In this document: piece by piece, positions 1 through 64,000 of the stretch
Position numbering within the stretch: the stretch's first letter is position 1
Layout: each line of letters opens with the position of its first letter
DNA from: Paenibacillus graminis
Lineage (GTDB): Bacteria; Bacillota; Bacilli; Paenibacillales; Paenibacillaceae
NCBI RefSeq assembly: GCF_000758705.1
Contig: NZ_CP009287.1
Coordinates: forward strand, 992,001-1,056,000
Length of the DNA: 64,000 nucleotides
Reading direction: 5' to 3'
Notes under the pieces: generated by a model
The model's input: the letters and a program-made list of their open reading frames with translations, nothing else
Database searches by the model: none
Told to the model about the DNA's origin: nothing
Made by a program: the position numbers and the translations under genes

Positions 1-426
1 GGTCAGAAGATCAAAGGCTTCCAGCTCGGGACCGACGACTATATGACGAAGCCGTTCGATCCGGTGGAGCTTGTGATGAGGGTAAAAGCATTACTGCGGC
101 GCTCCCGGATTGCCTCTTCCCAGGTCATTGTGCTGGGGGAAATCGTATTGAACCGGAAAACGTATAAAGTGACGCGGGGAGACGAGGAACTGACTTTGCC
201 TCTGAAAGAATTCGAGCTGTTATTTGTGCTTGCCGGCCACCCGGGGCAGATTTTCACCCGGGAGCAGCTGATCACCCAGATTTGGGGCATGGATTACGAA
301 GGAGACGACCGGACTGTCGACGTTCATATCAAGCGGCTGCGGGAACGTTTTGCCGGGGACGCCCGCCATTTCCGCATTGAAACGGCAAGGAGTGTAGGCT
401 ACCGTCTGGCGGTGAATCCGGGATGA
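1..426 (+). CDS. OmpR/PhoB-family response regulator (5' end outside window)
   Basis: This is the C-terminal part of a two-component response regulator that binds DNA. The frame is open from base 1. The first residues (QLGTDDYMTKPFDP) are the end of a receiver domain with the conserved Lys-Pro. A winged-helix OmpR/PhoB domain follows, with the typical LTLPLKEFELLFVLA, TREQLITQIWG and RTVDVHIKRLRERF signatures. The phospho-acceptor Asp lies upstream of the window. Its stop overlaps the start of the downstream histidine kinase by 4 bases (ATGA), so the two are translationally coupled and form a cognate pair. Signal and target genes cannot be told from sequence; the neighbouring membrane protease may be a target, but that is inference. 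Confidence 0.93.
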   Translation, partial: GQKIKGFQLGTDDYMTKPFDPVELVMRVKALLRRSRIASSQVIVLGEIVLNRKTYKVTRGDEELTLPLKEFELLFVLAGHPGQIFTREQLITQIWGMDYEGDDRTVDVHIKRLRERFAGDARHFRIETARSVGYRLAVNPG

Positions 427-1808
427 AGACGTTATATGTCCGCGTCGTACTGACTTTTCTGGCCGTCATCGTCATCAGCTTAATCTCATCCCTGCTCATC
501 TCCCTTGCTCTTTTTCAGAAGGCTCTTAACACTACGGGGAAAAACGATATGATCGCGGCCGGAAACCGCATTATACGTGTGTATGAACAAACGAATCCTC
601 CGGATTTGGATACTTTAATGGATAACATGGCTGAATTGGTTTCCTATACCCTGCAGCTCTACGACAGCAATGGCGGGGTGAACTCCTATGTACCGGCCAA
701 AGGCAGGAAGGCCGGGAAGATTAACCCGGAATCTGTCCGCAAGGTGCTGCAGGGAGAACTGTACCGTTCGCAGGGAAAAGATAACGGAACGTTCGTCGGC
801 CTTCCCTTTCTATCTGAAGGGAACCGTTATGCCTTATTTGTGCATAGCTCTTTCAAGAACGAAGCCGCGCTCATCCGTTTGTTCTTTACCATCCTGCTTC
901 TTATGCTCGGGCTCGGAAGTTTGGGCATTCTCGTTGCCGGCAGATACGTGGTGAAGCCTCTCCAAGCGATGACGGATGCGACTAAGCGGCTGGCTAAAGG
1001 CGACTTCGAGGTTGAGCTGAAAATAAACCGCAGAGACGAACTGGGAACGCTCTCGCGGAGCATTAACGATATGGCCCGGGAAATCAGGCAAATGGAGCGG
1101 ATGCGGCAGGATTTTGTATCAAACGTGTCTCATGAAATCCAGTCCCCGTTAACTTCCATTTCCGGTTTTGCGAAGGCGTTGAAGGATGGCACGCTTGTTA
1201 TCGGGGAGACCGAACGCCTTCAGTACTTGGATATTATTGTTACTGAGAGCGACAGGTTGTCCAGACTCAGCGATAATCTGCTGAAGCTCGCTTCCCTCGA
1301 ATCGGAGCATCATCCCTTCAAGACGGAAACCTATAACCTGGATGAGCAGATTCGGCGGGTGATTGTCGCTTGCGAGCCCCAGTGGTCGGCCAAAAACATC
1401 CGCGTCGACATGGAGTCCCTTTCAGATGCTGCTGTCCGGATAACGGCCGACAAGGATCAACTCAATCAAGTATGGATGAATTTGCTCGGCAATGCCGTCA
1501 AGTTCACGCCTTGCGCCGGGCAGGTCTTCATCGCGATCAGCCAGCCCCAGCCGGGTGAGGTTGCCGTGGCAGTAAGCGATTCCGGGATCGGCATTGCGCC
1601 GGAGGAGGTAGGCTTTATTTTTGAGCGCTTCTACAAAGCGGACAAGTCGCGGGCTGAAGACCGGAGCGGCAATGGCCTTGGTCTTGCCATCTCCCACAAG
1701 ATTGTTGCACTTCATCATGGAAGCCTAGCGGTGAAGAGTACGGCCGGACTGGGCACAACGTTCACGGTGACACTCCCCGTTGTTTTCCCTTCTGATTCTA
1801 TCCTTTAA
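423..1808 (+). CDS. Membrane sensor histidine kinase (HAMP-HisKA-HATPase)
   Basis: This 461-residue sensor kinase partners the upstream response regulator. A first membrane segment lies at about residues 7-29. An extracytoplasmic sensor region of about 115 residues follows, then a second membrane segment near 150-172 and a HAMP linker. The phosphorylated His sits near residue 236 in the H box SNVSHEIQSPLTSI, which has Gln-Ser where Arg-Thr is usual. The ATPase domain shows an N box (NLLGNAVKFTP), G1 (DSGIGI), F box (FERFYKAD) and G2 (GNGLGLAISHKI), so it looks active. The start overlaps the regulator stop. The sensed ligand is unknown. Confidence 0.93.
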   Translation: MKTLYVRVVLTFLAVIVISLISSLLISLALFQKALNTTGKNDMIAAGNRIIRVYEQTNPPDLDTLMDNMAELVSYTLQLYDSNGGVNSYVPAKGRKAGKINPESVRKVLQGELYRSQGKDNGTFVGLPFLSEGNRYALFVHSSFKNEAALIRLFFTILLLMLGLGSLGILVAGRYVVKPLQAMTDATKRLAKGDFEVELKINRRDELGTLSRSINDMAREIRQMERMRQDFVSNVSHEIQSPLTSISGFAKALKDGTLVIGETERLQYLDIIVTESDRLSRLSDNLLKLASLESEHHPFKTETYNLDEQIRRVIVACEPQWSAKNIRVDMESLSDAAVRITADKDQLNQVWMNLLGNAVKFTPCAGQVFIAISQPQPGEVAVAVSDSGIGIAPEEVGFIFERFYKADKSRAEDRSGNGLGLAISHKIVALHHGSLAVKSTAGLGTTFTVTLPVVFPSDSIL

Positions 1809-1885
1809 GCCTTTAAGTTCATGCTCCGTTCATATTTCTCCCATAAGCTCATTGCGAAAACATTGAACCGATTGGAGGAATATGA

Positions 1886-3574
1886 ATGATGAGCTTTATG
1901 CTGAATATGTTCGATTCATTGAAATGGCTGACTGGCTGGGAAATGATTTTGTGCGCGCTGTACTTGTTTGTCCTGCTGGGGTATGCTTTTCTCAAGAATC
2001 ACCGGTGGTTTTATTTTATTCCCGTCGCGGGTGTATTGATTGCGGTTATAAGTCTCATCACAGGTGATGACTCTATACTGGCTCTATTGATTTACTCCTC
2101 AACGGCCATACTGTTTTTATGCACTGTTAGAAGAATTTTTAAGCCGGCTATTAAGCCGCTTTCCCCAAAATTTCAGACTGTCATGGTTATCGTTTTCGTC
2201 CTCGGGTCCCTGCCAACGCTGCTGGCTTTAACTATTGCGGGTGAAGTCCGGTACAATCCGGTGAGCGATTTAAGCCATAAGAGCTATACCCAAGCTTTCA
2301 ACGCGATGAACGAAAGATTGTCCACAGAATATCCCTTTGGTGACTGGAAACAAATCGATTGGGAAGCGAAAAAGAATAAATACGGGCCTATATTCCGCCA
2401 AGCCGAAATTAACCAAGATCCGAACCTCTACTATAAAACTTTAAGGGACTACCTCTTTTCTTTCCGTGACGGTCATATCCAAATCGTGAACGAACATCTG
2501 TATGATGATAATAGCGTATTTAAGCATGAAGTTGGCGGCGGAGTCGGAATCAGCACGATTCAATTGGATGACGGCAAGGTGCTGGTTAGCTTGCTGATAC
2601 CCGGCAGCCCGGCTGACCAATGCGGCATCAAGCCCGGAGCCGAAATCATTTCATGGGCTGGGAAAGACGTTCAGAAAGCATTGGACGGTGTCTCTTGGAG
2701 TGAGAACCCGCCGGCAACGGAAGGGGACCGGATACAAAATCAAGGACGTTTCTTAGCAAGAGCCCCGGTCGGCCAAAACATCCAAGTTAAATTCCGGAAT
2801 CAGGACGATCCGGCGGTCATAACTGCGACGCTTACAGCCTATGACGATCAGTACGAAACCTTGAAGAAAACGAGGGTCAAGCTGAAGAAAGAAGATCCGC
2901 CGGTGGAAGGCCAGATTCTTAAGGAGAAATACGGCTACGTAAAAATCAGATATTACCTTCCTGGTACCAAGCAATCCGATCCCGCGAAAGCGCTGGAAGA
3001 TATAATAAAAGAGTTTCAGGAGAAACTAGTAAAGGGAATAATCATCGATCTGCGGGATAATCCGGGCGGGGATGATGACCTTGTTGCCCAAATGGCGGGA
3101 CTTTTCGTGAACGGGAAAAGGATCTTTGAATACGTCAGTTACTACAACCGGAATACAGGACGTTTCGAAATCAACCGTGCCGAAACCAGAACCGTTCAAC
3201 CTTCGCGGGTTTACTTTCCAGGAAAAATAGCCATTCTCATTAATCATAATACTGCGAGCTCGGGGGAAGGCTTACCTTTGTTTTTACAAGGAATGCCCAA
3301 TGTCAAGATTATAGGCTTTACATCTACAAATGGTTCGTTCGGTGTCGTATCTGCTCCTATAGAAATGAACATGCCGGAAGGGTATGTCGTGCGGTTCCCG
3401 GATGGCAGATCCCTTGATCAAAATCAACAGATTCAAGGCGACAGCGATGAACGCGGACACGGAGGCGTGACTCCTGACATTAAGGTTCCCATGAACGGGC
3501 AAACATTTAAAATGAAGGTTATTGAAGGGCAGGACGTGGAATTGAATTATGCGTTAGCTTCCCTCAATGACTAA
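1886..3574 (+). CDS. Membrane-anchored PDZ / S41 C-terminal-processing-type protease
   Basis: A 562-residue protein with four predicted membrane segments in the first ~120 residues, followed by an extracytoplasmic part. That part contains a PDZ-like module (about 200-290, with VLVSLLIPGSPADQCGIKPG) and an S41 peptidase domain (about 345-515). S41 landmarks are GYVKIRYYLPG, GIIIDLRDNPGGDDD and NTASSGEGLP, the last holding the presumed catalytic Ser near residue 458. Of two overlapping ATGs (1882 in another frame, and 1886), the 1886 frame is the long one, and a GGAGG lies 8 bases upstream. The membrane-domain fusion is less usual than the single-anchor CtpA form. It may process cell-surface proteins; the substrate is unknown. 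Confidence 0.85.
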   Translation: MMSFMLNMFDSLKWLTGWEMILCALYLFVLLGYAFLKNHRWFYFIPVAGVLIAVISLITGDDSILALLIYSSTAILFLCTVRRIFKPAIKPLSPKFQTVMVIVFVLGSLPTLLALTIAGEVRYNPVSDLSHKSYTQAFNAMNERLSTEYPFGDWKQIDWEAKKNKYGPIFRQAEINQDPNLYYKTLRDYLFSFRDGHIQIVNEHLYDDNSVFKHEVGGGVGISTIQLDDGKVLVSLLIPGSPADQCGIKPGAEIISWAGKDVQKALDGVSWSENPPATEGDRIQNQGRFLARAPVGQNIQVKFRNQDDPAVITATLTAYDDQYETLKKTRVKLKKEDPPVEGQILKEKYGYVKIRYYLPGTKQSDPAKALEDIIKEFQEKLVKGIIIDLRDNPGGDDDLVAQMAGLFVNGKRIFEYVSYYNRNTGRFEINRAETRTVQPSRVYFPGKIAILINHNTASSGEGLPLFLQGMPNVKIIGFTSTNGSFGVVSAPIEMNMPEGYVVRFPDGRSLDQNQQIQGDSDERGHGGVTPDIKVPMNGQTFKMKVIEGQDVELNYALASLND

Positions 3575-3588
3575 AAGGAGTGTTAACA

Positions 3589-4296
3589 ATGAACTTGGAA
3601 ATGGTTATGCAGGAGCTTGAAGCGCTAGGCAAGGAACGGACCAAAAAAATCTATCAATCCAATGGCGCACATGAGCCGCTTTTTGGTGTAGCTACCGGTC
3701 AAATGAAGCCGATTGCCAAAAAAATAAAAATAAACCAGCCTTTGGCTGAGCAGCTCTACGCTACAGGAAACTACGATGCCATGTATTTTGCCGGAATTAT
3801 TGCTGATCCGCAATCGATGACTGAAGCGGATTTTGAGCGTTGGATAGATGGGGCGTATTTTTATATGCTGTCCGATTATGTGGTTGCGGTAACCCTGGCA
3901 GAAGCGGATATTGCGCAAGAAGTAGCGGATAAATGGATCGCAAGCGGCGAAGAACTGAGAATGTCTGCGGGCTGGAGCTGTTACTGCTGGCTTTTGGGGA
4001 ACCGTCCGGACGATGAATTTTCCGAAACTAAGCTTGCCCATATGCTTGAGATTGTGAAGAATACGATTCATGATTCTCCCGAGCGGACGAAGTACGCTAT
4101 GAATAATTTTATCTACACCGTTGGGGTATCCTATGTGCCGCTTCATGAGGCAGCGGTCGAAACCGCAAAGACAGTAGGTCCTGTTGAAGTTCAAAAAGAC
4201 AAGAAAAAAAGCAGCTTTCTGCTCGCTTCGGAACGTATTCAAAAGGCGGCAAGTAAAGGGGAGCTGGGGTTCAAACGCAAACATGTAAGATGTTGA
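3589..4296 (+). CDS. AlkD-like DNA alkylation repair (HEAT-like) protein
   Basis: About 235 residues, all-helical in composition, matching the DNA alkylation repair enzyme family (AlkC/AlkD-like HEAT repeats), which removes alkylated bases by N-glycosylase action. Recognisable stretches are GVATGQMKPIAKKIK near the N terminus, YDAMYFAGIIADP, and the C-terminal GPVEVQKDKKKSSFLLASERI. The ATG at 3589 is preferred over an upstream in-frame GTG (3580) because AAGGAG at 3575-3580 is 8 bases before it. It starts 14 bases after the protease stop, so it probably shares that transcript. Function is by family only; catalytic residues were not individually assigned. Confidence 0.8.
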   Translation: MNLEMVMQELEALGKERTKKIYQSNGAHEPLFGVATGQMKPIAKKIKINQPLAEQLYATGNYDAMYFAGIIADPQSMTEADFERWIDGAYFYMLSDYVVAVTLAEADIAQEVADKWIASGEELRMSAGWSCYCWLLGNRPDDEFSETKLAHMLEIVKNTIHDSPERTKYAMNNFIYTVGVSYVPLHEAAVETAKTVGPVEVQKDKKKSSFLLASERIQKAASKGELGFKRKHVRC

Positions 4297-4356
4297 GCGG
4301 CCATAAAGACTCTGGGAAGTTGAGAATGTCCAAGGCTTGTTAAGCTATTGCAAAAA

Positions 4357-4405
4357 GGGCTAGGTGCCATCTTCCAAAAGGAGGATGCATTCTAGCCCAT
4401 TTTGT
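4357..4405. terminator. Rho-independent terminator between convergent genes
   Basis: GGGCTAG (4357-4363) pairs with CTAGCCC (4392-4398). An inner ATCTTCC/GGAGGAT helix closes an AAAA loop, and a short T-rich tail follows. It lies between convergent genes and may serve both strands. Confidence 0.75.
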
Positions 4406-4440
4406 ACTCCGGTTAAATTAATCATCATCATACTTACATT

Positions 4441-4860
4441 CTATATACCGGTCTGTTCAGTCATGAGTCCCCAGCGAAAGCCAAACTTATCAATAAGTGA
4501 AACCATACAGGAGCTGTATGTCGTACTGCGCAACGGATGAATGATTGTCCCCCCGGCCTTCAAAACTTCGTAGGCTTTTTTTACTTGGCTGGCGGTATCA
4601 AAGGTGACCGTAAGAAATAAAGACGTGCTATCCGTTGGATGCAGCTCTAATTCATCGGCAAGCATAATGCGCTGTTCCCCGATATAAGCCTCCGCATGAT
4701 ACACATAGCCTTTTTGTTCTTCAGATAATTCGATATTCCAGTCGCGTTGGTTCGCGTCGTTATAATGCAATATGAAGTCAATTCTGATGTCAAAGGCTTG
4801 CTGATATAGACCGAGTGCCTCTTCGCATTGTCCATGAAAGTGCAGCGTAGGTGTTACGAT
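4441..4860 (-). CDS. PhnB/VOC-family (glyoxalase-like) protein
   Basis: A vicinal-oxygen-chelate fold protein of the PhnB type (about 139 residues from the preferred start). Signatures are TPTLHFHGQCEEALGLYQQAF at the N terminus, the central HAEAYIGEQRIMLAD, and the C-terminal LIDKFGFRWGLMTE. Members of this group are usually annotated as glyoxalase or antibiotic-resistance-like, but most have no proven substrate. The frame is open upstream to an ATG at 4905, which has no ribosome site. The internal Met at 4860 (MIVTPTLHF) matches the family's N terminus, so I prefer it, with moderate certainty. It is convergent with the alkylation repair gene. Confidence 0.75.
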   Translation of the reverse strand: MVTPTLHFHGQCEEALGLYQQAFDIRIDFILHYNDANQRDWNIELSEEQKGYVYHAEAYIGEQRIMLADELELHPTDSTSLFLTVTFDTASQVKKAYEVLKAGGTIIHPLRSTTYSSCMVSLIDKFGFRWGLMTEQTGI

Positions 4861-4992
4861 CATCTCTTCATCCCAATCTTTAGTGACCGGCAGTGAATAC
4901 TGCATTGGTTTAATCTTATATTATAGCGATATCATTCAATGGTAAATACTGGTCACCTGACTATTTTTGGCCTATAAGTTGTCTATGCCACG

Positions 4993-5631
4993 CTACAGCC
5001 TTCTCAATAGATCCTTTTTCTTCAGCCCGTTTTTCTTGGCGGTCGCGTTCCAGAAGGAATGGGTGGCTGTGAACTTCCAGGCGAAGCGCGGGAAATTGGG
5101 GCTCAGCAGCAAGGGTTCATCCACGCTACGCGAATGTATATTGCCTGCGAGGCCTTGCAGGGCATGGCCCAGATTCTTAAGCGGACCCCGGCCAACGGGA
5201 ACCTTCTCCAGAAAGCCCATCATTTCACCGGCCCCCTGGCCGAGTCCCTGCCCGAAATGTAGGCCACAGCGGCTGCACCAGTGTTGAATGATTTCAAGCG
5301 CAAGGTGATTTTGCTGCCCCTCGAAAAAACCGTTGTTGACGATGGCGTATATGTAAATGTCCTGCTCACGCTCTGCTTTCATGTATTCCTCTAGGGCAAC
5401 CAGCATCCTGAACAAATGTGACGGTATCCCGTCTACATACAGCGGGAAGGCGATAACCAGTACATCCATGCGGCACAGTTCGCTGTATTGCTCCGGGGTA
5501 AGCGGTTTTTTGTTCAGGTGATAGGTGGTGATCTCATGCCCGGTGCGGATAAGCGGCTCGAGTATGCCAAGCATTATGGCTGAGTTGCTTTTTTTCAGCT
5601 TCGGGCTTCCGTTGATCAGGGCGATCTTCAT
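4993..5631 (-). CDS. Flavodoxin-like NAD(P)H oxidoreductase, second gene of tetR operon
   Basis: A 212-residue flavodoxin-like fold protein. It begins MKIALINGSPKLKKSNSA, the FMN-phosphate loop of the NADPH-dependent FMN reductase/flavodoxin_2 group. FPLYVDGIPSHLFRML follows, which is the usual flavin-contact segment. A GGGEGAG-like stretch (GQGLGQGAGEMMGF) lies in the middle, and the tail is basic. AAGGAGG is 7 bases upstream of the ATG. The start overlaps the stop of the preceding gene by 4 bases, so the pair is coupled. It may use FMN to reduce quinones, nitro compounds or iron-sulfur partners; the substrate is unknown. Control by the adjacent TetR is likely. Confidence 0.8.
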   Translation of the reverse strand: MKIALINGSPKLKKSNSAIMLGILEPLIRTGHEITTYHLNKKPLTPEQYSELCRMDVLVIAFPLYVDGIPSHLFRMLVALEEYMKAEREQDIYIYAIVNNGFFEGQQNHLALEIIQHWCSRCGLHFGQGLGQGAGEMMGFLEKVPVGRGPLKNLGHALQGLAGNIHSRSVDEPLLLSPNFPRFAWKFTATHSFWNATAKKNGLKKKDLLRRL

Positions 5632-6131
5632 GCCAATACCTCCTTGACCGCTTGCAGGCTGTTATGGAAATACACCGTATTCCCTATCGAATACAAATTC
5701 ATACTGTTCGCCGCGACCAGCGTTCTGGCCGTTTCCATCTCCGCTTCCGTAAGGTCTTCTCCATAAAAATGTACGGACAGGACGAATTGATGATCATAAC
5801 GTTTCCGATGATGGGTTTCTCCATTCTTGGTAACAAAATAAGGAAGAACGTAGGAGATGCTCCGGTTTAATACATTGAGGATGAAGGGGCTGTAGCTTCC
5901 GTATACACATTTGCTGATAACCGTCAGTTCGTCGCATTTCGAGAGAAGTTCACCCATATTGTGATAGCCGTCTTTGAGAACACACACTCCGGGTGTCCTG
6001 ATCCAGCATCCGAAGCAGCCCGTACAATGGCGGATAGTGCCATTATCGGATATGACCGTTACGTCCTCCTGGGGAGCCTCCACCCATGCTGCATATTCCT
6101 GCTGATCCAAGTCGTGAATGATCATTTTCAT
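5628..6131 (-). CDS. Flavodoxin-like protein with Cys-x-x-Cys, first gene after tetR
   Basis: A 167-residue protein related to flavodoxin-like NAD(P)H oxidoreductases. It contains CTGCFGCWIRTPGVCVLKDG near residues 36-55; this cysteine-rich loop plus KDG is typical of the iron-sulfur flavoprotein/FMN reductase group. A shortened N terminus replaces the usual GSPR-type phosphate loop, so FMN binding may depend on pairing with the neighbouring flavodoxin. AAGGAGG precedes the ATG. It overlaps the TetR gene by 4 bases and the next flavodoxin by 4 bases, a tightly coupled three-gene operon. A joint complex of the two flavodoxin-like proteins is an inference from this arrangement. Confidence 0.75.
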   Translation of the reverse strand: MKMIIHDLDQQEYAAWVEAPQEDVTVISDNGTIRHCTGCFGCWIRTPGVCVLKDGYHNMGELLSKCDELTVISKCVYGSYSPFILNVLNRSISYVLPYFVTKNGETHHRKRYDHQFVLSVHFYGEDLTEAEMETARTLVAANSMNLYSIGNTVYFHNSLQAVKEVLA

Positions 6132-6715
6132 TTGTCATCCTCCTTATCGAGTACCGTTATGATCGAGAAAGAATCGCGCCAGTTGCCGGAATACCGGACA
6201 CCGTTATTGGTGAGCAGCGAGGCGATGCCATGCACCATGGACCACAGCGCAAGCAATTGATGCGAATAAGAGGCTTCCGGCAGACCGGTGCTGCGGAACA
6301 TGTGATATGCCGTTGTCCGGAACAAAGCGAATGGCGGGTAATTATCGGAATTGTAGTTATCCAGATCAATGGTTATGCCTGAGTGATAGAAGAGGAATTG
6401 AAAGTACTGTGGATTCTCTATGAAGAAGTCTATGTATGCCTGCCCCAGCAAAGAAATAGCCTCGCTGCTGTCCTCCTTTCCCATAATGGATATGCGCAAT
6501 CTCTCCATAAATTGCTCTGTGACATGCTCGCCCATGGCGGCAATCAGTTCATCGACATTCTTGAAATGGCTGTAGGGGGCAGTGTGGCTGACATTACACT
6601 GTGAAGCGACCCTGCGCAGGGAAAAGCTTTTTATACCTTCATCGTTAATCAGGCTAATGCCAGTTTCGATGAGCTGCTTGCGTAAATTGCCGTGGTGATA
6701 GGGTTTTTCTCTCAT
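6128..6715 (-). CDS. TetR/AcrR-family transcriptional repressor
   Basis: About 195 residues. The N-terminal TetR helix-turn-helix is clear: YHHGNLRKQLIETGISLI, then FSLRRVASQCNVSHTAPYSHFKNVDEL. The C-terminal ligand domain contains LWSMVHGIASLL, as in the TetR_C_33-like group. The frame is open to a GTG at 6748. I prefer the ATG at 6715 because a purine-rich GGAAGGAAG lies about 10 bases upstream and the protein then begins MREKPYHHG, as the family does. It is the first gene of an operon with two flavodoxin-like genes, and a clear palindrome sits just upstream, so it probably represses its own operon. Confidence 0.88.
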   Translation of the reverse strand: MREKPYHHGNLRKQLIETGISLINDEGIKSFSLRRVASQCNVSHTAPYSHFKNVDELIAAMGEHVTEQFMERLRISIMGKEDSSEAISLLGQAYIDFFIENPQYFQFLFYHSGITIDLDNYNSDNYPPFALFRTTAYHMFRSTGLPEASYSHQLLALWSMVHGIASLLTNNGVRYSGNWRDSFSIITVLDKEDDK

Positions 6716-6737
6716 CGTATGAGTGCTTCCTTCCATG

Positions 6738-6784
6738 AATCTTAACACTGTAAAGATTTTAACATGAAATCTTAACGGTGTAAA
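6738..6784. promoter_or_regulatory. Candidate TetR operator: palindrome plus 30-bp-spaced repeat
   Basis: AATCTT-N9-AAGATT (6738-6758) is a 21-bp near-perfect palindrome with an ACASTGT core. A 17-base element in it (6738-6754) recurs 30 bases on at 6768-6784 with 15 of 17 bases identical. It lies immediately upstream of the tetR start, the expected place for an autoregulatory operator. Confidence 0.65.
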
Positions 6785-6907
6785 TATTTGTTAATTTAAG
6801 GATGAAGGCTGTTAGCTATCTGGTATAGTTCCTGCCAGTTCTAAGTTATTCATAGGGGTATGTTATAATACCCTTAAAAAATTATTGAAGGAATCAGGGA
6901 GGAAATA

Positions 6908-7840
6908 ATGAAAGTAGGCAGAAATGATCCTTGCCCTTGCGGCAGCGGGAAAAAGTATAAAAAGTGCTGCTCTCCGAAGTATGACCAGCCGGGTTCCACA
7001 GCTAAAACATTGTTTGAGCGCGCCTGGACGGCTGATAAGCTGGCAGCCATGAGTGAGGCGGATATTGTGGACAAGCTGGATGAAATGGGCATCCGAACGG
7101 ATCAGGCGCAATTTGTGAAAGACGCTCGGGGACATATTAGTGCCTGCGAAATTAGCGACAAATGGATGAGCCGGATACCGCCAGCCCCCCATGTTCTTGA
7201 TGAGGAGTTCCCTTTGCTGGCTGCAACCGAGCTTTGGAACCGGTGGCTGCCGGATCAATTTGCCATGCACCATTTGGAGGCCAAGCTGAAGAAGTATTTG
7301 TATGAGGAGCTAGACGGGGCAATTCTGGAACAGTTCTGGGGCATTTGGACGGCGATCCGGGATCATATTCTCATTCCCTTCAAATACCGTTCCTTTGTGC
7401 AATTTGTTGAGCCATATGATTTTCCTTATGAAATGGACGCTGTCTTCTTCGACACGGAAGGTAAGATGGTCCGGGAGTGCCGGAAACGGAAGGATCCCGA
7501 AGCTTGGGACCGGTTGATCCAGCTATACCGGGAGATGATGGAGTATTTGCCGGATATGGACGAGCACAACAGATTGAACCTGCGCCGCTCGTATGCCGAA
7601 GCGCACTTTTATAAGGGCGAAGCCGGTACGGCTGATACGCTTTTTGAGCAGTTGACAGAAGAGCATCCGGAATGGGTCTGGGGATATGTAGGCTGGGGAG
7701 ATTTGTATAATCCCCAATTTGACTCTTCTTCAGCAGGCAGTAAGGACAAGGCTTTGCGCTTGTATCAATCGGGGTTGGACAAGGCTTCGTCCGATAAGGA
7801 TGTTCTGGAAGAGCGGATCGTGGAGCTGATAATGCAATAA
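6908..7840 (+). CDS. SEC-C zinc-motif protein with helical/TPR-like body
   Basis: A 310-residue cytoplasmic protein. It begins with a textbook SEC-C motif ([19 protein letters not shown], residues 3-21), the zinc-binding tail motif of SecA, here placed N-terminally. The remainder has a DUF-like middle and a helical C-terminal part with tetratricopeptide-like spacing ([22 protein letters not shown], then [12 protein letters not shown]). SEC-C proteins may bind ribosomes or partner proteins, but the role of this type is not known. The start has a clear GGGAGG site. A TATAAT-like box around 6863-6869 may belong to its promoter. A second SEC-C protein with the motif at the other end occurs at 43.7 kb. 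Confidence 0.8.
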
Positions 7841-7871
7841 ATAGCAGAAACCGGCCGTTGCCAGAGCCTGA

Positions 7872-7994
7872 ATTAAGGCTATTCTGCGGGCTGCCGATGA
7901 GATCATTGCCCAAGACGGGCGGACGCTTCTTTCCAAGATATTAAAAGGCTCAAAAGACCGGAGCAGGAATTGGATTCAGATACCGGATGTGTAA
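7872..7994 (+). pseudogene. Remnant of helicase RQC-type C-terminal domain
   Basis: Following the SEC-C gene, a short open stretch without a start codon (bounded upstream by TGA at 7869) encodes ILRAADEIIAQDGRTLL followed by SKILKGSKDRSRNW, then a stop. This matches, from memory, the C-terminal tail of RecQ-like/RQC-minor helicase proteins in Bacillales (pattern ADxII...GRTLLAKILKGSRDKK). No ribosome site or upstream body is present, so it looks like a decayed gene end. Confidence 0.45.
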
Positions 7995-8024
7995 GGGATT
8001 ACGAGTTATGACTCAAATGGATAT

Positions 8025-8060
8025 AAGAAGCCCCCGGTTCCAAGAACCGGGGGCTTCTTT
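8025..8060. terminator. Strong terminator hairpin at end of ABC exporter operon
   Basis: A perfect 16-bp stem, AAGAAGCCCCCGGTTC with its complement, closes a CAA loop (8025-8059) and is followed by a few T on the plus strand. It separates the remnant from the minus-strand exporter genes. Confidence 0.8.
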
Positions 8061-8083
8061 CTGCTCATGGAGCTTTCCTGTAT

Positions 8084-9859
8084 TCAAGCTTCCATCTTCT
8101 GCGCTGTATAGAGCCTGTGGTAAAGGCCCTGGCGTGCAATCAGCTCCTCATGCGAGCCGCTTTCGGCAATGCCTTTGTTCGAGACATACATGATGCGGTC
8201 GCAGTTCTTAACGGTGGAGAGCCGGTGCGCGATGATGAAGGAAGTACGCCCCTTGAGCAGTTCGTTTAAGCCTTTCTGCAGCAGACGTTCTGTCTTCGCA
8301 TCAATGGACGAAGTGGCTTCGTCCAGGATGAGAATCCGCGGGTCGGCCAGAAGGGTTCTGGCAAAAGAAATGAGCTGCCGCTGTCCCTGTGACAGCTTGG
8401 AGCCGCGCTCATTGACCTCGGTCAGGTAACCCTGATCAAATTCACGGATGAAATCGTCGGCACAGACTGCCTTGGCGGCGGCAATGACCTCTTCCTCTGT
8501 AGCATCGAGCTTCCCGTAGCGGATATTGTCCAGAATGGTACCGGAGAAAATGAAGCTGTCCTGAAGCATAATCCCCATTTGGCTGCGCAGGGACTTCAGC
8601 GTAATCTCCGAGATATCCTGGCCGTCAATTAGAATTCTGCCCCTGGTCAGGTCATAGAAGCGCGAGATCAGATTGACGACGGTTGTTTTGCCTGCGCCTG
8701 TCGGTCCTACCAGGGCAATGCTCTCCCCGGGCTTAACATCGAAGGAGATATTCTCCAGGATGTTGAGCCCCGGATCATAGGCGAAGGTTACATTGTCAAA
8801 AGTAACCCGGCCTTGAACGGACGGAAGCTCCCGCGCACCCGGAATATCACTGACAGTAACCGGTTCATCCAGCGTTTCAAAGATGCGCTCCAGGTAGGCT
8901 ACAGCATTGATGAAGCTGTTATACAGGTTCGACAGATTCAGAATCGGCTGCCAGAAGCGGGCGGCGTAGCTGCTCATGGCCAGAATGACACCAAGGGTTG
9001 CATCCACGGGGTCCAGAGTCAGCAGTCCCACAAGGAAAATCAGAGCCGTAACGATGGTGGAAAGGTTGTCTACCGAAAAAGGAATCAGCATGTTATAAGA
9101 CACCGCCCGCATCCATTCCTTGCGGAAGTTGCCGGCCAGGCGTGTGAAAATCCCTGCATTCTGCTGCTCGCGGGAAAAAATTTGGGTCACACCAATACCG
9201 GTGATGCTCTCCTGCATGTAGGCGTTCAGATTGGAGCTTTTATTGGACACGGCCTGCCATGCGCGCCGCTGCCGGGTTTTGATCAGCAGCATGATGCCGA
9301 AGAAAACAGGCAGTCCGGCAAGAATGACGAAGGACAGCCTTACATCCACAGCGAACATAAATGCGGCGATAAAGATTAAATTGACAATTTCCAGAATAAA
9401 GTTGATGATCCCGTTCGATAACACATCCGAAACGGAGTTGACATAGTTTACGACCCGGATCAGAATCTTGCCCTGCGGACGGTCGTCGTAGTATTTAAAG
9501 GGAAGCTGCTGCAAATGCGCAAACAAATCTGTACGGATGTCAAAAATAATATCCTGTCCGACGCTTGTCATGATGCGCGAGCGGATGGTAGCGAGAATGA
9601 CGCTGACCACAATGGTCAGCAGCATCAGCAGCGACCAGCCAAGCAAGGCCAGCTTCTCCTTGGAGGGAATGGTAACGTCAACGACATGCTGTATGATTAG
9701 CGGCGCCGACAAGGCGATGGCTGCCGAAAGAGCGCTTAGGATAAACGCGATAATCATCGGTTTCTTTTTCCGCTTGATATAGATCATTGCCCGGCGGAAA
9801 TGCCTGATGTCAAAAGGCGATTCCAGATTCTCGTCGACGTCGAATTTATTTCTGGCCAT
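8084..9859 (-). CDS. ABC exporter half-transporter (catalytic-site subunit)
   Basis: A 591-residue membrane-ATPase fusion. Six membrane helices fill residues 1-320. The nucleotide-binding domain (about 345-585) has Walker A GPTGAGKTT, Q loop MLQDSFIFSGT, Walker B ILILDEATS with the catalytic Glu, and H loop IAHRLST. The ABC signature is LSQGQ instead of LSGGQ. Together with the degenerate partner encoded upstream this is the arrangement of heterodimeric multidrug exporters such as BmrC/BmrD or TM287/288. The two genes overlap by 14 bases, so co-translation and heterodimer formation are expected. The exported compound is unknown; drug or lipid export is the family expectation. Confidence 0.9.
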   Translation of the reverse strand: MARNKFDVDENLESPFDIRHFRRAMIYIKRKKKPMIIAFILSALSAAIALSAPLIIQHVVDVTIPSKEKLALLGWSLLMLLTIVVSVILATIRSRIMTSVGQDIIFDIRTDLFAHLQQLPFKYYDDRPQGKILIRVVNYVNSVSDVLSNGIINFILEIVNLIFIAAFMFAVDVRLSFVILAGLPVFFGIMLLIKTRQRRAWQAVSNKSSNLNAYMQESITGIGVTQIFSREQQNAGIFTRLAGNFRKEWMRAVSYNMLIPFSVDNLSTIVTALIFLVGLLTLDPVDATLGVILAMSSYAARFWQPILNLSNLYNSFINAVAYLERIFETLDEPVTVSDIPGARELPSVQGRVTFDNVTFAYDPGLNILENISFDVKPGESIALVGPTGAGKTTVVNLISRFYDLTRGRILIDGQDISEITLKSLRSQMGIMLQDSFIFSGTILDNIRYGKLDATEEEVIAAAKAVCADDFIREFDQGYLTEVNERGSKLSQGQRQLISFARTLLADPRILILDEATSSIDAKTERLLQKGLNELLKGRTSFIIAHRLSTVKNCDRIMYVSNKGIAESGSHEELIARQGLYHRLYTAQKMEA

Positions 9860-11621
9860 GAGCCATCACCTGCCTTCCAATACCCTCGTTCTGCAGCATA
9901 AACACATCGTAATAATAACCCCGCTTAGCCAGCAGCTCGGCATGGGTGCCTTCTTCGATCAGCCGTCCGTTATCCAGAATCAGGATGCGGTCAGCCTCTG
10001 CCGTAGTGGATACCCGCTGCGCAATAATCAGCTTCGTGCAGGGATAATCCAGCCCGCGCAGACTGTTCTGAATGTGCTCCTCAGTCTCCAAATCGACGGC
10101 AGAGGTAGTATCATCCAGAATCAGGATGGAACGGTGGACCGCCAGGGCGCGTGCGAGCGCGATACGCTGCTTCTGGCCGCCTGACAGGCCGACCCCGCGT
10201 TCTCCGACCACCGTGTCATAGCCTTCAGGCATTTTGACTATGAAATCGTGGGCGGCTGCAAGCCCGGCATAGGCCACAACCTCTTCTTCCGGTAGCTCAG
10301 GGTCGCCATAGGCGATGTTTCCGTCGATAGTGTCGGAGAACAGGAGAACATCCTGGGTGGCCATCCCGATGTTGCCGCGCAGCTCGTCAAGCTCCAGCTC
10401 GCGGACATCAATCCCGTCTACCAGCACACGTCCGCCGGATACATCATAGAAGCGCGGAATCAGATTAATCAGTGTTGTTTTCCCTGCTCCGGTTGAGCCC
10501 ATAATGGCAATCGTTTCGCCGGGTTCCACCGTAAAGCTGACATCGTCGAGTACTGTAGCGCTGTCATATTTGAAGGTGACATGCTCGAACGTGAGCCGGC
10601 CCTCGTAACGCCGCTTGGTCGTGGCCTGATGCTCATTGACAATAGCCGGCCGGGCGTAATAGATTTCGACGATCTTAGTCAAGCTGGCAAAAAAACGCTG
10701 AATGTCGTTGATAATGATGCCGATGTTGCGCATCGGGTTCGATACAGCCCAGACGAGCGAAGAAAAGGCTGCGAATTCACCAAAGGTGATCCGGCCTTCC
10801 ATCAGGTACAGCCCGCCCGCCAGCATCAGAATAACGTTGAAGGCCTGAGCGAAGGTTTCGAGATAAGGAAAGTAATCAAGCCACACAAGTGCGGCTTTTT
10901 TATTCGCTGTCGAGTAGTTGACGTTCTTTTCCGTGAATTTCTCGATTTCGTACGCTTCGCGGGCAAAAGCCTTGACCACCCGGTTGCCGGAAATGTTCTC
11001 CTGTGTGGTTGTATTGAGCTGGGACAGCCGCTCGCGGAGATCCACATACATGGGGCGGACATGCTTGGCAAATATGTAGGCCACGACAAAAATAAGCGGG
11101 GACAGGGTAAGCATCCATAACGTCAGGCCGGTATCGATACTGAAGAAATAGATCACGGCCGCCGCAAAAATCGTAAATGATTCAATGATCGTTTTGAAAA
11201 TCCACGCCATTGAGTGGCGGACCATGTCCAGATCCCCTGTCATCTTGGTCATGAGGTCGCCGGTGCGGTTATGATCGTAATATTCCCTGTCCTGCCCTTG
11301 AATCTTGTTGTACAGATAAATACGGATACGGTACAGCATGTTCTGGGAAGACCGCTCATACTGCATGGTCGTAAAATAGGCCAGACCTGTGCGCAGCAGC
11401 GAAAAGCCGATCATTCCCAGACAGAGTGCGATGAGCAGCCCCCGTTTGTCCGTCAGATTCTGCACGGCATTGTCTCCGGCAATAAACGTATCCACAATAC
11501 GCTGGCTGAGGTACGGATTCACAATCGTCAGAGAGGAGCCAACCACCGATAGGCATAGCGCCAGAATGTACCGCGCCCGGTTTCCCTCCAGATTCTGCCA
11601 CAGCCATTTTAGTTCAAACAT
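9846..11621 (-). CDS. ABC exporter half-transporter (degenerate-site subunit)
   Basis: About 591 residues from the preferred ATG at 11621 (MFELKWLWQNL), which follows AGGTGA at 6 bases; the frame is open to a GTG at 11651. Six membrane helices precede the ATPase domain, which has Walker A GSTGAGKTT and signature LSGGQKQR. Walker B reads ILILDDTTS (Asp replaces the catalytic Glu) and the H loop reads IAQRVST (Gln replaces His). This subunit therefore supplies the degenerate ATP site, which pairs with the LSQGQ signature of the other subunit. It is the first gene of the two-gene operon. It could be named after BmrC or YfiB homologues, but sequence alone does not decide which. Confidence 0.9.
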   Translation of the reverse strand: MFELKWLWQNLEGNRARYILALCLSVVGSSLTIVNPYLSQRIVDTFIAGDNAVQNLTDKRGLLIALCLGMIGFSLLRTGLAYFTTMQYERSSQNMLYRIRIYLYNKIQGQDREYYDHNRTGDLMTKMTGDLDMVRHSMAWIFKTIIESFTIFAAAVIYFFSIDTGLTLWMLTLSPLIFVVAYIFAKHVRPMYVDLRERLSQLNTTTQENISGNRVVKAFAREAYEIEKFTEKNVNYSTANKKAALVWLDYFPYLETFAQAFNVILMLAGGLYLMEGRITFGEFAAFSSLVWAVSNPMRNIGIIINDIQRFFASLTKIVEIYYARPAIVNEHQATTKRRYEGRLTFEHVTFKYDSATVLDDVSFTVEPGETIAIMGSTGAGKTTLINLIPRFYDVSGGRVLVDGIDVRELELDELRGNIGMATQDVLLFSDTIDGNIAYGDPELPEEEVVAYAGLAAAHDFIVKMPEGYDTVVGERGVGLSGGQKQRIALARALAVHRSILILDDTTSAVDLETEEHIQNSLRGLDYPCTKLIIAQRVSTTAEADRILILDNGRLIEEGTHAELLAKRGYYYDVFMLQNEGIGRQVMAHGQK

Positions 11622-11773
11622 CTGATCACCTGTTTCTGCGTGTTCTTTCACCCTGCCATACAGGAAGGAGTGAACAAATCAACGTGATTATATCACTTAC
11701 AGGCAGCCAGCAACTGGAATTCCAATATTTTTTGTTACAATCGATTGAACTTTTGAATGCGTAACCATAGTTG

Positions 11774-12760
11774 TCAGCCAGAGGAAGAAGCCGCTGCAGC
11801 CGATGCCGCAGCAGCAGCGGCAATGGCGGCCTGCTGTGCGATTACAATGTTAGTAATACTGGTCGAGAGCGTCGTGGTGACTACACCGCTTTTGGTTTCA
11901 TCTACATAGTTGAAGGCCACCAGGGCAGCCGACAGCAGCAGCAGCTCCTGCTTCGTAACGGACCAATTGCCGAAGCCTTTTTGAGTACGCAAAAATTCAT
12001 AAGTTTCTGACACATCATTCACGATGTCTTCTTGAACGCAGGGCAGCAGCGACAGCACGCCGAGCGAGGATAAGGTATATTCTTTATCCATCCGTAGGAC
12101 TCTTGCCCGGAAGGCATCCCGAAGGGCAAGCACGCGGGACGCTGTTTCTGAAGCATTGTCCCCAACCACCAGCACCTGTGTCAGCGCCTGCACGCTGTTT
12201 CCGGACAGAAACTCAGGTTTGAGTGCAGCATAAAGCTCCTCCATGCGCAGAAGTCCGCTCTCAACAGGAATACCGGAAAGGCCGAGCAGGGCAGCAAAGA
12301 TATAGTCGTCCCGTCCTGTAAGGAAAGGATGTCTGGCTTTCATGCCGTCATAGAATGCTTTTGCCCGTTCTACTGTCTGCAGGTATTGATCCGATGCTGT
12401 ATTCACAGCAATCTGATAGGCGGCAATTACAAGATAATCTGATCCTCTGAACTTGGCGTCCTTAAGCAGCTCATAGACAGCCAATGTGTCCACCAGCTGC
12501 TTCTCGTGATTAGCAGACAGGGAGAGCAGGGCAGCAAGGCCAATTGCGGAAGTGCCCCGAAAGGAAGAAAAACCTCCGGTATGCTCCTTAATCAGCTCAT
12601 GGCTGGAGCGGATTGCATCGCAATCGGCTATTTTGTTCCCGGCAGTATACAGCAATGCCGCCAGGCGGTTGACCTGCGCATTTTTCCAGGCAAAATCTTT
12701 TTTGACCCTCTGTGCATTTTCAGCAAACAATTCCAGTCTGGCTGTGTAGGACTCTTTCAT
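11774..12760 (-). CDS. DUF4003-like cytoplasmic protein with Ala-rich tail
   Basis: A 328-residue all-helical protein, recognised as DUF4003-like by its length, the start MKESYTARLELFAENAQ, and the internal LTGRDDYIFAALLGLSG and LSGNSVQALTQVLVVG stretches. The last ~25 residues are almost only Ala and Ser. No enzymatic motif is visible and the function is unknown. AAGGAGGG lies 6 bases before the ATG. It is transcribed divergently from the membrane glycosyltransferase-like gene, and ends about 150 bases from the ABC exporter start. Confidence 0.7.
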   Translation of the reverse strand: MKESYTARLELFAENAQRVKKDFAWKNAQVNRLAALLYTAGNKIADCDAIRSSHELIKEHTGGFSSFRGTSAIGLAALLSLSANHEKQLVDTLAVYELLKDAKFRGSDYLVIAAYQIAVNTASDQYLQTVERAKAFYDGMKARHPFLTGRDDYIFAALLGLSGIPVESGLLRMEELYAALKPEFLSGNSVQALTQVLVVGDNASETASRVLALRDAFRARVLRMDKEYTLSSLGVLSLLPCVQEDIVNDVSETYEFLRTQKGFGNWSVTKQELLLLSAALVAFNYVDETKSGVVTTTLSTSITNIVIAQQAAIAAAAAASAAAASSSG

Positions 12761-12943
12761 GGGATACCCTCCTTAATCGGCTGTATTGAACATCATATCA
12801 TCTCTTACGTAAGTTCCTTCTTCGCCGTTCCTGTTCATTCCTGCGTAATTTTCATCAAATTTTCAGATTGGACCCTTATACTGCTGTTAAATAGTCAGGC
12901 ATGTGATGATCCGAACGAAGCACTGCCGTATGGAGGTTTGTCC

Positions 12944-14497
12944 ATGGTAAAGGGAATCCAACGAACACTGTATGTGATATTGGCTTTTTTCATCGGGCTT
13001 TTTATTGCTTCGTCTTTTTTTCTCCGGGCGGAGTATAACTATTTCGCTTACGGCGACACACCGGTTCTGGAAAAGCAAAACCTGCTTCTTTTTATTGTGC
13101 TGATCGCCGCCGTCCTCGCCTTAAGCGCCGTTCTGTACAGAATGTGCCTGAAGCTGGATAAGTACAGCCCCAGGATTGTTATTCCGGCTACGCTGCTTTT
13201 GTCTTCGGCTATCCAGATCGTAATCATCTTCCTGTTCACCCGCTTGCCGACGGATGATTCACAGACGGTGCTGTCGCTGGCCAGGGATATGCTGTACCGG
13301 AACGATTACTCCTCCTTTGACACCAGTGGTTATCTTCACATGTTCCCGTTCCAATTCTCAATCGTCCTGTACTTGAAGACGCTGCTGTACCTGTTCCCGG
13401 ATAATTATCTGGTGATCAAAAGCTTCAATATCCTGTTTTCGCTCATCACTACACTGATGATCTACTTGCTGTACAAAGAGCTCAACACTACATCCAAGCG
13501 GCAGGACTATGGGGTCCTGGTCTTTGCTGCCACTTACCTTCCTTCGTTGTTCATGAGTAATCTCATCTATAATGATGTGATTGCTACCGCTTTTCTGACC
13601 AGTGCATTATATTTTGCGGTAAGATTTATCAGAACTACTTCATTTAAAGATATCGTGTTTGCAGCCATTCTGCTGGCGGCCGGGAATTATTTCCGCAGCA
13701 TCGGCGTTATTTTTCTGATAACGGTTCTGCTTACCCTTCTATTTCATATGCGGACTCTCGGACTCCAAAAATTCATCATCTCAGTGCTCCTAACGGCTCT
13801 GCTGTTCAATGTTCCGGGCTGGACGCAAAATGCTGTGCTGCAGGGAACGCATGCCGTGGAGGAGTCCGTCAACCAAAATTCAGCACCTGTCTACATGTGG
13901 CTCAACATGGGGGTCAACCTGGAGACGTTCGGGTTCTGGGACAACCGGGAGAGCTACAGCATCTATCAGCAGGATGCGGGCTATAACAAGGCGGAGAGCA
14001 CCAGGCTGTTCAAGGCGTCGATTGCCGATAAGCTCTCCGGGGCCACCGTAGGCGAATTAGTGAATATGTATTATAAAAAGCTCATATGGACCTGGACGGA
14101 AGGCACGTACCAGATGGAGAGATATGGTATAGGAAATGACAGTTCGTCCGGCAGCGGAGGCAGAATGGGCTTTGTCCTGGACCGCTATGTCTACCCTACA
14201 TTTGCTTCGGACTGGTTCAAGGGAGATTCGAATGCCAGAAGCGGGCTGCTCTGGATGCTGTATGTCCTGAATATCCTGATGTATGCCTGTATTCTCGTGC
14301 GGTTAATCGGTGGCATAAAAGCAAAACGGTATGCGGAAACCCCGCTGATTCTGGTCATTCTGGGGTTCATCGGATTCTATTTGTTATGGGAGATCAAATC
14401 CCGCTACATTTACCCGGTGTATCCGCTGCTGATCGTATTTTCCTATATGGGATTTAAGGACGTATATGATTATACGTTGGGAAAGAGGGGGGCTTAG
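12944..14497 (+). CDS. GT39/ArnT-like polytopic membrane glycosyltransferase-like protein
   Basis: 517 residues with about 12 membrane helices. The first loop carries DDSQTVLSLARDML (residues ~105-120), which resembles the acidic first-loop motif of GT39/PMT-type transferases that use lipid-linked sugars. The C terminus has YLLWEIKSRYIYPVYPLLIV, a pattern common in that clan. The open frame extends far upstream (to 12506), but GGAGG at 12933 lies 8 bases before the ATG at 12944, which starts MVKGIQRTLYVILAFFIGL; the upstream part is antisense to the divergent gene. It probably glycosylates a cell-surface acceptor. The next gene begins 1 base after its stop and encodes a lipoprotein. Confidence 0.72.
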   Translation: MVKGIQRTLYVILAFFIGLFIASSFFLRAEYNYFAYGDTPVLEKQNLLLFIVLIAAVLALSAVLYRMCLKLDKYSPRIVIPATLLLSSAIQIVIIFLFTRLPTDDSQTVLSLARDMLYRNDYSSFDTSGYLHMFPFQFSIVLYLKTLLYLFPDNYLVIKSFNILFSLITTLMIYLLYKELNTTSKRQDYGVLVFAATYLPSLFMSNLIYNDVIATAFLTSALYFAVRFIRTTSFKDIVFAAILLAAGNYFRSIGVIFLITVLLTLLFHMRTLGLQKFIISVLLTALLFNVPGWTQNAVLQGTHAVEESVNQNSAPVYMWLNMGVNLETFGFWDNRESYSIYQQDAGYNKAESTRLFKASIADKLSGATVGELVNMYYKKLIWTWTEGTYQMERYGIGNDSSSGSGGRMGFVLDRYVYPTFASDWFKGDSNARSGLLWMLYVLNILMYACILVRLIGGIKAKRYAETPLILVILGFIGFYLLWEIKSRYIYPVYPLLIVFSYMGFKDVYDYTLGKRGA

Positions 14498-14498
14498 G

Positions 14499-14897
14499 AT
14501 GCGGACTCCAAAAGGGTATATCTCATTGCTGGCCGCAGTGCTCAGCTGTTCCATGCTGCTGGCCTCCTGTGACGCCATCACCTCCCAGAAAATTACGGAT
14601 ACAGACTCCGGCTCCAGGATGAACGGATTTCCGGGAAGAAATGGCGGCATGAACTTTAACGGTGGAGGCAGAGGCAACGGAAACGGCGGCTTTCCCGAGA
14701 TGAATGACGGGACGCAAAGGAACGGCGGCTTACCGGGCATGAATGAAGGGAGCCAAAGGGATGGCGGCTTACCGGGCATGAATGGCGGAACGCAAAGGGA
14801 TGGAGGTCAAGGGACAGGCAGCAGTCAGGGAACTGGCAGCGGCCAAGGGACGGACGGCGGTCAAGGACCTGACGGCGGGTCCAGTGGCACAAGATGA
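14499..14897 (+). CDS. Gly/Asn-rich repeat lipoprotein
   Basis: A 132-residue predicted lipoprotein. It has a signal segment with lipobox LLASC (Cys ~25), then a low-complexity Gly/Asn/Gln-rich tail. The tail contains three 13-residue repeats of the form xMNxGxQRxGGLP (39-bp DNA repeats, about 14698-14815) and a GTGSGQGTDGGQ-type end. The ATG at 14499 follows a GGGGGG-rich site within the end of the membrane glycosyltransferase-like gene, so the two are co-transcribed. A spacer or wall-penetrating role is possible. The last 37 bases overlap the end of the convergent ClbS-like gene. Confidence 0.75.
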   Translation: MRTPKGYISLLAAVLSCSMLLASCDAITSQKITDTDSGSRMNGFPGRNGGMNFNGGGRGNGNGGFPEMNDGTQRNGGLPGMNEGSQRDGGLPGMNGGTQRDGGQGTGSSQGTGSGQGTDGGQGPDGGSSGTR

Positions 14898-15406
14898 AGG
14901 TTTTTCTTCCACTTTCTGATTTTGGCCCGGAAGCTTGAGAACGGGGCCGCCGAATTGATATGAATCCACCGGGCCATCGGCCAGTTCTCCTTGCTGCCTG
15001 TCCATTTGCGGATTCCCTGAATGAACAGCTCTTCTTCCGTCAGCGCGCCCACCCAATCCAGCCACTGCTGTTCCTTGAGCCGGAATAAATCCCGCAGCTC
15101 GAGGAGGGATAACGCTGCATATTGGTCATAAAAGGATTGATACAATCCGCCGAGCTGGTTCCACTTGTAACCGGGCGCTGGCATTTGTACCTCCCGGCCT
15201 TCCCGCTCATCCTTGTCCCAACCCATCACAAGCTGAAGCCAGCCCAGCTGGTAGGCGATAATCTCGGCGGGCGTTTTGTCCACCCCGGGGAGCCTCACAT
15301 CTTTTTGACTCGTATCGACGTCTTCAAATTCCGCATCCAGCAGCACATACTTGCTGTGGATGGCCTCCAATAAATCCTTCTTGGACGAATATTCATAGCT
15401 CGCCAT
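14861..15406 (-). CDS. ClbS/DfsB-family four-helix protein
   Basis: A 181-residue protein of the ClbS/DfsB (DUF1706) family, named for the colibactin self-resistance hydrolase ClbS. It starts MASYEYSSKKDLLEAIHSKY and has LPGVDKTPAEIIAYQLGWL and MPAPGYKWNQLGGLYQSFY in the family order. The C-terminal helix ends near AKIRKWKK, and the last ~15 residues (including LVPLDPPSGP) look like an extension read into the neighbouring lipoprotein gene. GAGGTG lies upstream of the ATG. It may protect from an electrophile or DNA-damaging compound; most family members are uncharacterised. Confidence 0.82.
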   Translation of the reverse strand: MASYEYSSKKDLLEAIHSKYVLLDAEFEDVDTSQKDVRLPGVDKTPAEIIAYQLGWLQLVMGWDKDEREGREVQMPAPGYKWNQLGGLYQSFYDQYAALSLLELRDLFRLKEQQWLDWVGALTEEELFIQGIRKWTGSKENWPMARWIHINSAAPFSSFRAKIRKWKKNLHLVPLDPPSGP

Positions 15407-15502
15407 AGCGGTGCACCTCGTTTTTATTTTTGTTATATCATAGAGCAGTGACAGCTGTATGTCATATTTCTTGGTTTATCCTATAACCCGTATATAATTA
15501 TT

Positions 15503-15681
15503 TTTACTTTATAAAACGTATTATGGTATAGTGTGGGTAGAAAAGACGTACAATGCAAAGAGAGCCGTGCGGCTAACACGACTCTCGGAGCAATAGCCGC
15601 TTTTAAGGGCGGCGGCTTTTAAAAGGCTTACCTACCGAAATAGGACCGCTACCTTTGACCAGGGCGGCCTATTTCTTTTTG
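15503..15681 (+). ncRNA. Candidate type I antitoxin RNA (antisense to toxin mRNA)
   Basis: A TTTACT / 18 bases / TATAGT promoter (15503-15532) is followed by a non-coding stretch of about 140 bases. It has three stem-loops and ends in a terminator: TAGG-(A)-CCGC pairs with GCGGCCTA, then TTTCTTTTT at 15671-15679. The RNA would overlap the 3' half of the toxin transcript, including its stop codon. This is the arrangement of the TxpA/RatA and Fst/RNAII-type modules. No reading frame of note lies on the plus strand. The start point is predicted, not shown. Confidence 0.6.
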
Positions 15682-15752
15682 TGGAAAGAAAGAATCAGCA
15701 CAACCAGAGTCGCGAATGAAATCATCAGCGTCAATGCTTGGTATACCTCCAC
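15669..15752 (-). CDS. Hol-Tox family type I toxin peptide, 27 aa
   Basis: A 27-residue peptide that starts at GTG (15752) 8 bases after GGGAGG. It reads MEVYQALTLMISFATLVVL followed by ILSFHKKK. It has one membrane helix with a short charged N terminus and a basic tail, as in the putative holin-like toxin (Hol_Tox) family of Firmicutes. The toxin would insert in the membrane. Its mRNA probably ends at the hairpin GAGAGTCGTG/CACGGCTCTC (15560-15586, minus strand) followed by TTT. A TATAAT box on the minus strand at 15816-15821 is the likely -10. A further in-frame GTG at 15761 is too close to the ribosome site to be used. Confidence 0.8.
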   Translation of the reverse strand: MEVYQALTLMISFATLVVLILSFHKKK

Positions 15753-15899
15753 AGGCTTCACCTCCCTTCCGGGAGATTAGCCGACCGCCCTTGCAAGCCT
15801 TCCATTGCTGATGTGATTATATCACGTAGTTGTACAACCTGGATATACTTACCTATTTGATGGAAAGACGTTTAGGATTCAGAATTAGAGCAGCCATGG

Positions 15900-16220
15900 C
15901 TAGATATTAAAGTCCGCAGACCCTGGTCTATCCTCATAAACAGTATAATACTCTGCGATTACGAGTCCCCCGTCTTCAACCGCGAAGGTCAGGCTCTCTT
16001 GTGTTTTTCCCTTAATACGGATTTCGTAATCGGCCGCCCAGGGGCTGGATACGCCGATGTTATAGTTCCAATTCTCTCCGCTTCTGGCGGCTTGCTCTTG
16101 CTTGAATTGTTCCTTCATGGCTGCCGAAATCATCTCATAGCGGGGATGACCGTCACGGGAGATGAGGGCATCGGCCCAGATGGAAGCAAGCTTGTTGATT
16201 GAGCCACTGCCCCCTCTATT
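15900..16220 (-). pseudogene. 5'-truncated remnant of BlaR1/M56-type C-terminal domain
   Basis: Codons for about 100 residues, including LASIWADALISRDGHPRYEM, NWNYNIGVSSPWAADYEIR and VIAEYYTVYED, resemble the extracytoplasmic C-terminal domain of Paenibacillus M56 (BlaR1-like) proteins, as I recall them. The frame runs open to an ATG at 16352, but those upstream codons are only the antisense of the ribosome site and leader of the SatA-like gene, so there is no plausible start. I read it as the tail of a deleted gene. It could instead be a small gene with an unusual start. Confidence 0.45.
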
Positions 16221-16325
16221 TACCGACCGGATTAGCCATAAATCCCTCCACAATTGAAGTAGACCTGTTTTGTCAAGCCCGGGGAGTAAGAACCTGGACT
16301 GTGAAAATAAAAGGAGGGTGTAACA

Positions 16326-16931
16326 ATGAATCAGCAAGAACCATGGAAACAACTTGAGGCAGAGTCCTCAGAGTTTCTGGATATCTCCATCCGGGAAATG
16401 ACGGCTGAGGATCTGGGCTGCTGGACGGACATGGATGATTCCTTTATCGTAGATTCGGCTCTTGTTCTCTCCTATATAGAGAATCAGTTCACATATACCG
16501 TAAAAGACATCCCAAGCTATGAGAAAAGTTACTCAGAAGAACCCACCGAGCAGGCGGATGACATAGACGATTCTGAGTACATCAATAACCCTGATCAAGT
16601 GGTTTATTTGGCTTTTGCGGAACAACAGGCGGTGGGGCGAATCGTATTGAAAAAGAATTGGAACCGTTATGCCCTTATCGACATGATTCAGGTAGACAAG
16701 CAATTCAGAAGGCATGGGATCGGCCGGCAATTGATGGAACAGGCCAGGCGCTGGGCGCTGGAGCGGGGATTACCAGGAGTGATGCTGGAAACGCAGAGTA
16801 TTAATGTGAGGGCATGCAAGTTCTATGAACGCTGCGGATTTGTAATAGGCGGGTTTGATCAATATGTGTATAAAGGAATCCCTGCCGTCAGTGGAGAGGT
16901 TGCGGTGTACTGGTATCTGCATTTTGAATAA
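16326..16931 (+). CDS. satA: SatA-like GNAT acetyltransferase (streptothricin type)
   Basis: A 201-residue GNAT enzyme resembling the Bacillus streptothricin acetyltransferase SatA. Shared landmarks are the early DSFIVDSALVLSY, the YTVKDIPSYEKSY segment, then VGRIVLKKNWNRYALIDMIQV, the acetyl-CoA loop QFRRHGIGRQLMEQA, LETQSINVRACKFYERCGF and the C-terminal AVYWYLHFE. It would acetylate the beta-lysine amine of streptothricin, giving resistance; whether that is the true substrate here is inferred. An AAAGGAGG site lies 8 bases before the ATG. The N terminus is ~15 residues longer than usual, and an acidic insertion (about residues 70-90) follows the YTVKD segment. Confidence 0.8.
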   Translation: MNQQEPWKQLEAESSEFLDISIREMTAEDLGCWTDMDDSFIVDSALVLSYIENQFTYTVKDIPSYEKSYSEEPTEQADDIDDSEYINNPDQVVYLAFAEQQAVGRIVLKKNWNRYALIDMIQVDKQFRRHGIGRQLMEQARRWALERGLPGVMLETQSINVRACKFYERCGFVIGGFDQYVYKGIPAVSGEVAVYWYLHFE

Positions 16932-17271
16932 TGAGGTTCGCGGTATGCTTTCGGATGGCTCCAGGGGAGTGAAGTGGAATTAGTGAACCTAAATAGGCTC
17001 ATTAAGCGTTCCATAGAGGGTTATGTTGGAAAAAGTAAACTTAAAATGGAGCAAATCCACCTGTAAGCTGTTTATCGGCTGAATTAGGTTTACTTTCTTT
17101 CTCCCACTAATTCTGAAGAAGAGTGGTATAGTGGTGATTTAAGTTCACTTTTTCCACTAGCGTTTGGCCCCATTGCTCAAAGCAGCTAGAATCACTGGTG
17201 CAGCAAAGTTCAATCGCCGAGCAGCGATTCAGCAATTCTAGGCATATTCGAGCCCCGAGCGCTCAAGCATA
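16932..17271. other. Intergenic region with inverted repeat element
   Basis: No gene was seen here. GGAAAAAGTAAACTTAAAAT (starting 17029) is matched in inverted orientation by a TTTAAGTTCACTTTTTCC stretch ending 17157, enclosing about 130 bases. The same GGAAAAAGxxAACTTA word recurs in the 58.2-58.3 kb spacer. Confidence 0.5.
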
Positions 17272-17311
17272 AGACGGCTGCGCTGTCCAATTAAGGACGG
17301 AGCAGCCGTCT
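17272..17311 (-). terminator. Terminator hairpin of the LysR gene
   Basis: AGACGGCTGC (17272-17281) pairs with GCAGCCGTCT (17302-17311), with an inner GTCC/GGAC helix. It lies 14 bases beyond the LysR stop. Confidence 0.65.
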
Positions 17312-17324
17312 GCTTACAATCGCC

Positions 17325-18206
17325 CTACTTCGTAAGCTCAATGAACTTGCTGGCCGCAGTTGTCAGCGGCATGTTGCGCATGGTCATCATGCCCACCTGG
17401 GCAGGTGGAAGCTGTACGTCGAGCTTAATCTCGAAAAGCGAGCCTTCTTCCAGCTCCTTGGACACGAATTCCCGCGTGACGAAGGAGATGCCGAGTCCTT
17501 TGCGGGCAAACTCGATCAGCAGGCCCACGCTGCCTACCTCGAATTCCGGCTTCAGCTCGTAGCCGTAGCCCCGGAACAAGTCCGTGATAGCCATACGTGC
17601 ACGGCTGCTGCGGGAGAAGAGGATGATGGGATATTGAAGCAGCTCTTCAATAGAAAGGACCTTCTGGTTCAGCCCGGCATAGTGGCTGCCCGCAATGAAG
17701 CAGTCCTGGAGCTGAAGCCCCTGCCGCACTTCAAGCTGGGGATCGGAGATAGGCATACGCACAACGCCCAGATCAACGAGGCCTTCTTTTAAATAAGAGA
17801 TGACTTCGGGTGTAGTCCCATGGATCAGATGCAGGCGGATGCCGGGGTAGCGCTGGTGAAAGACTTCAATGAAGGGCAGCAGATAATGCTTGAACAGGGA
17901 ATCACTGCCGCCAATCCGCAGCTCGCCGTTGTCGAGGTTTTTGAGTTCGGCCATCTTCTTCTCGGCCTGGGTGATGAGAATGTGCGACTGCTCGATATAG
18001 GAGTACAAGGTGGCCCCCTCCGGTGTCAGTACCACGCCTTTGGAATTCCGGGTAAACAGGGTCAGGCCAAAGCTGTCTTCCAGCTGCTTGATCGCATGGC
18101 TGACGCTGGGCTGGGTAATATAGAGGGATTTGGCAGCCTGGGTCAGGCTTCCGGTCTTCGCTGCCCAGTAAAAAACCTTATATAGCTCAAAGTTGTTCAT
18201 AGACAT
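17325..18206 (-). CDS. LysR-family transcriptional regulator
   Basis: A 293-residue LysR-type regulator. The N-terminal winged helix is standard: FYWAAKTGSLTQAAKSLYIT, then QPSVSHAIKQLEDSFGLTLF and TRNSKGVVLTPEG. A periplasmic-binding-protein-like effector domain (about 90-290) follows, starting GELRIGGSDSLFKHYLLPFI. GGAG lies 9 bases before the first ATG. It is divergent from zwf with only about 100 bases between starts, the classical layout for a LysR regulator controlling its neighbour, so it may regulate the pentose phosphate genes; that is inferred. The effector is unknown. Confidence 0.9.
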   Translation of the reverse strand: MSMNNFELYKVFYWAAKTGSLTQAAKSLYITQPSVSHAIKQLEDSFGLTLFTRNSKGVVLTPEGATLYSYIEQSHILITQAEKKMAELKNLDNGELRIGGSDSLFKHYLLPFIEVFHQRYPGIRLHLIHGTTPEVISYLKEGLVDLGVVRMPISDPQLEVRQGLQLQDCFIAGSHYAGLNQKVLSIEELLQYPIILFSRSSRARMAITDLFRGYGYELKPEFEVGSVGLLIEFARKGLGISFVTREFVSKELEEGSLFEIKLDVQLPPAQVGMMTMRNMPLTTAASKFIELTK

Positions 18207-18305
18207 GGTCTATAGCTCCTGTGAAATATATTAATTACTTGTATGGATCGTATTTGTATTATAGTGTACTCAGGAAAGATAAACCAGAGCAGAAGGAGAA
18301 TGGAG

Positions 18306-19817
18306 ATGGAGGCAACTACATTTGTTTTGTTTGGAGCGACAGGAGATTTGGCCCGAAGAAAGATCTATCCTGCGCTGTATAATTTATATCTCGACCACAA
18401 GCTGCACCATTCATTCTCTGTGATTGGTCTTGGCAGAAGAGAAGTGGCTGATGAAGCCTTTCAGGCTATGGTGGAGCGGTCGATCCGGGACTTTTCCCGG
18501 CGGGAAGTGAATGATTCTGCGTCCGTGCGCGGCTTCCTGAAGGCCTTCCGATATAATGTGCTGGATGTGGGGCACACAGAGGATTATCTTAAGCTGCTGC
18601 AGCGGGTGGAACAGCAGGAAGAGAGCATGGGCGGCTCCCCGAACCGGATGTTCTATTTATCCGTCGGGCCTGAGTTTTTTGAACCGATTGCTTTGAATAT
18701 TAAGGAAAGCGGACTGGGCAGCGCCAAAGGCTGGAAACGTCTGGTGATTGAAAAGCCCTTCGGCCATGATCTGCAGTCGGCCCAGGAGCTGAATTTGAAG
18801 CTGAGCGAGGCTTTTACCGAGGATGAAATTTTCCGGATCGACCATTACCTGGGCAAACCGATGGTGCAGGAGCTGGATGTGTTCCAGCAGACGAATCCGG
18901 TGCTTCATGCCCTGTGGAACAACCGCTACATTGCCAATGTGCAGATTACCGCAGGCGAAACGGTGGGTGTGGAAGAAAGAGCGGGCTACTACGATCATGT
19001 GGGTGCGCTTAGAGACATGTTCCAGAATCATATGCTGCAGCTGCTGATGATGCTGGCGATCCGCCTGCCGAAAGACAGCACCGCAGAAGAAGTGCGCTTC
19101 AAAAAGAAAGAGGTTATGGAGTCCCTTGAGCCGCTGGAAGAAGCTGATGTCCGGTTCAATGTAATCCGCGGGCAGTATACCGCAGGTACTATTCAAGGTA
19201 AGCCGGCCGCAGGCTATACCGCTGAACCGGGAATTTCCGCCGATTCGCAGAACGACACCTTCATTGCTGCCAGACTTACGATTGATGATCCCTTCTGGAA
19301 GGGTGTGCCCTTCTATATCCGGACCGGGAAGAGAATGAAGGAGAAATCGACGCGCATTGTCATTGAGTTCAAAGAGCCGCTCAAACAGAACTCGTCAGCC
19401 GCCGAGGATGATATCCCTAATCTGCTGGTGTTCGAGATCAGCCCGAACGAAGGGATTACCCTGCAGCTCAAGGCCAGAGATCCTCAGCACAAAGGGAAGT
19501 TCAAAGCGATGCACATTGATTTTCATACCAACCATATTGATGTGCCGGAGGCTTATGAGAATCTGATTTATGATGCGCTGCACGGAGATCCGTCGTTCTT
19601 TGCGCACTGGAATGAGGTAGAGCTGTCCTGGAAATGGGTGCAGCCGATCCTGAATGCTTTTGCCAAGAATAGTGTTCCTCTTCATTACTATGCCTCCGGT
19701 ACGTTTGGACCTGCCGAAGCAGACCAGCTGCTCGCGGAGAATGGGCATCACTGGTGGCTCGACTCTGCCGTGGAAGAAGAAAGCGGGCTTATCCTGCCCG
19801 TTGCTTCAAATTTTTAA
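18306..19817 (+). CDS. zwf: Glucose-6-phosphate dehydrogenase
   Basis: It oxidises glucose-6-phosphate to 6-phosphogluconolactone with NADP, the entry step of the oxidative pentose phosphate path. At about 503 residues it is the normal length. The Rossmann start FVLFGATGDLARRKIYPALY, the second motif EKPFGHDL and the active-site motif FRIDHYLGKPMVQ (catalytic His) are all present. The frame is open to 18243, but AGAAGGAG at 18291 places the ATG at 18306 at about 8 bases; an ATG at 18300 is too close. It is followed by transaldolase (39 bases on) and 6-phosphogluconate dehydrogenase, a functional pathway cluster. Confidence 0.97.
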   Translation: MEATTFVLFGATGDLARRKIYPALYNLYLDHKLHHSFSVIGLGRREVADEAFQAMVERSIRDFSRREVNDSASVRGFLKAFRYNVLDVGHTEDYLKLLQRVEQQEESMGGSPNRMFYLSVGPEFFEPIALNIKESGLGSAKGWKRLVIEKPFGHDLQSAQELNLKLSEAFTEDEIFRIDHYLGKPMVQELDVFQQTNPVLHALWNNRYIANVQITAGETVGVEERAGYYDHVGALRDMFQNHMLQLLMMLAIRLPKDSTAEEVRFKKKEVMESLEPLEEADVRFNVIRGQYTAGTIQGKPAAGYTAEPGISADSQNDTFIAARLTIDDPFWKGVPFYIRTGKRMKEKSTRIVIEFKEPLKQNSSAAEDDIPNLLVFEISPNEGITLQLKARDPQHKGKFKAMHIDFHTNHIDVPEAYENLIYDALHGDPSFFAHWNEVELSWKWVQPILNAFAKNSVPLHYYASGTFGPAEADQLLAENGHHWWLDSAVEEESGLILPVASNF

Positions 19818-19856
19818 TACTGCAATTAGTTCAACTAAAAATGGAGGTTTATGCAT

Positions 19857-20525
19857 ATGAAATTTTTTATCGATACCGCTAATGTGGAAGACATCAAAAA
19901 AGCATACCAAATCGGCGTTCTGTCCGGAGTCACAACGAATCCGTCCCTGGTTGCCAAAGAAGGCGTGAAATTCGAAGACCGTATTGCAGAAATTCTGCGC
20001 ACCGTGCCTGAGGTAGAGTCAGTGTCTGCCGAAGTTACGCCGGATGCGGTTACCGCTGAAGAGATGATTGCCCAGGCCAATGAGCTGATCAAGATCAACA
20101 ACTATGACAAAAACATCACGATCAAGCTCCCGATGACGCTCGCGGGTCTGGAGGCCTGCCGCTACCTCACTCAAAAAGGTGTAAAAACCAACGTGACGCT
20201 GATCTTCACTGTGAACCAGGCGCTGCTTGCTGCCCGTGCAGGAGCTACCTATGTATCGCCGTTCCTGGGCCGTCTGGATGATATCTCCGAGGATGGCGTC
20301 CAATTGATCGTAAAAGTTGCCGAGCTGTTCCGCATTCACAACCTGGACGCACAGATCATTGCCGCTTCGGTCCGCCATCCGGACCACGTAACCCGTGTAG
20401 CCATGGCCGGTGCGCATATTGCCACCATTCCGTTCAGCGTGATCGAGCAAATCTCCAAGCATCCGCTGACCGACCAGGGGCTGGAGAAATTCGCCGCCGA
20501 CTGGAAAAAGGCGCCGCAGGTTTAA
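19857..20525 (+). CDS. tal: Transaldolase (short FSA/TalC-like type)
   Basis: A 222-residue transaldolase of the short bacterial type. It begins [20 protein letters not shown] with [14 protein letters not shown], and carries the Schiff-base Lys region [29 protein letters not shown], and SPFLGRLDD. It moves a dihydroxyacetone unit between sugar phosphates in the non-oxidative pentose phosphate path. Two in-frame ATGs (19851, 19857) exist; GGAGG at 19843 is 9 bases from the second, which I chose. It lies between zwf and gnd and is probably in one transcript with zwf. A 120-base spacer with a long inverted repeat separates it from gnd. Confidence 0.95.
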
Positions 20526-20598
20526 TACGCTAAATTAAACAAAAAGTGATCAAGGGGCTGAAGTGACGGAGGAGAAGTTTGAAACTGGGGGAGGTCTC

Positions 20599-20643
20599 TT
20601 GATCACAGATTTGGTTCAGCACATATCATTGGGAGGGTATTGA
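20599..20643 (+). CDS. Possible 14-codon leader peptide before gnd
   Basis: After GGGGGAGG, a TTG start could give MITDLVQHISLGGY, ending in TGA 3 bases before the gnd ATG. A perfect GTGATCAAG/CTTGATCAC stem (20546-20554 with 20597-20605) covers its start codon. The peptide is speculative; the hairpin is clear. It could couple or attenuate gnd translation. Confidence 0.25.
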   Translation: MITDLVQHISLGGY

Positions 20644-20646
20644 ACA

Positions 20647-22062
20647 ATGGGTAAACAGCAGATTGGTGTGGTCGGCTTAGCTGTCATGGGTAAGAATCTG
20701 GCCTTAAATATGGAGAGCAAAGGGTTCTCGGTAGCCCTCTACAACCGTTCCCGGGAGAAGACAGATGAACTGCTTGCAGAAGCAGCAGGCAAAAATTTTG
20801 CAGGTGCCTACAGCATCGAAGAATTTGTGCAATCGCTGGAGACGCCGCGCAAAATCATGATTATGGTCAAGGCCGGCAAGCCGACAGATGATACAATTCA
20901 GCAGCTGGTGCCGCATCTGTCGCCAGGGGATATCCTGATTGACGGCGGCAACGCCTTTTTTCCGGATACACAAAGACGGAACAAGGAGCTTCAGGCGCAA
21001 GGCTTCCGCTTCATCGGCGCCGGGGTATCCGGCGGTGAAGAAGGGGCGCTAAAAGGACCGGCCATTATGCCAGGGGGACAAAAGGATGCCTACGAGCTGG
21101 TGGAACCGATCCTGACCGCCATTTCGGCCAAAGTGGACGGAGACCCTTGTTCGACCTACATCGGCGAAGATGGGGCAGGGCACTATGTCAAAATGGTGCA
21201 CAACGGCATTGAATACGGCGACATGCAGCTCATTGGCGAAGCATATCAACTGCTGAAGGATGTCCTCGGCCTGGATACCGCTGAACTGCATGAGATTTTC
21301 TCGGAATGGAACCGCGGGGAGCTGAGCAGCTATCTGATTGAGATCACGGCTGATATTTTCGCCAAGGCTGACCCGGATACAGGCAAACCGATGGTTGATG
21401 TGATCCTGGATTCCGCCGGACAAAAGGGAACAGGCAAATGGACGAGCCAAAATGCCCTTGATCTGGGTGTTCCATTGTCCATCATTACCGAATCCGTCTT
21501 TGCCCGGTTCATCTCAGCGATGAAGGAAGAACGTGTGGCTGCAAGCAAACGCCTGAAGGGTCCTGAAGTCAAAGGCTATGACGGCGATGCTAAGGAGTTT
21601 ATCGAAGCGGTCCGCAAAGCGCTGTATGCGAGCAAAATCGCCTCCTACGCCCAGGGCTTTGCCCAAATGAGAGTGGCTTCCGACGAATATAACTGGAACC
21701 TGAGCTATGGCAGCATTGCGATGATTTTCCGCGGGGGCTGCATTATCCGCGCAGGTTTCCTGCAGAATATCAAGGACGCCTATGACCGTGATCCGGAGCT
21801 GAAGAACCTGTTCCTGGACGAATACTTCAGCAGCGTGGTGCACAACTACCAGGAAGCCTGGAGAGATGTGGTGGCGATTGCCGTCAAAAGAGGAATTCCG
21901 GTTCCGGCGTTTGCCTCCGGCCTGGCCTATTATGACAGCTACCGTTCCGAACGTCTTCCGGCCAACCTGCTGCAGGCGCAAAGAGATTATTTTGGAGCGC
22001 ATACCTTTGAGCGGCTGGATCAGCCGGGAAGCTTCCATTTTCAATGGATGGACCAGAATTAA
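20647..22062 (+). CDS. gndA: 6-phosphogluconate dehydrogenase, decarboxylating
   Basis: A 471-residue enzyme of standard length that converts 6-phosphogluconate to ribulose-5-phosphate and CO2 with NADP. Motifs are the N-terminal dinucleotide fold [48 protein letters not shown], the active-site stretch [17 protein letters not shown] (catalytic Lys), and [20 protein letters not shown] lies 8 bases before the ATG. A strong terminator follows at 22085. Together with zwf and tal it completes the NADPH-generating branch encoded here; the 6-phosphogluconolactonase gene is not in the window. Confidence 0.97.
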
Positions 22063-22084
22063 TCAGATAGGATTAAACCATGAA

Positions 22085-22109
22085 GTCCGGGCGCAGCCCG
22101 GGCTTTTTT
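22085..22109 (+). terminator. Terminator after gndA
   Basis: GTCCGGGC pairs with GCCCGGGC across a GCA loop, followed by six T. Confidence 0.9.
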
Positions 22110-22252
22110 GAAATAGGAGCATTTATATATTTTTGGGGTCCCTTTTTTTAGCAATCCATAAGAAATTATGCCGGCTCCTTGGTCTATAATGAAGAGGAGC
22201 GTCTGACAGCGGAGCATTCCAGCTCTGCAAAAACATTCAGGAGGGATCTGTT

Positions 22253-22735
22253 ATGCCGAAAATTGTTACGAATCTGTGGTTCGATACGGAAGCGGAAGAA
22301 GCGGCGAAATATTACACCTCTGTTTTCAACAACTCCAGGATCATCCATACCGCTTATTATGGAGAAGGCGGCAGGCGTCCGGCCGGGACGGTGCTGACGG
22401 TGACGTTTGAACTGGACGGACAAGTATACACCGCGCTGAACGGCGGCCCCGAGTACAAATTTACGGAAGCGATTTCCCTATTGGTGAACTGTGAGGGGCA
22501 GGAGGAAGTCGACGAGCTGTGGGAGAAGCTGTCCGAAGGCGGCACGGAAGGGCCGTGCGGATGGCTGAAAGACAGATACGGCTTATCGTGGCAGATTTTC
22601 CCCACCGTTCTGGGGAAGCTGCTTAGCGATCCTGATCCTGTCAAAGCGCAAAGAGTCATGGAGGCTATGCTGCAGATGAACAAGCTGGACATTGCCGCTC
22701 TAAAGCGGGCGCATGAGGGCAGTGATTTGCACTAA
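22253..22735 (+). CDS. PhnB-like VOC protein
   Basis: A 160-residue VOC-fold protein of the group once called 3-demethylubiquinone-9 3-methyltransferase (PhnB). Its landmarks are [25 protein letters not shown] opening residues, [20 protein letters not shown], the loop [18 protein letters not shown], and a C-terminal [16 protein letters not shown]. The old name does not imply ubiquinone methylation; no substrate is established. GGAGGG precedes the ATG. It stands alone between a terminator and the secreted protein gene, so probably has its own promoter. A distinct PhnB-like gene occurs at 4.4 kb. Confidence 0.85.
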
Positions 22736-22900
22736 TCAACCGTCGAACCGGGACTTTCCTGACCCTGGGCCTTCCCGCCCAGCCGGCTCACTACATGTTT
22801 ACCGTACGGATTACACCGGAAGTACCAAAACTACCCCTTTACCTTCTTTTTTACAAAGAAATAGTTTATCATTGCTTCATTCCAAATTCTAGGAGGATTC

Positions 22901-24241
22901 ATGATGCGGGGGTTAGTAAGTAAGGTAAGCCGGTTGTGCGCGGGTCTCATGTTGATAGGTGTTGTATCTTATGTGGAGGGACAGCAGGCGCTGGCCTTGC
23001 CTATCCAGGAAGAGCAGATTGCCGCTGTGGCTCCGGACGTTAGTTCATCCATGGCGGTGCTGGGCAGCCCGTTCAAGAAAGCGCCTTATGCGCGCAACGT
23101 CTGGGATATGCAGCTTTTTAACGGGAAAATCTATCTGGGTCACGGCAACAGCAGCAATGAAACACCTTCGCCCAATGCTGGACCAGTCCCGATCTATTAC
23201 TGGGACCTTGCCCAAAACAAGTTTTCAGTTCAGGATGTTACGTATACCAACCCGTCCACGGGCAGGGTAACCACTAATGTCTATGTCATGGACGAGCAGA
23301 TCGACAACTTCAAGGTGCTGAATGGAGAGCTGTATATCCCCGGGAATGACTCCAGAGTGCCTGGTTGGGCCTATGGGAATTTTTATCGCCTGAACGGGGA
23401 TCACTGGGACCAATACATGAACATTCCCGGCGGCATCCATGTATATGATATGGCCTACTATAAAGGCAAGCTGTACGCTGCACTCGGGGCTATTGAAGGC
23501 CCCATGATCTATGTATCCTCTAACAGAGGCAATACCTGGACCCGATTGGATTCCGTCTCCCAATTCGGTATTATGCGTGCCTACAATCTGTTCGAGCTGG
23601 GCGATACGCTCTATGCTTCTTCAGCCACGGCGGGGAAGACACAGGGGGTTGCGAATGAAAAAGGCTACATGATATCCATTAAGCAGAACAGCAGTGGGAC
23701 AATTCAGACCTCCAAGCTGACCTTTACCAGCACCCAGTTGTTCCCCGGACTTAGCTTTGTCACCAAACCCGGTGAAGTGAACGTTCCCGGTGTCAGCGGG
23801 CAGCCGTGGCTGAAGCTCCTCCGCACGACGCCGGTTAACGACCGGCTGCTCTATATTCCAGGCGTTATCTATAATGACCATCAATCCATTCCGCAAGGCC
23901 TGTTCTCGGCCGGGGCCAATTTCCAGAATGTGCGCAAGGAGCAGCTGCCTAACCCTACTGTAGTGCCTATCGACATTCTGGAGCGCGGGGAGACGGTGTA
24001 TGTGCTGGGTTATATCAAAGAAGCCCCGGGCAAATATACGAATTACGTCTACCGCAAAAGCACCGGCAGCTTCGGAGCCAGCGGGGAGGGCTGGAGTGAG
24101 GTTTTCCACTTCGGCCGGGATACGTTCGCCCGTTCTTTCGAGGAACAGAACGGTGATTTTTATTTTGGACTCGGCAGCTATGCGGACGTGGTCCCGGCTT
24201 CAACCGGCACAATTCTGAAGCTGAGCGCAGGAGCTTATTAA
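22901..24241 (+). CDS. Secreted propeller-like protein of unknown function
   Basis: 446 residues with a signal peptide (cleavage likely near ALALP, residues 30-35). The mature part has repeated blocks of the type DMQLFNGKIYLGHG, NFKVLNGELYIPGND, DMAYYKGKLYAALG and NLFELGDTLYASS. Such blocks are typical blades of beta-propeller (sialidase/Kelch-like) folds. GNTWTRLDS resembles an Asp-box (SxDxGxTW-like) loop. No catalytic set could be assigned. CTAGGAGG lies upstream of ATG ATG; either Met could start. It is transcribed alone and followed by a terminator at 24290. It may bind or cleave a surface or environmental glycan, by fold analogy only. Confidence 0.65.
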   Translation: MMRGLVSKVSRLCAGLMLIGVVSYVEGQQALALPIQEEQIAAVAPDVSSSMAVLGSPFKKAPYARNVWDMQLFNGKIYLGHGNSSNETPSPNAGPVPIYYWDLAQNKFSVQDVTYTNPSTGRVTTNVYVMDEQIDNFKVLNGELYIPGNDSRVPGWAYGNFYRLNGDHWDQYMNIPGGIHVYDMAYYKGKLYAALGAIEGPMIYVSSNRGNTWTRLDSVSQFGIMRAYNLFELGDTLYASSATAGKTQGVANEKGYMISIKQNSSGTIQTSKLTFTSTQLFPGLSFVTKPGEVNVPGVSGQPWLKLLRTTPVNDRLLYIPGVIYNDHQSIPQGLFSAGANFQNVRKEQLPNPTVVPIDILERGETVYVLGYIKEAPGKYTNYVYRKSTGSFGASGEGWSEVFHFGRDTFARSFEEQNGDFYFGLGSYADVVPASTGTILKLSAGAY

Positions 24242-24289
24242 ACAATATACCGGCAAACGTAATCTAGATACTGAGAATAATGAAGACCC

Positions 24290-24317
24290 GAGTCCTCCGC
24301 TTATCGGAGGGCTTTTC
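24290..24317 (+). terminator. Terminator after secreted protein gene
   Basis: AGTCCTCCG pairs with CGGAGGGCT (one G-U pair) around CTTAT, followed by TTTT. Confidence 0.8.
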
Positions 24318-24532
24318 GAATTTCCATAATCATCTAAGTTCTCCCGGTAAAAGGAGTATTGTATTTCCTTGAAGATTCCCGTACAATTTTGTGGGGTAAT
24401 TCTGCATTGCGTTAATGTATATCACAGCAGCCGGATATACTCACATATTATGATAGGTATGCGTAACGAAGGTGGAGGCGTTCTGCCTACATCATTACGG
24501 ACTGCAAGGAACACATATGAAGGGGAGCGTTC

Positions 24533-25897
24533 TTGTTGGAAGCAAAGCAATTGAACAGAGGACTTAAGACAAGGCATATTGAGCTGATCGCACTCGGGGG
24601 GACGATTGGTGTAGGACTCTTCATGGGGTCGGCAAGCACGATTAAATGGGCGGGGCCTTCTGTGCTGCTGGCTTATCTGCTGGCGGGAATCATCATGTTT
24701 TTTGTTATGCGCATTATGGGGGAAATGCTGGTCCTGGAACCGGTGACCGGTTCATTCGCTACGTTCGCCCATAAGTATATACATCCGCTTGCAGGCTTCA
24801 TGACCGCTTGGAGCTACTGGTTCCTGTGGGTTACGGTAGGCATGGCGGAAGTTACGGCGATTGGGATCTATGTAGGCTACTGGTTCCCGGGGATTCCGCA
24901 ATGGCTCCCGGCCTTGGCGGGTGTAGGGATTATTGCGGCGGCAAATCTGGCAGCGGTGAAGTTCTATGGGGAATTTGAATTCTGGTTTGCCATGATCAAG
25001 GTGGTGGCCATTGCGGTAATGCTCGTGCTGGGCACGGGGATGATCTTTTTTGGTCTGGGCAATGGGGGGCAGCCCATAGGCCTTTCCAATCTATACAGCC
25101 ACGGTGGTTTTTTTGCCGGGGGCTTGAAGGGTTTTCTGTTTGCGCTCTGCATCGTCACAGCCGCCTATCAAGGAATTGAACTGGTGGGGATTACGGCCGG
25201 AGAAGCAGAAAACCCGAAATATACCCTGCAAAAAGCGATCAAAAATATCATCTGGCGCATTCTGATTTTTTACGTGGGCGCGATCTTTGTGATTGTCACG
25301 ATCTATCCTTGGGATGAGGTGGGTGAGATCGGCAGTCCGTTCGTTTTGACCTTTGCCAAGGTGGGCATTGTGGCTGCGGCGGGCATCATCAATTTTGTAG
25401 TGCTGACCGCTGCCATGTCCGGCTGCAACAGCGGAATCTACAGTGCGGGAAGAATGCTGTATACACTGGCTAAGAACGGACAGGCTCCGAAATTTTTTGG
25501 CAAAGTCTCGAAGAGCGGAGTGCCCAGGAACAGTATTATCACGACGATATCCCTGCTGCTGCTGGGGGTGCTGTTCAACTATCTGATGCCTGACTCCAAA
25601 CTGTTTCTGTATATATACAGTGCCAGTATTCTTCCGGGAATGGTGCCGTGGTTTGCGCTTGCAGTCAGCCAGTTCAGATTCCGGGCGAATTGGAAAAGCG
25701 AAATGGGCGCTCATCCGTTCAAGTCACTGTTCTTTCCGTTCAGCAACTATATCACGGTAATCTTTCTGTCGCTGGTGCTGGTAGGCATGTGGTTTAATCC
25801 GGATACGCGGACCTCGCTGATTGTCGGCGCAGTCTTTATTCTGACCGTTATTGCCGGTTATTTTGTGTTCGGGCTTGGCAGGGACAGGGAACGTTAA
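24533..25897 (+). CDS. APC-family amino acid permease
   Basis: A 454-residue membrane protein with about 12 helices that would import an amino acid with a proton. The family opening [46 protein letters not shown] and [14 protein letters not shown] place it in the AAT subgroup (AnsP/GabP/AapA/YbxG relatives). The substrate cannot be fixed; Ala/Ser/Thr or aromatic transport is possible. The start is one of two adjacent TTG codons (24533 or 24536) after GAAGGGGAG. The upstream 290 bases hold no gene that I can support. Confidence 0.88.
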
Positions 25898-26011
25898 CAG
25901 GGAATACCATGAAATTCAATAATAAATCCCGATTGACTGGTTCGCTTTATTTAGCAGCTCAATACAACCGATATTAATATGGAGCCTTAGAAAACTCCAT
26001 GAAAGGAATTA

Positions 26012-27244
26012 TTGAGCTTGAAGACTACGATGAAAGCAGCCTTTTCCAGAACATTGCCATTTTTAGTGGTGGCAGCAGCCTACTTTTTGTACACAAAAAT
26101 CAATACAATGTCCAATCCGCAGGTAGAGGCCATAGGTTTATCACCGTATGCGATTTTTTTTGTAGGGGCCGTATTATCCTGGAAATTTAACCGGAGCCGG
26201 GAATTTTACATTCTGCTGATTCTTGCGATTTGTATAGCGTCCATGGCCTATTTGCCGGAGATTTCAGGTACAGCTCTGCGGAGTGGGGATATTTATTCCA
26301 TTATCTGTCTGGCGATTCCGTTGAACATTGCGCTGTTTTCCTTTTTTAAGGAGAGGGGCATCATCAGCTTATGGGGAAGCCTCCGGATGGCTCTGATCCT
26401 GGGGCAATGCCTGTTTCTGTTCTGGCAGGTGAAGTCGGGAGAAAGAGAATGGCTTCATCTCTTGAATAAAGAGGTAGTACCTGTAGATCTCCACACCGTA
26501 ACTCCCGTACCGCAGCTGTCTGTGATTGCGTTTGTGGTCACCTTTGTGATCCTGATAGTCAGGGGAATTGTATACCGTTCCTCTTCGCAGGAGATTTCAT
26601 TCATAAGTGTCTTATTAGCCATATTTTACGTGCTGCACCAGAACAATAGTCCGCTGCTGTATTCGATCATTTTTGCTGCTTCAGGGCTTGTTTTCATTAT
26701 TTCGATCATTCAGGATTCGTACTCGATGGCTTTTTCCGATGAGCTAACGGGTCTGCCTTCCCGGCGGGCGCTTAAGCAGGACATGATGAAGCTGGGCTTT
26801 AACTATGCCATCGCTATGCTGGACATTGATTTTTTCAAAAAATTCAATGATACCTATGGACATGACACGGGAGATGAAGTGCTGAGACTGGTGGCTTCCA
26901 ACATAAAGGAGGTTACGGGCGGAGGGAGAGCCTTCCGCTATGGCGGGGAGGAGTTTACTATTCTTTTTCCGGGTAAAAACATAAATGATGTGCTTCCCCA
27001 TCTCGAAGAACTGCGGGAGAAAATATCCAAACAGGCCTTCACCATACGCGCCAAAGGCAGATCCAAAAACAAGTCTTCAAAAAGGTCCTCCAGTGCCAGG
27101 ACCTCCAAGCAAATATACATAACCGTAAGCATCGGTGTCTCCCAAAAGAATGAGAAGTACAAAACCACAGAAAGCGTAATGAAATCGGCAGACACTGCTT
27201 TATACCGCGCGAAGAAAAAGGGCAGGAATTGTGTGAGCAAATAA
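26012..27244 (+). CDS. Membrane diguanylate cyclase (GGDEF)
   Basis: A 410-residue protein with about seven membrane helices in the first ~235 residues, then a GGDEF domain that would make cyclic di-GMP from two GTP. The domain has DELTGLPSRRAL, LDIDFFKKFNDTYGHDTGDE and the active motif RYGGEEF. No RxxD inhibitory site lies before GGEEF. A strongly basic insert (KGRSKNKSSKRSSSARTSKQ) sits before the final ITVSIGVSQ strand. The start is TTG at 26012 (AAAGGA 7 bases upstream), or TTG at 26018. The membrane part resembles a 7TM sensor of unknown ligand. A strong terminator follows at 27323. Confidence 0.88.
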   Translation: MSLKTTMKAAFSRTLPFLVVAAAYFLYTKINTMSNPQVEAIGLSPYAIFFVGAVLSWKFNRSREFYILLILAICIASMAYLPEISGTALRSGDIYSIICLAIPLNIALFSFFKERGIISLWGSLRMALILGQCLFLFWQVKSGEREWLHLLNKEVVPVDLHTVTPVPQLSVIAFVVTFVILIVRGIVYRSSSQEISFISVLLAIFYVLHQNNSPLLYSIIFAASGLVFIISIIQDSYSMAFSDELTGLPSRRALKQDMMKLGFNYAIAMLDIDFFKKFNDTYGHDTGDEVLRLVASNIKEVTGGGRAFRYGGEEFTILFPGKNINDVLPHLEELREKISKQAFTIRAKGRSKNKSSKRSSSARTSKQIYITVSIGVSQKNEKYKTTESVMKSADTALYRAKKKGRNCVSK

Positions 27245-27322
27245 AAGGGGATACGGCAATGGAAGATAACCGCTATAAACTAGACTTTGCAAAGCTATAC
27301 CAGTAGAAGCATACATATTATT

Positions 27323-27379
27323 AAGAAGCGAACAGCAGAGAAGGTAGAGATACCCTAGCGGCTGTTCGCTTCTTTTTTA
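27323..27379 (+). terminator. Terminator after diguanylate cyclase
   Basis: A perfect 14-bp stem AAGAAGCGAACAGC (27323-27336) pairs with 27361-27374 and is followed by T residues. Confidence 0.88.
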
Positions 27380-27578
27380 TGCGTAATATGAATATATATA
27401 TACCAATAAAAATATCACATGTAATTAACATGGTTAAATCAAACGGCTGTTATCAAAACTCTCTTTATTTTAACTTTTAATGGTATTAATGATTGAGCCC
27501 GGAAATACATTGGAATGAAAAGGGATTATACTACATTATATTGAAATAAGACAAGGTAGAAAACGCATAAAAAAGATA

Positions 27579-27607
27579 TTGACGTAAGAAAATTTAACAT
27601 GTAATAT
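27579..27607 (+). promoter_or_regulatory. Sigma-A-type promoter of the peptide importer operon
   Basis: TTGACG (27579-27584), 17 bases, TAATAT (27602-27607). It would give a leader of about 250 bases before the binding-protein gene, with hairpins GGGAAA/TTTCCC (27624-27640) and AGGTAT/ATACCT (27721-27738) and a GAACC/GGTTC stem near 27806-27829. I recognise no known riboswitch in the leader. Confidence 0.6.
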
Positions 27608-27864
27608 AAACCATAATTTATATGGGAAAGCTAGTTTCCCGACATGAGTTGTTTCTGTTGGTAATTGACCTTTGGTCTATTTCAGGGGATGACGACTTAA
27701 TAGTAAAAGGTTTTTTTGTGAGGTATTGTTACATACCTTGAAGGCTGTTGGACTGTTTTGATTTGCACAAGGGAGGTTGAAAGCTTCAGCAGAGAGATCA
27801 TGATAGAACCCGGCAACGCTGGCGGTTCACCGTACACGAACCTAACTAAGGAGGAGTAAATCGA

Positions 27865-29604
27865 ATGGCAAAAAAGAGAAAATGGTGGTCTGGGTTACTG
27901 GTTTTATCTCTAGTAGGGGTTTTATTTACAGGTTGCAGTACAAATAACAACGCAACTAAATCACCTAATGCTACGGCAGAGAGCTCTGCTTCAGCCGCAA
28001 GCGAAGCTCCCGCAGCTTCAGAACCGGCTGCAGGCGCCCCTGTTGATGGCGGGACGCTGGTTATGAGCACATTCTCCGATATCGTCAATCTTAATCCTCT
28101 TATGATCAACGATACTTCTTCCGGTGATTTGGCAGAATTCGTATTTGCCAAACTTTACAATTTGGACCGCGAAGGAAATGTAAAGGCAGAACCTTGGTCT
28201 CTGGCAGCGGATGTGCCGGAAATCTCTGCGGATGGATTAACTTATACTGTGAAGTTGAAAGACGGCATCAAATGGAGCGATGGCCAGCCGGTCACTGCAG
28301 ACGATGTGGTATTTACGGTTGATATGGCGAAGAATCCGGAAACCGGATCGCCGCTTACAAGTCTATTCGACAAGGTAAAGACCGTTGAGAAAGTCGATGA
28401 CAAGACAGTGAAGTTCACAATGAAGCAAGTGTACGCGCCATTCTTGTACTCCTTGGTTCAAGCTGTAGTACCTTCCCATGTTCTGAAGGATGTCAAGCCT
28501 AAAGAAATGCAAACTAATCCATATGGTACCGACCCGGCCAAAACCGTTACAAACGGACCCTGGAAGTGGACCTCCTGGAAACAGGGCGACAGCCATACCC
28601 TTGATGCTGATCCAAACTATTGGGGCGAAGTTAAACCTCACATTGCACAATTGGTTTATAAAATCTATGCTGACCAGAATACCGAGGTTCAAGCTCTCCT
28701 GAAGGGCGACACGGACCATATCAGTGCTATTCCGGTTACACAGGTTGAGGCAGTCAAAGCCAACAAAGACATTCATATCATTCAAAAGCCGGGCGCCCAG
28801 TATGAATATGTAATGTTCAACTTCGATGCCAAGAACTTCAAAGACAAATACGGTTTATTCACGGGACAGAAGACCAGACAGGCCATTGCTCATGCACTGA
28901 ACCGTCAAGGGATGGTCGATAACATTCTGAAGGGTGTCGGTGCGGTGATGAATGCACCGTTCCTGCCGGATACCTGGGCTGATCCTGGCGATGCAGCCGT
29001 TAACTATGATTACAATGCAGAAACGGCCAAGAAACTGTTGGCGGAAGACGGATGGGTTGCCGGGAAAGATGGCATCCTGACCAAAGACGGACACCGGTTC
29101 TCCTTCGAACTGCAATATAATGCGGGCAACAGCCGCCGTGAGCAGGTTGCTGCAGTCATTCAGCAGAACCTGAAGGAAGTCGGCATTGAAGTTACACCGA
29201 AGGCCATTGACTTTGCGGCCTGGATTGACCAGAACGTAACGCCGGGTAAATTCCAAGCCCTGCTGTTAGCGTGGTCCCTGAACACTCCTGACCCGGATTC
29301 AGAGAGTGTCTTCTCCTCCAAGTACTTCCCGCCTGCCGGACAGAACAGCGGCTGGTATAAGAATGAGAAGCTGGATCAGCTGTGGGTAGACGGATATTCT
29401 ACGGTTGACCAGGCCAAGCGTAAAGAAATTTATAAAGAAGTAGGTAAAGAAATCTCTACCGACCTGCCTTACGTGTTCCTGTATCAATATGGGCAAGCCA
29501 TTGGTACGGGGCCTAGAGTTCACTGGGCAGAGGAAGACGCTCCTGAACCTTCACTGGGTTATGGACAGTACTTCCATGCGATCAAATGGTGGGTAACCGA
29601 CTAA
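27865..29604 (+). CDS. Peptide ABC transporter substrate-binding lipoprotein (family 5)
   Basis: A 579-residue lipoprotein with signal and lipobox LFTGC (Cys ~24), a Ser/Ala/Glu-rich linker, then a family-5 (OppA/DppA) solute-binding domain. Landmarks are LVMSTFSDIVNLNPLMI, WSLAADVPEISADGLTYTVKL, KDGIKWSDGQPVTADDVVFT, RQAIAHALNRQGMV and ELQYNAGNSRREQVAAVIQQ. It captures peptides, or another family-5 ligand such as nickel or opines, outside the membrane and delivers them to the two permeases downstream. An AAGGAGGAG site precedes the ATG. The first gene of a five-gene operon, it is separated from the rest by a hairpin that may raise its relative expression. Confidence 0.93.
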   Translation: MAKKRKWWSGLLVLSLVGVLFTGCSTNNNATKSPNATAESSASAASEAPAASEPAAGAPVDGGTLVMSTFSDIVNLNPLMINDTSSGDLAEFVFAKLYNLDREGNVKAEPWSLAADVPEISADGLTYTVKLKDGIKWSDGQPVTADDVVFTVDMAKNPETGSPLTSLFDKVKTVEKVDDKTVKFTMKQVYAPFLYSLVQAVVPSHVLKDVKPKEMQTNPYGTDPAKTVTNGPWKWTSWKQGDSHTLDADPNYWGEVKPHIAQLVYKIYADQNTEVQALLKGDTDHISAIPVTQVEAVKANKDIHIIQKPGAQYEYVMFNFDAKNFKDKYGLFTGQKTRQAIAHALNRQGMVDNILKGVGAVMNAPFLPDTWADPGDAAVNYDYNAETAKKLLAEDGWVAGKDGILTKDGHRFSFELQYNAGNSRREQVAAVIQQNLKEVGIEVTPKAIDFAAWIDQNVTPGKFQALLLAWSLNTPDPDSESVFSSKYFPPAGQNSGWYKNEKLDQLWVDGYSTVDQAKRKEIYKEVGKEISTDLPYVFLYQYGQAIGTGPRVHWAEEDAPEPSLGYGQYFHAIKWWVTD

Positions 29605-29635
29605 TTGAACAGACACAGGAAATAGAATTGCGGGG

Positions 29636-29670
29636 GAGGAAAGAGAATTCTCTTTCCTCTTCTCCTTTTG
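29636..29670 (+). terminator. Intra-operon hairpin (partial terminator)
   Basis: A perfect 24-bp inverted repeat whose halves are GAGGAAAGAGAA and TTCTCTTTCCTC, followed by TTCTCCTTTTG. Sitting between the binding protein and the permeases, it probably stabilises or partly ends the upstream message. Confidence 0.6.
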
Positions 29671-29725
29671 TCATGAAGGAGGCCCGTGATCCTATGCCTT
29701 ACCATCTCTAGGAGGACGACTTTTG

Positions 29726-30697
29726 ATGACAGAATATCTGATCCGCCGCGTACTGCAATCGGTGCTGGTGATCTTTTTGATTACTATACTTACCTTTCTT
29801 CTAATTCATGCGGCTCCCGGAGGGCCGACCCAGATGATGCTGTCTCCGGGACTTTCACCGGAAGTCTTCAAGCAGCAGGCGCATAATCTCGGCCTGGACC
29901 AGCCTGTCCCTGTGCAGTATGTGCGCTGGATTAGCGGCTTGCTGCAGGGAGACCTCGGTTATACTTTTAAAAATCATCTGCCGGTTGCGGATTTGCTATG
30001 GCCCCGTATCGGCAATACCTTCATTCTCATGGGAGCAGCCTGGCTGTTATCTCTAATCATTGCAATTCCCTGGGGGATTTATAACAGCACCAAAGTATAT
30101 GGATTGTCCGATCAGTCGGCCTCCTTCATCTCTTATCTCGGCTTTGCGATGCCGACGTTCTGGTTCGGAATCCTGTTGCAGCAGTGGTTTTCCCTGAAGC
30201 TGCGCTGGTTTCCTCTGTCCGATATGCATACAAGGGGCAAAGAAGGGGATATCGGCGACTTGTTCATGCACCTTGTGCTGCCGGTAACGGTGCTGTCACT
30301 GGGTTTTCTTGCATCCTATATGAAGTATGCACGCGCAAGCATGCTTGAAGTGCTGGATCAGGATTATATCCGTACCGCACGCGCCAAGGGTGTCAAAGAA
30401 CGCAGGGTTGTCTTCCACCATGCGCTGCGGAACGCGCTTATTCCGATTATCACCATTCTGGGGCTGGATCTTCCTATTCTGGTGGCCGGGGCCGCGCTAA
30501 CGGAGAGTGTGTTCAACTGGCCGGGTATGGGACGCTGGTTCGTACAAATGGCGACCCAGCGCGAGTATTCTGTACTCATGGCTATAACTATCGTAACGGC
30601 GGTTATGGTTGTGCTGGGCAATCTGCTTGCGGATATTTTGTATGCGATAGTAGATCCCCGCGTCAAGCTCGGCAAGCAGGGAGGTAAAGCAGCATGA
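29726..30697 (+). CDS. Peptide ABC transporter permease (OppB/DppB type)
   Basis: A 323-residue inner-membrane permease with six helices. The N terminus TEYLIRRVLQSVLVIFLITILTF-like segment is typical of OppB/DppB, as is the first loop containing LGLDQPVPVQYVRWI and GDLGYTF. The cytoplasmic EAA-type loop is DYIRTARAKGVKERRVVFHHALRNAL-like, which docks to the ATPases. GGAGG lies 11 bases before the ATG; a TTG one codon earlier is also possible. It ends with an ATGA overlap into the next permease. Confidence 0.93.
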   Translation: MTEYLIRRVLQSVLVIFLITILTFLLIHAAPGGPTQMMLSPGLSPEVFKQQAHNLGLDQPVPVQYVRWISGLLQGDLGYTFKNHLPVADLLWPRIGNTFILMGAAWLLSLIIAIPWGIYNSTKVYGLSDQSASFISYLGFAMPTFWFGILLQQWFSLKLRWFPLSDMHTRGKEGDIGDLFMHLVLPVTVLSLGFLASYMKYARASMLEVLDQDYIRTARAKGVKERRVVFHHALRNALIPIITILGLDLPILVAGAALTESVFNWPGMGRWFVQMATQREYSVLMAITIVTAVMVVLGNLLADILYAIVDPRVKLGKQGGKAA

Positions 30698-31674
30698 GTA
30701 CTAATCCTTCACCATTGCCCGCTGATGCCATGTCTTCAACGAAAACGAAAAAAGCGGCTGAATTGAAAAAACCTCCGGGTCCCTGGGCCATCTTGTGGAA
30801 AAAGTTCTCGCACAACCCCTACGCCATGGGCGGACTTGTCGTGCTGCTTTTTTTCATAGTGATTGCTGCACTCGCTCCTCTTCTCACTAAGTATAAGCCG
30901 GAGGCCATTGATTTGATGTTTGCCAACCTGAAGCCTGGAGTGGACGGGCATCTGCTGGGAACAGACGAGCTGGGCCGGGACATACTCACCAGACTGCTCT
31001 ACAGTGCGAGAATCTCCCTGATGATCGGGTTTTCAGTAGCCTTTGCTTCAGTGGCTATCGGTTCGATTATCGGTGCGATTTCAGGCTATTTTGGCGGCTG
31101 GGTGGATACCGTCTTCATGCGTATTGTGGACGTGATGAACTCCGTTCCTACGCTGTTCCTGAATATACTCGTGCTGGCGATATTCGGCTCCAGGATTGAG
31201 TATATGATCCTGATTCTGGCCTTGACCAGTTGGATGAGTATTGCGCGGCTGGTGCGGGGGAACTTCCTGCAGCTTAGGGAAATGCAATATGTCGAGGCGG
31301 CCAAAGCGATCGGGGTATCGAGCTGGGGGATTATTTTCCGGCATCTGCTCCGAAATGCAAGCTTCCCGATTATTGTGAATGCGACTCTGATGGTTGGCGG
31401 TGCGATTCTAAGTGAATCGGCATTGTCCTATCTGGGCCTTGGCATCCAGGCTCCGGCCACAAGCTGGGGACTGATGCTCAGCAACGCGCAGGAGTTCATG
31501 CTGGTAGATCCGCTGCAGGCCGTATATCCCGGTCTGTGCATCCTGCTGGTGGTGCTTGCGGTTAACTTTATCGGCGATGGTATCCGGGATGGACTGGATC
31601 CCAGACAGCAATTGACCAAATCCCGGAGGAGGCTGGACAAATGGCGGAAAAATTACTCGAAATCCGGAAACTGA
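30694..31674 (+). CDS. Peptide ABC transporter permease (OppC/DppC type)
   Basis: A 326-residue permease. The N-terminal cytoplasmic tail is Lys/Pro-rich, and the family block HLLGTDELGRDILTRLLYSA-like and GYFGGWVDTVFMRIVDVMNS-like segments follow. The EAA loop MQYVEAAKAIGVSSWGIIFR contacts the ATPase. Its start overlaps the previous permease by 4 bases, and its 3' end overlaps the next ATPase by 34 bases, an unusually long overlap. It forms the translocation pore with the upstream permease. Confidence 0.93.
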   Translation: MSTNPSPLPADAMSSTKTKKAAELKKPPGPWAILWKKFSHNPYAMGGLVVLLFFIVIAALAPLLTKYKPEAIDLMFANLKPGVDGHLLGTDELGRDILTRLLYSARISLMIGFSVAFASVAIGSIIGAISGYFGGWVDTVFMRIVDVMNSVPTLFLNILVLAIFGSRIEYMILILALTSWMSIARLVRGNFLQLREMQYVEAAKAIGVSSWGIIFRHLLRNASFPIIVNATLMVGGAILSESALSYLGLGIQAPATSWGLMLSNAQEFMLVDPLQAVYPGLCILLVVLAVNFIGDGIRDGLDPRQQLTKSRRRLDKWRKNYSKSGN

Positions 31675-32657
31675 CCACCGGCTTTGTAACGGAAAAGGGG
31701 CTCGTGAAGGCGACCGACCAAATCTCCATCCGTGTGGATAAAGGGCAGACGGTGTGTCTTGTCGGTGAGTCCGGCAGCGGAAAAAGTGTGACCTCGCTTG
31801 CCATAATGCGGCTGATTGATTACGCCGGCGGAATGATTCTTGAAGGCAATATTAACTTTCATGGACAGGATCTGGCTGTGAAAAAGCAGGAAGAGATGCG
31901 GGATATCCGCGGCAATCAGATTGCGATGATTTTTCAGGACCCGATGTCCTCGCTGAATCCGGTATTCACGGTTGGCGAGCAGATCGCCGAAAGTCTGCAG
32001 CTGCACCAGAATAAAAGTTCCAAAGAGGCTATGCAAATGGCCATTGATCTGCTGAAGCTGGTCGGGATTCCCGCACCGGAGATCCGGGCAAGACAGTATC
32101 CGCATGAGCTCTCCGGCGGGATGTGCCAGCGGATTGTTATTGCTATTGCTCTGGCCTGCAATCCCGAGCTGCTGATCGCCGATGAGCCGACAACTGCCCT
32201 TGATGTTACGGTTCAGGCGCAGATTCTGGATTTGCTGCGCAAGCTTCAGGCGGAGCTAGGCATGTCCATTCTGCTGATCACCCATGATATGGGCGTGGCT
32301 GCCGAGATTGCGGACCGCATCGCTGTTATGTATGCGGGAGCTATTGTAGAAGAAGGTACAGTAGAAGAGATTTTTGATCATCCCAGCCATCCGTATACGA
32401 TTGGCCTGCTGCAATCCATTCCCGGCTTTGCGGGAGGGCGTGGCGGAGAACTGTATACTATTAAAGGAACGATTCCGCCCATCGGCCAGCTTCCGCCGGG
32501 CTGCCGCTTTCATCCGCGCTGTCCGCATGCGATGGAGGTCTGCAGCATGAAGGAGCCGCCGGATTTCATGATTACGGATGATCACCGTACCGCCTGCTGG
32601 CTGTTTCAGGATAAGCCGGTCCAAGCTGACAACAAAGATGGGGTGAGACAGGCATGA
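31641..32657 (+). CDS. Peptide ABC transporter ATPase (OppD/DppD type)
   Basis: A 338-residue ATPase with Walker [17 protein letters not shown] loop [19 protein letters not shown], signature ELSGGMCQR, Walker [14 protein letters not shown] and H loop ITHDMGV. The C-terminal oligopeptide/dipeptide extension has the four-Cys-type [15 protein letters not shown], which in relatives can bind an iron-sulfur cluster. It overlaps the OppC-type gene by 34 bases and the next ATPase gene by 4, so all four transporter core genes are translationally linked. Confidence 0.95.
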
Positions 32658-33673
32658 CCAATGAGACAGCAGCCAAACCGTTAAATAATACAACCTCCGC
32701 CGAAGTTTTGGTGGAAGTGAAGGATATCAAAAAATATTTCCCGATCACCAAAGGCCTGCTTAACCGGACGGTTGGCCAGGTGAAGGCCGTTGATGGTGTT
32801 TCTCTGTCTATTCGCAGAGGGGAAACGTTTGGCCTGGTTGGTGAATCCGGCTGCGGCAAATCCACTTTTGGACGGGTTCTGCTCCGGCTGCAAAGCGCCA
32901 CCGGGGGGGAGGTGCTGTTTGGCGGCCGGGATATCCATTCGCTGGGCCATCAGGAGCTCAGGAAGCTGCGTGAGGAGATGCAGATTATTTTTCAGGACCC
33001 GTTCGGTTCTTTGAATCCGCGGTTTCTGGTTAAGGATATTATTGGCGAGCCGCTGAAGATTCACCGGAACATGACGGCAAATGAGATCGATGCCAGAGTT
33101 GTGGAGCTGATGGAGCTGGTTGGTCTGGATGCTACGCGGAGAAACCGCTACCCGCATGAATTCTCGGGCGGACAACGCCAGCGCATAGGGATCGCGCGTG
33201 CGATTGCGCTGAATCCGCAGTTCATTGTCGCCGACGAAGCAGTATCCGCGCTCGACGTATCCGTGCAGTCCCAAGTGATTAACCTGCTGATGAAGCTGCA
33301 GAAGGAGCTTGGGCTGACGTTTCTGTTCATTGCGCATGGGCTGAATGTCGTCCGCCATATCTCGGACCGTGTAGGCGTCATGTATCTGGGCAAGCTGGTT
33401 GAGGTCGCGGAGACGGAGGCGTTGTTTGCCGCCCCGCTGCATCCGTATACGGCAGCGCTGCTCTCGGCGATTCCCAAGCCGACGCCAAGACGGAAGCAGG
33501 ACCGGATTGTACTGCAAGGTGATGTTCCTTCACCGGCGAATCCGCCGTCCGGCTGCCGGTTTCATACCCGTTGTCCGCTGGCCCAGGAGAGATGCCGCCA
33601 GCAGGAGCCGCTGCTTGAAGAACTGCATCCCGGACGAATGGTGGCCTGCCATTTTCCGCTGGCATCATCGTAG
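32654..33673 (+). CDS. Peptide ABC transporter ATPase (OppF/DppF type)
   Basis: A 339-residue second ATPase of the importer. It has the OppF-specific [25 protein letters not shown] opening, Walker [17 protein letters not shown] loop [12 protein letters not shown], signature EFSGGQRQR, Walker [14 protein letters not shown], and H loop IAHGLNVV (Gly replaces the usual Asp after His). The C-terminal [15 protein letters not shown] is complete. It ends the operon, followed by a strong terminator at 33709. Confidence 0.95.
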
Positions 33674-33708
33674 TACCGGTTTACTCTATCTGAAGCATAA
33701 ATAATGTG

Positions 33709-33759
33709 AAAAAGGGATGCTCCTGAAGCCGCTGGCCGGCTGCGGGAGCATCCCTTTTT
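33709..33759 (+). terminator. Terminator of peptide importer operon
   Basis: AAAAAGGGATGCTCC pairs with GGAGCATCCCTTTTT, with an inner GCCGGC-rich loop; the A/T-rich base makes it usable in both directions. Confidence 0.88.
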
Positions 33760-33958
33760 GGCCGTTTCTACTTCTACAGCGGAAACCGGAAGTGTACAGC
33801 AGTTGTTAACCTAAGTGAAATTCCGGGCCGTTTTAAAAGTAAGCAAACCTGCGTTCGGCCGCGCCCTTGAATTGGCTGGAGCTTTCTTAGGGGCTGGGCT
33901 ATTTGGCATCGGTGAATCCGTGTTAAACTTAAGGGAATTCATCAACCTTACAGAAACG

Positions 33959-34621
33959 ATGGTGGCTATGCAGATTCAACTCGGGGATCAGACCCTGCAG
34001 CTTCATGTTCAATATGCCAAACGGAAAAAAATCTCCCTGCAGATCGATATGGTAGGGCTTATTACAGTCAAGGCGCCAACGGGTACAAGCGAAGAGATGA
34101 TCCGCAGCGCAGTACAGCGGCATGGTGAATGGATTCTGGAGAGCCTGCGCAGGAATGCGGCGGCCCGGCAGCTCCCGGCTCCCAAGGAATACCAGGGGGA
34201 GGGCAGGTTCCTGTACCTTGGGAAGGAGTATCTGCTGCACGAATTAATTAATACCGGTGAGCAGGATGCGGAGAAGCTGAAGCTTGAGCTGAAAAAGTTT
34301 TATTTTGCCAGCCTGAAAAAGATTGCCGCCGAGCGGATCACCCGTTATCAAACGATGCTGAAGGTGAAGCCCAAATCCATTGAAATCGTTGAATCCCGAA
34401 CCAAATGGGGGAGCTGCAGTGCGGATAAAAAGCTGACCTTCAATTACCGGCTCGCCATGGCGCCGCCTGAGGTCATCGATTATGTAATCATTCATGAGCT
34501 GTGTCATCTGCTGCATATGAATCATGACCGGTCCTTTTGGCGCCGTCTCGGAAGTGTGATGCCGGACTACAAGGAGAAGGAAGCTTTTCTCGCCCGGCAG
34601 GGGCAGTTTATGACGCTTTAA
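33959..34621 (+). CDS. YgjP/SprT-like zinc metallopeptidase (DUF45)
   Basis: About 220 residues of the YgjP-like metallopeptidase family. The zinc site is IIHELCHLLHMNHDRSFW, that is HExxH plus a downstream His, preceded by the family block IVESRTKWGSCSADKKLTFN. The N-terminal LHVQYAKRKKISLQIDMVG also fits. The frame is open to 33815, but family alignment favours the ATG at 33959 or 33968; neither has a strong ribosome site. Cellular substrates of this family are largely unknown. The stop overlaps the end of the convergent GNAT gene by 4 bases. Confidence 0.82.
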   Translation: MVAMQIQLGDQTLQLHVQYAKRKKISLQIDMVGLITVKAPTGTSEEMIRSAVQRHGEWILESLRRNAAARQLPAPKEYQGEGRFLYLGKEYLLHELINTGEQDAEKLKLELKKFYFASLKKIAAERITRYQTMLKVKPKSIEIVESRTKWGSCSADKKLTFNYRLAMAPPEVIDYVIIHELCHLLHMNHDRSFWRRLGSVMPDYKEKEAFLARQGQFMTL

Positions 34622-35493
34622 GCAATGGATGTAGCCGGGTGCTTAACGTGATGAGGGAATATATTATCACCGCCCGCCCGTATGAATAAGCCGCTGTGAT
34701 GCGGGGTGCTTGTGACAGGAATCCCTTCGTAATCCGGAGTAAAGTGGAAAAGTACTTTTTCAGTATCCCTGCCTGCCAGCTTAGTTAGAATCTCTTCAAG
34801 GTTGATCTCTCTGTGGCTAATGATATCAAAAAGCTCCAGCTGTTTGCCTTCGTTTTTATATATAACGATAACGTCCTCGTTCTCCAGATAATAAATGTCT
34901 TCATTAAAGACCTCCAAGCAATAAAACATAAGCAAGCCTTGCGTACGTCCGGTTCCGAAGCGCTTGGATACCGGGAGCCTGCCCTCTGCAAATTTGGCAA
35001 TGAAGGCTAAATCCTCAAGGCTATTTATATCTAATTTTCGAATCCCCCCTGCCCCCGAAAGGGGGGCGCTAAAGTCCATACTGAAAAGATGCTCCTCTTC
35101 TGGAATAAAACCAAACCGTGGATAGAAATCGAGAACCGTATCGTTGGCGAAAAGGTACATAAAGTCCGCGCTGTCCCCATACTCTGCCAGCACAGCATGC
35201 ATTAACCGGGCGGATAAGCCCCTATGCCGGTAACCGGGATGTGTCATCACTGTACCGATTTGCACGGCGCTTTTCTTCACGCCATTAATAATCCAATCAA
35301 GCAGGGTCACCGATACATTGGCAATTACCTGATCTTCCTGAACGTAAGAAAAAGGGATATACCGCTCACTCCAGAAGCCTTCCCGGTACCAGCGTTCAAA
35401 GCTTATGCCAAAAGTGCTTTCGGCAAGCCCGGACAGGCTTTTACGGAGGGGGTCATTATGTTTGTAATCCTTCATTAAGGTTAGCTGCTGCAT
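34618..35493 (-). CDS. GNAT-family N-acetyltransferase, two-domain
   Basis: A 291-residue protein. The N-terminal GNAT domain has VTLLDWIINGVKKSAVQIGT, the acetyl-CoA loop VMTHPGYRHRGLSARLMHAVL and YPRFGFIPEEEH. About 140 further residues of unknown fold follow, including FIRAGGDNIFPHHV at the C terminus. This two-part layout resembles the uncharacterised GNATs common in Bacillales. AAGGAGC lies 7 bases before the ATG. The substrate is unknown. Confidence 0.8.
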   Translation of the reverse strand: MQQLTLMKDYKHNDPLRKSLSGLAESTFGISFERWYREGFWSERYIPFSYVQEDQVIANVSVTLLDWIINGVKKSAVQIGTVMTHPGYRHRGLSARLMHAVLAEYGDSADFMYLFANDTVLDFYPRFGFIPEEEHLFSMDFSAPLSGAGGIRKLDINSLEDLAFIAKFAEGRLPVSKRFGTGRTQGLLMFYCLEVFNEDIYYLENEDVIVIYKNEGKQLELFDIISHREINLEEILTKLAGRDTEKVLFHFTPDYEGIPVTSTPHHSGLFIRAGGDNIFPHHVKHPATSIA

Positions 35494-35841
35494 GTAACCG
35501 CTCCTTAGTAAATATTTTTTCGTGTGGGGCTAAAATAACTTGTGACGCTTAGCTACCCGTGTAATTGGCTCCATCTGATCTGGTTCCATGGTCTCAATTC
35601 CTGGAAAGGGTCTTCAATTCAATAGATTATAGTCTTTCTGCCTATGTTCATAACAAATATAAAATATATTGTCAATACGCTAAAGGATACCAAAAAGTAG
35701 TCGGTGGTGTTATTCACAATTAATGGGAAGGGCGTTATCTTATATATAAAGAAACGTTCTTAATTAAGAACCAGTAAAAAAGCTCCAATCGGTGCTTTCC
35801 AGAAGCACGAGGGAGGCTTTTGAACCAGGTGGGGGCTTGCC
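35494..35841. other. Intergenic region upstream of lasso cluster
   Basis: About 350 AT-rich bases with no gene seen. A possible promoter is TTCACA (35713-35718), 17 bases, TATCTT (35736-35741). A leader hairpin follows: AAAAGC-TCC/GGAGGCTTTT around an inner GTGCTT/AAGCAC (about 35778-35821). Confidence 0.5.
35756..35771. promoter_or_regulatory. Perfect 16-bp palindrome, candidate operator of lasso cluster
   Basis: GTTCTTAATTAAGAAC is a perfect palindrome located 15 bases after the proposed -10 and about 70 bases before the first lasso gene. Its position fits a repressor site; no cognate regulator is encoded within the cluster. Confidence 0.45.
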
Positions 35842-37770
35842 ATGAGCGCGATTGCGGGAATCTATCATTTACAGCATCAACCTCTGGACCCTAAGCAGGG
35901 GCCTGATCTTATGCAGCAGCTCAGCCGCTATCCGGCCGATGAGATCAGGACATGGCAGAGCACAGATGTATTCCTGGGCTGTCTGTCGCAGTGGATTACG
36001 CCGGAATCCCTTGGGGAGACGCTTCCTTATTATGATTCCCTGCGGAAGCTGGCCATTACGGCTGACGCCATTATTGATAACCGTGAAGAGTTGTTCGAGC
36101 GGCTTCAGGTGCCGCGCGGGGATAGAGTCTCTATGCCGGACAGTCTGCTTATTCTGCTGGCTTATGAGAAATGGGGCGAGCAGGCACCGGTTTATCTTGT
36201 CGGTGACTTTGCCTTTATGATCTGGGATGAACGGAAGCGGGCACTGTTCGGGGCCAGAGATTTCTCCGGGAACCGGACGTTGTACTTCCTGCGGTCCAGG
36301 GGGCTGTTATCTTTCTGTACCGTCATTCATCCGCTCCTGTCGATGCCGGGGGCAGACCGGACTCTGAATGAGGGTTGGGCCTCCGAGTTCCTGGCGATTC
36401 ATACACGGACCGATGTTTCGGACCAGTATTCCACAGTCTATCAGTCCATCGAACAACTGCCGCCGTCCCATTCTATTTCCGTAAAGGACGGGAATATCTT
36501 CTTCTCCCGGTACTGCACCCTGCAGGCTCCACCCGAGCTGCGGCTGCGGTCAGACCAGGAGTACGAGGAAGCGTTTCGTGAGGTGTTCGGGCAAGCGGTC
36601 CGGGACAGGCTCCGGACGCATCGCGCGGTTGGAGCCAACCTAAGCGGAGGCCTCGATTCCGGATCGGTAGTCAGCTTCGCCGCTAGAGAGCTTCGCCGCC
36701 AGGGCCAGCCGCTGCATACCTTCAGTTCCTATCCGGTGGATCACTTTGTCGATTTCAACATCGGCAAACGTATCGCCGACGAGCGTCCCTATATCCAGGA
36801 AACCATCGATTATGTCGGGAATGTCCGGCCTAACTTTCTGAACTTTCCCGATCTGAGTCCGTACAGTGAAATTGATGACTGGCTGGATATTATGGAGATG
36901 CCTTATAAATTTATCGAGAATTCCTATTGGCTCAAAGGGATCTTTGAGCAGGCGCAAATGAAGAACATCGGCGTGCTGCTCAGCGGGCAGAGAGGCAACT
37001 GGACCATTTCCTGGGGTCCTGCACTGGATTATCAGGCTAAGCTGATTCGTGAATTCCGCTGGATCTCCTTTTACCGGGAAAACCGGAAGTACAATGAGTC
37101 GATGGGGGCAAACCGCAGAAAGGTATTTCAAATTGTCGGCAAAAAAGCCTTCCCGTCGCTGACTGGACTGCTGCCGGCTAAGCACGAAGCTCCGCCTGAT
37201 CTCATCCACCCTGATTTCGCAAGGCGCACAGAAGTGGACGAACGGCTTAAGGCGCTGGGGATTAACAGTGGCTCTTCCCAGACCATCTACGATATCCGGC
37301 GCAAGCATTTTGAACAGCCGCATGTCTGGAATGTGAACGGGACGATAGCAACGAAGCTGTCACTGAAATACCGGGTGTGGGATCGTGATCCTACGAATGA
37401 TCTGCGGGTTATCCGCTTCTGCCTGTCCGTGCCGGAAAGCCAGTATGTGCAAAATGGGGTGGACCGCTCGCTGATCCGCAGAGCGATGAAAGGACTGCTG
37501 CCGGACGAGGTGCGTTTGAACCGGAAACGGCGCGGCGTTCAGGGGGCGGACGGGATTTACCGTATGCTACCGAAGTGGGACGATTTTCTTCAGGAGCTCA
37601 GAGAGATGATCCAGGACCCCCGCACCTCTGCTTACCTCAATAATACCGGGCTCGCCGGATGTTTGAACCGGCTGGGTAGTGAGCCCGCACCAAATATGAT
37701 TTTCAACTCGGATTTTCGCCTTCTGACACGTGGACTTGTGTTTTACCGTTTTCTGAAGCGTTTATCCTGA
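35842..37770 (+). CDS. Lasso peptide cyclase C (asparagine synthetase-like)
   Basis: A 642-residue AsnB homologue that would adenylate the side-chain acid of the precursor's ring residue and form the macrolactam. The N-terminal domain begins MSAIAGIYHLQHQ, so the glutaminase Cys2 of AsnB is Ser and no ammonia is needed. The PP-loop ATP site is VGANLSGGLDSGSVVSFAAREL-like (residues ~265-285). The C-terminal NRKRRGVQGADG stretch also fits. The neighbours (precursor, kinase, RRE, protease, exporter) make the lasso assignment firm. The gene precedes the precursor gene by 29 bases. AGGTGGGGG lies upstream of the ATG. Confidence 0.93.
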   Translation: MSAIAGIYHLQHQPLDPKQGPDLMQQLSRYPADEIRTWQSTDVFLGCLSQWITPESLGETLPYYDSLRKLAITADAIIDNREELFERLQVPRGDRVSMPDSLLILLAYEKWGEQAPVYLVGDFAFMIWDERKRALFGARDFSGNRTLYFLRSRGLLSFCTVIHPLLSMPGADRTLNEGWASEFLAIHTRTDVSDQYSTVYQSIEQLPPSHSISVKDGNIFFSRYCTLQAPPELRLRSDQEYEEAFREVFGQAVRDRLRTHRAVGANLSGGLDSGSVVSFAARELRRQGQPLHTFSSYPVDHFVDFNIGKRIADERPYIQETIDYVGNVRPNFLNFPDLSPYSEIDDWLDIMEMPYKFIENSYWLKGIFEQAQMKNIGVLLSGQRGNWTISWGPALDYQAKLIREFRWISFYRENRKYNESMGANRRKVFQIVGKKAFPSLTGLLPAKHEAPPDLIHPDFARRTEVDERLKALGINSGSSQTIYDIRRKHFEQPHVWNVNGTIATKLSLKYRVWDRDPTNDLRVIRFCLSVPESQYVQNGVDRSLIRRAMKGLLPDEVRLNRKRRGVQGADGIYRMLPKWDDFLQELREMIQDPRTSAYLNNTGLAGCLNRLGSEPAPNMIFNSDFRLLTRGLVFYRFLKRLS

Positions 37771-37799
37771 TGAGGGAATGCTTGAAAGGGGGTGAAAAT

Positions 37800-37925
37800 A
37801 TGAAAAAGGAATACAGCAAGCCTGCTTTGGAAGTACTCGATGTGAAAATGACTATGGCTGGACCTGGTGTTGCTATCGTCGACGCGTTCCAAGATGATCC
37901 GGATGAAGTACAACACTACTCCTAG
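37800..37925 (+). CDS. Lasso peptide precursor A, paeninodin-like (41 aa)
   Basis: A 41-residue precursor: a 19-residue leader (MKKEYSKPALEVLDVKMTM) and a 22-residue core. The leader carries the RRE-binding pattern YxxPxL (Tyr5, Pro8, Leu10) and Thr at -2. The core ring is AGPGVAIVD, so the predicted macrolactam joins Ala1 to Asp9. The 13-residue tail begins AFQ, is rich in Asp/Glu and ends His-Tyr-Ser. It is closely similar in layout to paeninodin (ring AGPGTSTPD, C-terminal Ser), differing mainly at ring positions 5-8 and in the tail. GGGGGTGA lies upstream of the ATG. The terminal Ser is the expected phosphorylation site for the adjacent kinase. Confidence 0.93.
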   Translation: MKKEYSKPALEVLDVKMTMAGPGVAIVDAFQDDPDEVQHYS

Positions 37926-38039
37926 GATGGTTTTGTTCGCCTGGCCCTCGTCTCCCTAAGCTTGCTGAGGGGGACCAGGGCTATCCTTTTACAAACAGTT
38001 CCCCGAACCCGGGCAAATCGAAGATATGGAGTGAATCGT

Positions 38040-38981
38040 ATGGCGAGTACCGTTCAAGGTTTGGCTTACAAAGCATTTGGTCTGCAAATCCACAGCGAAT
38101 TCCCTTTGCCGGAGCTTCCTCTTACCGGTGAGCCGGGGCTTATTGGCAGCGTATCAGTTATTCAGGGAGATCTGAAGGAACGCTGGGAAGCTATGCCGAA
38201 GATCACGCCGAGCCTTGGGGTATCCGGGCATGAGGTTATGTTCGAAGCTAAGGATACAGCCCTCTTTGCTATTCAGGACGGCAATACGATTACAGTATCA
38301 CCTGCTCCCGGAGCAGATCCCGATTGTATCCGTCTCTTCATTCTGGGAAGCTGCATGGGTATTCTGCTGATGCAGAAACAGATTCTTCCGCTTCATGGAA
38401 GCGCGCTTGTTATTGAAGGCAAGGCATACGCGCTGGTTGGGCGTTCAGGGGCAGGCAAATCAACGCTGGCCTCGTATTTGATGGATCAGGGGAACCCGCT
38501 GATCAGTGACGACGTTATTCCCGTTATGGTGCACAATGGATATCCATTTGCAGTTCCAGGTTATCCGCAGCAGAAGCTGTGGCAGCAGAGCCTGGACTAT
38601 TTGGGAATGAATTCGTCCCTCTACCGTCCGCTGTTTGAGCGGGAAACCAAGTTTGCCGTACCGGTGCATGACCGCTTTCACGGCGAACCTGTGCAGCTTG
38701 CAGGGTTGTTTGAATTATCTGCCGCCCCGGAGGCTCCGGTCAGTCTGCAGCCGATTCAAGGCATGGAGCGGTTCCACACATTGTACAATCATACCTATCA
38801 AAGAGCGATTGTCGACCGGATCGGGATCCGCGAGTGGCATTTCGGCATGCTGGCTTCTTTCGTGGGGCGGCTGCCGATGTACCGGTTGACCCGGCCTGAG
38901 CAGGGCTTTAGCGCTCCGCAGCAAACGTCGCTTATTCTTGAAGCATTACAGCAGCAACTAGTGAAGGAGATGAACTCATGA
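38040..38981 (+). CDS. Lasso precursor kinase K (HPr kinase-like, PadeK type)
   Basis: A 313-residue homologue of the C-terminal domain of HPr kinase/phosphorylase. It has Walker A ALVGRSGAGKSTLASYL and ISDDVIPV following it, with HGSALVIEGKAYALVG before. In the paeninodin cluster such a kinase (PadeK) phosphorylates the C-terminal Ser of the precursor; the terminal Ser here supports the same role. The frame is open to 37962, but GGAG 9 bases before the ATG at 38040 and the next residues MASTVQGLAYKAFGL favour this start. It overlaps the B1 gene by 4 bases. Confidence 0.88.
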   Translation: MASTVQGLAYKAFGLQIHSEFPLPELPLTGEPGLIGSVSVIQGDLKERWEAMPKITPSLGVSGHEVMFEAKDTALFAIQDGNTITVSPAPGADPDCIRLFILGSCMGILLMQKQILPLHGSALVIEGKAYALVGRSGAGKSTLASYLMDQGNPLISDDVIPVMVHNGYPFAVPGYPQQKLWQQSLDYLGMNSSLYRPLFERETKFAVPVHDRFHGEPVQLAGLFELSAAPEAPVSLQPIQGMERFHTLYNHTYQRAIVDRIGIREWHFGMLASFVGRLPMYRLTRPEQGFSAPQQTSLILEALQQQLVKEMNS

Positions 38982-39283
38982 ATATGAATACGGCGGATGT
39001 CTTATCCCTCGAATCAGTGCTGGTACAGCGTGAGGGAAATATTGCCAGTGATATGGACGGCGAAAAGGTTATGCTGAACGTAAAAAATGGCAAGTACTAC
39101 AACCTGGGTGAGGTTGGCGGAGAAATCTGGACGGCGCTGGCGTCGCCTGTAACCGCTGGTAGGGTGGTGGAGATCATCCGGGAAACTTTTGAGGTTCCGG
39201 AAGAGATTGCCCGCCAGGATGTGTTTGTTTTTTTGCAGAGCCTGCTGGATGAGGATCTTGCGGGTATTGTAAGCCAGCCATGA
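38978..39283 (+). CDS. Lasso leader-recognition protein B1 (PqqD-like RRE)
   Basis: A 101-residue PqqD-like protein, the RiPP recognition element that binds the precursor leader and presents it to the B2 protease. The family core GEKVMLNVKNGKYYNLGEVG and EIWTALASPVTAGRVVEII is clear, as is the C-terminal DVFVFLQSLLDEDL helix. It overlaps both neighbours by 4 bases. Split B1/B2 proteins are the usual form in Firmicute lasso clusters. Confidence 0.92.
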   Translation: MNMNTADVLSLESVLVQREGNIASDMDGEKVMLNVKNGKYYNLGEVGGEIWTALASPVTAGRVVEIIRETFEVPEEIARQDVFVFLQSLLDEDLAGIVSQP

Positions 39284-39738
39284 TTACCTTACGGCGCATA
39301 CGCCTGCTGCTGACGGTAGATAAAGCCGCCTTGGCGCTCCTTCCCGAGGCGCTTTGGAGGCTTTTTCTCGTTCGGATTCAACTGTTGTTCCCGTTCGCCA
39401 AAACAGCTCCACAGCTTGGCCTACAGGCGCAGGAAACGCCTACGCTTTCCAAAGAGGGCGATATCGCCCGCATCCAGCATGTTACCAAGGCGATCCGGGT
39501 CATGAGCCGCGTTACACCCTGGAAAAGCACTTGCATGGTCAGAGCGGTAGCGGGACTCAAAATGCTCGAAAAACGCGGGATTGAGAGTACTTTGTACATG
39601 GGGGTTGCCAAGGACAAGCAGGGCCAGATGATTGCCCATGCCTGGCTGCGCAGCGGGTCGTATTATGTCTCGGGCGATGATGCCATGAAGGGCTTTGTAG
39701 TGGTGGAGAAATTCGCCAAAGTGTTACATGCCGATTGA
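39280..39738 (+). CDS. Lasso leader peptidase B2 (transglutaminase-like)
   Basis: A 152-residue cysteine protease of the transglutaminase-like B2 family, which cuts the leader off after the Thr(-2)-x pair. The catalytic Cys is in TPWKSTCMVRAVAGLKML (near residue 86), the His in IAHAWLRSGSYYVSG, followed by an acidic residue. An N-terminal helix contains LRRIRLLLTVDKAAL. It overlaps B1 by 4 bases and ends 13 bases before the exporter start. Confidence 0.92.
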   Translation: MITLRRIRLLLTVDKAALALLPEALWRLFLVRIQLLFPFAKTAPQLGLQAQETPTLSKEGDIARIQHVTKAIRVMSRVTPWKSTCMVRAVAGLKMLEKRGIESTLYMGVAKDKQGQMIAHAWLRSGSYYVSGDDAMKGFVVVEKFAKVLHAD

Positions 39739-39751
39739 TCGAGGTGGGTCC

Positions 39752-41551
39752 ATGCAAGCGATAATGTATTACATCCGGCAGCTTCAGCGCTTGTCCGGAG
39801 TCAAATTATATCTGAATCTGCTCGGTATGGTGATCAGCGGCCTGCTGGAGAGCTCTGCTGTTCTGCTGCTGGTGCCGATGCTGGGTATGGCTGGGATTCA
39901 GCTTGGCGGAAACGCAGCAGGCATCGATCTCCCTATGTTCGATTTCATATCGGAGCTGCCGCAGACCTCAGCGCTTGCGCTGGTGCTTGGTGCGTATGTG
40001 CTCATTGTGCTTTGCCAGAATCTGATCTCCCGTTTTGTCGCCATCCGCAACGTGGACATTCAGCAGAGCTACAGCCGGAAGCTGCGGTATGAGGTGTATG
40101 GCGCACTGCTGCGGGCCGAGTGGTCTTTTTTTCTGAAAAAGCGCACTTCGGACCTGATCAATGTAATGACGACTGAACTCGCGAGGGTGCTTGCGGGAAT
40201 CAGCAGCTTTCTGCAGTTCTTGACTTCGCTGCTGTTCACGCTGGTACAGATCGGCTTCGCGTTCTGGCTGTCTCCCCAAATGACTCTGGCTGTTCTGGTC
40301 TGCGCGGTTCTGCTGTCCCTGTTCTCCCGGCGTTTCATCCGCAAAGCCAAGAGGCTGGGCAGCCGCAGTTCCGAGCTGGGCAAGCAGTATCTGGCTGGCA
40401 TTACTGATCAATTGAACGGGATCAAGGACATCAAAAGCAACAATCTGGAGGATTCCCGGCTGAGCTGGATGCATGAATTCACCGGCGAAGTCAAAAGCGA
40501 GCAGCTGGATTATACGCGGCTTCGCACGAATTCCCAACTGCTGTACAAAATGTCGTCGACCCTGCTGATTGCGGTGTTCATCTTCGTGTCGTTCCGCTTC
40601 CTGCATGTGGAGGGGCCTTATCTGTTCCTGGTTATTCTGGTGTTCGCCCGTCTGTGGCCGACCTTTTCCAACCTGCAGACCCTGCTGGAGCAGCTTGCTT
40701 CCGTACTGCCTGCCTTCAAGCAGCTGCAGCTGCTGCATGAGGAATCTCTGCAGGCTGCGGAGCATGGTGCGCACGCTCAATCCGGTACTGTGGCTGCTCC
40801 TATGACATTGAAGCGTAGTCTTGAAGCACGTGATGTGAATTTCCGCTACAACCCGCAGGAGGAGAATTATTCATTGCGCAGTGTGGACGTGGTGATCCCG
40901 GCGAACCGCATGACAGCCATTGTGGGACGTTCAGGTGCGGGAAAAAGCACACTTGTTGACCTGCTCATGGGATTGATTCAGCCGGAATCGGGTGAGATTC
41001 TGGCAGACGGAGAGCCGGTTACAGGGGAGAGGCTTCTGCCTTACCGGCGCTCCATCGGCTATGTAGCGCAGGACCCTTTTCTCTACAACGCAACGATCCG
41101 TGACAATCTGACGATGATTAAGCCGGATGCAAGCGAGGCTGAGTTGTGGGAGGCGCTGGAGTTCGCCTCGTCGGCTGACTTCGTCCGCAAGCTGCCGCAA
41201 GGGCTCGATACGCTGCTTGGCGACCGCGGCGTCCGCCTCTCCGGCGGAGAACGGCAGCGCCTTGTGCTGGCGCGGGCGATTATCCGCAAGCCGTCGATCC
41301 TGGTGCTGGACGAAGCGACGAGCGCGCTGGATACCGAGAACGAGAAGCGGATTCAGGAGGCGCTGGAGCGCCTGAAAGCAACAGTTACGGTCATTGTCAT
41401 TGCGCACCGCCTGTCGACCATCCGGGGCGCGGACCAGATCCTGGTCATCGACCAGGGCAGGGTCATCCAGCAGGGAGTGTACAGCGGCCTGGCCTCCGAA
41501 CAAGGCGGCATGTTCAGCCGCCTGCTCAGCAGCCAGGAAGAAGCGATGTAG
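39752..41551 (+). CDS. Lasso peptide ABC exporter D
   Basis: A 599-residue half-transporter (membrane domain about 1-310, ATPase 345-590). Walker A is GRSGAGKSTLVDLLMG, signature LSGGERQRL, Walker B ILVLDEATSALDT and H loop IAHRLST; all are intact, so a homodimer is likely. It would export and thereby give immunity to the lasso peptide. A GAGGTGGG site favours the ATG at 39752; the frame opens at 39728, inside the B2 gene. No separate immunity gene is seen. Confidence 0.92.
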   Translation: MQAIMYYIRQLQRLSGVKLYLNLLGMVISGLLESSAVLLLVPMLGMAGIQLGGNAAGIDLPMFDFISELPQTSALALVLGAYVLIVLCQNLISRFVAIRNVDIQQSYSRKLRYEVYGALLRAEWSFFLKKRTSDLINVMTTELARVLAGISSFLQFLTSLLFTLVQIGFAFWLSPQMTLAVLVCAVLLSLFSRRFIRKAKRLGSRSSELGKQYLAGITDQLNGIKDIKSNNLEDSRLSWMHEFTGEVKSEQLDYTRLRTNSQLLYKMSSTLLIAVFIFVSFRFLHVEGPYLFLVILVFARLWPTFSNLQTLLEQLASVLPAFKQLQLLHEESLQAAEHGAHAQSGTVAAPMTLKRSLEARDVNFRYNPQEENYSLRSVDVVIPANRMTAIVGRSGAGKSTLVDLLMGLIQPESGEILADGEPVTGERLLPYRRSIGYVAQDPFLYNATIRDNLTMIKPDASEAELWEALEFASSADFVRKLPQGLDTLLGDRGVRLSGGERQRLVLARAIIRKPSILVLDEATSALDTENEKRIQEALERLKATVTVIVIAHRLSTIRGADQILVIDQGRVIQQGVYSGLASEQGGMFSRLLSSQEEAM

Positions 41552-41998
41552 CCTATTGCGCTGCGGAGTTAGGTGAAGTTTGCTGGAGCTAGCTTGAAGT
41601 GTTGTGAGTGCTATGTAAGCTAGTAGAGCATCAGACTCTAAATGGTGGATTTGGAGCACAACTCCGGCGGAACGAATGAAGGCGTGGAGAGATCACACTT
41701 CAGGTGTACCGATTCCCAGCTTGATTGATATCTGGACCGGGGGAGTCTGGCTATGTCTAACGGACTGAGGAGCACTTATTTCTATTGAAAATCATTTGTT
41801 CCGCAAGTTAACGGACACCAGAGCCTTTAAAGCTCTTTCTTGAAAATAAAGGTTTTACGGTCCGTAAGGAGCAGACTCGCTTGATGTTGTTTCTCTTCAC
41901 GGAACTACAGAGGGTTTGGCCTTATTCACAGAAACTGCATTCTATTGCACTTCATGCAATCAAATGAGGTCGAATAGCCTCTGGTAGATAAAAGCAAA

Positions 41999-42035
41999 GG
42001 ATTCTATCGCACAAAACGCAATAGAATCCTTTTTT
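41999..42035 (+). terminator. Terminator downstream of lasso exporter
   Basis: GGATTCTATCGC pairs with GCAATAGAATCC (one mismatch) around ACAAAAC, then six T. It also overlaps one of the 19-base repeats. Confidence 0.7.
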
Positions 42036-42090
42036 GCGTGCAGAGAGCTGAAATCTGCTGCACGTTCTGCAATAGATGCGGCAGGGGGGG

Positions 42091-42201
42091 CCGCCTGTCT
42101 GCGTCTTCAGCAATCCGCCCGCCTGTCTGCGTCTTCAGCAATCCGCCCGCCTGCTGCGTCCCCCGCAATCCGCCCGCCTGCTGCGTCCCCCCGCAATCCG
42201 C
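42091..42201. repeat. Four 28-bp tandem repeats
   Basis: Units at 42091, 42119, 42147 (27 bp) and 42174 share CCGCCTG...TGCGTC...GCAATCCGC. The first two are identical, while the last two change TCTTCA to CCCCC. There are no spacers, so this is not a CRISPR array. Confidence 0.85.
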
Positions 42202-42263
42202 CCTCTTGAGCGCCCCGAACGGCTAAGCCCTGGTAGCTCCAGTCTTCGAACCCTTGAAGCCCC

Positions 42264-43448
42264 TTATTTCTCCTGGCCGCTTACTTTGCGCCAGGTCCAC
42301 AGAAAGGGGCGCAAAGGGAAATAAAGTACATGCAGCGGCTTCGGCAGCGGCAGTGTCTTGGCATCTACCGCATAAGGATACAGGAAGCCGGCTACATACA
42401 AGAACTGGTGCCAGCGCGTCAGAATTGCCGGCTGATAATATTTGTAATGCCGCTCGGCCTCAGGCTCCAGGGGAGGATTATGCAGATTGATCATGCGCGC
42501 CACATAGAAAAGCGCCAGCTGGGCAATCCGCCGGGCCTTAGGCCGCTTGGTGAAGCCCTCCAGGGCGGGCTCAACCGGCGCTGCCAGCAGATCGGCAGCC
42601 AGAAGCAGTGTCTGGCCGCCAACATCGGCGTAATTATACTGCTGTATGAGTCCAGCCAGTTTGCCGGAGTCAGGCTTTTGCAGCAGCAGCTGACGGATAT
42701 CCAGCAGCCATCTTAGCCTCGACCAGCCGTGGCGTGCGCCATGGGCCGCCAGAAAAAGAAACAAGTCTTCGCTGCCCAAATAATGAACATTCTGCCCGAA
42801 GTGGCTGCTGGTCCGCGCACATTTCCACAGCTCGTCGAACTCCGGTTCCTTGGAAGGGCCGGGGCTTAGGCGCCAATGCACCTCCACCTTAATCCCTTTG
42901 TCCGGGTGATTGAACGTGGTATGATGCTCCCGCCATTTCCAGTCGCCCAGTATACTTTCGAAGTCTTCCTCCTTCACATAACCAAGACGGACCAGCAGCG
43001 CTTCGGTTTCGGCCAGTTGTGCCATCGGCACCAGGAAGTCAAGGTCACGGGAGGTCCGCAGCGAAATATCGCCATACAGCTCCTGGGCAAGCACCGGTCC
43101 TTTCAGGAACAGGGAACGTATTTGCAGCTTTGCAAGCTCTTCCCCGAGATAGCCCATTTCCCCGCTGAGCTGGAGCATCTGAACGGTGTTTTTCCGGTAT
43201 TCCCATTTCAGGCGCTGGGTAACCGCATCCGGCACATGCTCTTCACGCATCCGGCTAAGCTTAGGATATATATAAGGAAATACACGATGATGCAGGGACA
43301 ACCGTACCCATAGCTCCCAGTCGATATCCGTGAATAGTTGCGGATTTCGTTCTGCCGTTTCATCGATGTCATCAGTTTTGAGCACTTCAAGAAGAAGCCT
43401 CAGTTCCTTGGAAAAGCCTTTTTTATCCAGGGCATACCCGTCGGTCAT
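42264..43448 (-). CDS. Lasso-cluster nucleotidyltransferase (NTP_transf_5 type)
   Basis: A 394-residue protein of the uncharacterised nucleotidyltransferase family found beside paeninodin-type clusters. Its nucleotidyltransferase motif is RSLFLKGPVLAQELYG followed by SLRTSRDLDFLVP (DxD), and HHTTFNHPDKGIKVEVHWRL gives the third acidic residue. The frame is open to 43808, but AAGGAG followed by ATG at 43448 (MTDGYALDKKGF) is the clear start. It points towards the exporter from the other side of a 700-base spacer. From memory, the homologue in the pseudomycoidin cluster adds hexoses to the phosphorylated peptide, so a tailoring role is plausible. Confidence 0.8.
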   Translation of the reverse strand: MTDGYALDKKGFSKELRLLLEVLKTDDIDETAERNPQLFTDIDWELWVRLSLHHRVFPYIYPKLSRMREEHVPDAVTQRLKWEYRKNTVQMLQLSGEMGYLGEELAKLQIRSLFLKGPVLAQELYGDISLRTSRDLDFLVPMAQLAETEALLVRLGYVKEEDFESILGDWKWREHHTTFNHPDKGIKVEVHWRLSPGPSKEPEFDELWKCARTSSHFGQNVHYLGSEDLFLFLAAHGARHGWSRLRWLLDIRQLLLQKPDSGKLAGLIQQYNYADVGGQTLLLAADLLAAPVEPALEGFTKRPKARRIAQLALFYVARMINLHNPPLEPEAERHYKYYQPAILTRWHQFLYVAGFLYPYAVDAKTLPLPKPLHVLYFPLRPFLWTWRKVSGQEK

Positions 43449-43713
43449 AGGAAATCTCCTTACTTGGATTTGTACAGCTTCCTTCAAATAATTGTTCGGT
43501 TTAAAGAACGCACTGTGAGCGTACCATCGAAACCCGAAATTTGTCAATTTCCCGGCTGATGCCAAATTTAACTTTCTGAATTCCTGCCGAATTCCCCTAG
43601 AAAGTATATAACATAACAGGCAGACTATTGACGCAGTCAGCGTGGTTGATAGACTAAGAAGAGTACTTATAATACTGGGATAGGCAAAATATCTTTTTAA
43701 TGGAGGAAGCAAT

Positions 43714-44586
43714 ATGCAGCATCTAATAGAATCTATCAAATACAACAAGGACCGCCGGTTTCCCCGCGAAGAGCTGGAGGAGATCATTAGCAGAAAAGAG
43801 GAGGCCATTCCCCATTTGCTGGAGATTATGCGTGAACTTCAGGCACATCCCCAGTTGGCGGAGGACCCGGCGCGATTAGATTTTATGTACGCTGCTTATC
43901 TGCTTTCGCAGTTCCATGTCACGGCATTATTCCCCATTCTGGTTGAGCTGTTCTCGCTCCCGGAGGAATTATTAGATATGATCTTCAGCGACATTTTGAC
44001 GGATGCCGGAGGAAGAATGCTGGCATCCGTCTACGATGGCGACCTTCATTTGTTGAAGGGGCTGATCGAAAACAGAGAAGCCGGTGAATATGCCCGGGCG
44101 CAGGGGCTTCGGGCGCTTACCATACTTGTGTATGAAGGCCGGATCTTAAGAGAGACGGCAGTAGGCTATGTGAAGGAGCTGCTGACCAGCAAACGGGACG
44201 ATTACGATTACTATTTCAATGCGGAGATGGTGTGCACTGCAGTTGATTTATATCCCGAAGAGGTATACGCAGAAATTGAAAAGCTGTATGAAGAGGAGGC
44301 ACTTGACCCCTATGTCATCCTTCTGGATGAGGTGCAGGCCACCCTGCAAATGAGTCAAGCCGTAGCGATGCAGCATAAACATGAGCAAGTGTCTTATCAA
44401 TACATTAATGATATCCATGCCGAGATGGAAAAGTGGGTGTGCTTCCAACCTGAAAGCTCAGGGAAAATAGAATTGCTAGGCGATCAGTTGAAACAAAAGT
44501 CAGTTAAGGTCGACCCAAAACCCGGACGTAATGACCCATGCCCTTGTGGAAGCGGAAAAAAGTATAAGAAATGTTGCGGGAAATAG
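43714..44586 (+). CDS. DUF1186 protein with C-terminal SEC-C motif
   Basis: A 290-residue protein: a HEAT-like DUF1186 domain (residues ~1-210, with [20 protein letters not shown] at the start and [20 protein letters not shown]) and a C-terminal SEC-C zinc motif [23 protein letters not shown] precedes the ATG. It starts 266 bases from, and diverges from, the nucleotidyltransferase. The zinc motif suggests binding to a protein or ribosomal partner; the function is unknown. Confidence 0.88.
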
Positions 44587-44695
44587 GAGGATGAAATAGT
44601 CCGCTGCCCCCAGGCTCGAACTCCCTTTTCCAAAACTTCCCATACTATGCTAAGATAGCTGCAAAATATCCAGAGACAGGAGTGTTTCTCTGCCC

Positions 44696-45931
44696 ATGCC
44701 TTCGAACTGGAAAAAGAACATTGTGCTCTTTCTGACCAGCCAGACCATCTCTTTATTCGGCTCTTCACTGGTTCAGTATGCGATCCTCTGGTATATCACC
44801 CTGAATACCCAGTCCGGCCTTATGATGACAATTTCGATTATTTGCGGGTTTGTGCCGACGTTCCTGCTGTCTCCTTTTGCCGGAGTGTGGGCGGACCGGT
44901 ACAGCCGCAAGCTGCTGATTGTCCTCTCCGACACCTGCATCGCGGCGGCGACGCTGGTTCTGGCGCTGCTGTTCCTGATGGGCTATGACGAGATGTGGCT
45001 GCTGTTTGTGGTTTCTGCGGTGCGGGCACTCGGAACCGCAGTGCAAACACCGGCTGTAGGTGCAATGCTGCCCCAACTTGTGCCGGAGGAGCAGCTCACG
45101 AAGGTAAACGGGACGAACGGGAGTATTCAAGCCCTGATCATGCTGCTGTCCCCGATGCTGAGCGGCGCGCTTCTCACTGTGGCTTCGATCGAGGTGATCT
45201 TTTTTATCGACGTGATCACGGCGGCGCTGGCGGTGGCTGCGATGCTGCTTTTTGTGAAGGTGCCGCTGCATGCCAAGGCTGCCGCAGAACAGACCCTGAG
45301 CTACTTCAGCGATATGCGGCTAGGCTTCAGCTATATTAAGCAGCATAGCTATATCCGTACGTTTTTTATTTTCATGGCCTTTTTCCTTGTATTGGCTGCC
45401 CCGGTTGCTTTTCTGACCCCGCTGCAGGTCACACGGACCTTTGGTGATGATATTTGGCGGCTTACGGCGATCGAAATCGCGTTTTCCATCGGGATGATGC
45501 TTGGCGGTCTGATCCTGGCCGGATGGCAGGGATTCCGCAACAGAGTGTATACGATGACGATGTCTTCACTCGCGATGGGAGCATTCACGTTTGCGCTGGG
45601 CGTTGTCCCCGTGTTCTGGATTTACTTGCTCTTCATGGGGCTGGTTGGTCTGGCGATGCCGTTCTTCAATACCCCTTCTACCGTGCTGCTGCAGGAAAAG
45701 GTGGAGCCGGATTACCTGGGCAGAGTGTTCGGCGTGCTGGGGATGATCTCAAGCTCCATGATGCCGCTCGGAATGCTGATCTTCGGACCGCTGGCCGATG
45801 TGGTGAAAATTGAATGGATGCTAATGCTCACGGGGCTGCTCATGTTTATTCAGGGCTTTTTCCTGCTGGGCAGCAAGGTGCTGGTGAAGGCGGGCGAACC
45901 TGCACCAGCGGAAGCGGATGTGAAGCAATAG
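44696..45931 (+). CDS. MFS transporter (MFS_3/enterobactin-exporter-like)
   Basis: A 411-residue efflux-type major facilitator with about 12 helices. FLTSQTISLFGSSLVQYAILWYI-like helix 1, the loop GVWADRYSRKLLIVLSDTCIA (motif A), and VRALGTAVQTPAVGAMLPQLV with PEEQLTKVNG are typical of the MFS_3 group that exports drugs or siderophores. A GGAG lies about 13 bases upstream of the ATG, a long gap. It is followed within 26 bases by the phosphotransferase gene, probably in one transcript. Confidence 0.88.
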   Translation: MPSNWKKNIVLFLTSQTISLFGSSLVQYAILWYITLNTQSGLMMTISIICGFVPTFLLSPFAGVWADRYSRKLLIVLSDTCIAAATLVLALLFLMGYDEMWLLFVVSAVRALGTAVQTPAVGAMLPQLVPEEQLTKVNGTNGSIQALIMLLSPMLSGALLTVASIEVIFFIDVITAALAVAAMLLFVKVPLHAKAAAEQTLSYFSDMRLGFSYIKQHSYIRTFFIFMAFFLVLAAPVAFLTPLQVTRTFGDDIWRLTAIEIAFSIGMMLGGLILAGWQGFRNRVYTMTMSSLAMGAFTFALGVVPVFWIYLLFMGLVGLAMPFFNTPSTVLLQEKVEPDYLGRVFGVLGMISSSMMPLGMLIFGPLADVVKIEWMLMLTGLLMFIQGFFLLGSKVLVKAGEPAPAEADVKQ

Positions 45932-45957
45932 AATGCAAGGGGGGGGAGAATATCATT

Positions 45958-46881
45958 ATGGATTTCGTGAGCGGAATACCGGGTGCGGAGTCGTGGACAA
46001 CGGTAGAGCCGGTGCTGAAAGGCTGGTCGAGTGACCGGAAGTTCTACGTTGAGGATCAGGCGGGGCGCAGGCTGCTGCTGAGACTCTCGGCAGGCCGTAC
46101 GTTTCAACGCAAACAGCAGGAATATGAAGCCATTCAGCGGTTTTACAGGCTGGGTTTTCCGATGTCCCGGGCTGTCGATTTTGGAATATACGGTGAGGGA
46201 GAAGGCGGGGAGCAATACGTTTATATGCTGCTTACTTGGGTGGATGGCGTCCCTCTGGAGGAGCGTCTGCCTGGACTGCCGCCGGAGGAACAGTATCGCC
46301 TGGGCGCAGAGGCTGGAAGAATATTGAAGCAGATGCATACGATCCCGGTTCAAGAGGAACTCCCTCATTGGGAAGCAGACATGCAATCTACAATCCTCTC
46401 AAGGATCAGGGAATACGAAAACTGTCCCTACCGCCTGGAGGACGACCAGCAAGTGATCGCCTTCGTCAGGCAAAATGTCGGCCTGATCCATAACGTGGAG
46501 AAAGTGCATCATCACGGTGACTTCCATGTCGGCAATTTGATTTACACCCCTGAAGGCAGGATTGGTGTGATCGATTTCAACCGCTGGGATATTGGAGATT
46601 ATGCGGAGGAATTCTATAAGCTGCAGATCTTCGACAGGGAGCGGAGCATCCCGTTTGCAGCAGGCAAGCTGGAGGGATATTTCGGCGGACCGCCGCCGGA
46701 GGCCTTTTGGAAAAGACAGGCGCTGTATGTGGCGTATGCCTCGCTGTATTCCATCAAGTGGTCGATACCCTACGGCGCAGCCGACGTTCACGATATGATG
46801 GACCGCTACCGTCTCGCGCTTTCGGATTATGATCATTTCCGGAGAACTGTTCCCGGGTGGTACCTGGGAGACGGGGAGTGA
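45958..46881 (+). CDS. APH-family phosphotransferase
   Basis: A 307-residue kinase-like protein of the aminoglycoside phosphotransferase fold. The catalytic loop is VHHHGDFHVGNLIY (Asp as base, Asn for metal), and the metal-binding motif is GVIDFNRWDIGDYAEEF. The N-terminal nucleotide lobe has KFYVEDQAGRRLLLRLS. The open frame begins at 45814 inside the MFS gene, but GGGGGGAGAA before the ATG at 45958 sets the start. Members often phosphorylate small alcohols or antibiotics; the substrate is unknown. Pairing with an efflux pump suggests, without proving, a resistance function. Confidence 0.85.
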   Translation: MDFVSGIPGAESWTTVEPVLKGWSSDRKFYVEDQAGRRLLLRLSAGRTFQRKQQEYEAIQRFYRLGFPMSRAVDFGIYGEGEGGEQYVYMLLTWVDGVPLEERLPGLPPEEQYRLGAEAGRILKQMHTIPVQEELPHWEADMQSTILSRIREYENCPYRLEDDQQVIAFVRQNVGLIHNVEKVHHHGDFHVGNLIYTPEGRIGVIDFNRWDIGDYAEEFYKLQIFDRERSIPFAAGKLEGYFGGPPPEAFWKRQALYVAYASLYSIKWSIPYGAADVHDMMDRYRLALSDYDHFRRTVPGWYLGDGE

Positions 46882-47013
46882 TATTTTGTCCAAAAGATTG
46901 AAATGAAGGAGTCCAGTACGGTAGAATTGCACTTATAAGCGGCGCCTTGGAATGTTTAAATCCCGGGCCTGCTATACAACCAGCAGATTTAACCAAGAAG
47001 GGGATTGTAACGT

Positions 47014-47454
47014 TTGAATAATGAAGAATTGAACAACGGGCTGCCGGAGAATTATGAGGAACTGAAGAAGGCTGCCGGACGCTCCGCCGATTGGAGATCG
47101 CGTCTTGAGGCCGTGGAGGAGCTTGGCCGCTTCAACCATAAACAAATTATTGATATTCTGAATCGCCTCATGGTCAGCGATCCTGTATATACCGTCCAAG
47201 AAGCTGCATATGAGAAGCTAAAGGCCTTTGGTGAAGATGTCACAGTGCCGTCGAAGAACAAAGCCGAGCTGTTCAGAGGTATTTCCAAGATTGTGCTGCG
47301 CATCAAGAAGAGCCTTCCGCAGGACCATTCGTATGAAGAGTTCAAGGAAAAGCTGAAGAAGATGCGGATAGACGTCTACGACGCTTACGAAGGCGAGAAG
47401 GGCGAGAATTTTGACGCCTGGCTGCAGAAATTGTGGGCTTCGGCCACGAAATAA
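47014..47454 (+). CDS. Small HEAT-repeat protein
   Basis: A 146-residue helical protein. The block DWRSRLEAVEELGRFNHKQI followed by IDILNRLMVSDPVYTVQEAAYEKLKAFGE is a HEAT repeat pair, suggesting a protein-binding scaffold. The start is TTG after AAGAAGGGG. A terminator hairpin with six T follows. Its function is unknown. Confidence 0.75.
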   Translation: MNNEELNNGLPENYEELKKAAGRSADWRSRLEAVEELGRFNHKQIIDILNRLMVSDPVYTVQEAAYEKLKAFGEDVTVPSKNKAELFRGISKIVLRIKKSLPQDHSYEEFKEKLKKMRIDVYDAYEGEKGENFDAWLQKLWASATK

Positions 47455-47468
47455 GGATGGACCATAGA

Positions 47469-47508
47469 GCGGAGAGACGGGGAAGATTCCCTATCGCTCC
47501 GCTTTTTT
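47469..47508 (+). terminator. Terminator after HEAT protein
   Basis: GCGGAG pairs with CTCCGC around an inner GGGGAA/TTCCCT hairpin, followed by TTTTTT. Confidence 0.75.
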
Positions 47509-47544
47509 AAGCGTACCCCAATCCAAGGAAGCAAAGGAGATCAC

Positions 47545-48141
47545 ATGCAAAACTCTTCAGCTAATGAACCATTAACACGCTTATTTCAGGAATATCTTGA
47601 ACTGTCTGCCCATTTGCGCCCCGACTATACCGCCAGCTTAGGGAGTGGACACAGAGAGGGGCAGCCTGCGATCAGCGACATCGTACCGGATGCGCCAAAG
47701 CTTTTGCAGGCCATTTACAGCCAGGTTTCCGGTACAAGCAGCGACGAAGAAGAGCCTAGTCTGATCGAGTTCATCCCGGGCTACCGGCTGATTCATATTC
47801 AGGAGTATGTGCAGGAAATCAAGGTGCTGGAAAGCATCCTGAAGGAAAAGGGCTGCAGCGGCGGCGGGACTGTGCTGCCCATTCTGACCAATTACGGAAG
47901 TGATTTCATCTGTTATTACCAAAGTGAGGACGGAACAGAGCGGATCTGCGATCTGCTGCATGATTACGGCGACCTGGCCGTGATGTATGATTCCCCGGAG
48001 AAGTTCCTGGAGACTCTGTGTGAATTCTATAAGCAGGAAGTTTATTTTTTGGATGAGGAAGGTTATCTGGACTGCGATCTGGTGCTGGAAGGGGAAGTTG
48101 GGGCGGCACTGAATCCGTCGGCAAACTATTGGTCGGAATAA
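47545..48141 (+). CDS. SMI1/KNR4 (SUKH)-like protein
   Basis: A 198-residue protein resembling the SUKH (SMI1/KNR4) superfamily, often immunity proteins of toxin systems. The pattern is a helical N terminus, SLIEFIPGYRLIHIQEYVQE, VLPILTNYGSDFICYY and the acidic strand region ICDLLHDYGDLAVMYDSPEKF. No polymorphic toxin gene is visible in the window, so an immunity role is not supported by context. A CAAAGGAGA site lies before the ATG. Confidence 0.62.
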   Translation: MQNSSANEPLTRLFQEYLELSAHLRPDYTASLGSGHREGQPAISDIVPDAPKLLQAIYSQVSGTSSDEEEPSLIEFIPGYRLIHIQEYVQEIKVLESILKEKGCSGGGTVLPILTNYGSDFICYYQSEDGTERICDLLHDYGDLAVMYDSPEKFLETLCEFYKQEVYFLDEEGYLDCDLVLEGEVGAALNPSANYWSE

Positions 48142-48209
48142 TTGGTGAAGTGCCGCAGTGTTTTTTCCTGTTAATCTAACAGACAGTTCAAAAAGGAAGG
48201 TGAATTGCG

Positions 48210-49097
48210 GTGCATTACATATTCAGAAATAGAACGCGCCAGCTGCGGGCGGGATGGGAGATCCTGCTTGCAGCCGCGGCTATTTTTATACTTACCATGC
48301 TGATGTCCTTTGGTTTATCTCTGCGGGTGAATTCCAGGCAGCTGTTTGATCCGGACGGCTGGGTACGGGTGTTCAAAGCAAGCGGGCTCTACATGCTGGT
48401 CGTTGTTTGTTTTACGGTGCGTGTTGTCCGCCGGCTGCCGCTGAGCAGTATAGGCCTGTCACGGCCGGATGTGAAGCGGTTCGCACAAGGGTTTCTGAGC
48501 GGTGCCCTGTTAATGGCTATTATTGTTATGGTTCTATGGGCGCTGGGGAATGCGGCCTTTCAGAATGAAGGATGGAAGCCCCGGTTCAGCCAATTGGACC
48601 TGCCCGGCCTGATGCTTACTGCTTGTATAGCGGGAATCTGCGAAGAAGTTTTATTCAGGGGATACATACAGCATTTGCTGTCCGGCCGTCTGGGAACTAC
48701 TGGGGCCGTAGCTATAACCTCAGTCTTGTTTTCGGCGGCCCATATGGCCAATCCCGGCTATAATTGGATCAGTGCCCTGAATATTGTGCTGATAGCCTTG
48801 ATTTTTTCGTGTGCAACCCTTCGGACAGGGAATCTGTATTTTGCAATGGCACTGCACCTTTCCTGGAACCTGGTTCAGGGTTATGGGTTCGGTGTCTCAG
48901 TCAGCGGAAAGATCCCGCAGGGATTATACTCCGTCCTCCTGGGAGGGCCTGACTGGATTACGGGCGGACGCTTCGGCCTGGAGGCGAGCATCCTGACGAC
49001 AATCCTGCTTGGATTAATCTGTGCTGGCTTGCTGCTGGTGCATGTGATGAAGCCGCGCAGAAGAACGCAGCAGACGGAATTTTCAAGCCGTTATTAG
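48210..49097 (+). CDS. CPBP-family intramembrane metalloprotease
   Basis: A 295-residue membrane protein with about eight helices of the CPBP/Abi (Rce1-like) family. The motifs are CEEVLFRGYIQHLL (motif 1, EExxxR), FSAAHMANPG (motif 2, His) and LHLSWNLVQG (motif 3, His). These residues form the intramembrane active site. Homologues cleave prenylated or bacteriocin-related substrates or give self-immunity. The start here is GTG at 48210, after AAGGAAGGTG. A strong terminator follows. Confidence 0.88.
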   Translation: MHYIFRNRTRQLRAGWEILLAAAAIFILTMLMSFGLSLRVNSRQLFDPDGWVRVFKASGLYMLVVVCFTVRVVRRLPLSSIGLSRPDVKRFAQGFLSGALLMAIIVMVLWALGNAAFQNEGWKPRFSQLDLPGLMLTACIAGICEEVLFRGYIQHLLSGRLGTTGAVAITSVLFSAAHMANPGYNWISALNIVLIALIFSCATLRTGNLYFAMALHLSWNLVQGYGFGVSVSGKIPQGLYSVLLGGPDWITGGRFGLEASILTTILLGLICAGLLLVHVMKPRRRTQQTEFSSRY

Positions 49098-49127
49098 AGC
49101 GTTTCTCAAATATAAGAAAGTATATGT

Positions 49128-49166
49128 ACGGGTGCCATCCGGAAAAAGGATGGCACCCGTTTTATT
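49128..49166 (+). terminator. Terminator between CPBP and acyl-CoA synthetase genes
   Basis: ACGGGTGCCATCC pairs perfectly with GGATGGCACCCGT across GGAAAAA, then TTTATT. It lies between convergent genes. Confidence 0.88.
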
Positions 49167-49208
49167 GGAGTATTCTCCGTATGTCTACTGCTGCTGTTAC
49201 TGCTGATG

Positions 49209-50801
49209 TTACTCCTGCACAGCCTTCTTTTCCTGCTCCCGCAGTTCTACACGCCGGATTTTGCCGGAGGCAGTTTTGGGAAGATCTGCGATAAATTCAA
49301 TTTTGCGCGGGTATTTGTAAGGTGCAGTCCACTCTTTGACATGGGACTGCAGCTCTTTTACCAGTTGAGGTGTACCGGCGCTGTGGTCCTTCAATACAAC
49401 AAAGGCCTTAACAACCGAGCCGCGAATCTCATCAGGGCTTGCTACCACGGCGCATTCCTTGACCAGGGCATGTTTCATTAAGGCTTCCTCCACTTCAAAC
49501 GGTCCGATGGTATAGCCTGAGCTGATAATGATATCGTCGCCCCTGCCTTCGAACCAGAAATAGCCGTCCTCATCCTTGCGCGCCCGGTCCCCGGTGACAA
49601 AATACTCGCCATGGGAGCAGTTCACCTTGCGTTCAGGGTCCTTGTAGTAATTCTGGAACAAGGCCGGCATGCTCAAGTGCACGGCAATATCTCCAACGAC
49701 TCCCGCAGGCAGCGATTTTCCCTCCCCGTCAATCACTTCGACAATCCCCGGGGCAATGGATTGGCCCATGGAGCCTACCCGGATCGGTTGATCCTTGAGT
49801 GCTGCGATAATCAGTGTGCTCTCCGTCTGGCCGTAGCCGTCACGGATGGTAATGTCAAAATGCTCCTGGAAGGTGTTGATGACCTCCTGGTTCAGCGGCT
49901 CGCCTGCGGATACGGCGCAGCGCAGCTTCGACAGATCATACTGCGCCAGACCTTCGGTTTTGGCCATAAGGCGGTACTCGGTCGGTGTGCAGCACAATAC
50001 CTGGATGCCCTGATCCTGGAGCAGCTGCAAATAACGGTCCGGGTGGAACGGTCCGTTGTAGACAAAACCGGTTGCGCCGTTGCCGAGAACGGTCAGGAAA
50101 GGACTCCAGATCCATTTCTGCCAGCCGGGTGCGGCTGTGGCCCAGACGGTGTCGGATTCCCGGATATCGAGCCACAGGGACGACACAATTTTCAGGTGGG
50201 CATATCCCCAGCCATGCGTGTGTACCACAGCTTTGGGATTGCCCGTGGTGCCTGAGGTATAAGCCAGAATGGCGATATCGTCGCGGCGGCTGGCAACGGT
50301 CGGGAAAGATTCCGGCTGGCCTTCCATCAGTCTCTCCAGGTCTGTCCATCCGCTGCCAAGCTCTTCTGCATTGCCGCCAACAGAGAGACGGTAATCGAGT
50401 GCAGGCAGATCCTCGGTGATTTTATTGACTTCCCCGGTCACTTCAGACCAGACAATGACGGCTCTGGCTTCGGAATGGCGCAGCCGGTAGGCCAAATCCT
50501 TGGCCCGCAGCATTTCGGAGGAAGGGATGACGGCAAGCCCGAGCTTCAGGCAGGCCAGATAAATAACGTAGGCAATAATGCGGCGCGGAACCATAACGAG
50601 CACACGGTCCCCCTGCGTAAGGCCCAGCCCGGACAATCCGCCCGCCAGGCGGTTGGCCTGCTTCATGAGGTCACCGTAAGTGATTTCTTCGTAGTTTCCG
50701 TTCTCCTGCAGCCATTTCAGCGCAATCTTATCGGCTGGATGATGCTCCATTTCCGAAGTGAGATTGTAGAATTCAGGTGCAATCCACTGCTGATTATCCA
50801 A
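49209..50801 (-). CDS. AMP-forming acyl-CoA synthetase (acetyl-CoA synthetase-like)
   Basis: A 530-residue adenylate-forming enzyme that activates a carboxylic acid to its CoA thioester with ATP. Core motifs are LAYTSGTTGNPKAVVHTHGW, DGYGQTESTL, YFVTGDRARKDEDGYFWFEG and the C-terminal Lys motif PKTASGKIRR. The layout follows the YtcI/MbcS group, which uses short or medium-chain acids. The frame opens at a TTG at 50840, overlapping a TATACT box; TTG at 50801 follows AGGAGA and gives the family length, so I chose it. It is transcribed alone. Confidence 0.9.
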   Translation of the reverse strand: MDNQQWIAPEFYNLTSEMEHHPADKIALKWLQENGNYEEITYGDLMKQANRLAGGLSGLGLTQGDRVLVMVPRRIIAYVIYLACLKLGLAVIPSSEMLRAKDLAYRLRHSEARAVIVWSEVTGEVNKITEDLPALDYRLSVGGNAEELGSGWTDLERLMEGQPESFPTVASRRDDIAILAYTSGTTGNPKAVVHTHGWGYAHLKIVSSLWLDIRESDTVWATAAPGWQKWIWSPFLTVLGNGATGFVYNGPFHPDRYLQLLQDQGIQVLCCTPTEYRLMAKTEGLAQYDLSKLRCAVSAGEPLNQEVINTFQEHFDITIRDGYGQTESTLIIAALKDQPIRVGSMGQSIAPGIVEVIDGEGKSLPAGVVGDIAVHLSMPALFQNYYKDPERKVNCSHGEYFVTGDRARKDEDGYFWFEGRGDDIIISSGYTIGPFEVEEALMKHALVKECAVVASPDEIRGSVVKAFVVLKDHSAGTPQLVKELQSHVKEWTAPYKYPRKIEFIADLPKTASGKIRRVELREQEKKAVQE

Positions 50802-51022
50802 TTGAATCTCTCCTAATGTGAACGTGATGGTTTTCTTCAATAGGTATAGTATAGCACGTTATCCTAGTACCAGATGCTAAATGAGGCGATTAGCAGTAGA
50901 GAATGTTCTGTGTCTGTTTTTTTGTTTGGAAACTTATACAAAGTTGAAACAACTTGCCCGGAGAAACCTTCTATAATAGTGGAATCTAAGTGCAGACAGT
51001 CATGAAGGAGAGATTATCCACT

Positions 51023-51928
51023 ATGCATCGGAAAAAAACCTTCCGGGCGGCGCTATGGATTGCCTGCCCGCTAGTAATAGCCTTAACGGCGGCCTGTAAC
51101 GATCAGCCGTCTACTGCTCACCCTGCGGCAGAGGCTTCGGCCGCTCTAACCGGCTCCCCGGGCATGTCTAATCCGAGCGCTCTCCCCACTCCGGCTGCCT
51201 CTGCCGTACCTTCAGCACGGGAGAATTCCGCCGTCCCATCCCCGGCTGCCCCGGCCACTTCAGCGAGTCTTCCGGCGGTACGGCATTCAGTTTCAATTGA
51301 TCTGCAGGGGAAATCCTATGATTTTCCTGCCGGCATTCCGGGAACGGAGCGGTATAACTTCGCCACAGTCACTGCCAGGGGCATTGTCTGGTCTCCGGCG
51401 CCGAAACTGGAAGGGGAGGGAAGCAATCCGGTATGGATTCCGCTTGAGCCCTTCAGTCTCTATCTAAGTGATCCGGCCAATCCGCAGTTGGACACCTCCA
51501 CAGCCCGCAAGCTTTTTACGCAGACGCTGCCTGAGAAGTCCAATGAATATACGAAGCTGAGCAGCCTGCAGGGAGCGGGCGATTACATTATATACCACAC
51601 GTATACGATGTTTCGGGGTGGTGTTCAAGCGCTTAAGAGCCAGGCATGGGCGATGAAGGTTGGCGATTCTGCACAGCCTGCCGAGATTCTTTCGTACCAC
51701 GCAGCAGGCGGCTATCTCTATTTTTGGGGAATAGAAGAACAAGAGAAGCTGTACGTTTCGGTTAGCCAAATACCTGGCAATGCAGATGGAAGCTATACTT
51801 ATGAGGTGTATGTATACTCCCTGGCGGAAGGACGTAAGGAGAAATTACATACGTTCTCTCTGGAGGGCAATCAGCTTAAGTTCAGCTATCATCACCACTC
51901 TTACGAAGTGAAGCTGCAGCAGGGCTGA
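51023..51928 (+). CDS. Predicted lipoprotein, Ala/Pro/Ser-rich linker
   Basis: A 301-residue predicted lipoprotein. The signal with lipobox LTAAC (Cys ~25) is followed by a low-complexity Ala/Ser/Pro linker to about residue 95, then a globular domain (VRHSVSIDLQGKSYDFPAGI onwards). The domain has beta-rich segments such as YLYFWGIEEQEKLYVSVSQI. I do not recognise the family. The ATG at 51023 follows AAGGAGA; the frame is open to 50990. It is divergent from the acyl-CoA synthetase gene. Confidence 0.72.
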   Translation: MHRKKTFRAALWIACPLVIALTAACNDQPSTAHPAAEASAALTGSPGMSNPSALPTPAASAVPSARENSAVPSPAAPATSASLPAVRHSVSIDLQGKSYDFPAGIPGTERYNFATVTARGIVWSPAPKLEGEGSNPVWIPLEPFSLYLSDPANPQLDTSTARKLFTQTLPEKSNEYTKLSSLQGAGDYIIYHTYTMFRGGVQALKSQAWAMKVGDSAQPAEILSYHAAGGYLYFWGIEEQEKLYVSVSQIPGNADGSYTYEVYVYSLAEGRKEKLHTFSLEGNQLKFSYHHHSYEVKLQQG

Positions 51929-52024
51929 TCCTGCTTCCGATTATACCAAGCGCCAGTAAGGGTAAAATACGTTTAAGAATCCTGAGCCGAAAAACTGTAA
52001 CTATCCAGAAAGTGGGGAACGACT

Positions 52025-52549
52025 ATGAACGCTACAGCGTTTGACGAGATATATGCAATTATGGAAGCTTCCTTTCCCGACAATGAGTTTAGAACCTATA
52101 GCGGACAAAAGGGATTGCTGAGCCTCCCCCACTACCGGCTGTACACCGAGCGCGGTGCGGATAACCGTATCCTGGCTTTTTTGGCCGCATGGGAGTTCCC
52201 GGAGCTGAGGTTTATCGAGCATCTTGCGGTCAATCCGGACATCCGCGGGGGCGGTATCGGCAAAAAGCTGATGCAGGATTATCTCGCACACTCGGACAAG
52301 ACGGTTGTGCTGGAGGTGGAGCCGCCGGTGAATGAGCTGGCAGCGCGCAGAATCGGTTTTTATGAGCGGCTGGGCTTTCACCTAAATCTCTATGATTATG
52401 TGCAGCCTCCACTGCGGGAAGGACAGGCGGATCTGCCGCTGCAGCTCATGACTTATCCCCGTCCGGCAACACAGCAGGAATTCCGGCAGTTCCGGGATAT
52501 CCTCTACAGCGAGGTATACAACATACCGCTTCCTGGCCGCCGCCGTTAG
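52025..52549 (+). CDS. GNAT-family N-acetyltransferase
   Basis: A 174-residue GNAT. The sequence starts MNATAFDEIYAIMEASFPDNE, has a substrate strand RILAFLAAWEFPELRFIEHL, the acetyl-CoA loop VNPDIRGGGIGKKLMQDYL and RIGFYERLGFHLN. The C-terminal LQLMTYPRPATQQEFRQFRD is typical of this GNAT type in Bacillales. A GTGGGGAACG stretch lies upstream of the ATG, a weak ribosome site. Its substrate is unknown. Confidence 0.82.
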   Translation: MNATAFDEIYAIMEASFPDNEFRTYSGQKGLLSLPHYRLYTERGADNRILAFLAAWEFPELRFIEHLAVNPDIRGGGIGKKLMQDYLAHSDKTVVLEVEPPVNELAARRIGFYERLGFHLNLYDYVQPPLREGQADLPLQLMTYPRPATQQEFRQFRDILYSEVYNIPLPGRRR

Positions 52550-52574
52550 ATAGGATTCTTAATAGCTGTACCAC

Positions 52575-52610
52575 AGCCCGCACTATCTTCTTGGATAGAC
52601 GGGCTTTTTT
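52575..52610 (+). terminator. Terminator after GNAT gene
   Basis: AGCCCG-CA-CTATC pairs with GATAG-A-CGGGCT, followed by TTTTT. Confidence 0.82.
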
Positions 52611-52739
52611 CAAGGAGAAATGAACGCCGGCTTGGAATTACTTCTTTACAATCACGATACAAGTTGGAAACAAGTTCATGATTAAATGAATCTATAGCAA
52701 GAGACATACAACAAACGAACCTACAAGGAGACGATAATA

Positions 52740-53456
52740 ATGAAAAGCAAAAAAATGATCATAGCAACCATGGTATTCGGGATGGCAGTCACTGGCTCAG
52801 CGGGGGTGTATGCAGGGACCAACCTGCAGAAGATCAGCGCCTACCTCAACCACAGCATCGGGTTCAAAGTCAACGGAGCCGCATACACACCGGCAGACAA
52901 CAATGGCAAGAAGCTTGCGCCAATCACTTATAATGATACAACGTACCTGCCTGTCCGGGCGATGGCGGATGCGCTCAAGGTACCGGTAACCTTCGATCCT
53001 TCGACCAATCAGGTTGTACTGGGCTCAGGAGCAGGGACAACGGCGCCTGGTAACGGTTCAGCGGTCACTTTAGCTGCCGTTCAATACAGTGCGGCACAAA
53101 AAGAAGCCATCACCAAGGCGTTTTCCGCCTTCCAGGGCTTCGAAACTGCCTATGCGCCGCTGCAAATGACCGGTGGAGACAGCTTCCAGAAGGTGGCCGA
53201 AAGCTCCGATGGCGTCAGATTCCTCTTCAGCCACATGAGCGTGGATATCTCGCCGCGGGATTACTCCTATGAGTACGATGGCACGACAGTGAAGCTTTCG
53301 ACCGGGGCTGCAGGCAAATGGTATACGCCTTCGGATATCCCGATGCTGACCTTTAAGCTGGATGACCGCTATGTTACCCTCAGTTCGCCGGACAAAACGC
53401 TGAGCAAAGCCCAGCTTGAAAACGTAGCGGCAAGTGTAGCGAAATTAAGCAAATAA
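52740..53456 (+). CDS. Secreted stalk-domain (copper amine oxidase N-like) protein
   Basis: A 238-residue secreted protein. A signal peptide ends near GVYAG (residue ~25). The domain GFKVNGAAYTPADNNGKKLA, TYNDTTYLPVRAMADALKVP and VTFDPSTNQVVLG is the copper amine oxidase N-terminal (stalk) domain, very common on Paenibacillus surface proteins. The remaining ~130 residues hold no known family that I can name. No copper ligands are implied. CAAGGAGACG lies upstream of the ATG. A terminator at 53483 follows. Confidence 0.82.
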   Translation: MKSKKMIIATMVFGMAVTGSAGVYAGTNLQKISAYLNHSIGFKVNGAAYTPADNNGKKLAPITYNDTTYLPVRAMADALKVPVTFDPSTNQVVLGSGAGTTAPGNGSAVTLAAVQYSAAQKEAITKAFSAFQGFETAYAPLQMTGGDSFQKVAESSDGVRFLFSHMSVDISPRDYSYEYDGTTVKLSTGAAGKWYTPSDIPMLTFKLDDRYVTLSSPDKTLSKAQLENVAASVAKLSK

Positions 53457-53482
53457 ACTAAATTACTGCAGAGCACAGTGAA

Positions 53483-53526
53483 AAGGGGATGTCCGTCCAA
53501 GCCAACCGGCTTGCGGGCATCCCCTT
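53483..53526. terminator. Bidirectional terminator
   Basis: AAGGGGATG pairs with CATCCCCTT around an inner AAGCC/GGCTT hairpin. Between convergent genes; the minus strand reads into TTTTC. Confidence 0.75.
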
Positions 53527-53535
53527 GTGCGTTGA

Positions 53536-53661
53536 CTATTTATTCGTGCCGTGCTGCTTGGTGGCCAGTCTGGCTTCCGGTGAACCTTTGCCGCGGCGCT
53601 TGTTTTTCTCCGCTTTTTTCATGTTCTCCTGAAATTTCTCCACGAACTCATGAGTATCCAT
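53536..53661 (-). CDS. DUF4023-like micro-protein, 41 aa
   Basis: A 41-residue basic peptide: MDTHEFVEKFQENMKKAEKN followed by KRRGKGSPEARLATKQHGTNK-like residues up to the stop. AGGAGG lies 6 bases before the ATG. It matches the DUF4023 family of Bacillales in length, start and the conserved GxGNP/KQH-like tail. Function is unknown; it is hydrophilic and highly charged. Confidence 0.78.
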   Translation of the reverse strand: MDTHEFVEKFQENMKKAEKNKRRGKGSPEARLATKQHGTNK

Positions 53662-53763
53662 TGACATCCTCCTGAACGTTTGTAAGCTGCAAAAGCGTAC
53701 ACTTTAAGTTTTGTGAACAGTATTTCTCAGACCTGCTGTTACTGTGTCCACTTTTGCGGAGGA

Positions 53764-54591
53764 TCATTCCTGGCTTGACTGTGTCTGATCCGGGGAGGCT
53801 TGATAGAGGGCCAGCGCCTTCAACGCGGATTCCCGCATCCGTTTTTTTAGCCAGCTCCCTTCCACGATCTTTACCCGTTTGCCCAAAAAGCGCATTTTGG
53901 ACAGGACATATTCCCCTTCATTGCCCAGATAGGTTAAGGAGATGGAATAGCTGTCCTTCTCCTCGTCATACCGGACCTCCTTCTCAAAGCAGGAGAAGGC
54001 GTAGAGAATCCGCGACAATTCCTTGTTGTAGCCCGGAAGAATTTCAATTACGGCGCACTGTCTGCGGCTTTCCAGGATTCGCTGAATCTCGGCTTGAGTC
54101 GTGCGGACAAGCTCGGGAGAGGCAGGGATTTCGCATACTGCTGCTATTTTTTGGAGACGGATGCTCATGAAGTCCCGGCGTGTCCAGCTGTACCACAGCA
54201 GATACCATTCCCTTTTGACCATGGAATATTCGAGGCGGTAGGGGAGACCGGACTGCTCCGGCCCGGGTTGCCCGTTGTTCAGACCCATGCTCACCTGAAT
54301 GCCCTGGTGGTTCTGAATACTGCGGCGCAGCACGCGTACCAGCGGATGATAGACCTGTACCTCCTGGGTCGAACCTTTATGGATCAAATCCCCGGCAAGG
54401 TTCAGCGGAGCCTCCTGCGCCAAAAGCGTCTGCAGCTTCTCAAGCGTCACTCCGGAAAAGGCAGCGGCCGCAGACGGATGGCCCAGCATCAGCTTCAGCC
54501 AGGAGCGTTCATGCGAAGTGGAGAGAAAAACTCCGGTGTCCTCCATACGGGAGGTGACGCGGTAATTAAAGATTTTTTCAAAAGGGTTCAT
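53764..54591 (-). CDS. WYL-domain regulator, second of pair
   Basis: A 275-residue protein. Its central WYL segment is YRLEYSMVKREWYLLWYSWT followed by RRDFMSIRLQKIAAV. An N-terminal helical part lacks the clear winged helix of its partner. It overlaps the upstream WYL gene by 14 bases, so the two are made together and may form a heteromeric sensor. WYL domains sense nucleotides or nucleic acids in several defence and RNA-repair loci. Its position beside Ro60 and Y RNA-like genes suggests control of that system; this is inference. Confidence 0.85.
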   Translation of the reverse strand: MNPFEKIFNYRVTSRMEDTGVFLSTSHERSWLKLMLGHPSAAAAFSGVTLEKLQTLLAQEAPLNLAGDLIHKGSTQEVQVYHPLVRVLRRSIQNHQGIQVSMGLNNGQPGPEQSGLPYRLEYSMVKREWYLLWYSWTRRDFMSIRLQKIAAVCEIPASPELVRTTQAEIQRILESRRQCAVIEILPGYNKELSRILYAFSCFEKEVRYDEEKDSYSISLTYLGNEGEYVLSKMRFLGKRVKIVEGSWLKKRMRESALKALALYQASPDQTQSSQE

Positions 54592-55900
54592 AATAGTCCA
54601 GAATCTCCTTCCATTCGGCCATCAGCTCCTCCCGGAGCTGTCTTGGAGCAAGCACTTCACAGCTTGAGCCAAAGCTGCGCAGCCAGGGCTTGATTTCTGT
54701 CGTTCCGTTCACAGTGATTTCATAGATGAAAAAGTGCGGAGCTTCCTCCGTAATTGTCCCCCACTGTCCTTGCAGCAGCACACGCTCCTTCACAAAATTA
54801 CGGGTAGTACTGCTGCGCTGCGGATTCAGGAATTTGGCCCGGACCGTAACGGGGCGCCCGGTGTCGATTAGCCAGCTGGTGGAGATTTTTTGCTCCAGAG
54901 CAGATTTTTCGGCCAAGAATAACTCCCCGGAGACGGCTTCGCCTTCCTCAATCTGCATCATGCCTTCCAGCCGGTATTTGCGGATACCCTGGTGTTTGCT
55001 GTGGGTGAGTAAATACCATCTGCCGTACTGGTGATCGTAGACGATCTTAAGCGGCAGCGCCGTCTCGGTCCGGCCGCTGGATTCACGCTCGAAGAGCGGA
55101 TTGGTGTTTTGGGAGGCATAGCTGGTGCTGGCTTTTGGTGAAAAGTAGAGAAACTGAATTTTGCGTCGGCCTCTGATCGCTGAGAGCAGCACAGACAAGT
55201 GGGCTTCATCCAGAATTCTGGAATAATAATGGTACTTATATAAAAAAGGCTCGATCGCCTGCTTTTTTTCATCCTGCCGGACCAGCTCTTTTTTCAGACT
55301 GTCGCGCAGCAAATAGCCTTGTACAGAGGGCAACTGGGTATTGGCCATAATATCCACGAAGTCGAAGAGATCCAGCAGCTCTTCCCTGGATAATTGCCTA
55401 ACCAGATCATTGTTGAGCCGGTAGCGGTAAGGGCGCGGGCCTGCCCCTTTGACAACCGCCCCTACTTCCTCCAAATATTTCAGATCGCTGCGGATTGTTT
55501 TTTCATCGGGAAAAGCGCTGTCCAGGTCCAGGCCGCTGCAGCAAATGTCCAGCAGATCTTTCATGGTCAGCTCTTGATTGTCGCTCAGGGCGGCAAGAAT
55601 CCGTGAGATTCTCAGACTTTCGGTTTCCTTGAGCGACTTGGCCTGAAACAGAAACAGCAGCAGAGGATCGGCGGATTCATAGTAATTAGACCGGAACGCA
55701 TCGGTGAAGACCTGGCCTTGCGCTTCCGGCGGCTGTTCCAGCAGAGTGTTAGCAACTTCCTTCAGCTTCTTCAGGGTTTTATCGAAGGTATGGACCGAGA
55801 TGCCGAGACGTTCGGCAAACTGCTGGCGGCTGTAAGCACCGCTGGTCAATACCAGCATCCGCAGAAACTGGATTTCCTTATCAAAGCTTTCCTTGGCCAT
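54578..55900 (-). CDS. WYL-domain transcriptional regulator with winged helix
   Basis: A 440-residue regulator. N-terminal helix-turn-helix: SRQQFAERLGISVHTFDKTLKKL, with a second helical domain (TIRSDLKYLEEVGAVVKGAG). The WYL domain (residues ~215-345) contains VLLSAIRGRRKIQFLYFSP and LKIVYDHQYGRWYLLTHSKH, and the C-terminal WCX extension follows. GGAGG lies 7 bases before the ATG. It diverges from the Y-RNA/Ro60 region, with starts separated by about 580 bases that hold structured RNA. A palindrome lies just upstream. Confidence 0.9.
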   Translation of the reverse strand: MAKESFDKEIQFLRMLVLTSGAYSRQQFAERLGISVHTFDKTLKKLKEVANTLLEQPPEAQGQVFTDAFRSNYYESADPLLLFLFQAKSLKETESLRISRILAALSDNQELTMKDLLDICCSGLDLDSAFPDEKTIRSDLKYLEEVGAVVKGAGPRPYRYRLNNDLVRQLSREELLDLFDFVDIMANTQLPSVQGYLLRDSLKKELVRQDEKKQAIEPFLYKYHYYSRILDEAHLSVLLSAIRGRRKIQFLYFSPKASTSYASQNTNPLFERESSGRTETALPLKIVYDHQYGRWYLLTHSKHQGIRKYRLEGMMQIEEGEAVSGELFLAEKSALEQKISTSWLIDTGRPVTVRAKFLNPQRSSTTRNFVKERVLLQGQWGTITEEAPHFFIYEITVNGTTEIKPWLRSFGSSCEVLAPRQLREELMAEWKEILDYYEPF

Positions 55901-55920
55901 GGCAGCCTCCGATCTTACGT

Positions 55921-55941
55921 AATAGACAACTAACTTCTATT
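55921..55941. promoter_or_regulatory. Candidate WYL operator palindrome
   Basis: AATAGA-N9-TCTATT, perfect 6-bp half-sites, 20 bases upstream of the first WYL gene start. Position and symmetry fit an autoregulatory site. Confidence 0.45.
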
Positions 55942-56082
55942 GTACCAGCGGTGGCAAATGGAGAAAATGGAGAAGTTTCTCTTTGATCGTAATACTTACA
56001 CCATGTTCGCCGGGAAGGAAATAAGCGAAGATGGATACAAGAAAGCCGAAGCTGCAAAGCGGAGCTGACTTGAAAAGATTCT

Positions 56083-56208
56083 CCGAGGCGCACGGACGGG
56101 GTACTTCGCCTTCTAAGCGACCTGTCGCTGGTTCGACTCCAGCTTCCTTCAAGAAGGAATAGCTCAGTGGTAGAGCAGTCTGTGCCTGTCCAATCTTGTT
56201 TTCCTCGG
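56083..56208 (+). ncRNA. yrlA: YrlA-like Y RNA with permuted tRNA-like module
   Basis: A structured RNA of about 126 bases. The closing stem is CCGAGG (56083) with CCTCGG (56203). A second stem is GGACGGG (56094) with CCTGTCC (56185). Inside, in order: a hairpin with a seven-base anticodon-like loop CTTCTAA (TCGC/GCGA, 56106-56120), a T arm GCTGG-TTCGACT-CCAGC (56127-56143), an acceptor stem TTCCTTC/GAAGGAA closed by AA, TA, and a D arm GCTC-AGTGGTA-GAGC (56162-56176). This is a tRNA rearranged so that the break falls between D arm and anticodon arm. Bacterial YrlA RNAs carry such tRNA mimics and bind Ro60. No CCA end or mature tRNA gene is present. Confidence 0.78.
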
Positions 56209-56222
56209 TTGATTAAGCTATA

Positions 56223-56326
56223 CGCAAGGCGAGGCGTCTGAAAGGGATCCTTCGACTATTAAGGGAATAGAAGTGACGGTGCCTGCGGCACTGACAGGCC
56301 TTTTCAACCCTATTCCTCGCTTTGTG
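56223..56326 (+). ncRNA. Second Y-RNA-like structured unit
   Basis: A 12-bp closing stem, CGCAAGGCGAGG (56223-56234) with CCTCGCTTTGTG (56315-56326), includes two G-U pairs. Inside are a 7-bp hairpin around GTGCC-TGC-GGCAC (56277-56293) and an AATAG/CTATT helix. The GAGGCG and TTCCTC core next to the stem is shared with the units on both sides. A T-loop-like TTCGACT occurs without a matching stem; no D arm is seen. I read it as a diverged Y RNA copy. It could also be a linker of one longer RNA. Confidence 0.55.
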
Positions 56327-56337
56327 CAAACCATCAG

Positions 56338-56454
56338 GCCGGTGAGGCGCCGGGTCGGGTTACTTCACACTCCAACGTGACCAAATGAACTACCCTGGGC
56401 AATACGGCAGGTTCGACTCCTGCAAGACACCTGTCCCACCTTTTCCTCACCGGC
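56338..56454 (+). ncRNA. Third Y-RNA-like unit, in rsr leader
   Basis: A perfect 10-bp closing stem GCCGGTGAGG (56338-56347) with CCTCACCGGC (56445-56454). GGGTCGGGT (56352) pairs with ACCTGTCCC (56429) with one mismatch. A TCAC/GTGA hairpin follows (56365-56380), homologous to the anticodon-like hairpin of the first unit with changed but still paired bases. A canonical T arm GCAGG-TTCGACT-CCTGC lies at 56407-56423. No D arm or acceptor is present. The unit ends 23 bases before the Ro60 start codon, so it may be cut from the leader or regulate it. Confidence 0.65.
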
Positions 56455-56477
56455 ATTGAATTTAGGAGGTTATGAAT

Positions 56478-57971
56478 ATGAGCTTTGCTTCCAAGCTGTT
56501 TAGTTCCAAGAAACCAAATGCCCGGAACCAGGAAGGATATCCTGCTTATACGCGTTCTGTGGAAGAGCAGTATCTGCAGATGCTTTTGACTAACACAATG
56601 CATAACACGTTCTATGCGGACCAGCAGGAGCTTCTAGATAATGCGGCGGAGCTGCATGAGCAAATGGCTCTTGAACAGCCGGAGTTTATGGCTAAAGCGC
56701 TGGTCTATGCCCGCAGCGAAGGGTTCATGCGGCTGCAGCCGCTGTTCGGGCTGGCGGTGCTGTCCGGTACCCGTCCGGATTTGTTCGCCAGAGTCTTCAT
56801 GAAGGTTGTGCAAATCCCGTCAGACCTGTCCGATTTCCTGACGATCCTGCAGGGATTGGGACGTGGGGAGGGCGGCCGGGCGGTGAAGCGGCAGGTCAGC
56901 CTGTTCCTGGCGGGAATCAGCGAATACTGGGCGCTGAAATACAATGGCCGCGGCCGTGGCTACAGTCTCGGCGACGCCATTGCCACGGCTCATCCGAAGC
57001 CGGCCGATCTCAAACAGCAGGCCTTGTACCGTTACCTGCGCGGCCAGGAGGCTAATTTGGGGCTTCTGCCCCAGGTAGAAGCCATGGAGAAGCTGAAGCA
57101 GGCCGGGTCTGCCGAGGAGCAGATCGCCTGGATCGAGCGGGGCAAGCTTCCTTACTCAGCCGTAACGGGGGCGATCAAACCTTCACAGGAAGTCTGGAAT
57201 GCCATCCTGTATCAGATGCCGACATTTGCGCTGCTCCGCCATTTGAATACGCTCTTGCGGTCCGGCGTGCTTGCAGACCAGAAGAACTTGGATTATGTTG
57301 TGGGCAGGCTGGTGGACCAGGATGCACTGCGCAAGGCAAGAATTTTGCCTTTCCGCTTTGCCACGGCGTTCCGTCAGGTCAACGAGCCCGAGCTTCGGGA
57401 TGCGCTGAGGGAAGCTGTTGACCTGACTTTTGATAACCTGCCGGACATGGGCGGACGAACCGCGATATTTCTCGATATTTCCGGCTCGATGCAGGGAGAG
57501 TACTTGGAGATTGGTTCGGTATTTGCTCTGGCTCTGTATAAGAAAACCCAAGGGAAGTCGCTGTTCTGGCTCTTCGACACCGCCGTTGCGGATGCCAAGC
57601 CTTCCCGGCGGGACAGCATTCTGGGACAGGCGGAACAGATCCATGCCCGTGGAGGAACCGATACCGGTGCGCCGGTCCGCAAGCTGCTGGAGCAGCGCAC
57701 GAAGGTGGATCAGATCATCATCATCACCGATGAGCAGCAGAACAGCGGAAGCCCGTTCTATCAACAGCTCAAACTGTACCGCAAGAGGTTGAATCCCGAT
57801 GTTAAGGCATTCGTCGTCGATATCGCACCTTACCGTCATGCCATGGTGCCTGAGCAGGATGAGCAGACCTATTATGTCTATGGCTGGAGTGACACAGTGT
57901 TATCCTATATCGCCCGGTCAGTGCAAGGATATGGGTCAATGACAGAGCGGGTGGCGGCGATGGAGATATAA
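56478..57971 (+). CDS. rsr: Ro60 homologue (TROVE-vWA, Rsr)
   Basis: A 497-residue ring-shaped RNA-binding protein of the Ro60 family. It has a TROVE HEAT-repeat domain (about 20-320, with EEQYLQMLLTNTMHNTFYAD, EQPEFMAKALVYARSEGFMR and a vWA-adjacent DLTFDNLPDMGGRTA) and a von Willebrand A domain with the metal site DISGSMQG near residue 330 and GGTDTGAPV. Ro60 proteins bind misfolded RNA ends and Y RNAs, which gate access or tether a nuclease such as PNPase. AGGAGG at 56464 lies 8 bases before the ATG at 56478; the ATG at 56472 is too close. No rtcB or rtcA gene is in the window. The gene is directly downstream of the RNA units. Confidence 0.92.
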   Translation: MSFASKLFSSKKPNARNQEGYPAYTRSVEEQYLQMLLTNTMHNTFYADQQELLDNAAELHEQMALEQPEFMAKALVYARSEGFMRLQPLFGLAVLSGTRPDLFARVFMKVVQIPSDLSDFLTILQGLGRGEGGRAVKRQVSLFLAGISEYWALKYNGRGRGYSLGDAIATAHPKPADLKQQALYRYLRGQEANLGLLPQVEAMEKLKQAGSAEEQIAWIERGKLPYSAVTGAIKPSQEVWNAILYQMPTFALLRHLNTLLRSGVLADQKNLDYVVGRLVDQDALRKARILPFRFATAFRQVNEPELRDALREAVDLTFDNLPDMGGRTAIFLDISGSMQGEYLEIGSVFALALYKKTQGKSLFWLFDTAVADAKPSRRDSILGQAEQIHARGGTDTGAPVRKLLEQRTKVDQIIIITDEQQNSGSPFYQQLKLYRKRLNPDVKAFVVDIAPYRHAMVPEQDEQTYYVYGWSDTVLSYIARSVQGYGSMTERVAAMEI

Positions 57972-57983
57972 AGTAAGGCTGTA

Positions 57984-58018
57984 AGCGTTGGAAGAGCAAA
58001 CCGCTCCTCCGGCGTTTT
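57984..58018 (+). terminator. Terminator after rsr
   Basis: An imperfect hairpin, GGAAGAGC with GCTCCTCC (one mismatch), extended by GCG/CGGCGT pairing, followed by TTTTTT. Confidence 0.6.
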
Positions 58019-58025
58019 TTGTTAT

Positions 58026-58700
58026 TCAGGAAATTATGATTTCCCTTTCTTGTGGATAAGATGTGTATAAAGTTGGGGATAAGTAGACGGGAATTCGGCG
58101 GATTCAGCCAAAAGGGTGGAAATCAGCCGGATTCGATAGCCTTTTCCAACTAGTGCTTGCGAAAGAAGCAGGTGAGCAGTGCTAGTTGGAAAAAGGGAAC
58201 TTATTTTCTCCCAAAAATCAACCATTGTAAGGCTGAAGTGGAAAAAGGAAACTTAATAGGGTCATATTACTTCGTCAGGAGCGAAATGAGCTCAATTAGT
58301 TACCCTTTTTCCACTTGGAATTGCCGAAGGATTCATAAAGGGTTCTCCAGGCAACGCTAAACTGAAGTCTATCCAGTCAAGGACGGCATAGCCGGTGTGT
58401 TCAAATATAAGAATTTATATGTTTCCCGCTATAAATTATCTTCTATTTCTCGCTGAAACGGATACTACCGTCCTTATAAGGAAGGCGTTAGCCGTTTCCG
58501 CTTGTTTGTCTTTTTTAGATGGGGTGAAAGCCTTAATCTTTAATTTGTACAGTAAACCTTTAGATTTCACCCTGTTTACACATCTGGCCTTACCTTATTG
58601 TTGAAATAGAATGATGAACGTAGGAGTAACAAGATAGCGAGGAAAACTCAACTTCACATATAAACTATTTGGCCTGACGTATCTAACCCATGTCCAGAGT
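58026..58700. other. Intergenic region with DnaA-box-like sites and inverted repeats
   Basis: No gene was seen. TGTGGATAA (58051), TGTGTATAA (58062) and TGGGGATAA (58074) are one consensus and two near-consensus DnaA boxes in the same direction. GGAAAAAGGGAACTTA (about 58185), a second copy (58242) and an inverted copy (58300) follow. A palindromic block GAAACGG...CCGTTTC lies at about 58455-58501. Confidence 0.5.
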
Positions 58701-58709
58701 GAACTGAAT

Positions 58710-59201
58710 AACGGCAGAAATACCGTTGTTGGGCGCGCCGCGGCCAGAACTGGCGGAAACAACGGCAGAAGTGCCGTTGTTGGACGCACCGTGGCCGGAA
58801 CTGGCGGAAACAACGGCAGAAGTGCCGTTGTTGGGCGCGCCGCGGCCGGAACTGGCGGAAACAACGGCAGAAATACCGTTGTTGGACGCGCCGCGGCCGG
58901 AGTTGGCGGAAACAACGGCAGAAGTGCCGTTGTTGGACGCGCCGCGGCCGGAGTTGGCGGAAACAACGGCAGAAGTGCCGTTGTTGGGCGCACCGTGGCC
59001 GGAACTGGCGGAAACAACGGTAGAAATACCGTTGTTGGACGCACCGTGGCCGGAACTGGCGGAAACAACGGTAGAAATACCGTTGTTGGGCGCACCGCGG
59101 CCGGAGTTGGCGGAAACAACGGCAGAAATACCGTTGTTGGACGCGCCGCGGCCGGAGTTGGCGGAAACAACGGCAGAAGTGCCGTTGTTGGGCGCACCAT
59201 A
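58710..59201. repeat. 51-bp tandem repeat array, 9.6 copies, with conserved hairpins
   Basis: Nine full 51-bp units begin at 58710 and every 51 bases thereafter; a tenth is cut at 59169-59201. Each unit holds a 10-bp inverted repeat (AACAACGGCA / TGCCGTTGTT around GAAG) followed by GGGCGC- or GGACGC-, GCGGCC- and CTGGCGG-type GC-rich sequence. Five units have GGCA/TGCC arms, three have GGCA/TACC, and two have GGTA/TACC. The length divides by 3, so several frames stay open, but no start with ribosome site or domain supports a protein. Confidence 0.92.
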
Positions 59202-59461
59202 GCCTCCCGCCCTAGGCCTTCTCCTGGCCCCGGGCCTCTTTTATTCTTTAAGGCCAGGACTTTTCCGGAGTCTGAACAACCTGTGGTCTGTCCGAAAGAG
59301 CCGATTCTCCGGGCAGGCTGTATTTTTCATAAGCAGACCTTTGTTCCGGCATAAGCCCCCGAAGTCGCGTCAACCATGGTCTTACTATTATCAATGATCT
59401 TACTATCTGAATGAACAGACGCCGTCCTTGTACAAGAACAGCCCAGCCGGTTCTTCCTGCG

Positions 59462-59470
59462 TGATATAAT
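59462..59470 (+). promoter_or_regulatory. Extended -10 promoter of yesM-like gene
   Basis: TGATATAAT fits the TGnTATAAT extended -10 pattern, about 80 bases before the kinase start; no good -35 was found. Confidence 0.5.
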
Positions 59471-59548
59471 GTGGCAATCTGGTAAAATATAAGGCTGAAG
59501 TGTTGCAATTGAAACACGAGGCTGCATGAGTAGGAGGTTAGGGACATC

Positions 59549-61375
59549 ATGCTGTTCCCGGGGAAATGGTACAAGAAACATTTTAAGAACAATCTGTTTA
59601 TGAAGATCATCCTGACTTTCTCCATTATAGCTGTGGTTACTACAATTACGTTCTCCTATCTGATGTTCCTGCTGATGTCGCAATCCGTTGTACAAAGACA
59701 GCTGGAAATCCAGAAACGGACTGTGGAGAGCGTGAATGACTATATGCAGCGTAAATACGATGCTGTGCAGACGATGATGCGCGATGTGTACCGGGACAGC
59801 GAACTCACGGCTAATACATCCTACCTGCTGGAGCATCCCTATCAGGATTATGTCACCTACCGGCTCGACCGGTATCTCCATGAGAGCAGCGCCACCACGG
59901 ACAGCGTACAGTTTTTCCGCAACCAGATGGAGGATGATCCCGATATCCGCAGGCTGCTGCTCTACAGCTCTGCCAAACAGCAGCTGTACGTATTCAATGA
60001 CCGGGAGAATTTCAATATTATCTCCACCAACGCGGCGCATTCCCTGGTGCCGGATGCTTTGTACCTGGAGGAAGCCAGCAGTGTGACGCTGCCGAATATC
60101 TGGGTCCGCAAAACCATATCCCTCGCAGATTCCCCCATGTTTTCCGTCCGTGTGCCTATCAATGATAAGCAGTCATTGCGTAATATCGGCCAACTGCTGG
60201 TCTTCTACGACGCAGATCATATCTGGGAGAGCATAGGGGATTACAAGGATGATTTCAAAGGCGATATTATCGTGCTGTCGGCGGACAATGATGTATTGTT
60301 TGACAGCTCAGGGACCTTTTATGGCAAGAAATATCCATATCCTGAACAGATCCAAGCCATCTATGCGGATGGTGAGAAGGTGAACGGCATGCTGATTACG
60401 AAGCTGACGCATACCCAAGGCGGTTTTACCGTGCTCAGTGCGGTGCCGGAGCGGGAGCTCGCCGCAACTTACAGAGGTCTGCGCAACATGATTGTTACCA
60501 TTTGCCTGATCTGCATTCTGTTCGCAGTGATCACCCCGTCGCTGTTCATCAGCAATTTTGCCACCCGGGCGCATAATATTATCCGCTTTACCCGCAAGGT
60601 GAAGAACGGGGATCTCGATGCCCGTATCGCCGATGTGAAGGAGGATGAGCTGGGCCAGATCTCCAAAAGCTTCAACGATATGCTGGACGAGCTGAACCTG
60701 TACATCGACAGGGTGTTTAAGGCGGAGATCAAACAGAAGCACAGTGAGATTTCGGCGCTTGAAGCCAGGGTCAATCCGCATTTTCTCTACAATACGCTGG
60801 AAGTCATCCGCATGCGCGCTATTTCACAGGGGGCGGCGGATGTCGGAGAGATGATCTACAGCTTATCCGTTTTATTCAAAAGCTATGTCCATCCCAAGGC
60901 GAAGCACACCATGAAAGACGAGCTGGAAGCCTGCCGGCTGTATCTGGAGCTGTTCCGCATCCGGTATAAGGACAAGTTTTCTTATGAGCTGCACTGCCCC
61001 AAGGAGCTGGAAGGACGGGTTGTACTAAAAATGTCGCTGCAGCCCATCGTGGAGAATTATATTCTTCATGGTATGCGGACAGACCGCAGCGATAACCATA
61101 TCTCGATTCTTCTGGCTAAGGAAAATGTGATTCTGCGGGCCGTGGTTACCGATAATGGCCGCGGCATCAAGCAGGAGCGGCTGGAGCAGATTCAGCACGA
61201 TCTGCTGGATAAGGACAGCTCATCGCAGTCTTTTGGCCTGCGGAGCATTAATGAGCGGATGAAGCTGCTGTATGGGGAACCGCATGGTTTAGCGGTCGAT
61301 AGTGAAGAAGGCAAGGGTACGACTGTGACTGTAAGTTTCCCTGATCTGGGTGAGGAGGAGCCAACCTATGTATAA
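59549..61375 (+). CDS. YesM-type sensor histidine kinase
   Basis: A 608-residue kinase of the His_kinase (LytS/YesM) group. A first membrane helix lies at ~18-42, an extracytoplasmic dCache-like sensor at ~45-295, a second helix at ~300-322, and a HAMP domain. The phospho-His is in ALEARVNPHFLYNTLEVIRM near residue 411. The ATPase domain has MSLQPIVENYILHGM, DNGRGIKQERL and SFGLRSINERMKLLYGE. It senses an extracellular signal, in relatives usually a sugar or plant-derived oligosaccharide, and passes phosphate to the coupled regulator. TAGGAGG lies upstream of the ATG. The stop overlaps the next gene by 8 bases. Confidence 0.93.
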   Translation: MLFPGKWYKKHFKNNLFMKIILTFSIIAVVTTITFSYLMFLLMSQSVVQRQLEIQKRTVESVNDYMQRKYDAVQTMMRDVYRDSELTANTSYLLEHPYQDYVTYRLDRYLHESSATTDSVQFFRNQMEDDPDIRRLLLYSSAKQQLYVFNDRENFNIISTNAAHSLVPDALYLEEASSVTLPNIWVRKTISLADSPMFSVRVPINDKQSLRNIGQLLVFYDADHIWESIGDYKDDFKGDIIVLSADNDVLFDSSGTFYGKKYPYPEQIQAIYADGEKVNGMLITKLTHTQGGFTVLSAVPERELAATYRGLRNMIVTICLICILFAVITPSLFISNFATRAHNIIRFTRKVKNGDLDARIADVKEDELGQISKSFNDMLDELNLYIDRVFKAEIKQKHSEISALEARVNPHFLYNTLEVIRMRAISQGAADVGEMIYSLSVLFKSYVHPKAKHTMKDELEACRLYLELFRIRYKDKFSYELHCPKELEGRVVLKMSLQPIVENYILHGMRTDRSDNHISILLAKENVILRAVVTDNGRGIKQERLEQIQHDLLDKDSSSQSFGLRSINERMKLLYGEPHGLAVDSEEGKGTTVTVSFPDLGEEEPTYV

Positions 61376-62894
61376 GGTATTCATTGTGGACGATGAGCCT
61401 TTTATCATTGAGGGTCTGTATGATATTGTCGATTGGGCCGGAATGGGGATGGAGATTGTCGGCAGGGCGGAGAATGGTCAGGAAGCACTGGAAGCGCTGT
61501 CCTCGCTCCGTGCGGATATTCTGATTACCGACATTTCCATGCCGCTGATGAACGGGCTGGATCTGATCCGTGCTGTCCGCAAGCTGCAGCCGGGAATGAA
61601 GGTGATTATCCTCAGCGGGTATGATGAATTTGGCTATCTTAAGGAAGGCATGACACTCGGCATCGAAAATTATCTGCTCAAGCCGATCAATCTGGAGGAG
61701 TTCAGGGCTACGCTGAACAATACCGTGGAGAAGCTTCATATGAGCAGAGTCGAAGATGAGCTGAATGCACAGAGTATTTCTATATTAAGAGACAACATTA
61801 TGCACCGCTGGCTCCGCGAACAGATTGGGGCGAATGAATTCCGGGAGCGCTCGGAACTGCTCGGCATACAGCTGGACAAGCCGCTGCTGCTGGCGGTACT
61901 GCTGCGGCCGGGGAAGGGGGCTGGCAGCGGGGAGTTTTTGAAGGCGGTTTCGGATGCGCTTGTAGACAGCAGATCCATCATTCTTTTTCAGGATATGGAA
62001 GGGGATACTGTGCTGCTGCATGGCTTAAGTGAATACCAGCGCGGGAAGGAGGAGGTCGAACGCTGCCACGAGCGGCTGGCTAAGCAGCTGTCGTCCTTTC
62101 AGCCGCTGTGCTTCTCGCTGGGTTCTGTTGTGGAGACAGAAGGGGGAGCGGCACAGAGTTATGCCCAGGCGAAGAAAGCCCAGGAGTATTTCATGCTCTT
62201 CCCGGAGCGGACCGTGATCCGTTATGAGGAGATTGAGAGCCGCAGTGAAGCTGCCGGGCGGGAGGTCACACTGAACTGGGAGCAGGTGCAGAAGCTGATT
62301 CTGGCCAAGGATAAGGAAGGGCTTCTGCAGCGGATTGACGAGCGGTTCGAGCAGCTCCGGCATATGGAAGGGGTCACCCCGGAGGTCCTGCAGGATTTCT
62401 CCATGGAATGGATGATCCGCTTTAAGATGCAATTGAAGGAAATCAGGCACTGTGAAGAGCCGGAGCTGTACCAGGAGGGCTTCCGCAGACTCCGCGAGAC
62501 GACCTCGATTCATGAGTGGATTCATATCCTGAAGGAAGCGGCCTCGCTTACAGTCGATCTGCTGATCCGCGACGTGAAAAGTCCGGTTGTGCAGCAGGTG
62601 CTGAATTTCATCCATGAATCCTACGCTGAGGATATTTCGCTGAAGACGCTCGGGGCACAGTTCAATATTCACCCGGTATACCTGGGGCAGCTGTTCAGCA
62701 AAGAGGTGGGCGATACTTTCACAGAATACATCAACCGCTACCGGATTGAGAGGGCCAAGGAGCAGCTGCGGGGAACCTCCTCGAAGGTCCACGAAATCGC
62801 CAGGAATGTCGGCTACTGGGAGACCGGATATTTCTATAAGCAATTCAAAAAATACGTGGGGATTTCCCCCACCGAATATAAAGGACTTGTGTAG
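61368..62894 (+). CDS. YesN-type response regulator (receiver-AraC)
   Basis: A 508-residue regulator. The receiver domain (1-120) has VFIVDDEPFIIEGL, the phospho-Asp in ILITDISMPLMNGLD, and ILSGYDEFGYLKEG. A long linker follows, then a C-terminal AraC double helix-turn-helix (about 405-505: SLKTLGAQFNIHPVYLGQLF, KEVGDTFTEYINRYRIERAK, ARNVGYWETGYFYKQFKKYV). A GAGGAGG site supports the ATG at 61368 over a GTG at 61350. It overlaps the kinase gene and probably activates the binding-protein operon that starts 178 bases downstream. Confidence 0.95.
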   Translation: MYKVFIVDDEPFIIEGLYDIVDWAGMGMEIVGRAENGQEALEALSSLRADILITDISMPLMNGLDLIRAVRKLQPGMKVIILSGYDEFGYLKEGMTLGIENYLLKPINLEEFRATLNNTVEKLHMSRVEDELNAQSISILRDNIMHRWLREQIGANEFRERSELLGIQLDKPLLLAVLLRPGKGAGSGEFLKAVSDALVDSRSIILFQDMEGDTVLLHGLSEYQRGKEEVERCHERLAKQLSSFQPLCFSLGSVVETEGGAAQSYAQAKKAQEYFMLFPERTVIRYEEIESRSEAAGREVTLNWEQVQKLILAKDKEGLLQRIDERFEQLRHMEGVTPEVLQDFSMEWMIRFKMQLKEIRHCEEPELYQEGFRRLRETTSIHEWIHILKEAASLTVDLLIRDVKSPVVQQVLNFIHESYAEDISLKTLGAQFNIHPVYLGQLFSKEVGDTFTEYINRYRIERAKEQLRGTSSKVHEIARNVGYWETGYFYKQFKKYVGISPTEYKGLV

Positions 62895-63071
62895 CGGCTG
62901 TCTGCCGGGCAAGTTCTTTTCTTTATTTTCTACATGATTTTATTTAGTTTAGCTTCTGTCTGAAAATGCTTACATCAACTAAAGTTAAGATAATCCTTGA
63001 AAGGACAGAGGCCAGCAAGGGCTTCGGAGATCCTGCAGTTTCGAGGTGAACAAAAGGGGAGGTTATAAAGA

Positions 63072-64000
63072 ATGAGCAAGAAAAGCAAACGGTTGTCTCT
63101 GTTAGTAACATCCATGATGGCATTCTCGGTGCTGCTCAGTGCATGCGGCGGCTCGAACAACAATGCCGGGACCAAGGATTCTGCTTCGGGCTCGGGGGAG
63201 AAGTCGGAGAAACCAGTAGAGCTGATTTGGTACACCATCGGTGCACCGCAGAAGGACCTGGATACAGTCGTGGCCGAAATTAACAAATATACCAAAGAGA
63301 AAATCAATGCAACCCTGAAAATCAACATGATCGATTTCGGCGATTACTCGCAAAAAATGCAGGTTAAGGTAGCCTCCGGCGAACCTATGGATATCATGTT
63401 TACGAGCTCCTGGGCCCTGGATTATGTGCAAAATGCCCGCAAAGGCGCCTTCCTGGAAATGGACAGCCTGATCGACCAGTACGGCAAAGGCATCAAGGAT
63501 GCCATTGACCCTGCCTTCCTGGAAGGCTCGAAGATAGACGGCCACAATTACGCCATTCCTGCCAACAAAGAACTCCCTGCCCAGGAAGTATGGCGCTTCA
63601 ACAAAGAGCTTGTGGACAAGTACAAGCTTGACATCAGCAGCGCAACCACAATGGAAAGCATTGAGCCTATGCTCAAAACCATCAAAGAAAACGAACCGGG
63701 TATTACGCCATATGCAATGGTGAAGGATTTTATGCCGGTGATGCCGTTTGACTATATTATTGAAAAAATGCCGATGGCCGTCTATCTGGACACCAAGGAC
63801 TATAAAATCGTCAACATTCTGGAAACTCCAGAGCTGAAAGCGAATCTTGAAACCGTACACAAATATTACAAGGCAGGTTACCTGTCATCAGAAGTAGCGA
63901 CGACTACCTCCGTAGATGACCTTTACAAATCGGGCAAATGGTTCATGGACCGTGCCTCTACACAGCCAATGGCTGACAATCTCTGGTCAGCGAGCTACGG
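63072..64000 (+). CDS. ABC transporter sugar-type substrate-binding lipoprotein (3' end outside window)
   Basis: The first ~309 residues of an extracellular solute-binding protein, family 1, of the LplA/YtcQ-like type. The signal ends in lipobox LLSAC (Cys ~25), followed by GGSNNNAGTKDSASGSGEKS. The domain opens with VELIWYTIGAPQKDLDTVV and continues NKYTKEKINATLKINMIDFG, GDYSQKMQVKVASGEPMDIM and AIPANKELPAQEVWRFNKEL. GGGGAGG precedes the ATG. It is adjacent to a YesM/YesN pair, the usual control for such carbohydrate importers; the permeases would be expected beyond the window. The frame is open to the last base. Confidence 0.93.
   Translation, partial: MSKKSKRLSLLVTSMMAFSVLLSACGGSNNNAGTKDSASGSGEKSEKPVELIWYTIGAPQKDLDTVVAEINKYTKEKINATLKINMIDFGDYSQKMQVKVASGEPMDIMFTSSWALDYVQNARKGAFLEMDSLIDQYGKGIKDAIDPAFLEGSKIDGHNYAIPANKELPAQEVWRFNKELVDKYKLDISSATTMESIEPMLKTIKENEPGITPYAMVKDFMPVMPFDYIIEKMPMAVYLDTKDYKIVNILETPELKANLETVHKYYKAGYLSSEVATTTSVDDLYKSGKWFMDRASTQPMADNLWSASY

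Follow-up and report, generated by a model that had tools for sequence, protein, structure and literature searches.

A Ro60 locus of Paenibacillus graminis with three Y RNA units, one a permuted tRNA with an anticodon arm, as a probable output of a WYL-controlled tRNA/RNA-damage regulon

Why the Ro60 ribonucleoproteins of bacteria contain a tRNA-like RNA is an open question, and it is addressed by a locus in Paenibacillus graminis. The window, that is, the whole analysed stretch of 64,000 nucleotides (NZ_CP009287.1, positions 992,001 to 1,056,000), contains a Ro60-family gene, rsr, with structured RNA units in its leader, and the comparison of this arrangement across relatives enabled assignment of the units, of the promoter ahead of them and of the regulators encoded on the other strand.

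The rsr gene (56478–57971, forward strand) encodes a protein of 497 residues comprising a TROVE domain (PF05731, E of 4.1e-18, 66.2 bits against a Pfam cut-off of 23) and a Ro60 vWA domain (PF25045, E of 1.3e-7, 32.1 bits against a cut-off of 27.7). Both domains are above cut-off, and the TROVE/vWA gene that the initial annotation had placed downstream of Y-RNA-like units is thus real. The closest solved structure is Deinococcus Rsr (PDB entry 2nvo, E of 4.3e-21). With the NCBIfam equivalog NF041674 the protein scores 90.6 bits, under the cut-off of 900, and it is therefore a relative within the family rather than that equivalog. The start codon is, from the sequence, more likely the ATG at 56478 than the listed ATG at 56472, because AGGAGG at 56464–56469 lies at a spacing of 8 nt.

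Three consecutive units occupy the rsr leader, as had been claimed, and their stems covary across relatives; the last outer stem, that of unit 3, ends the stated distance of approximately 23 nt before ATG 56478. The units have a common anatomy, with the 5' motif GAGGCG-(nn)GGAnGGG-nnCTTC, the 3' motif CCTnTCC...TTCCTC, and an outer and an inner stem. The double stem common to all three is probably the Rsr-binding part. Single-sequence folding clearly beats shuffles for units 2 and 3 only (z of −3.14 and −2.47, with −0.39 for unit 2 folded with wider flanks), and the proof therefore rests on comparison; for unit 1 (z of −0.73) folding was uninformative and was dropped as evidence. In the alignment of unit 1 (49 sequences), 96.5% of cells are paired and 21 pairs are changed on both sides (0 of 500 shuffles), and in that of unit 3 (37 sequences), 93.7% are paired and 13 pairs are changed on both sides (0 of 500 shuffles). 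The alignment of unit 2 (33 sequences, 94.9% of cells paired) has 6 such pairs, a number reached by 76 of 500 shuffles, and 37 cells with both-side changes, reached by none of the 500.

The units differ in what the double stem carries and in how often they occur. Unit 2 (56222–56327, forward strand) is a Y-like RNA with no tRNA arms and is variably present; it is missing in the sister genome L002, even though the Rsr proteins are 97% identical. Unit 3 (56335–56457, forward strand) is a Y-like RNA with a T arm (56407–56423) and no D arm. Among 106 loci with a parsed unit, all three units were recorded in 27, unit 1 alone in 26, units 1 and 2 in 16, and units 1 and 3 in 12, counts that are approximate because the parser overlooks some units, the unit 1 of the window among them; seven copies of unit 1 were added, and one was corrected, by hand. 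Many loci show a single unit, with its 3' motif often approximately 62 nt from the rsr start.

Unit 1 (56076–56215, forward strand) is a circularly permuted tRNA of the YrlA type that includes an anticodon arm. Along the forward strand it is composed of an anticodon-arm mimic, UCGC-CUUCUAA-GCGA (56106–56120, with the loop at 56110–56116 and the anticodon UCU at 56112–56114), a T arm (56127–56143), an acceptor-stem mimic (56144–56159) that is closed by a loop and has no free CCA end, and a D arm (56162–56176). All seven acceptor pairs are changed on both sides among relatives; the stem of the D arm is invariant and therefore provides no covariation evidence of its own. The helix of the anticodon arm has 96.2% of cells paired and one of four pairs changed on both sides. 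In the window the outer stem has two mismatches, which, by eye, are paired in L002. The unit-1 model R1 gives 126.2 bits on the window copy, which belongs to the model's own alignment. ARAGORN called a tRNA in 63 of 68 distinct unit-1 RNAs after their halves were swapped and in none of the 68 in native order, a procedure that tests the anticodon arm weakly, with 39–50 of the 68 still called when the anticodon region was shuffled.

The Rfam covariance search proposed in the initial annotation gave a partial answer: YrlA (RF02553) matches 56119–56184 with 40.7 bits (E of 1.5e-7), under its gathering score of 69, and nothing in the unit region reaches a gathering score. Unit 1 nevertheless resembles YrlA in the permuted arrangement of its T, acceptor and D arms, which is seen in the model alignment, in the covariation of the T and acceptor stems and in the ARAGORN calls after permutation; it also has a basal stem made from the 5' and 3' ends and an adjoining Ro60 gene. 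Each of the 63 genomes in which unit 1 is matched at full length with at least 86 bits is among the 68 with a strong rsr match. The available portion of PMC8394870 gives D, T and acceptor arms for YrlA; unit 1 departs from that restriction, with an anticodon arm present in most relatives and often carrying a real loop. This arm, the T arm of unit 3 and the upstream promoter element went unmentioned in the initial annotation, the frame of which was too narrow. Some tRNA calls in native order were judged spurious: an Rfam tRNA match at 56095–56151 (26.5 bits, below 29) that lacks a D arm, together with ARAGORN calls overlapping unit 1 in L003 and unit 3 in L041, L048 and L146.

Ahead of the units lies a conserved operator/promoter element (55988–56008, forward strand; CGTAATACTTACACCATGTTC), which was identified from motif matches across rsr loci, sites in the same genome and a family scan. 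The promoter core (56004–56032, forward strand) comprises TGTTCG (56004–56009), 17 bp and a −10-like GAAGAT (56027–56032), and its −35 region is non-standard. Of 107 rsr loci, 104 have the element CGYMATACTTNYRCCMTGTTCG, followed by 17 bp and xAnnAT, ahead of their units (match of at least 18 of 20), and at 101 of these 104 sites the spacing to xAnnnT is exactly 17 bp. The element is present in 199 of 295 family genomes, with 0 among the matches listed for a control read backwards.

Two genes on the reverse strand diverge from the Y RNA–rsr unit. WYL1 (54578–55900) is an HTH-WYL-WCX transcription regulator, with WCX (E of 1e-11, 45.4 bits, cut-off 23.9) and WYL (E of 7e-7, 29.6 bits, cut-off 21.8) above the Pfam cut-offs and an N-terminal HTH_11 just below (24.7 bits, cut-off 25). 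WYL2 (53764–54591), directly behind it, is a second WYL-type protein of 275 residues (Pfam WYL E of 0.03, below cut-off; PADLOC WYL PDLC01652 E of 2.5e-12, 45.4 bits), and of 35 named loci, 30 contain both genes. Among the 76 loci with at least 2,500 nt of upstream sequence, 64 have WYL1 ahead of rsr on the opposite strand, and 67 of the 68 genomes with a strong rsr match carry WYL1. No solved structure matches WYL1 at E of at most 0.01; a database search with it found 482 proteins, of which the best 120 are listed. A phylum-level TROVE scan found 10 of 398 genomes, four of them family genomes already counted; among the remaining six, unit-like 5' motifs are present in two (L158 and L159), and no close WYL1 relative was found, with one distant match (23% identity) in L162.

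Other copies of the element precede rlaP, a slipin gene or an MXAN_6230-like gene, and five genomes have one upstream of tRNA gene arrays. In the genome of the window, the slipin promoter is at C1:942279 and that of the MXAN_6230-like gene at C1:7034601. RlaP is a nucleotidyltransferase family of RNA repair pathways, and of the 76 relatives with 900 nt or more of downstream sequence, 56 have its gene behind rsr in the same orientation (median gap of approximately 81 nt). The 64-kb window has no RlaP match, and the genome carries RlaP at C1:1211275. The absence of rtcBA beside rsr, noted initially, was confirmed: the sole rtcB match of the genome (C1:1606024) is approximately 0.56 Mb away, and WYL genes are in the regulator position. 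No element was found near rlaP and rtcB of this genome at up to three mismatches. The leader of the slipin gene holds a second permuted-tRNA-like RNA; 21 such RNAs have a T arm, and the four of these with a complete D arm were all called tRNAs after permutation. On the slipin leader stretch L190:3760–4360, Rfam gave no family beyond a chance-level STnc450 (E of 0.62). Since rsr belongs to this wider set of genes with a common promoter element, in most cases beside a divergent WYL pair, the earlier suggestion of a system acting alone is unsupported. Because one element precedes all these genes, tRNA/RNA damage or translational stress is the most likely signal for the regulon.

The Ro60 locus is thus, in our judgement, probably one output of a WYL-controlled tRNA/RNA-damage regulon. 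The leader would encode three Y RNAs with a common double stem and different heads, namely a permuted whole-tRNA mimic, a plain head and a T arm, and transcription would start at the non-standard promoter, the element of which is probably read by WYL1/WYL2, as the gene arrangement suggests. On damage, the WYL proteins would receive a nucleic-acid ligand, and the promoter would fire; the binding of the WYL proteins, its sign and the ligand are what we infer. Rsr would then take up the Y RNAs, presumably as free RNAs processed out of the rsr leader, and it would depend on the exposed heads whether a given RNase or tRNA-reading enzyme were tethered or blocked, with PNPase a candidate for tethering, so that damaged RNA would be degraded or repaired. 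Against this scheme, 137 genomes have WYL1 and no strong rsr match; WYL1 is therefore not dedicated to Ro60, and that assignment was rejected.

Related systems resemble parts of this arrangement. In the Salmonella rsr-yrlBA-rtcBA operon, as described in the available portion of PMC7790460, rsr and more than one Y RNA are likewise under a dedicated damage-type regulator; however, that regulator is the CARF protein RtcR rather than a WYL gene pair, the usual neighbour is rtcBA rather than rlaP, and here three units all lie ahead of rsr. An rtc RNA repair operon, with rtcB/rtcA beside rsr and RtcR, was not found at the locus. The Deinococcus Rsr–Y RNA–PNPase machine (RYPER) similarly combines an Rsr-type protein with a Y RNA bearing a tRNA-like domain; tethering of PNPase is putative at the present locus. 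In Anabaena, TrcR controls a tRNA array, rtcB and a slipin gene (by transcriptome) and is released by translational stress, according to the available portion of PMC10272220; TrcR differs in being a ribbon-helix-helix repressor, and Ro60 does not occur in the text. The HTH-WYL architecture of WYL1 is that of regulators of defence and RNA-linked systems, predicted sensors of nucleotides or RNA ends (PMC4012209, PMC9503650), the texts of which contain neither TROVE nor Y RNA, and the available portions of which make no TROVE/Ro60 link.

The anticodon arm suggests another main job for unit 1, one that is compatible with the regulon. With its closed acceptor end and intact anticodon loop, it could, stabilised by Rsr, lure anticodon nucleases or tRNA-reading enzymes, the slipin-leader RNA being a second bait; we regard this as possible, although somewhat doubtful. 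The unit 1 loop CUUCUAA is identical to the tRNA-Arg(tct) loop of the same genome, and the loops of relatives often equal other real anticodon loops. A loop identical to a window-genome tRNA loop, on a 7-nt hairpin of at least 4 bp, is present in 25 of 43 distinct segments (shuffles average 0.02), and U33 and R37 are found in 32 and 33 of 34 scored hairpins. The loop reads UCU in the window but UUU in L002, with the frame kept, the slipin leader holds a second, differently broken permutation with loops such as CTTTTAA, CTGTTAA and CTTTCAC, and 12 genomes have tRNA arrays ahead of the Y RNAs. However, when only the anticodon letters are randomised and the frame is kept, chance gives 2.9 of 16 distinct loops against 7 observed (107 of 20,000 reach 7), and re-dealt letters give 4.4 matches (1,155 of 20,000 reach 7), so that anticodon identity itself is weakly supported. 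Moreover, 9 of the 16 loops match no tRNA loop of the window genome, the arm is altered or gone in L026, L146, L072, one L070 copy and L096, the D arm is incomplete in 17 of 21 slipin RNAs, and some of the slipin RNAs have a degenerate anticodon hairpin. The available portion of PMC7790460 suggests that YrlA may competitively inhibit the anticodon nuclease, and also reports that Salmonella YrlA is not cut by the RecA-dependent one.

A role of the units as no more than a structured 5' untranslated region, an Rsr-bound cis element for autoregulation or stability of the rsr mRNA, is unlikely. Their position between the element and rsr on one strand, with unit 3 close to the start codon, would suit this role, but the units come and go with rsr unaffected, as the loss of unit 2 in L002 and the many single-unit loci attest, an mRNA leader needs no whole-tRNA mimic, and the available portion of PMC8394870 presents the Y RNAs of bacteria as free RNAs.

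Similarly improbable is a reading by an unrelated factor, with the WYL neighbours coincidental. Across the 295 genomes, WYL1 (E of at most 1e-40) and the element (exact match) occur together in 193 and are both missing in 85 (Fisher p of approximately 1e-53, kinship ignored), and a divergent WYL gene also flanks the element in five of six loci of rsr-less genomes. The exceptions, which would suit another factor, are 11 genomes with WYL1 alone, 6 with the element alone, and 12 of 76 loci without adjacent WYL1, 11 of which retain the element. That the units are decaying remains of a tRNA array beside rsr is very improbable: the unit-1 model also matches a tandem junction of a tRNA-Asn 3' half and a tRNA-Thr 5' half, 26 of 107 loci carry a tRNA-Asn arm core (TCGACTGTTAATCGA) ahead of rsr and tRNA arrays are present at some loci, but selection is shown by the compensatory changes, which affect the outer, inner and acceptor stems, and by the constancy of the promoter element; debris would account for the origin of the units and not for their present state.

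The locus also suggests that YrlA-type RNAs arose where two tandem tRNA genes meet. The anticodon-type loop links the mimicry to tRNA damage, as does the gene set with rlaP, slipin, the second permuted-tRNA-like RNA and, in some cases, tRNA arrays, and the sensing of, or resistance to, such damage becomes testable in a soil bacterium. Tentatively, Paenibacillaceae and their kin may possess a WYL-controlled anti-tRNA-damage regulon with two differently permuted whole-tRNA mimics, a Ro60-bound YrlA with an anticodon arm and the slipin-leader RNA, both of which would derive from tandem-tRNA junctions and act as decoys or damage sensors, with repair enzymes and, in some genera, replacement tRNAs co-expressed.

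The gene at 56478–57971 (+) encodes a 497-residue Ro60-family protein, Rsr, in which a domain search identifies TROVE and vWA domains. The closest solved structure is that of Deinococcus Rsr (2nvo, E 4.3e-21), and the nearest named relatives are from Paenibacillus (P. jilunlii, 97% protein identity; P. helianthi, 90%). Within 400 nt 5' of rsr lie three units (unit 1, 56076–56215; unit 2, 56222–56327; unit 3, 56335–56457) of a common plan: an outer stem, whose end is GAGG/CCTC, leads through an internal loop to an inner stem (GGAnGGG/CCTnTCC), and the head on top varies. This bears out the initial annotation of a TROVE/vWA gene preceded by three structured units. The comparison set of 107 distinct rsr loci, with the window counted once, was reduced to non-redundant unit sets before alignment, using 49 of 49 sequences for unit 1, 33 of 45 for unit 2 (12 with variable or doubtful parsing were left out) and 37 of 42 for unit 3 (five mis-parsed or divergent copies were left out). 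These alignments show strong covariation in units 1 and 3 and moderate covariation in unit 2; at position n of the unit 1 inner stem, A:U, C:G and U:A all occur in register among the 49 sequences. Locus L031 carries a tandem pair of complete YrlA units 5' of rsr, and in one of the two the anticodon loop is altered. In L024 and L025, unit 3 appears cut down to its 5' half, and its GGGGAGGG occupies the rsr Shine–Dalgarno position.

In its sequence, unit 1 is a permuted tRNA carrying an anticodon arm. It runs 5' to 3' through a stem, anticodon arm, T arm, acceptor 3' strand, short loop, acceptor 5' strand, D arm and stem. ARAGORN calls a tRNA in 63 of 68 distinct unit 1 sequences after the halves are swapped and in none of the 68 in native order; since 39–50 of the 68 are still called when the anticodon part alone is shuffled (ten repeats), these calls say little about the anticodon arm. 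The loops are more informative; they were compared with 40 distinct anticodon loops from fetched tRNA stretches of the P. graminis genome. A hairpin of at least 4 bp with a 7-nt loop identical to one of these is present in 25 of 43 distinct unit 1 segments (mean 0.02 in 2,000 shuffles), and 7 of 16 distinct loops equal a reference loop (mean 0.09 in 20,000 within-loop shuffles). With the loop frame fixed and the three anticodon letters random, 2.9 matches are expected versus the seven found (107 of 20,000 trials reach seven); re-dealing the letters from one loop to another gives an expectation of 4.4 (1,155 of 20,000). The frame (U33, R37) thus has strong support, and the identities of the anticodons are no more than suggestive. 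The identical procedure on the aligned sets finds such hairpins in 21 of 38 distinct segments of unit 1, 3 of 37 of unit 3 and 0 of 32 of unit 2. The loop is CUUCUAA (Arg UCU) in the window versus CUUUUAA (Lys UUU) in its sister L002; the arm is lost or changed in a few relatives (L026, L146, L072, one L070 copy and L096), and one of the four pairs of its stem shows changes on both sides.

R1, the covariance model of unit 1, has full-length matches (at least 86 bits) in 63 of the 295 family genomes. Each of these belongs to the 68 genomes in which rsr reaches E ≤ 1e-40, and five of those 68 have no such match; only ten candidates were scored per genome, with strict filtering, and many of these 68 genomes contributed to R1. 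The P. graminis genome has five R1 matches weaker than unit 1, and the one of these that is listed is a tandem tRNA-Asn/tRNA-Thr gene junction (model positions 31–104, 43.4 bits). The tRNA-Asn anticodon arm reads CTCGACTGTTAATCGAG, and 26 of the 107 loci have its 15-nt core upstream of rsr. Because of these two likenesses, YrlA-type RNAs may have descended from a tandem tRNA-gene junction. Locus L252 (G273:C4:873482 on) has a second promoter element and YrlA-type unit with no rsr match within 1.6 kb downstream.

The promoter element upstream of unit 1 (55988–56008), CGYMATACTTNYRCCMTGTTC, is present at 18 or more of 20 bases in 104 of 107 rsr loci, and the spacing from TGTTCG to xAnnnT is exactly 17 bp in 101 of these 104 sites. 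In the family scan the exact 20-base element occurs in 199 of 295 genomes, with zero matches of its backwards-read control among those listed. WYL1, the divergent HTH-WYL-WCX regulator (54578–55900 (−)), is found at E ≤ 1e-40 in 204 genomes: 193 have both, 11 WYL1 only, six the element only and 85 neither. The rsr gene is detected in 72 genomes at E ≤ 0.001, 68 of them at E ≤ 1e-40; WYL1 accompanies 67 of these 68, and 137 WYL1 genomes fall outside them.

The family scan places three exact element sites in the P. graminis genome, namely that of rsr, one preceding a slipin/Band_7 gene (PF01145; C1:942279) and one preceding a gene for an MXAN_6230/SCO0854-related protein (C1:7034601 (−); 500 bits versus the 600 required by the family cut-off). 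The 30 fetched loci contain 32 sites; a recognised gene lies within 1.6 kb downstream of 25 of them (rsr 10, slipin 7, MXAN-like 4, rlaP 4), and seven have none; 20 additional hand-picked sites give slipin 14, MXAN-like 1 and none recognised 5. In loci devoid of rsr, the WYL-side element precedes rlaP, an RNA repair pathway nucleotidyltransferase family gene, in five of six read (PF10127, E 1.7e-98). On the rsr strand, rlaP lies downstream in 56 of 76 loci with at least 900 nt of downstream sequence, 49 of these within 600 nt; none follows rsr in the window or its nearest relatives L002, L003 and L036.

The slipin leader is, by its arrangement, a putative second permuted tRNA-like RNA, ordered T arm, closed acceptor stem, D arm and anticodon-like arm (CTCGA-7 nt-TCGAG in several), with a break point different from that of unit 1. 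The D arm is complete in 4 of 21 leaders having a T arm, and these four, once permuted and joined by an invented linker, give tRNA-Lys or tRNA-Asn calls at each of the eight linker lengths tried. It is incomplete in the other 17, including that of P. graminis (L190:3780–4346, C1:942279 on), for which Rfam gives no family match; in some of the 17 the anticodon hairpin is degenerate as well. The MXAN-type leader consists of one or two hairpins sharing a motif (five sequences); in P. graminis (L189, C1:7034601 (−)) two tandem hairpin RNAs sharing CAGGCTAT..CCTTCCTTCT..GCTTTCCTG lie 5' of the MXAN_6230/SCO0854-like gene, behind the same element as rsr.

Twelve genomes carry tRNA genes upstream of, and on the same strand as, the Y RNAs and rsr (L052, L053, L055, L056, L059, L062, L064–L067, L135 and L159). 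The check for an element upstream of the arrays covered seven of the 12, finding an additional one in L052, L053, L055, L056 and L067, and none in the stretches examined for L135 and L159; in L052 it lies ~0.75 kb upstream, with other sequence intervening. In L159 (G577, from another family of the phylum) a distant rsr (58% identity) is immediately preceded by five ordinary tRNA genes, and upstream of another distant rsr (22% identity) ARAGORN reports an odd tRNA, its anticodon four bases long, at L161:1969–2037 (G869). Elsewhere in the window, 15562–15808 (−) matches Rfam BsrG, a type I toxin–antitoxin-type RNA, at gathering score (63.6 bits), and 58710–59195 is a tandem array of a 51-bp repeat (9.5 copies, 91% matches) with open frames on both strands.

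Bacterial Y RNA has a gating role. Chen et al. (2014) reportedly described several Y RNAs beside Ro60 and a tRNA-like YrlA, and Burroughs and Aravind (2016) may mention WYL–RlaP or slipin contexts. The accessible text of PMC8394870 already records multiple Y RNAs adjoining Ro60 and tRNA-like YrlA, and describes Y RNA as an Rsr–PNPase tether for structured RNA decay. In the open-access literature outside the main Ro60 papers, seen mostly as titles and listings, no report was recognised that connects WYL regulators with Ro60, describes an array of Y RNAs in Paenibacillus or gives YrlA an anticodon arm. In Salmonella, according to the accessible parts of PMC7790460, accumulating tRNA fragments induce the operon that contains rsr and two Y RNAs; the authors suggest that YrlA might inhibit the nuclease competitively, and they observed no YrlA fragments. 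In Anabaena, a repressor unrelated to the regulators here controls rtcB, a slipin gene and an array of tRNA genes under translational stress (PMC10272220, in part). By analogy with these systems, the element-linked gene set would respond to tRNA damage; Rsr, together with its Y RNAs, would direct the fate of damaged RNA, and the head of unit 1, with its anticodon, could bait anticodon-reading enzymes.
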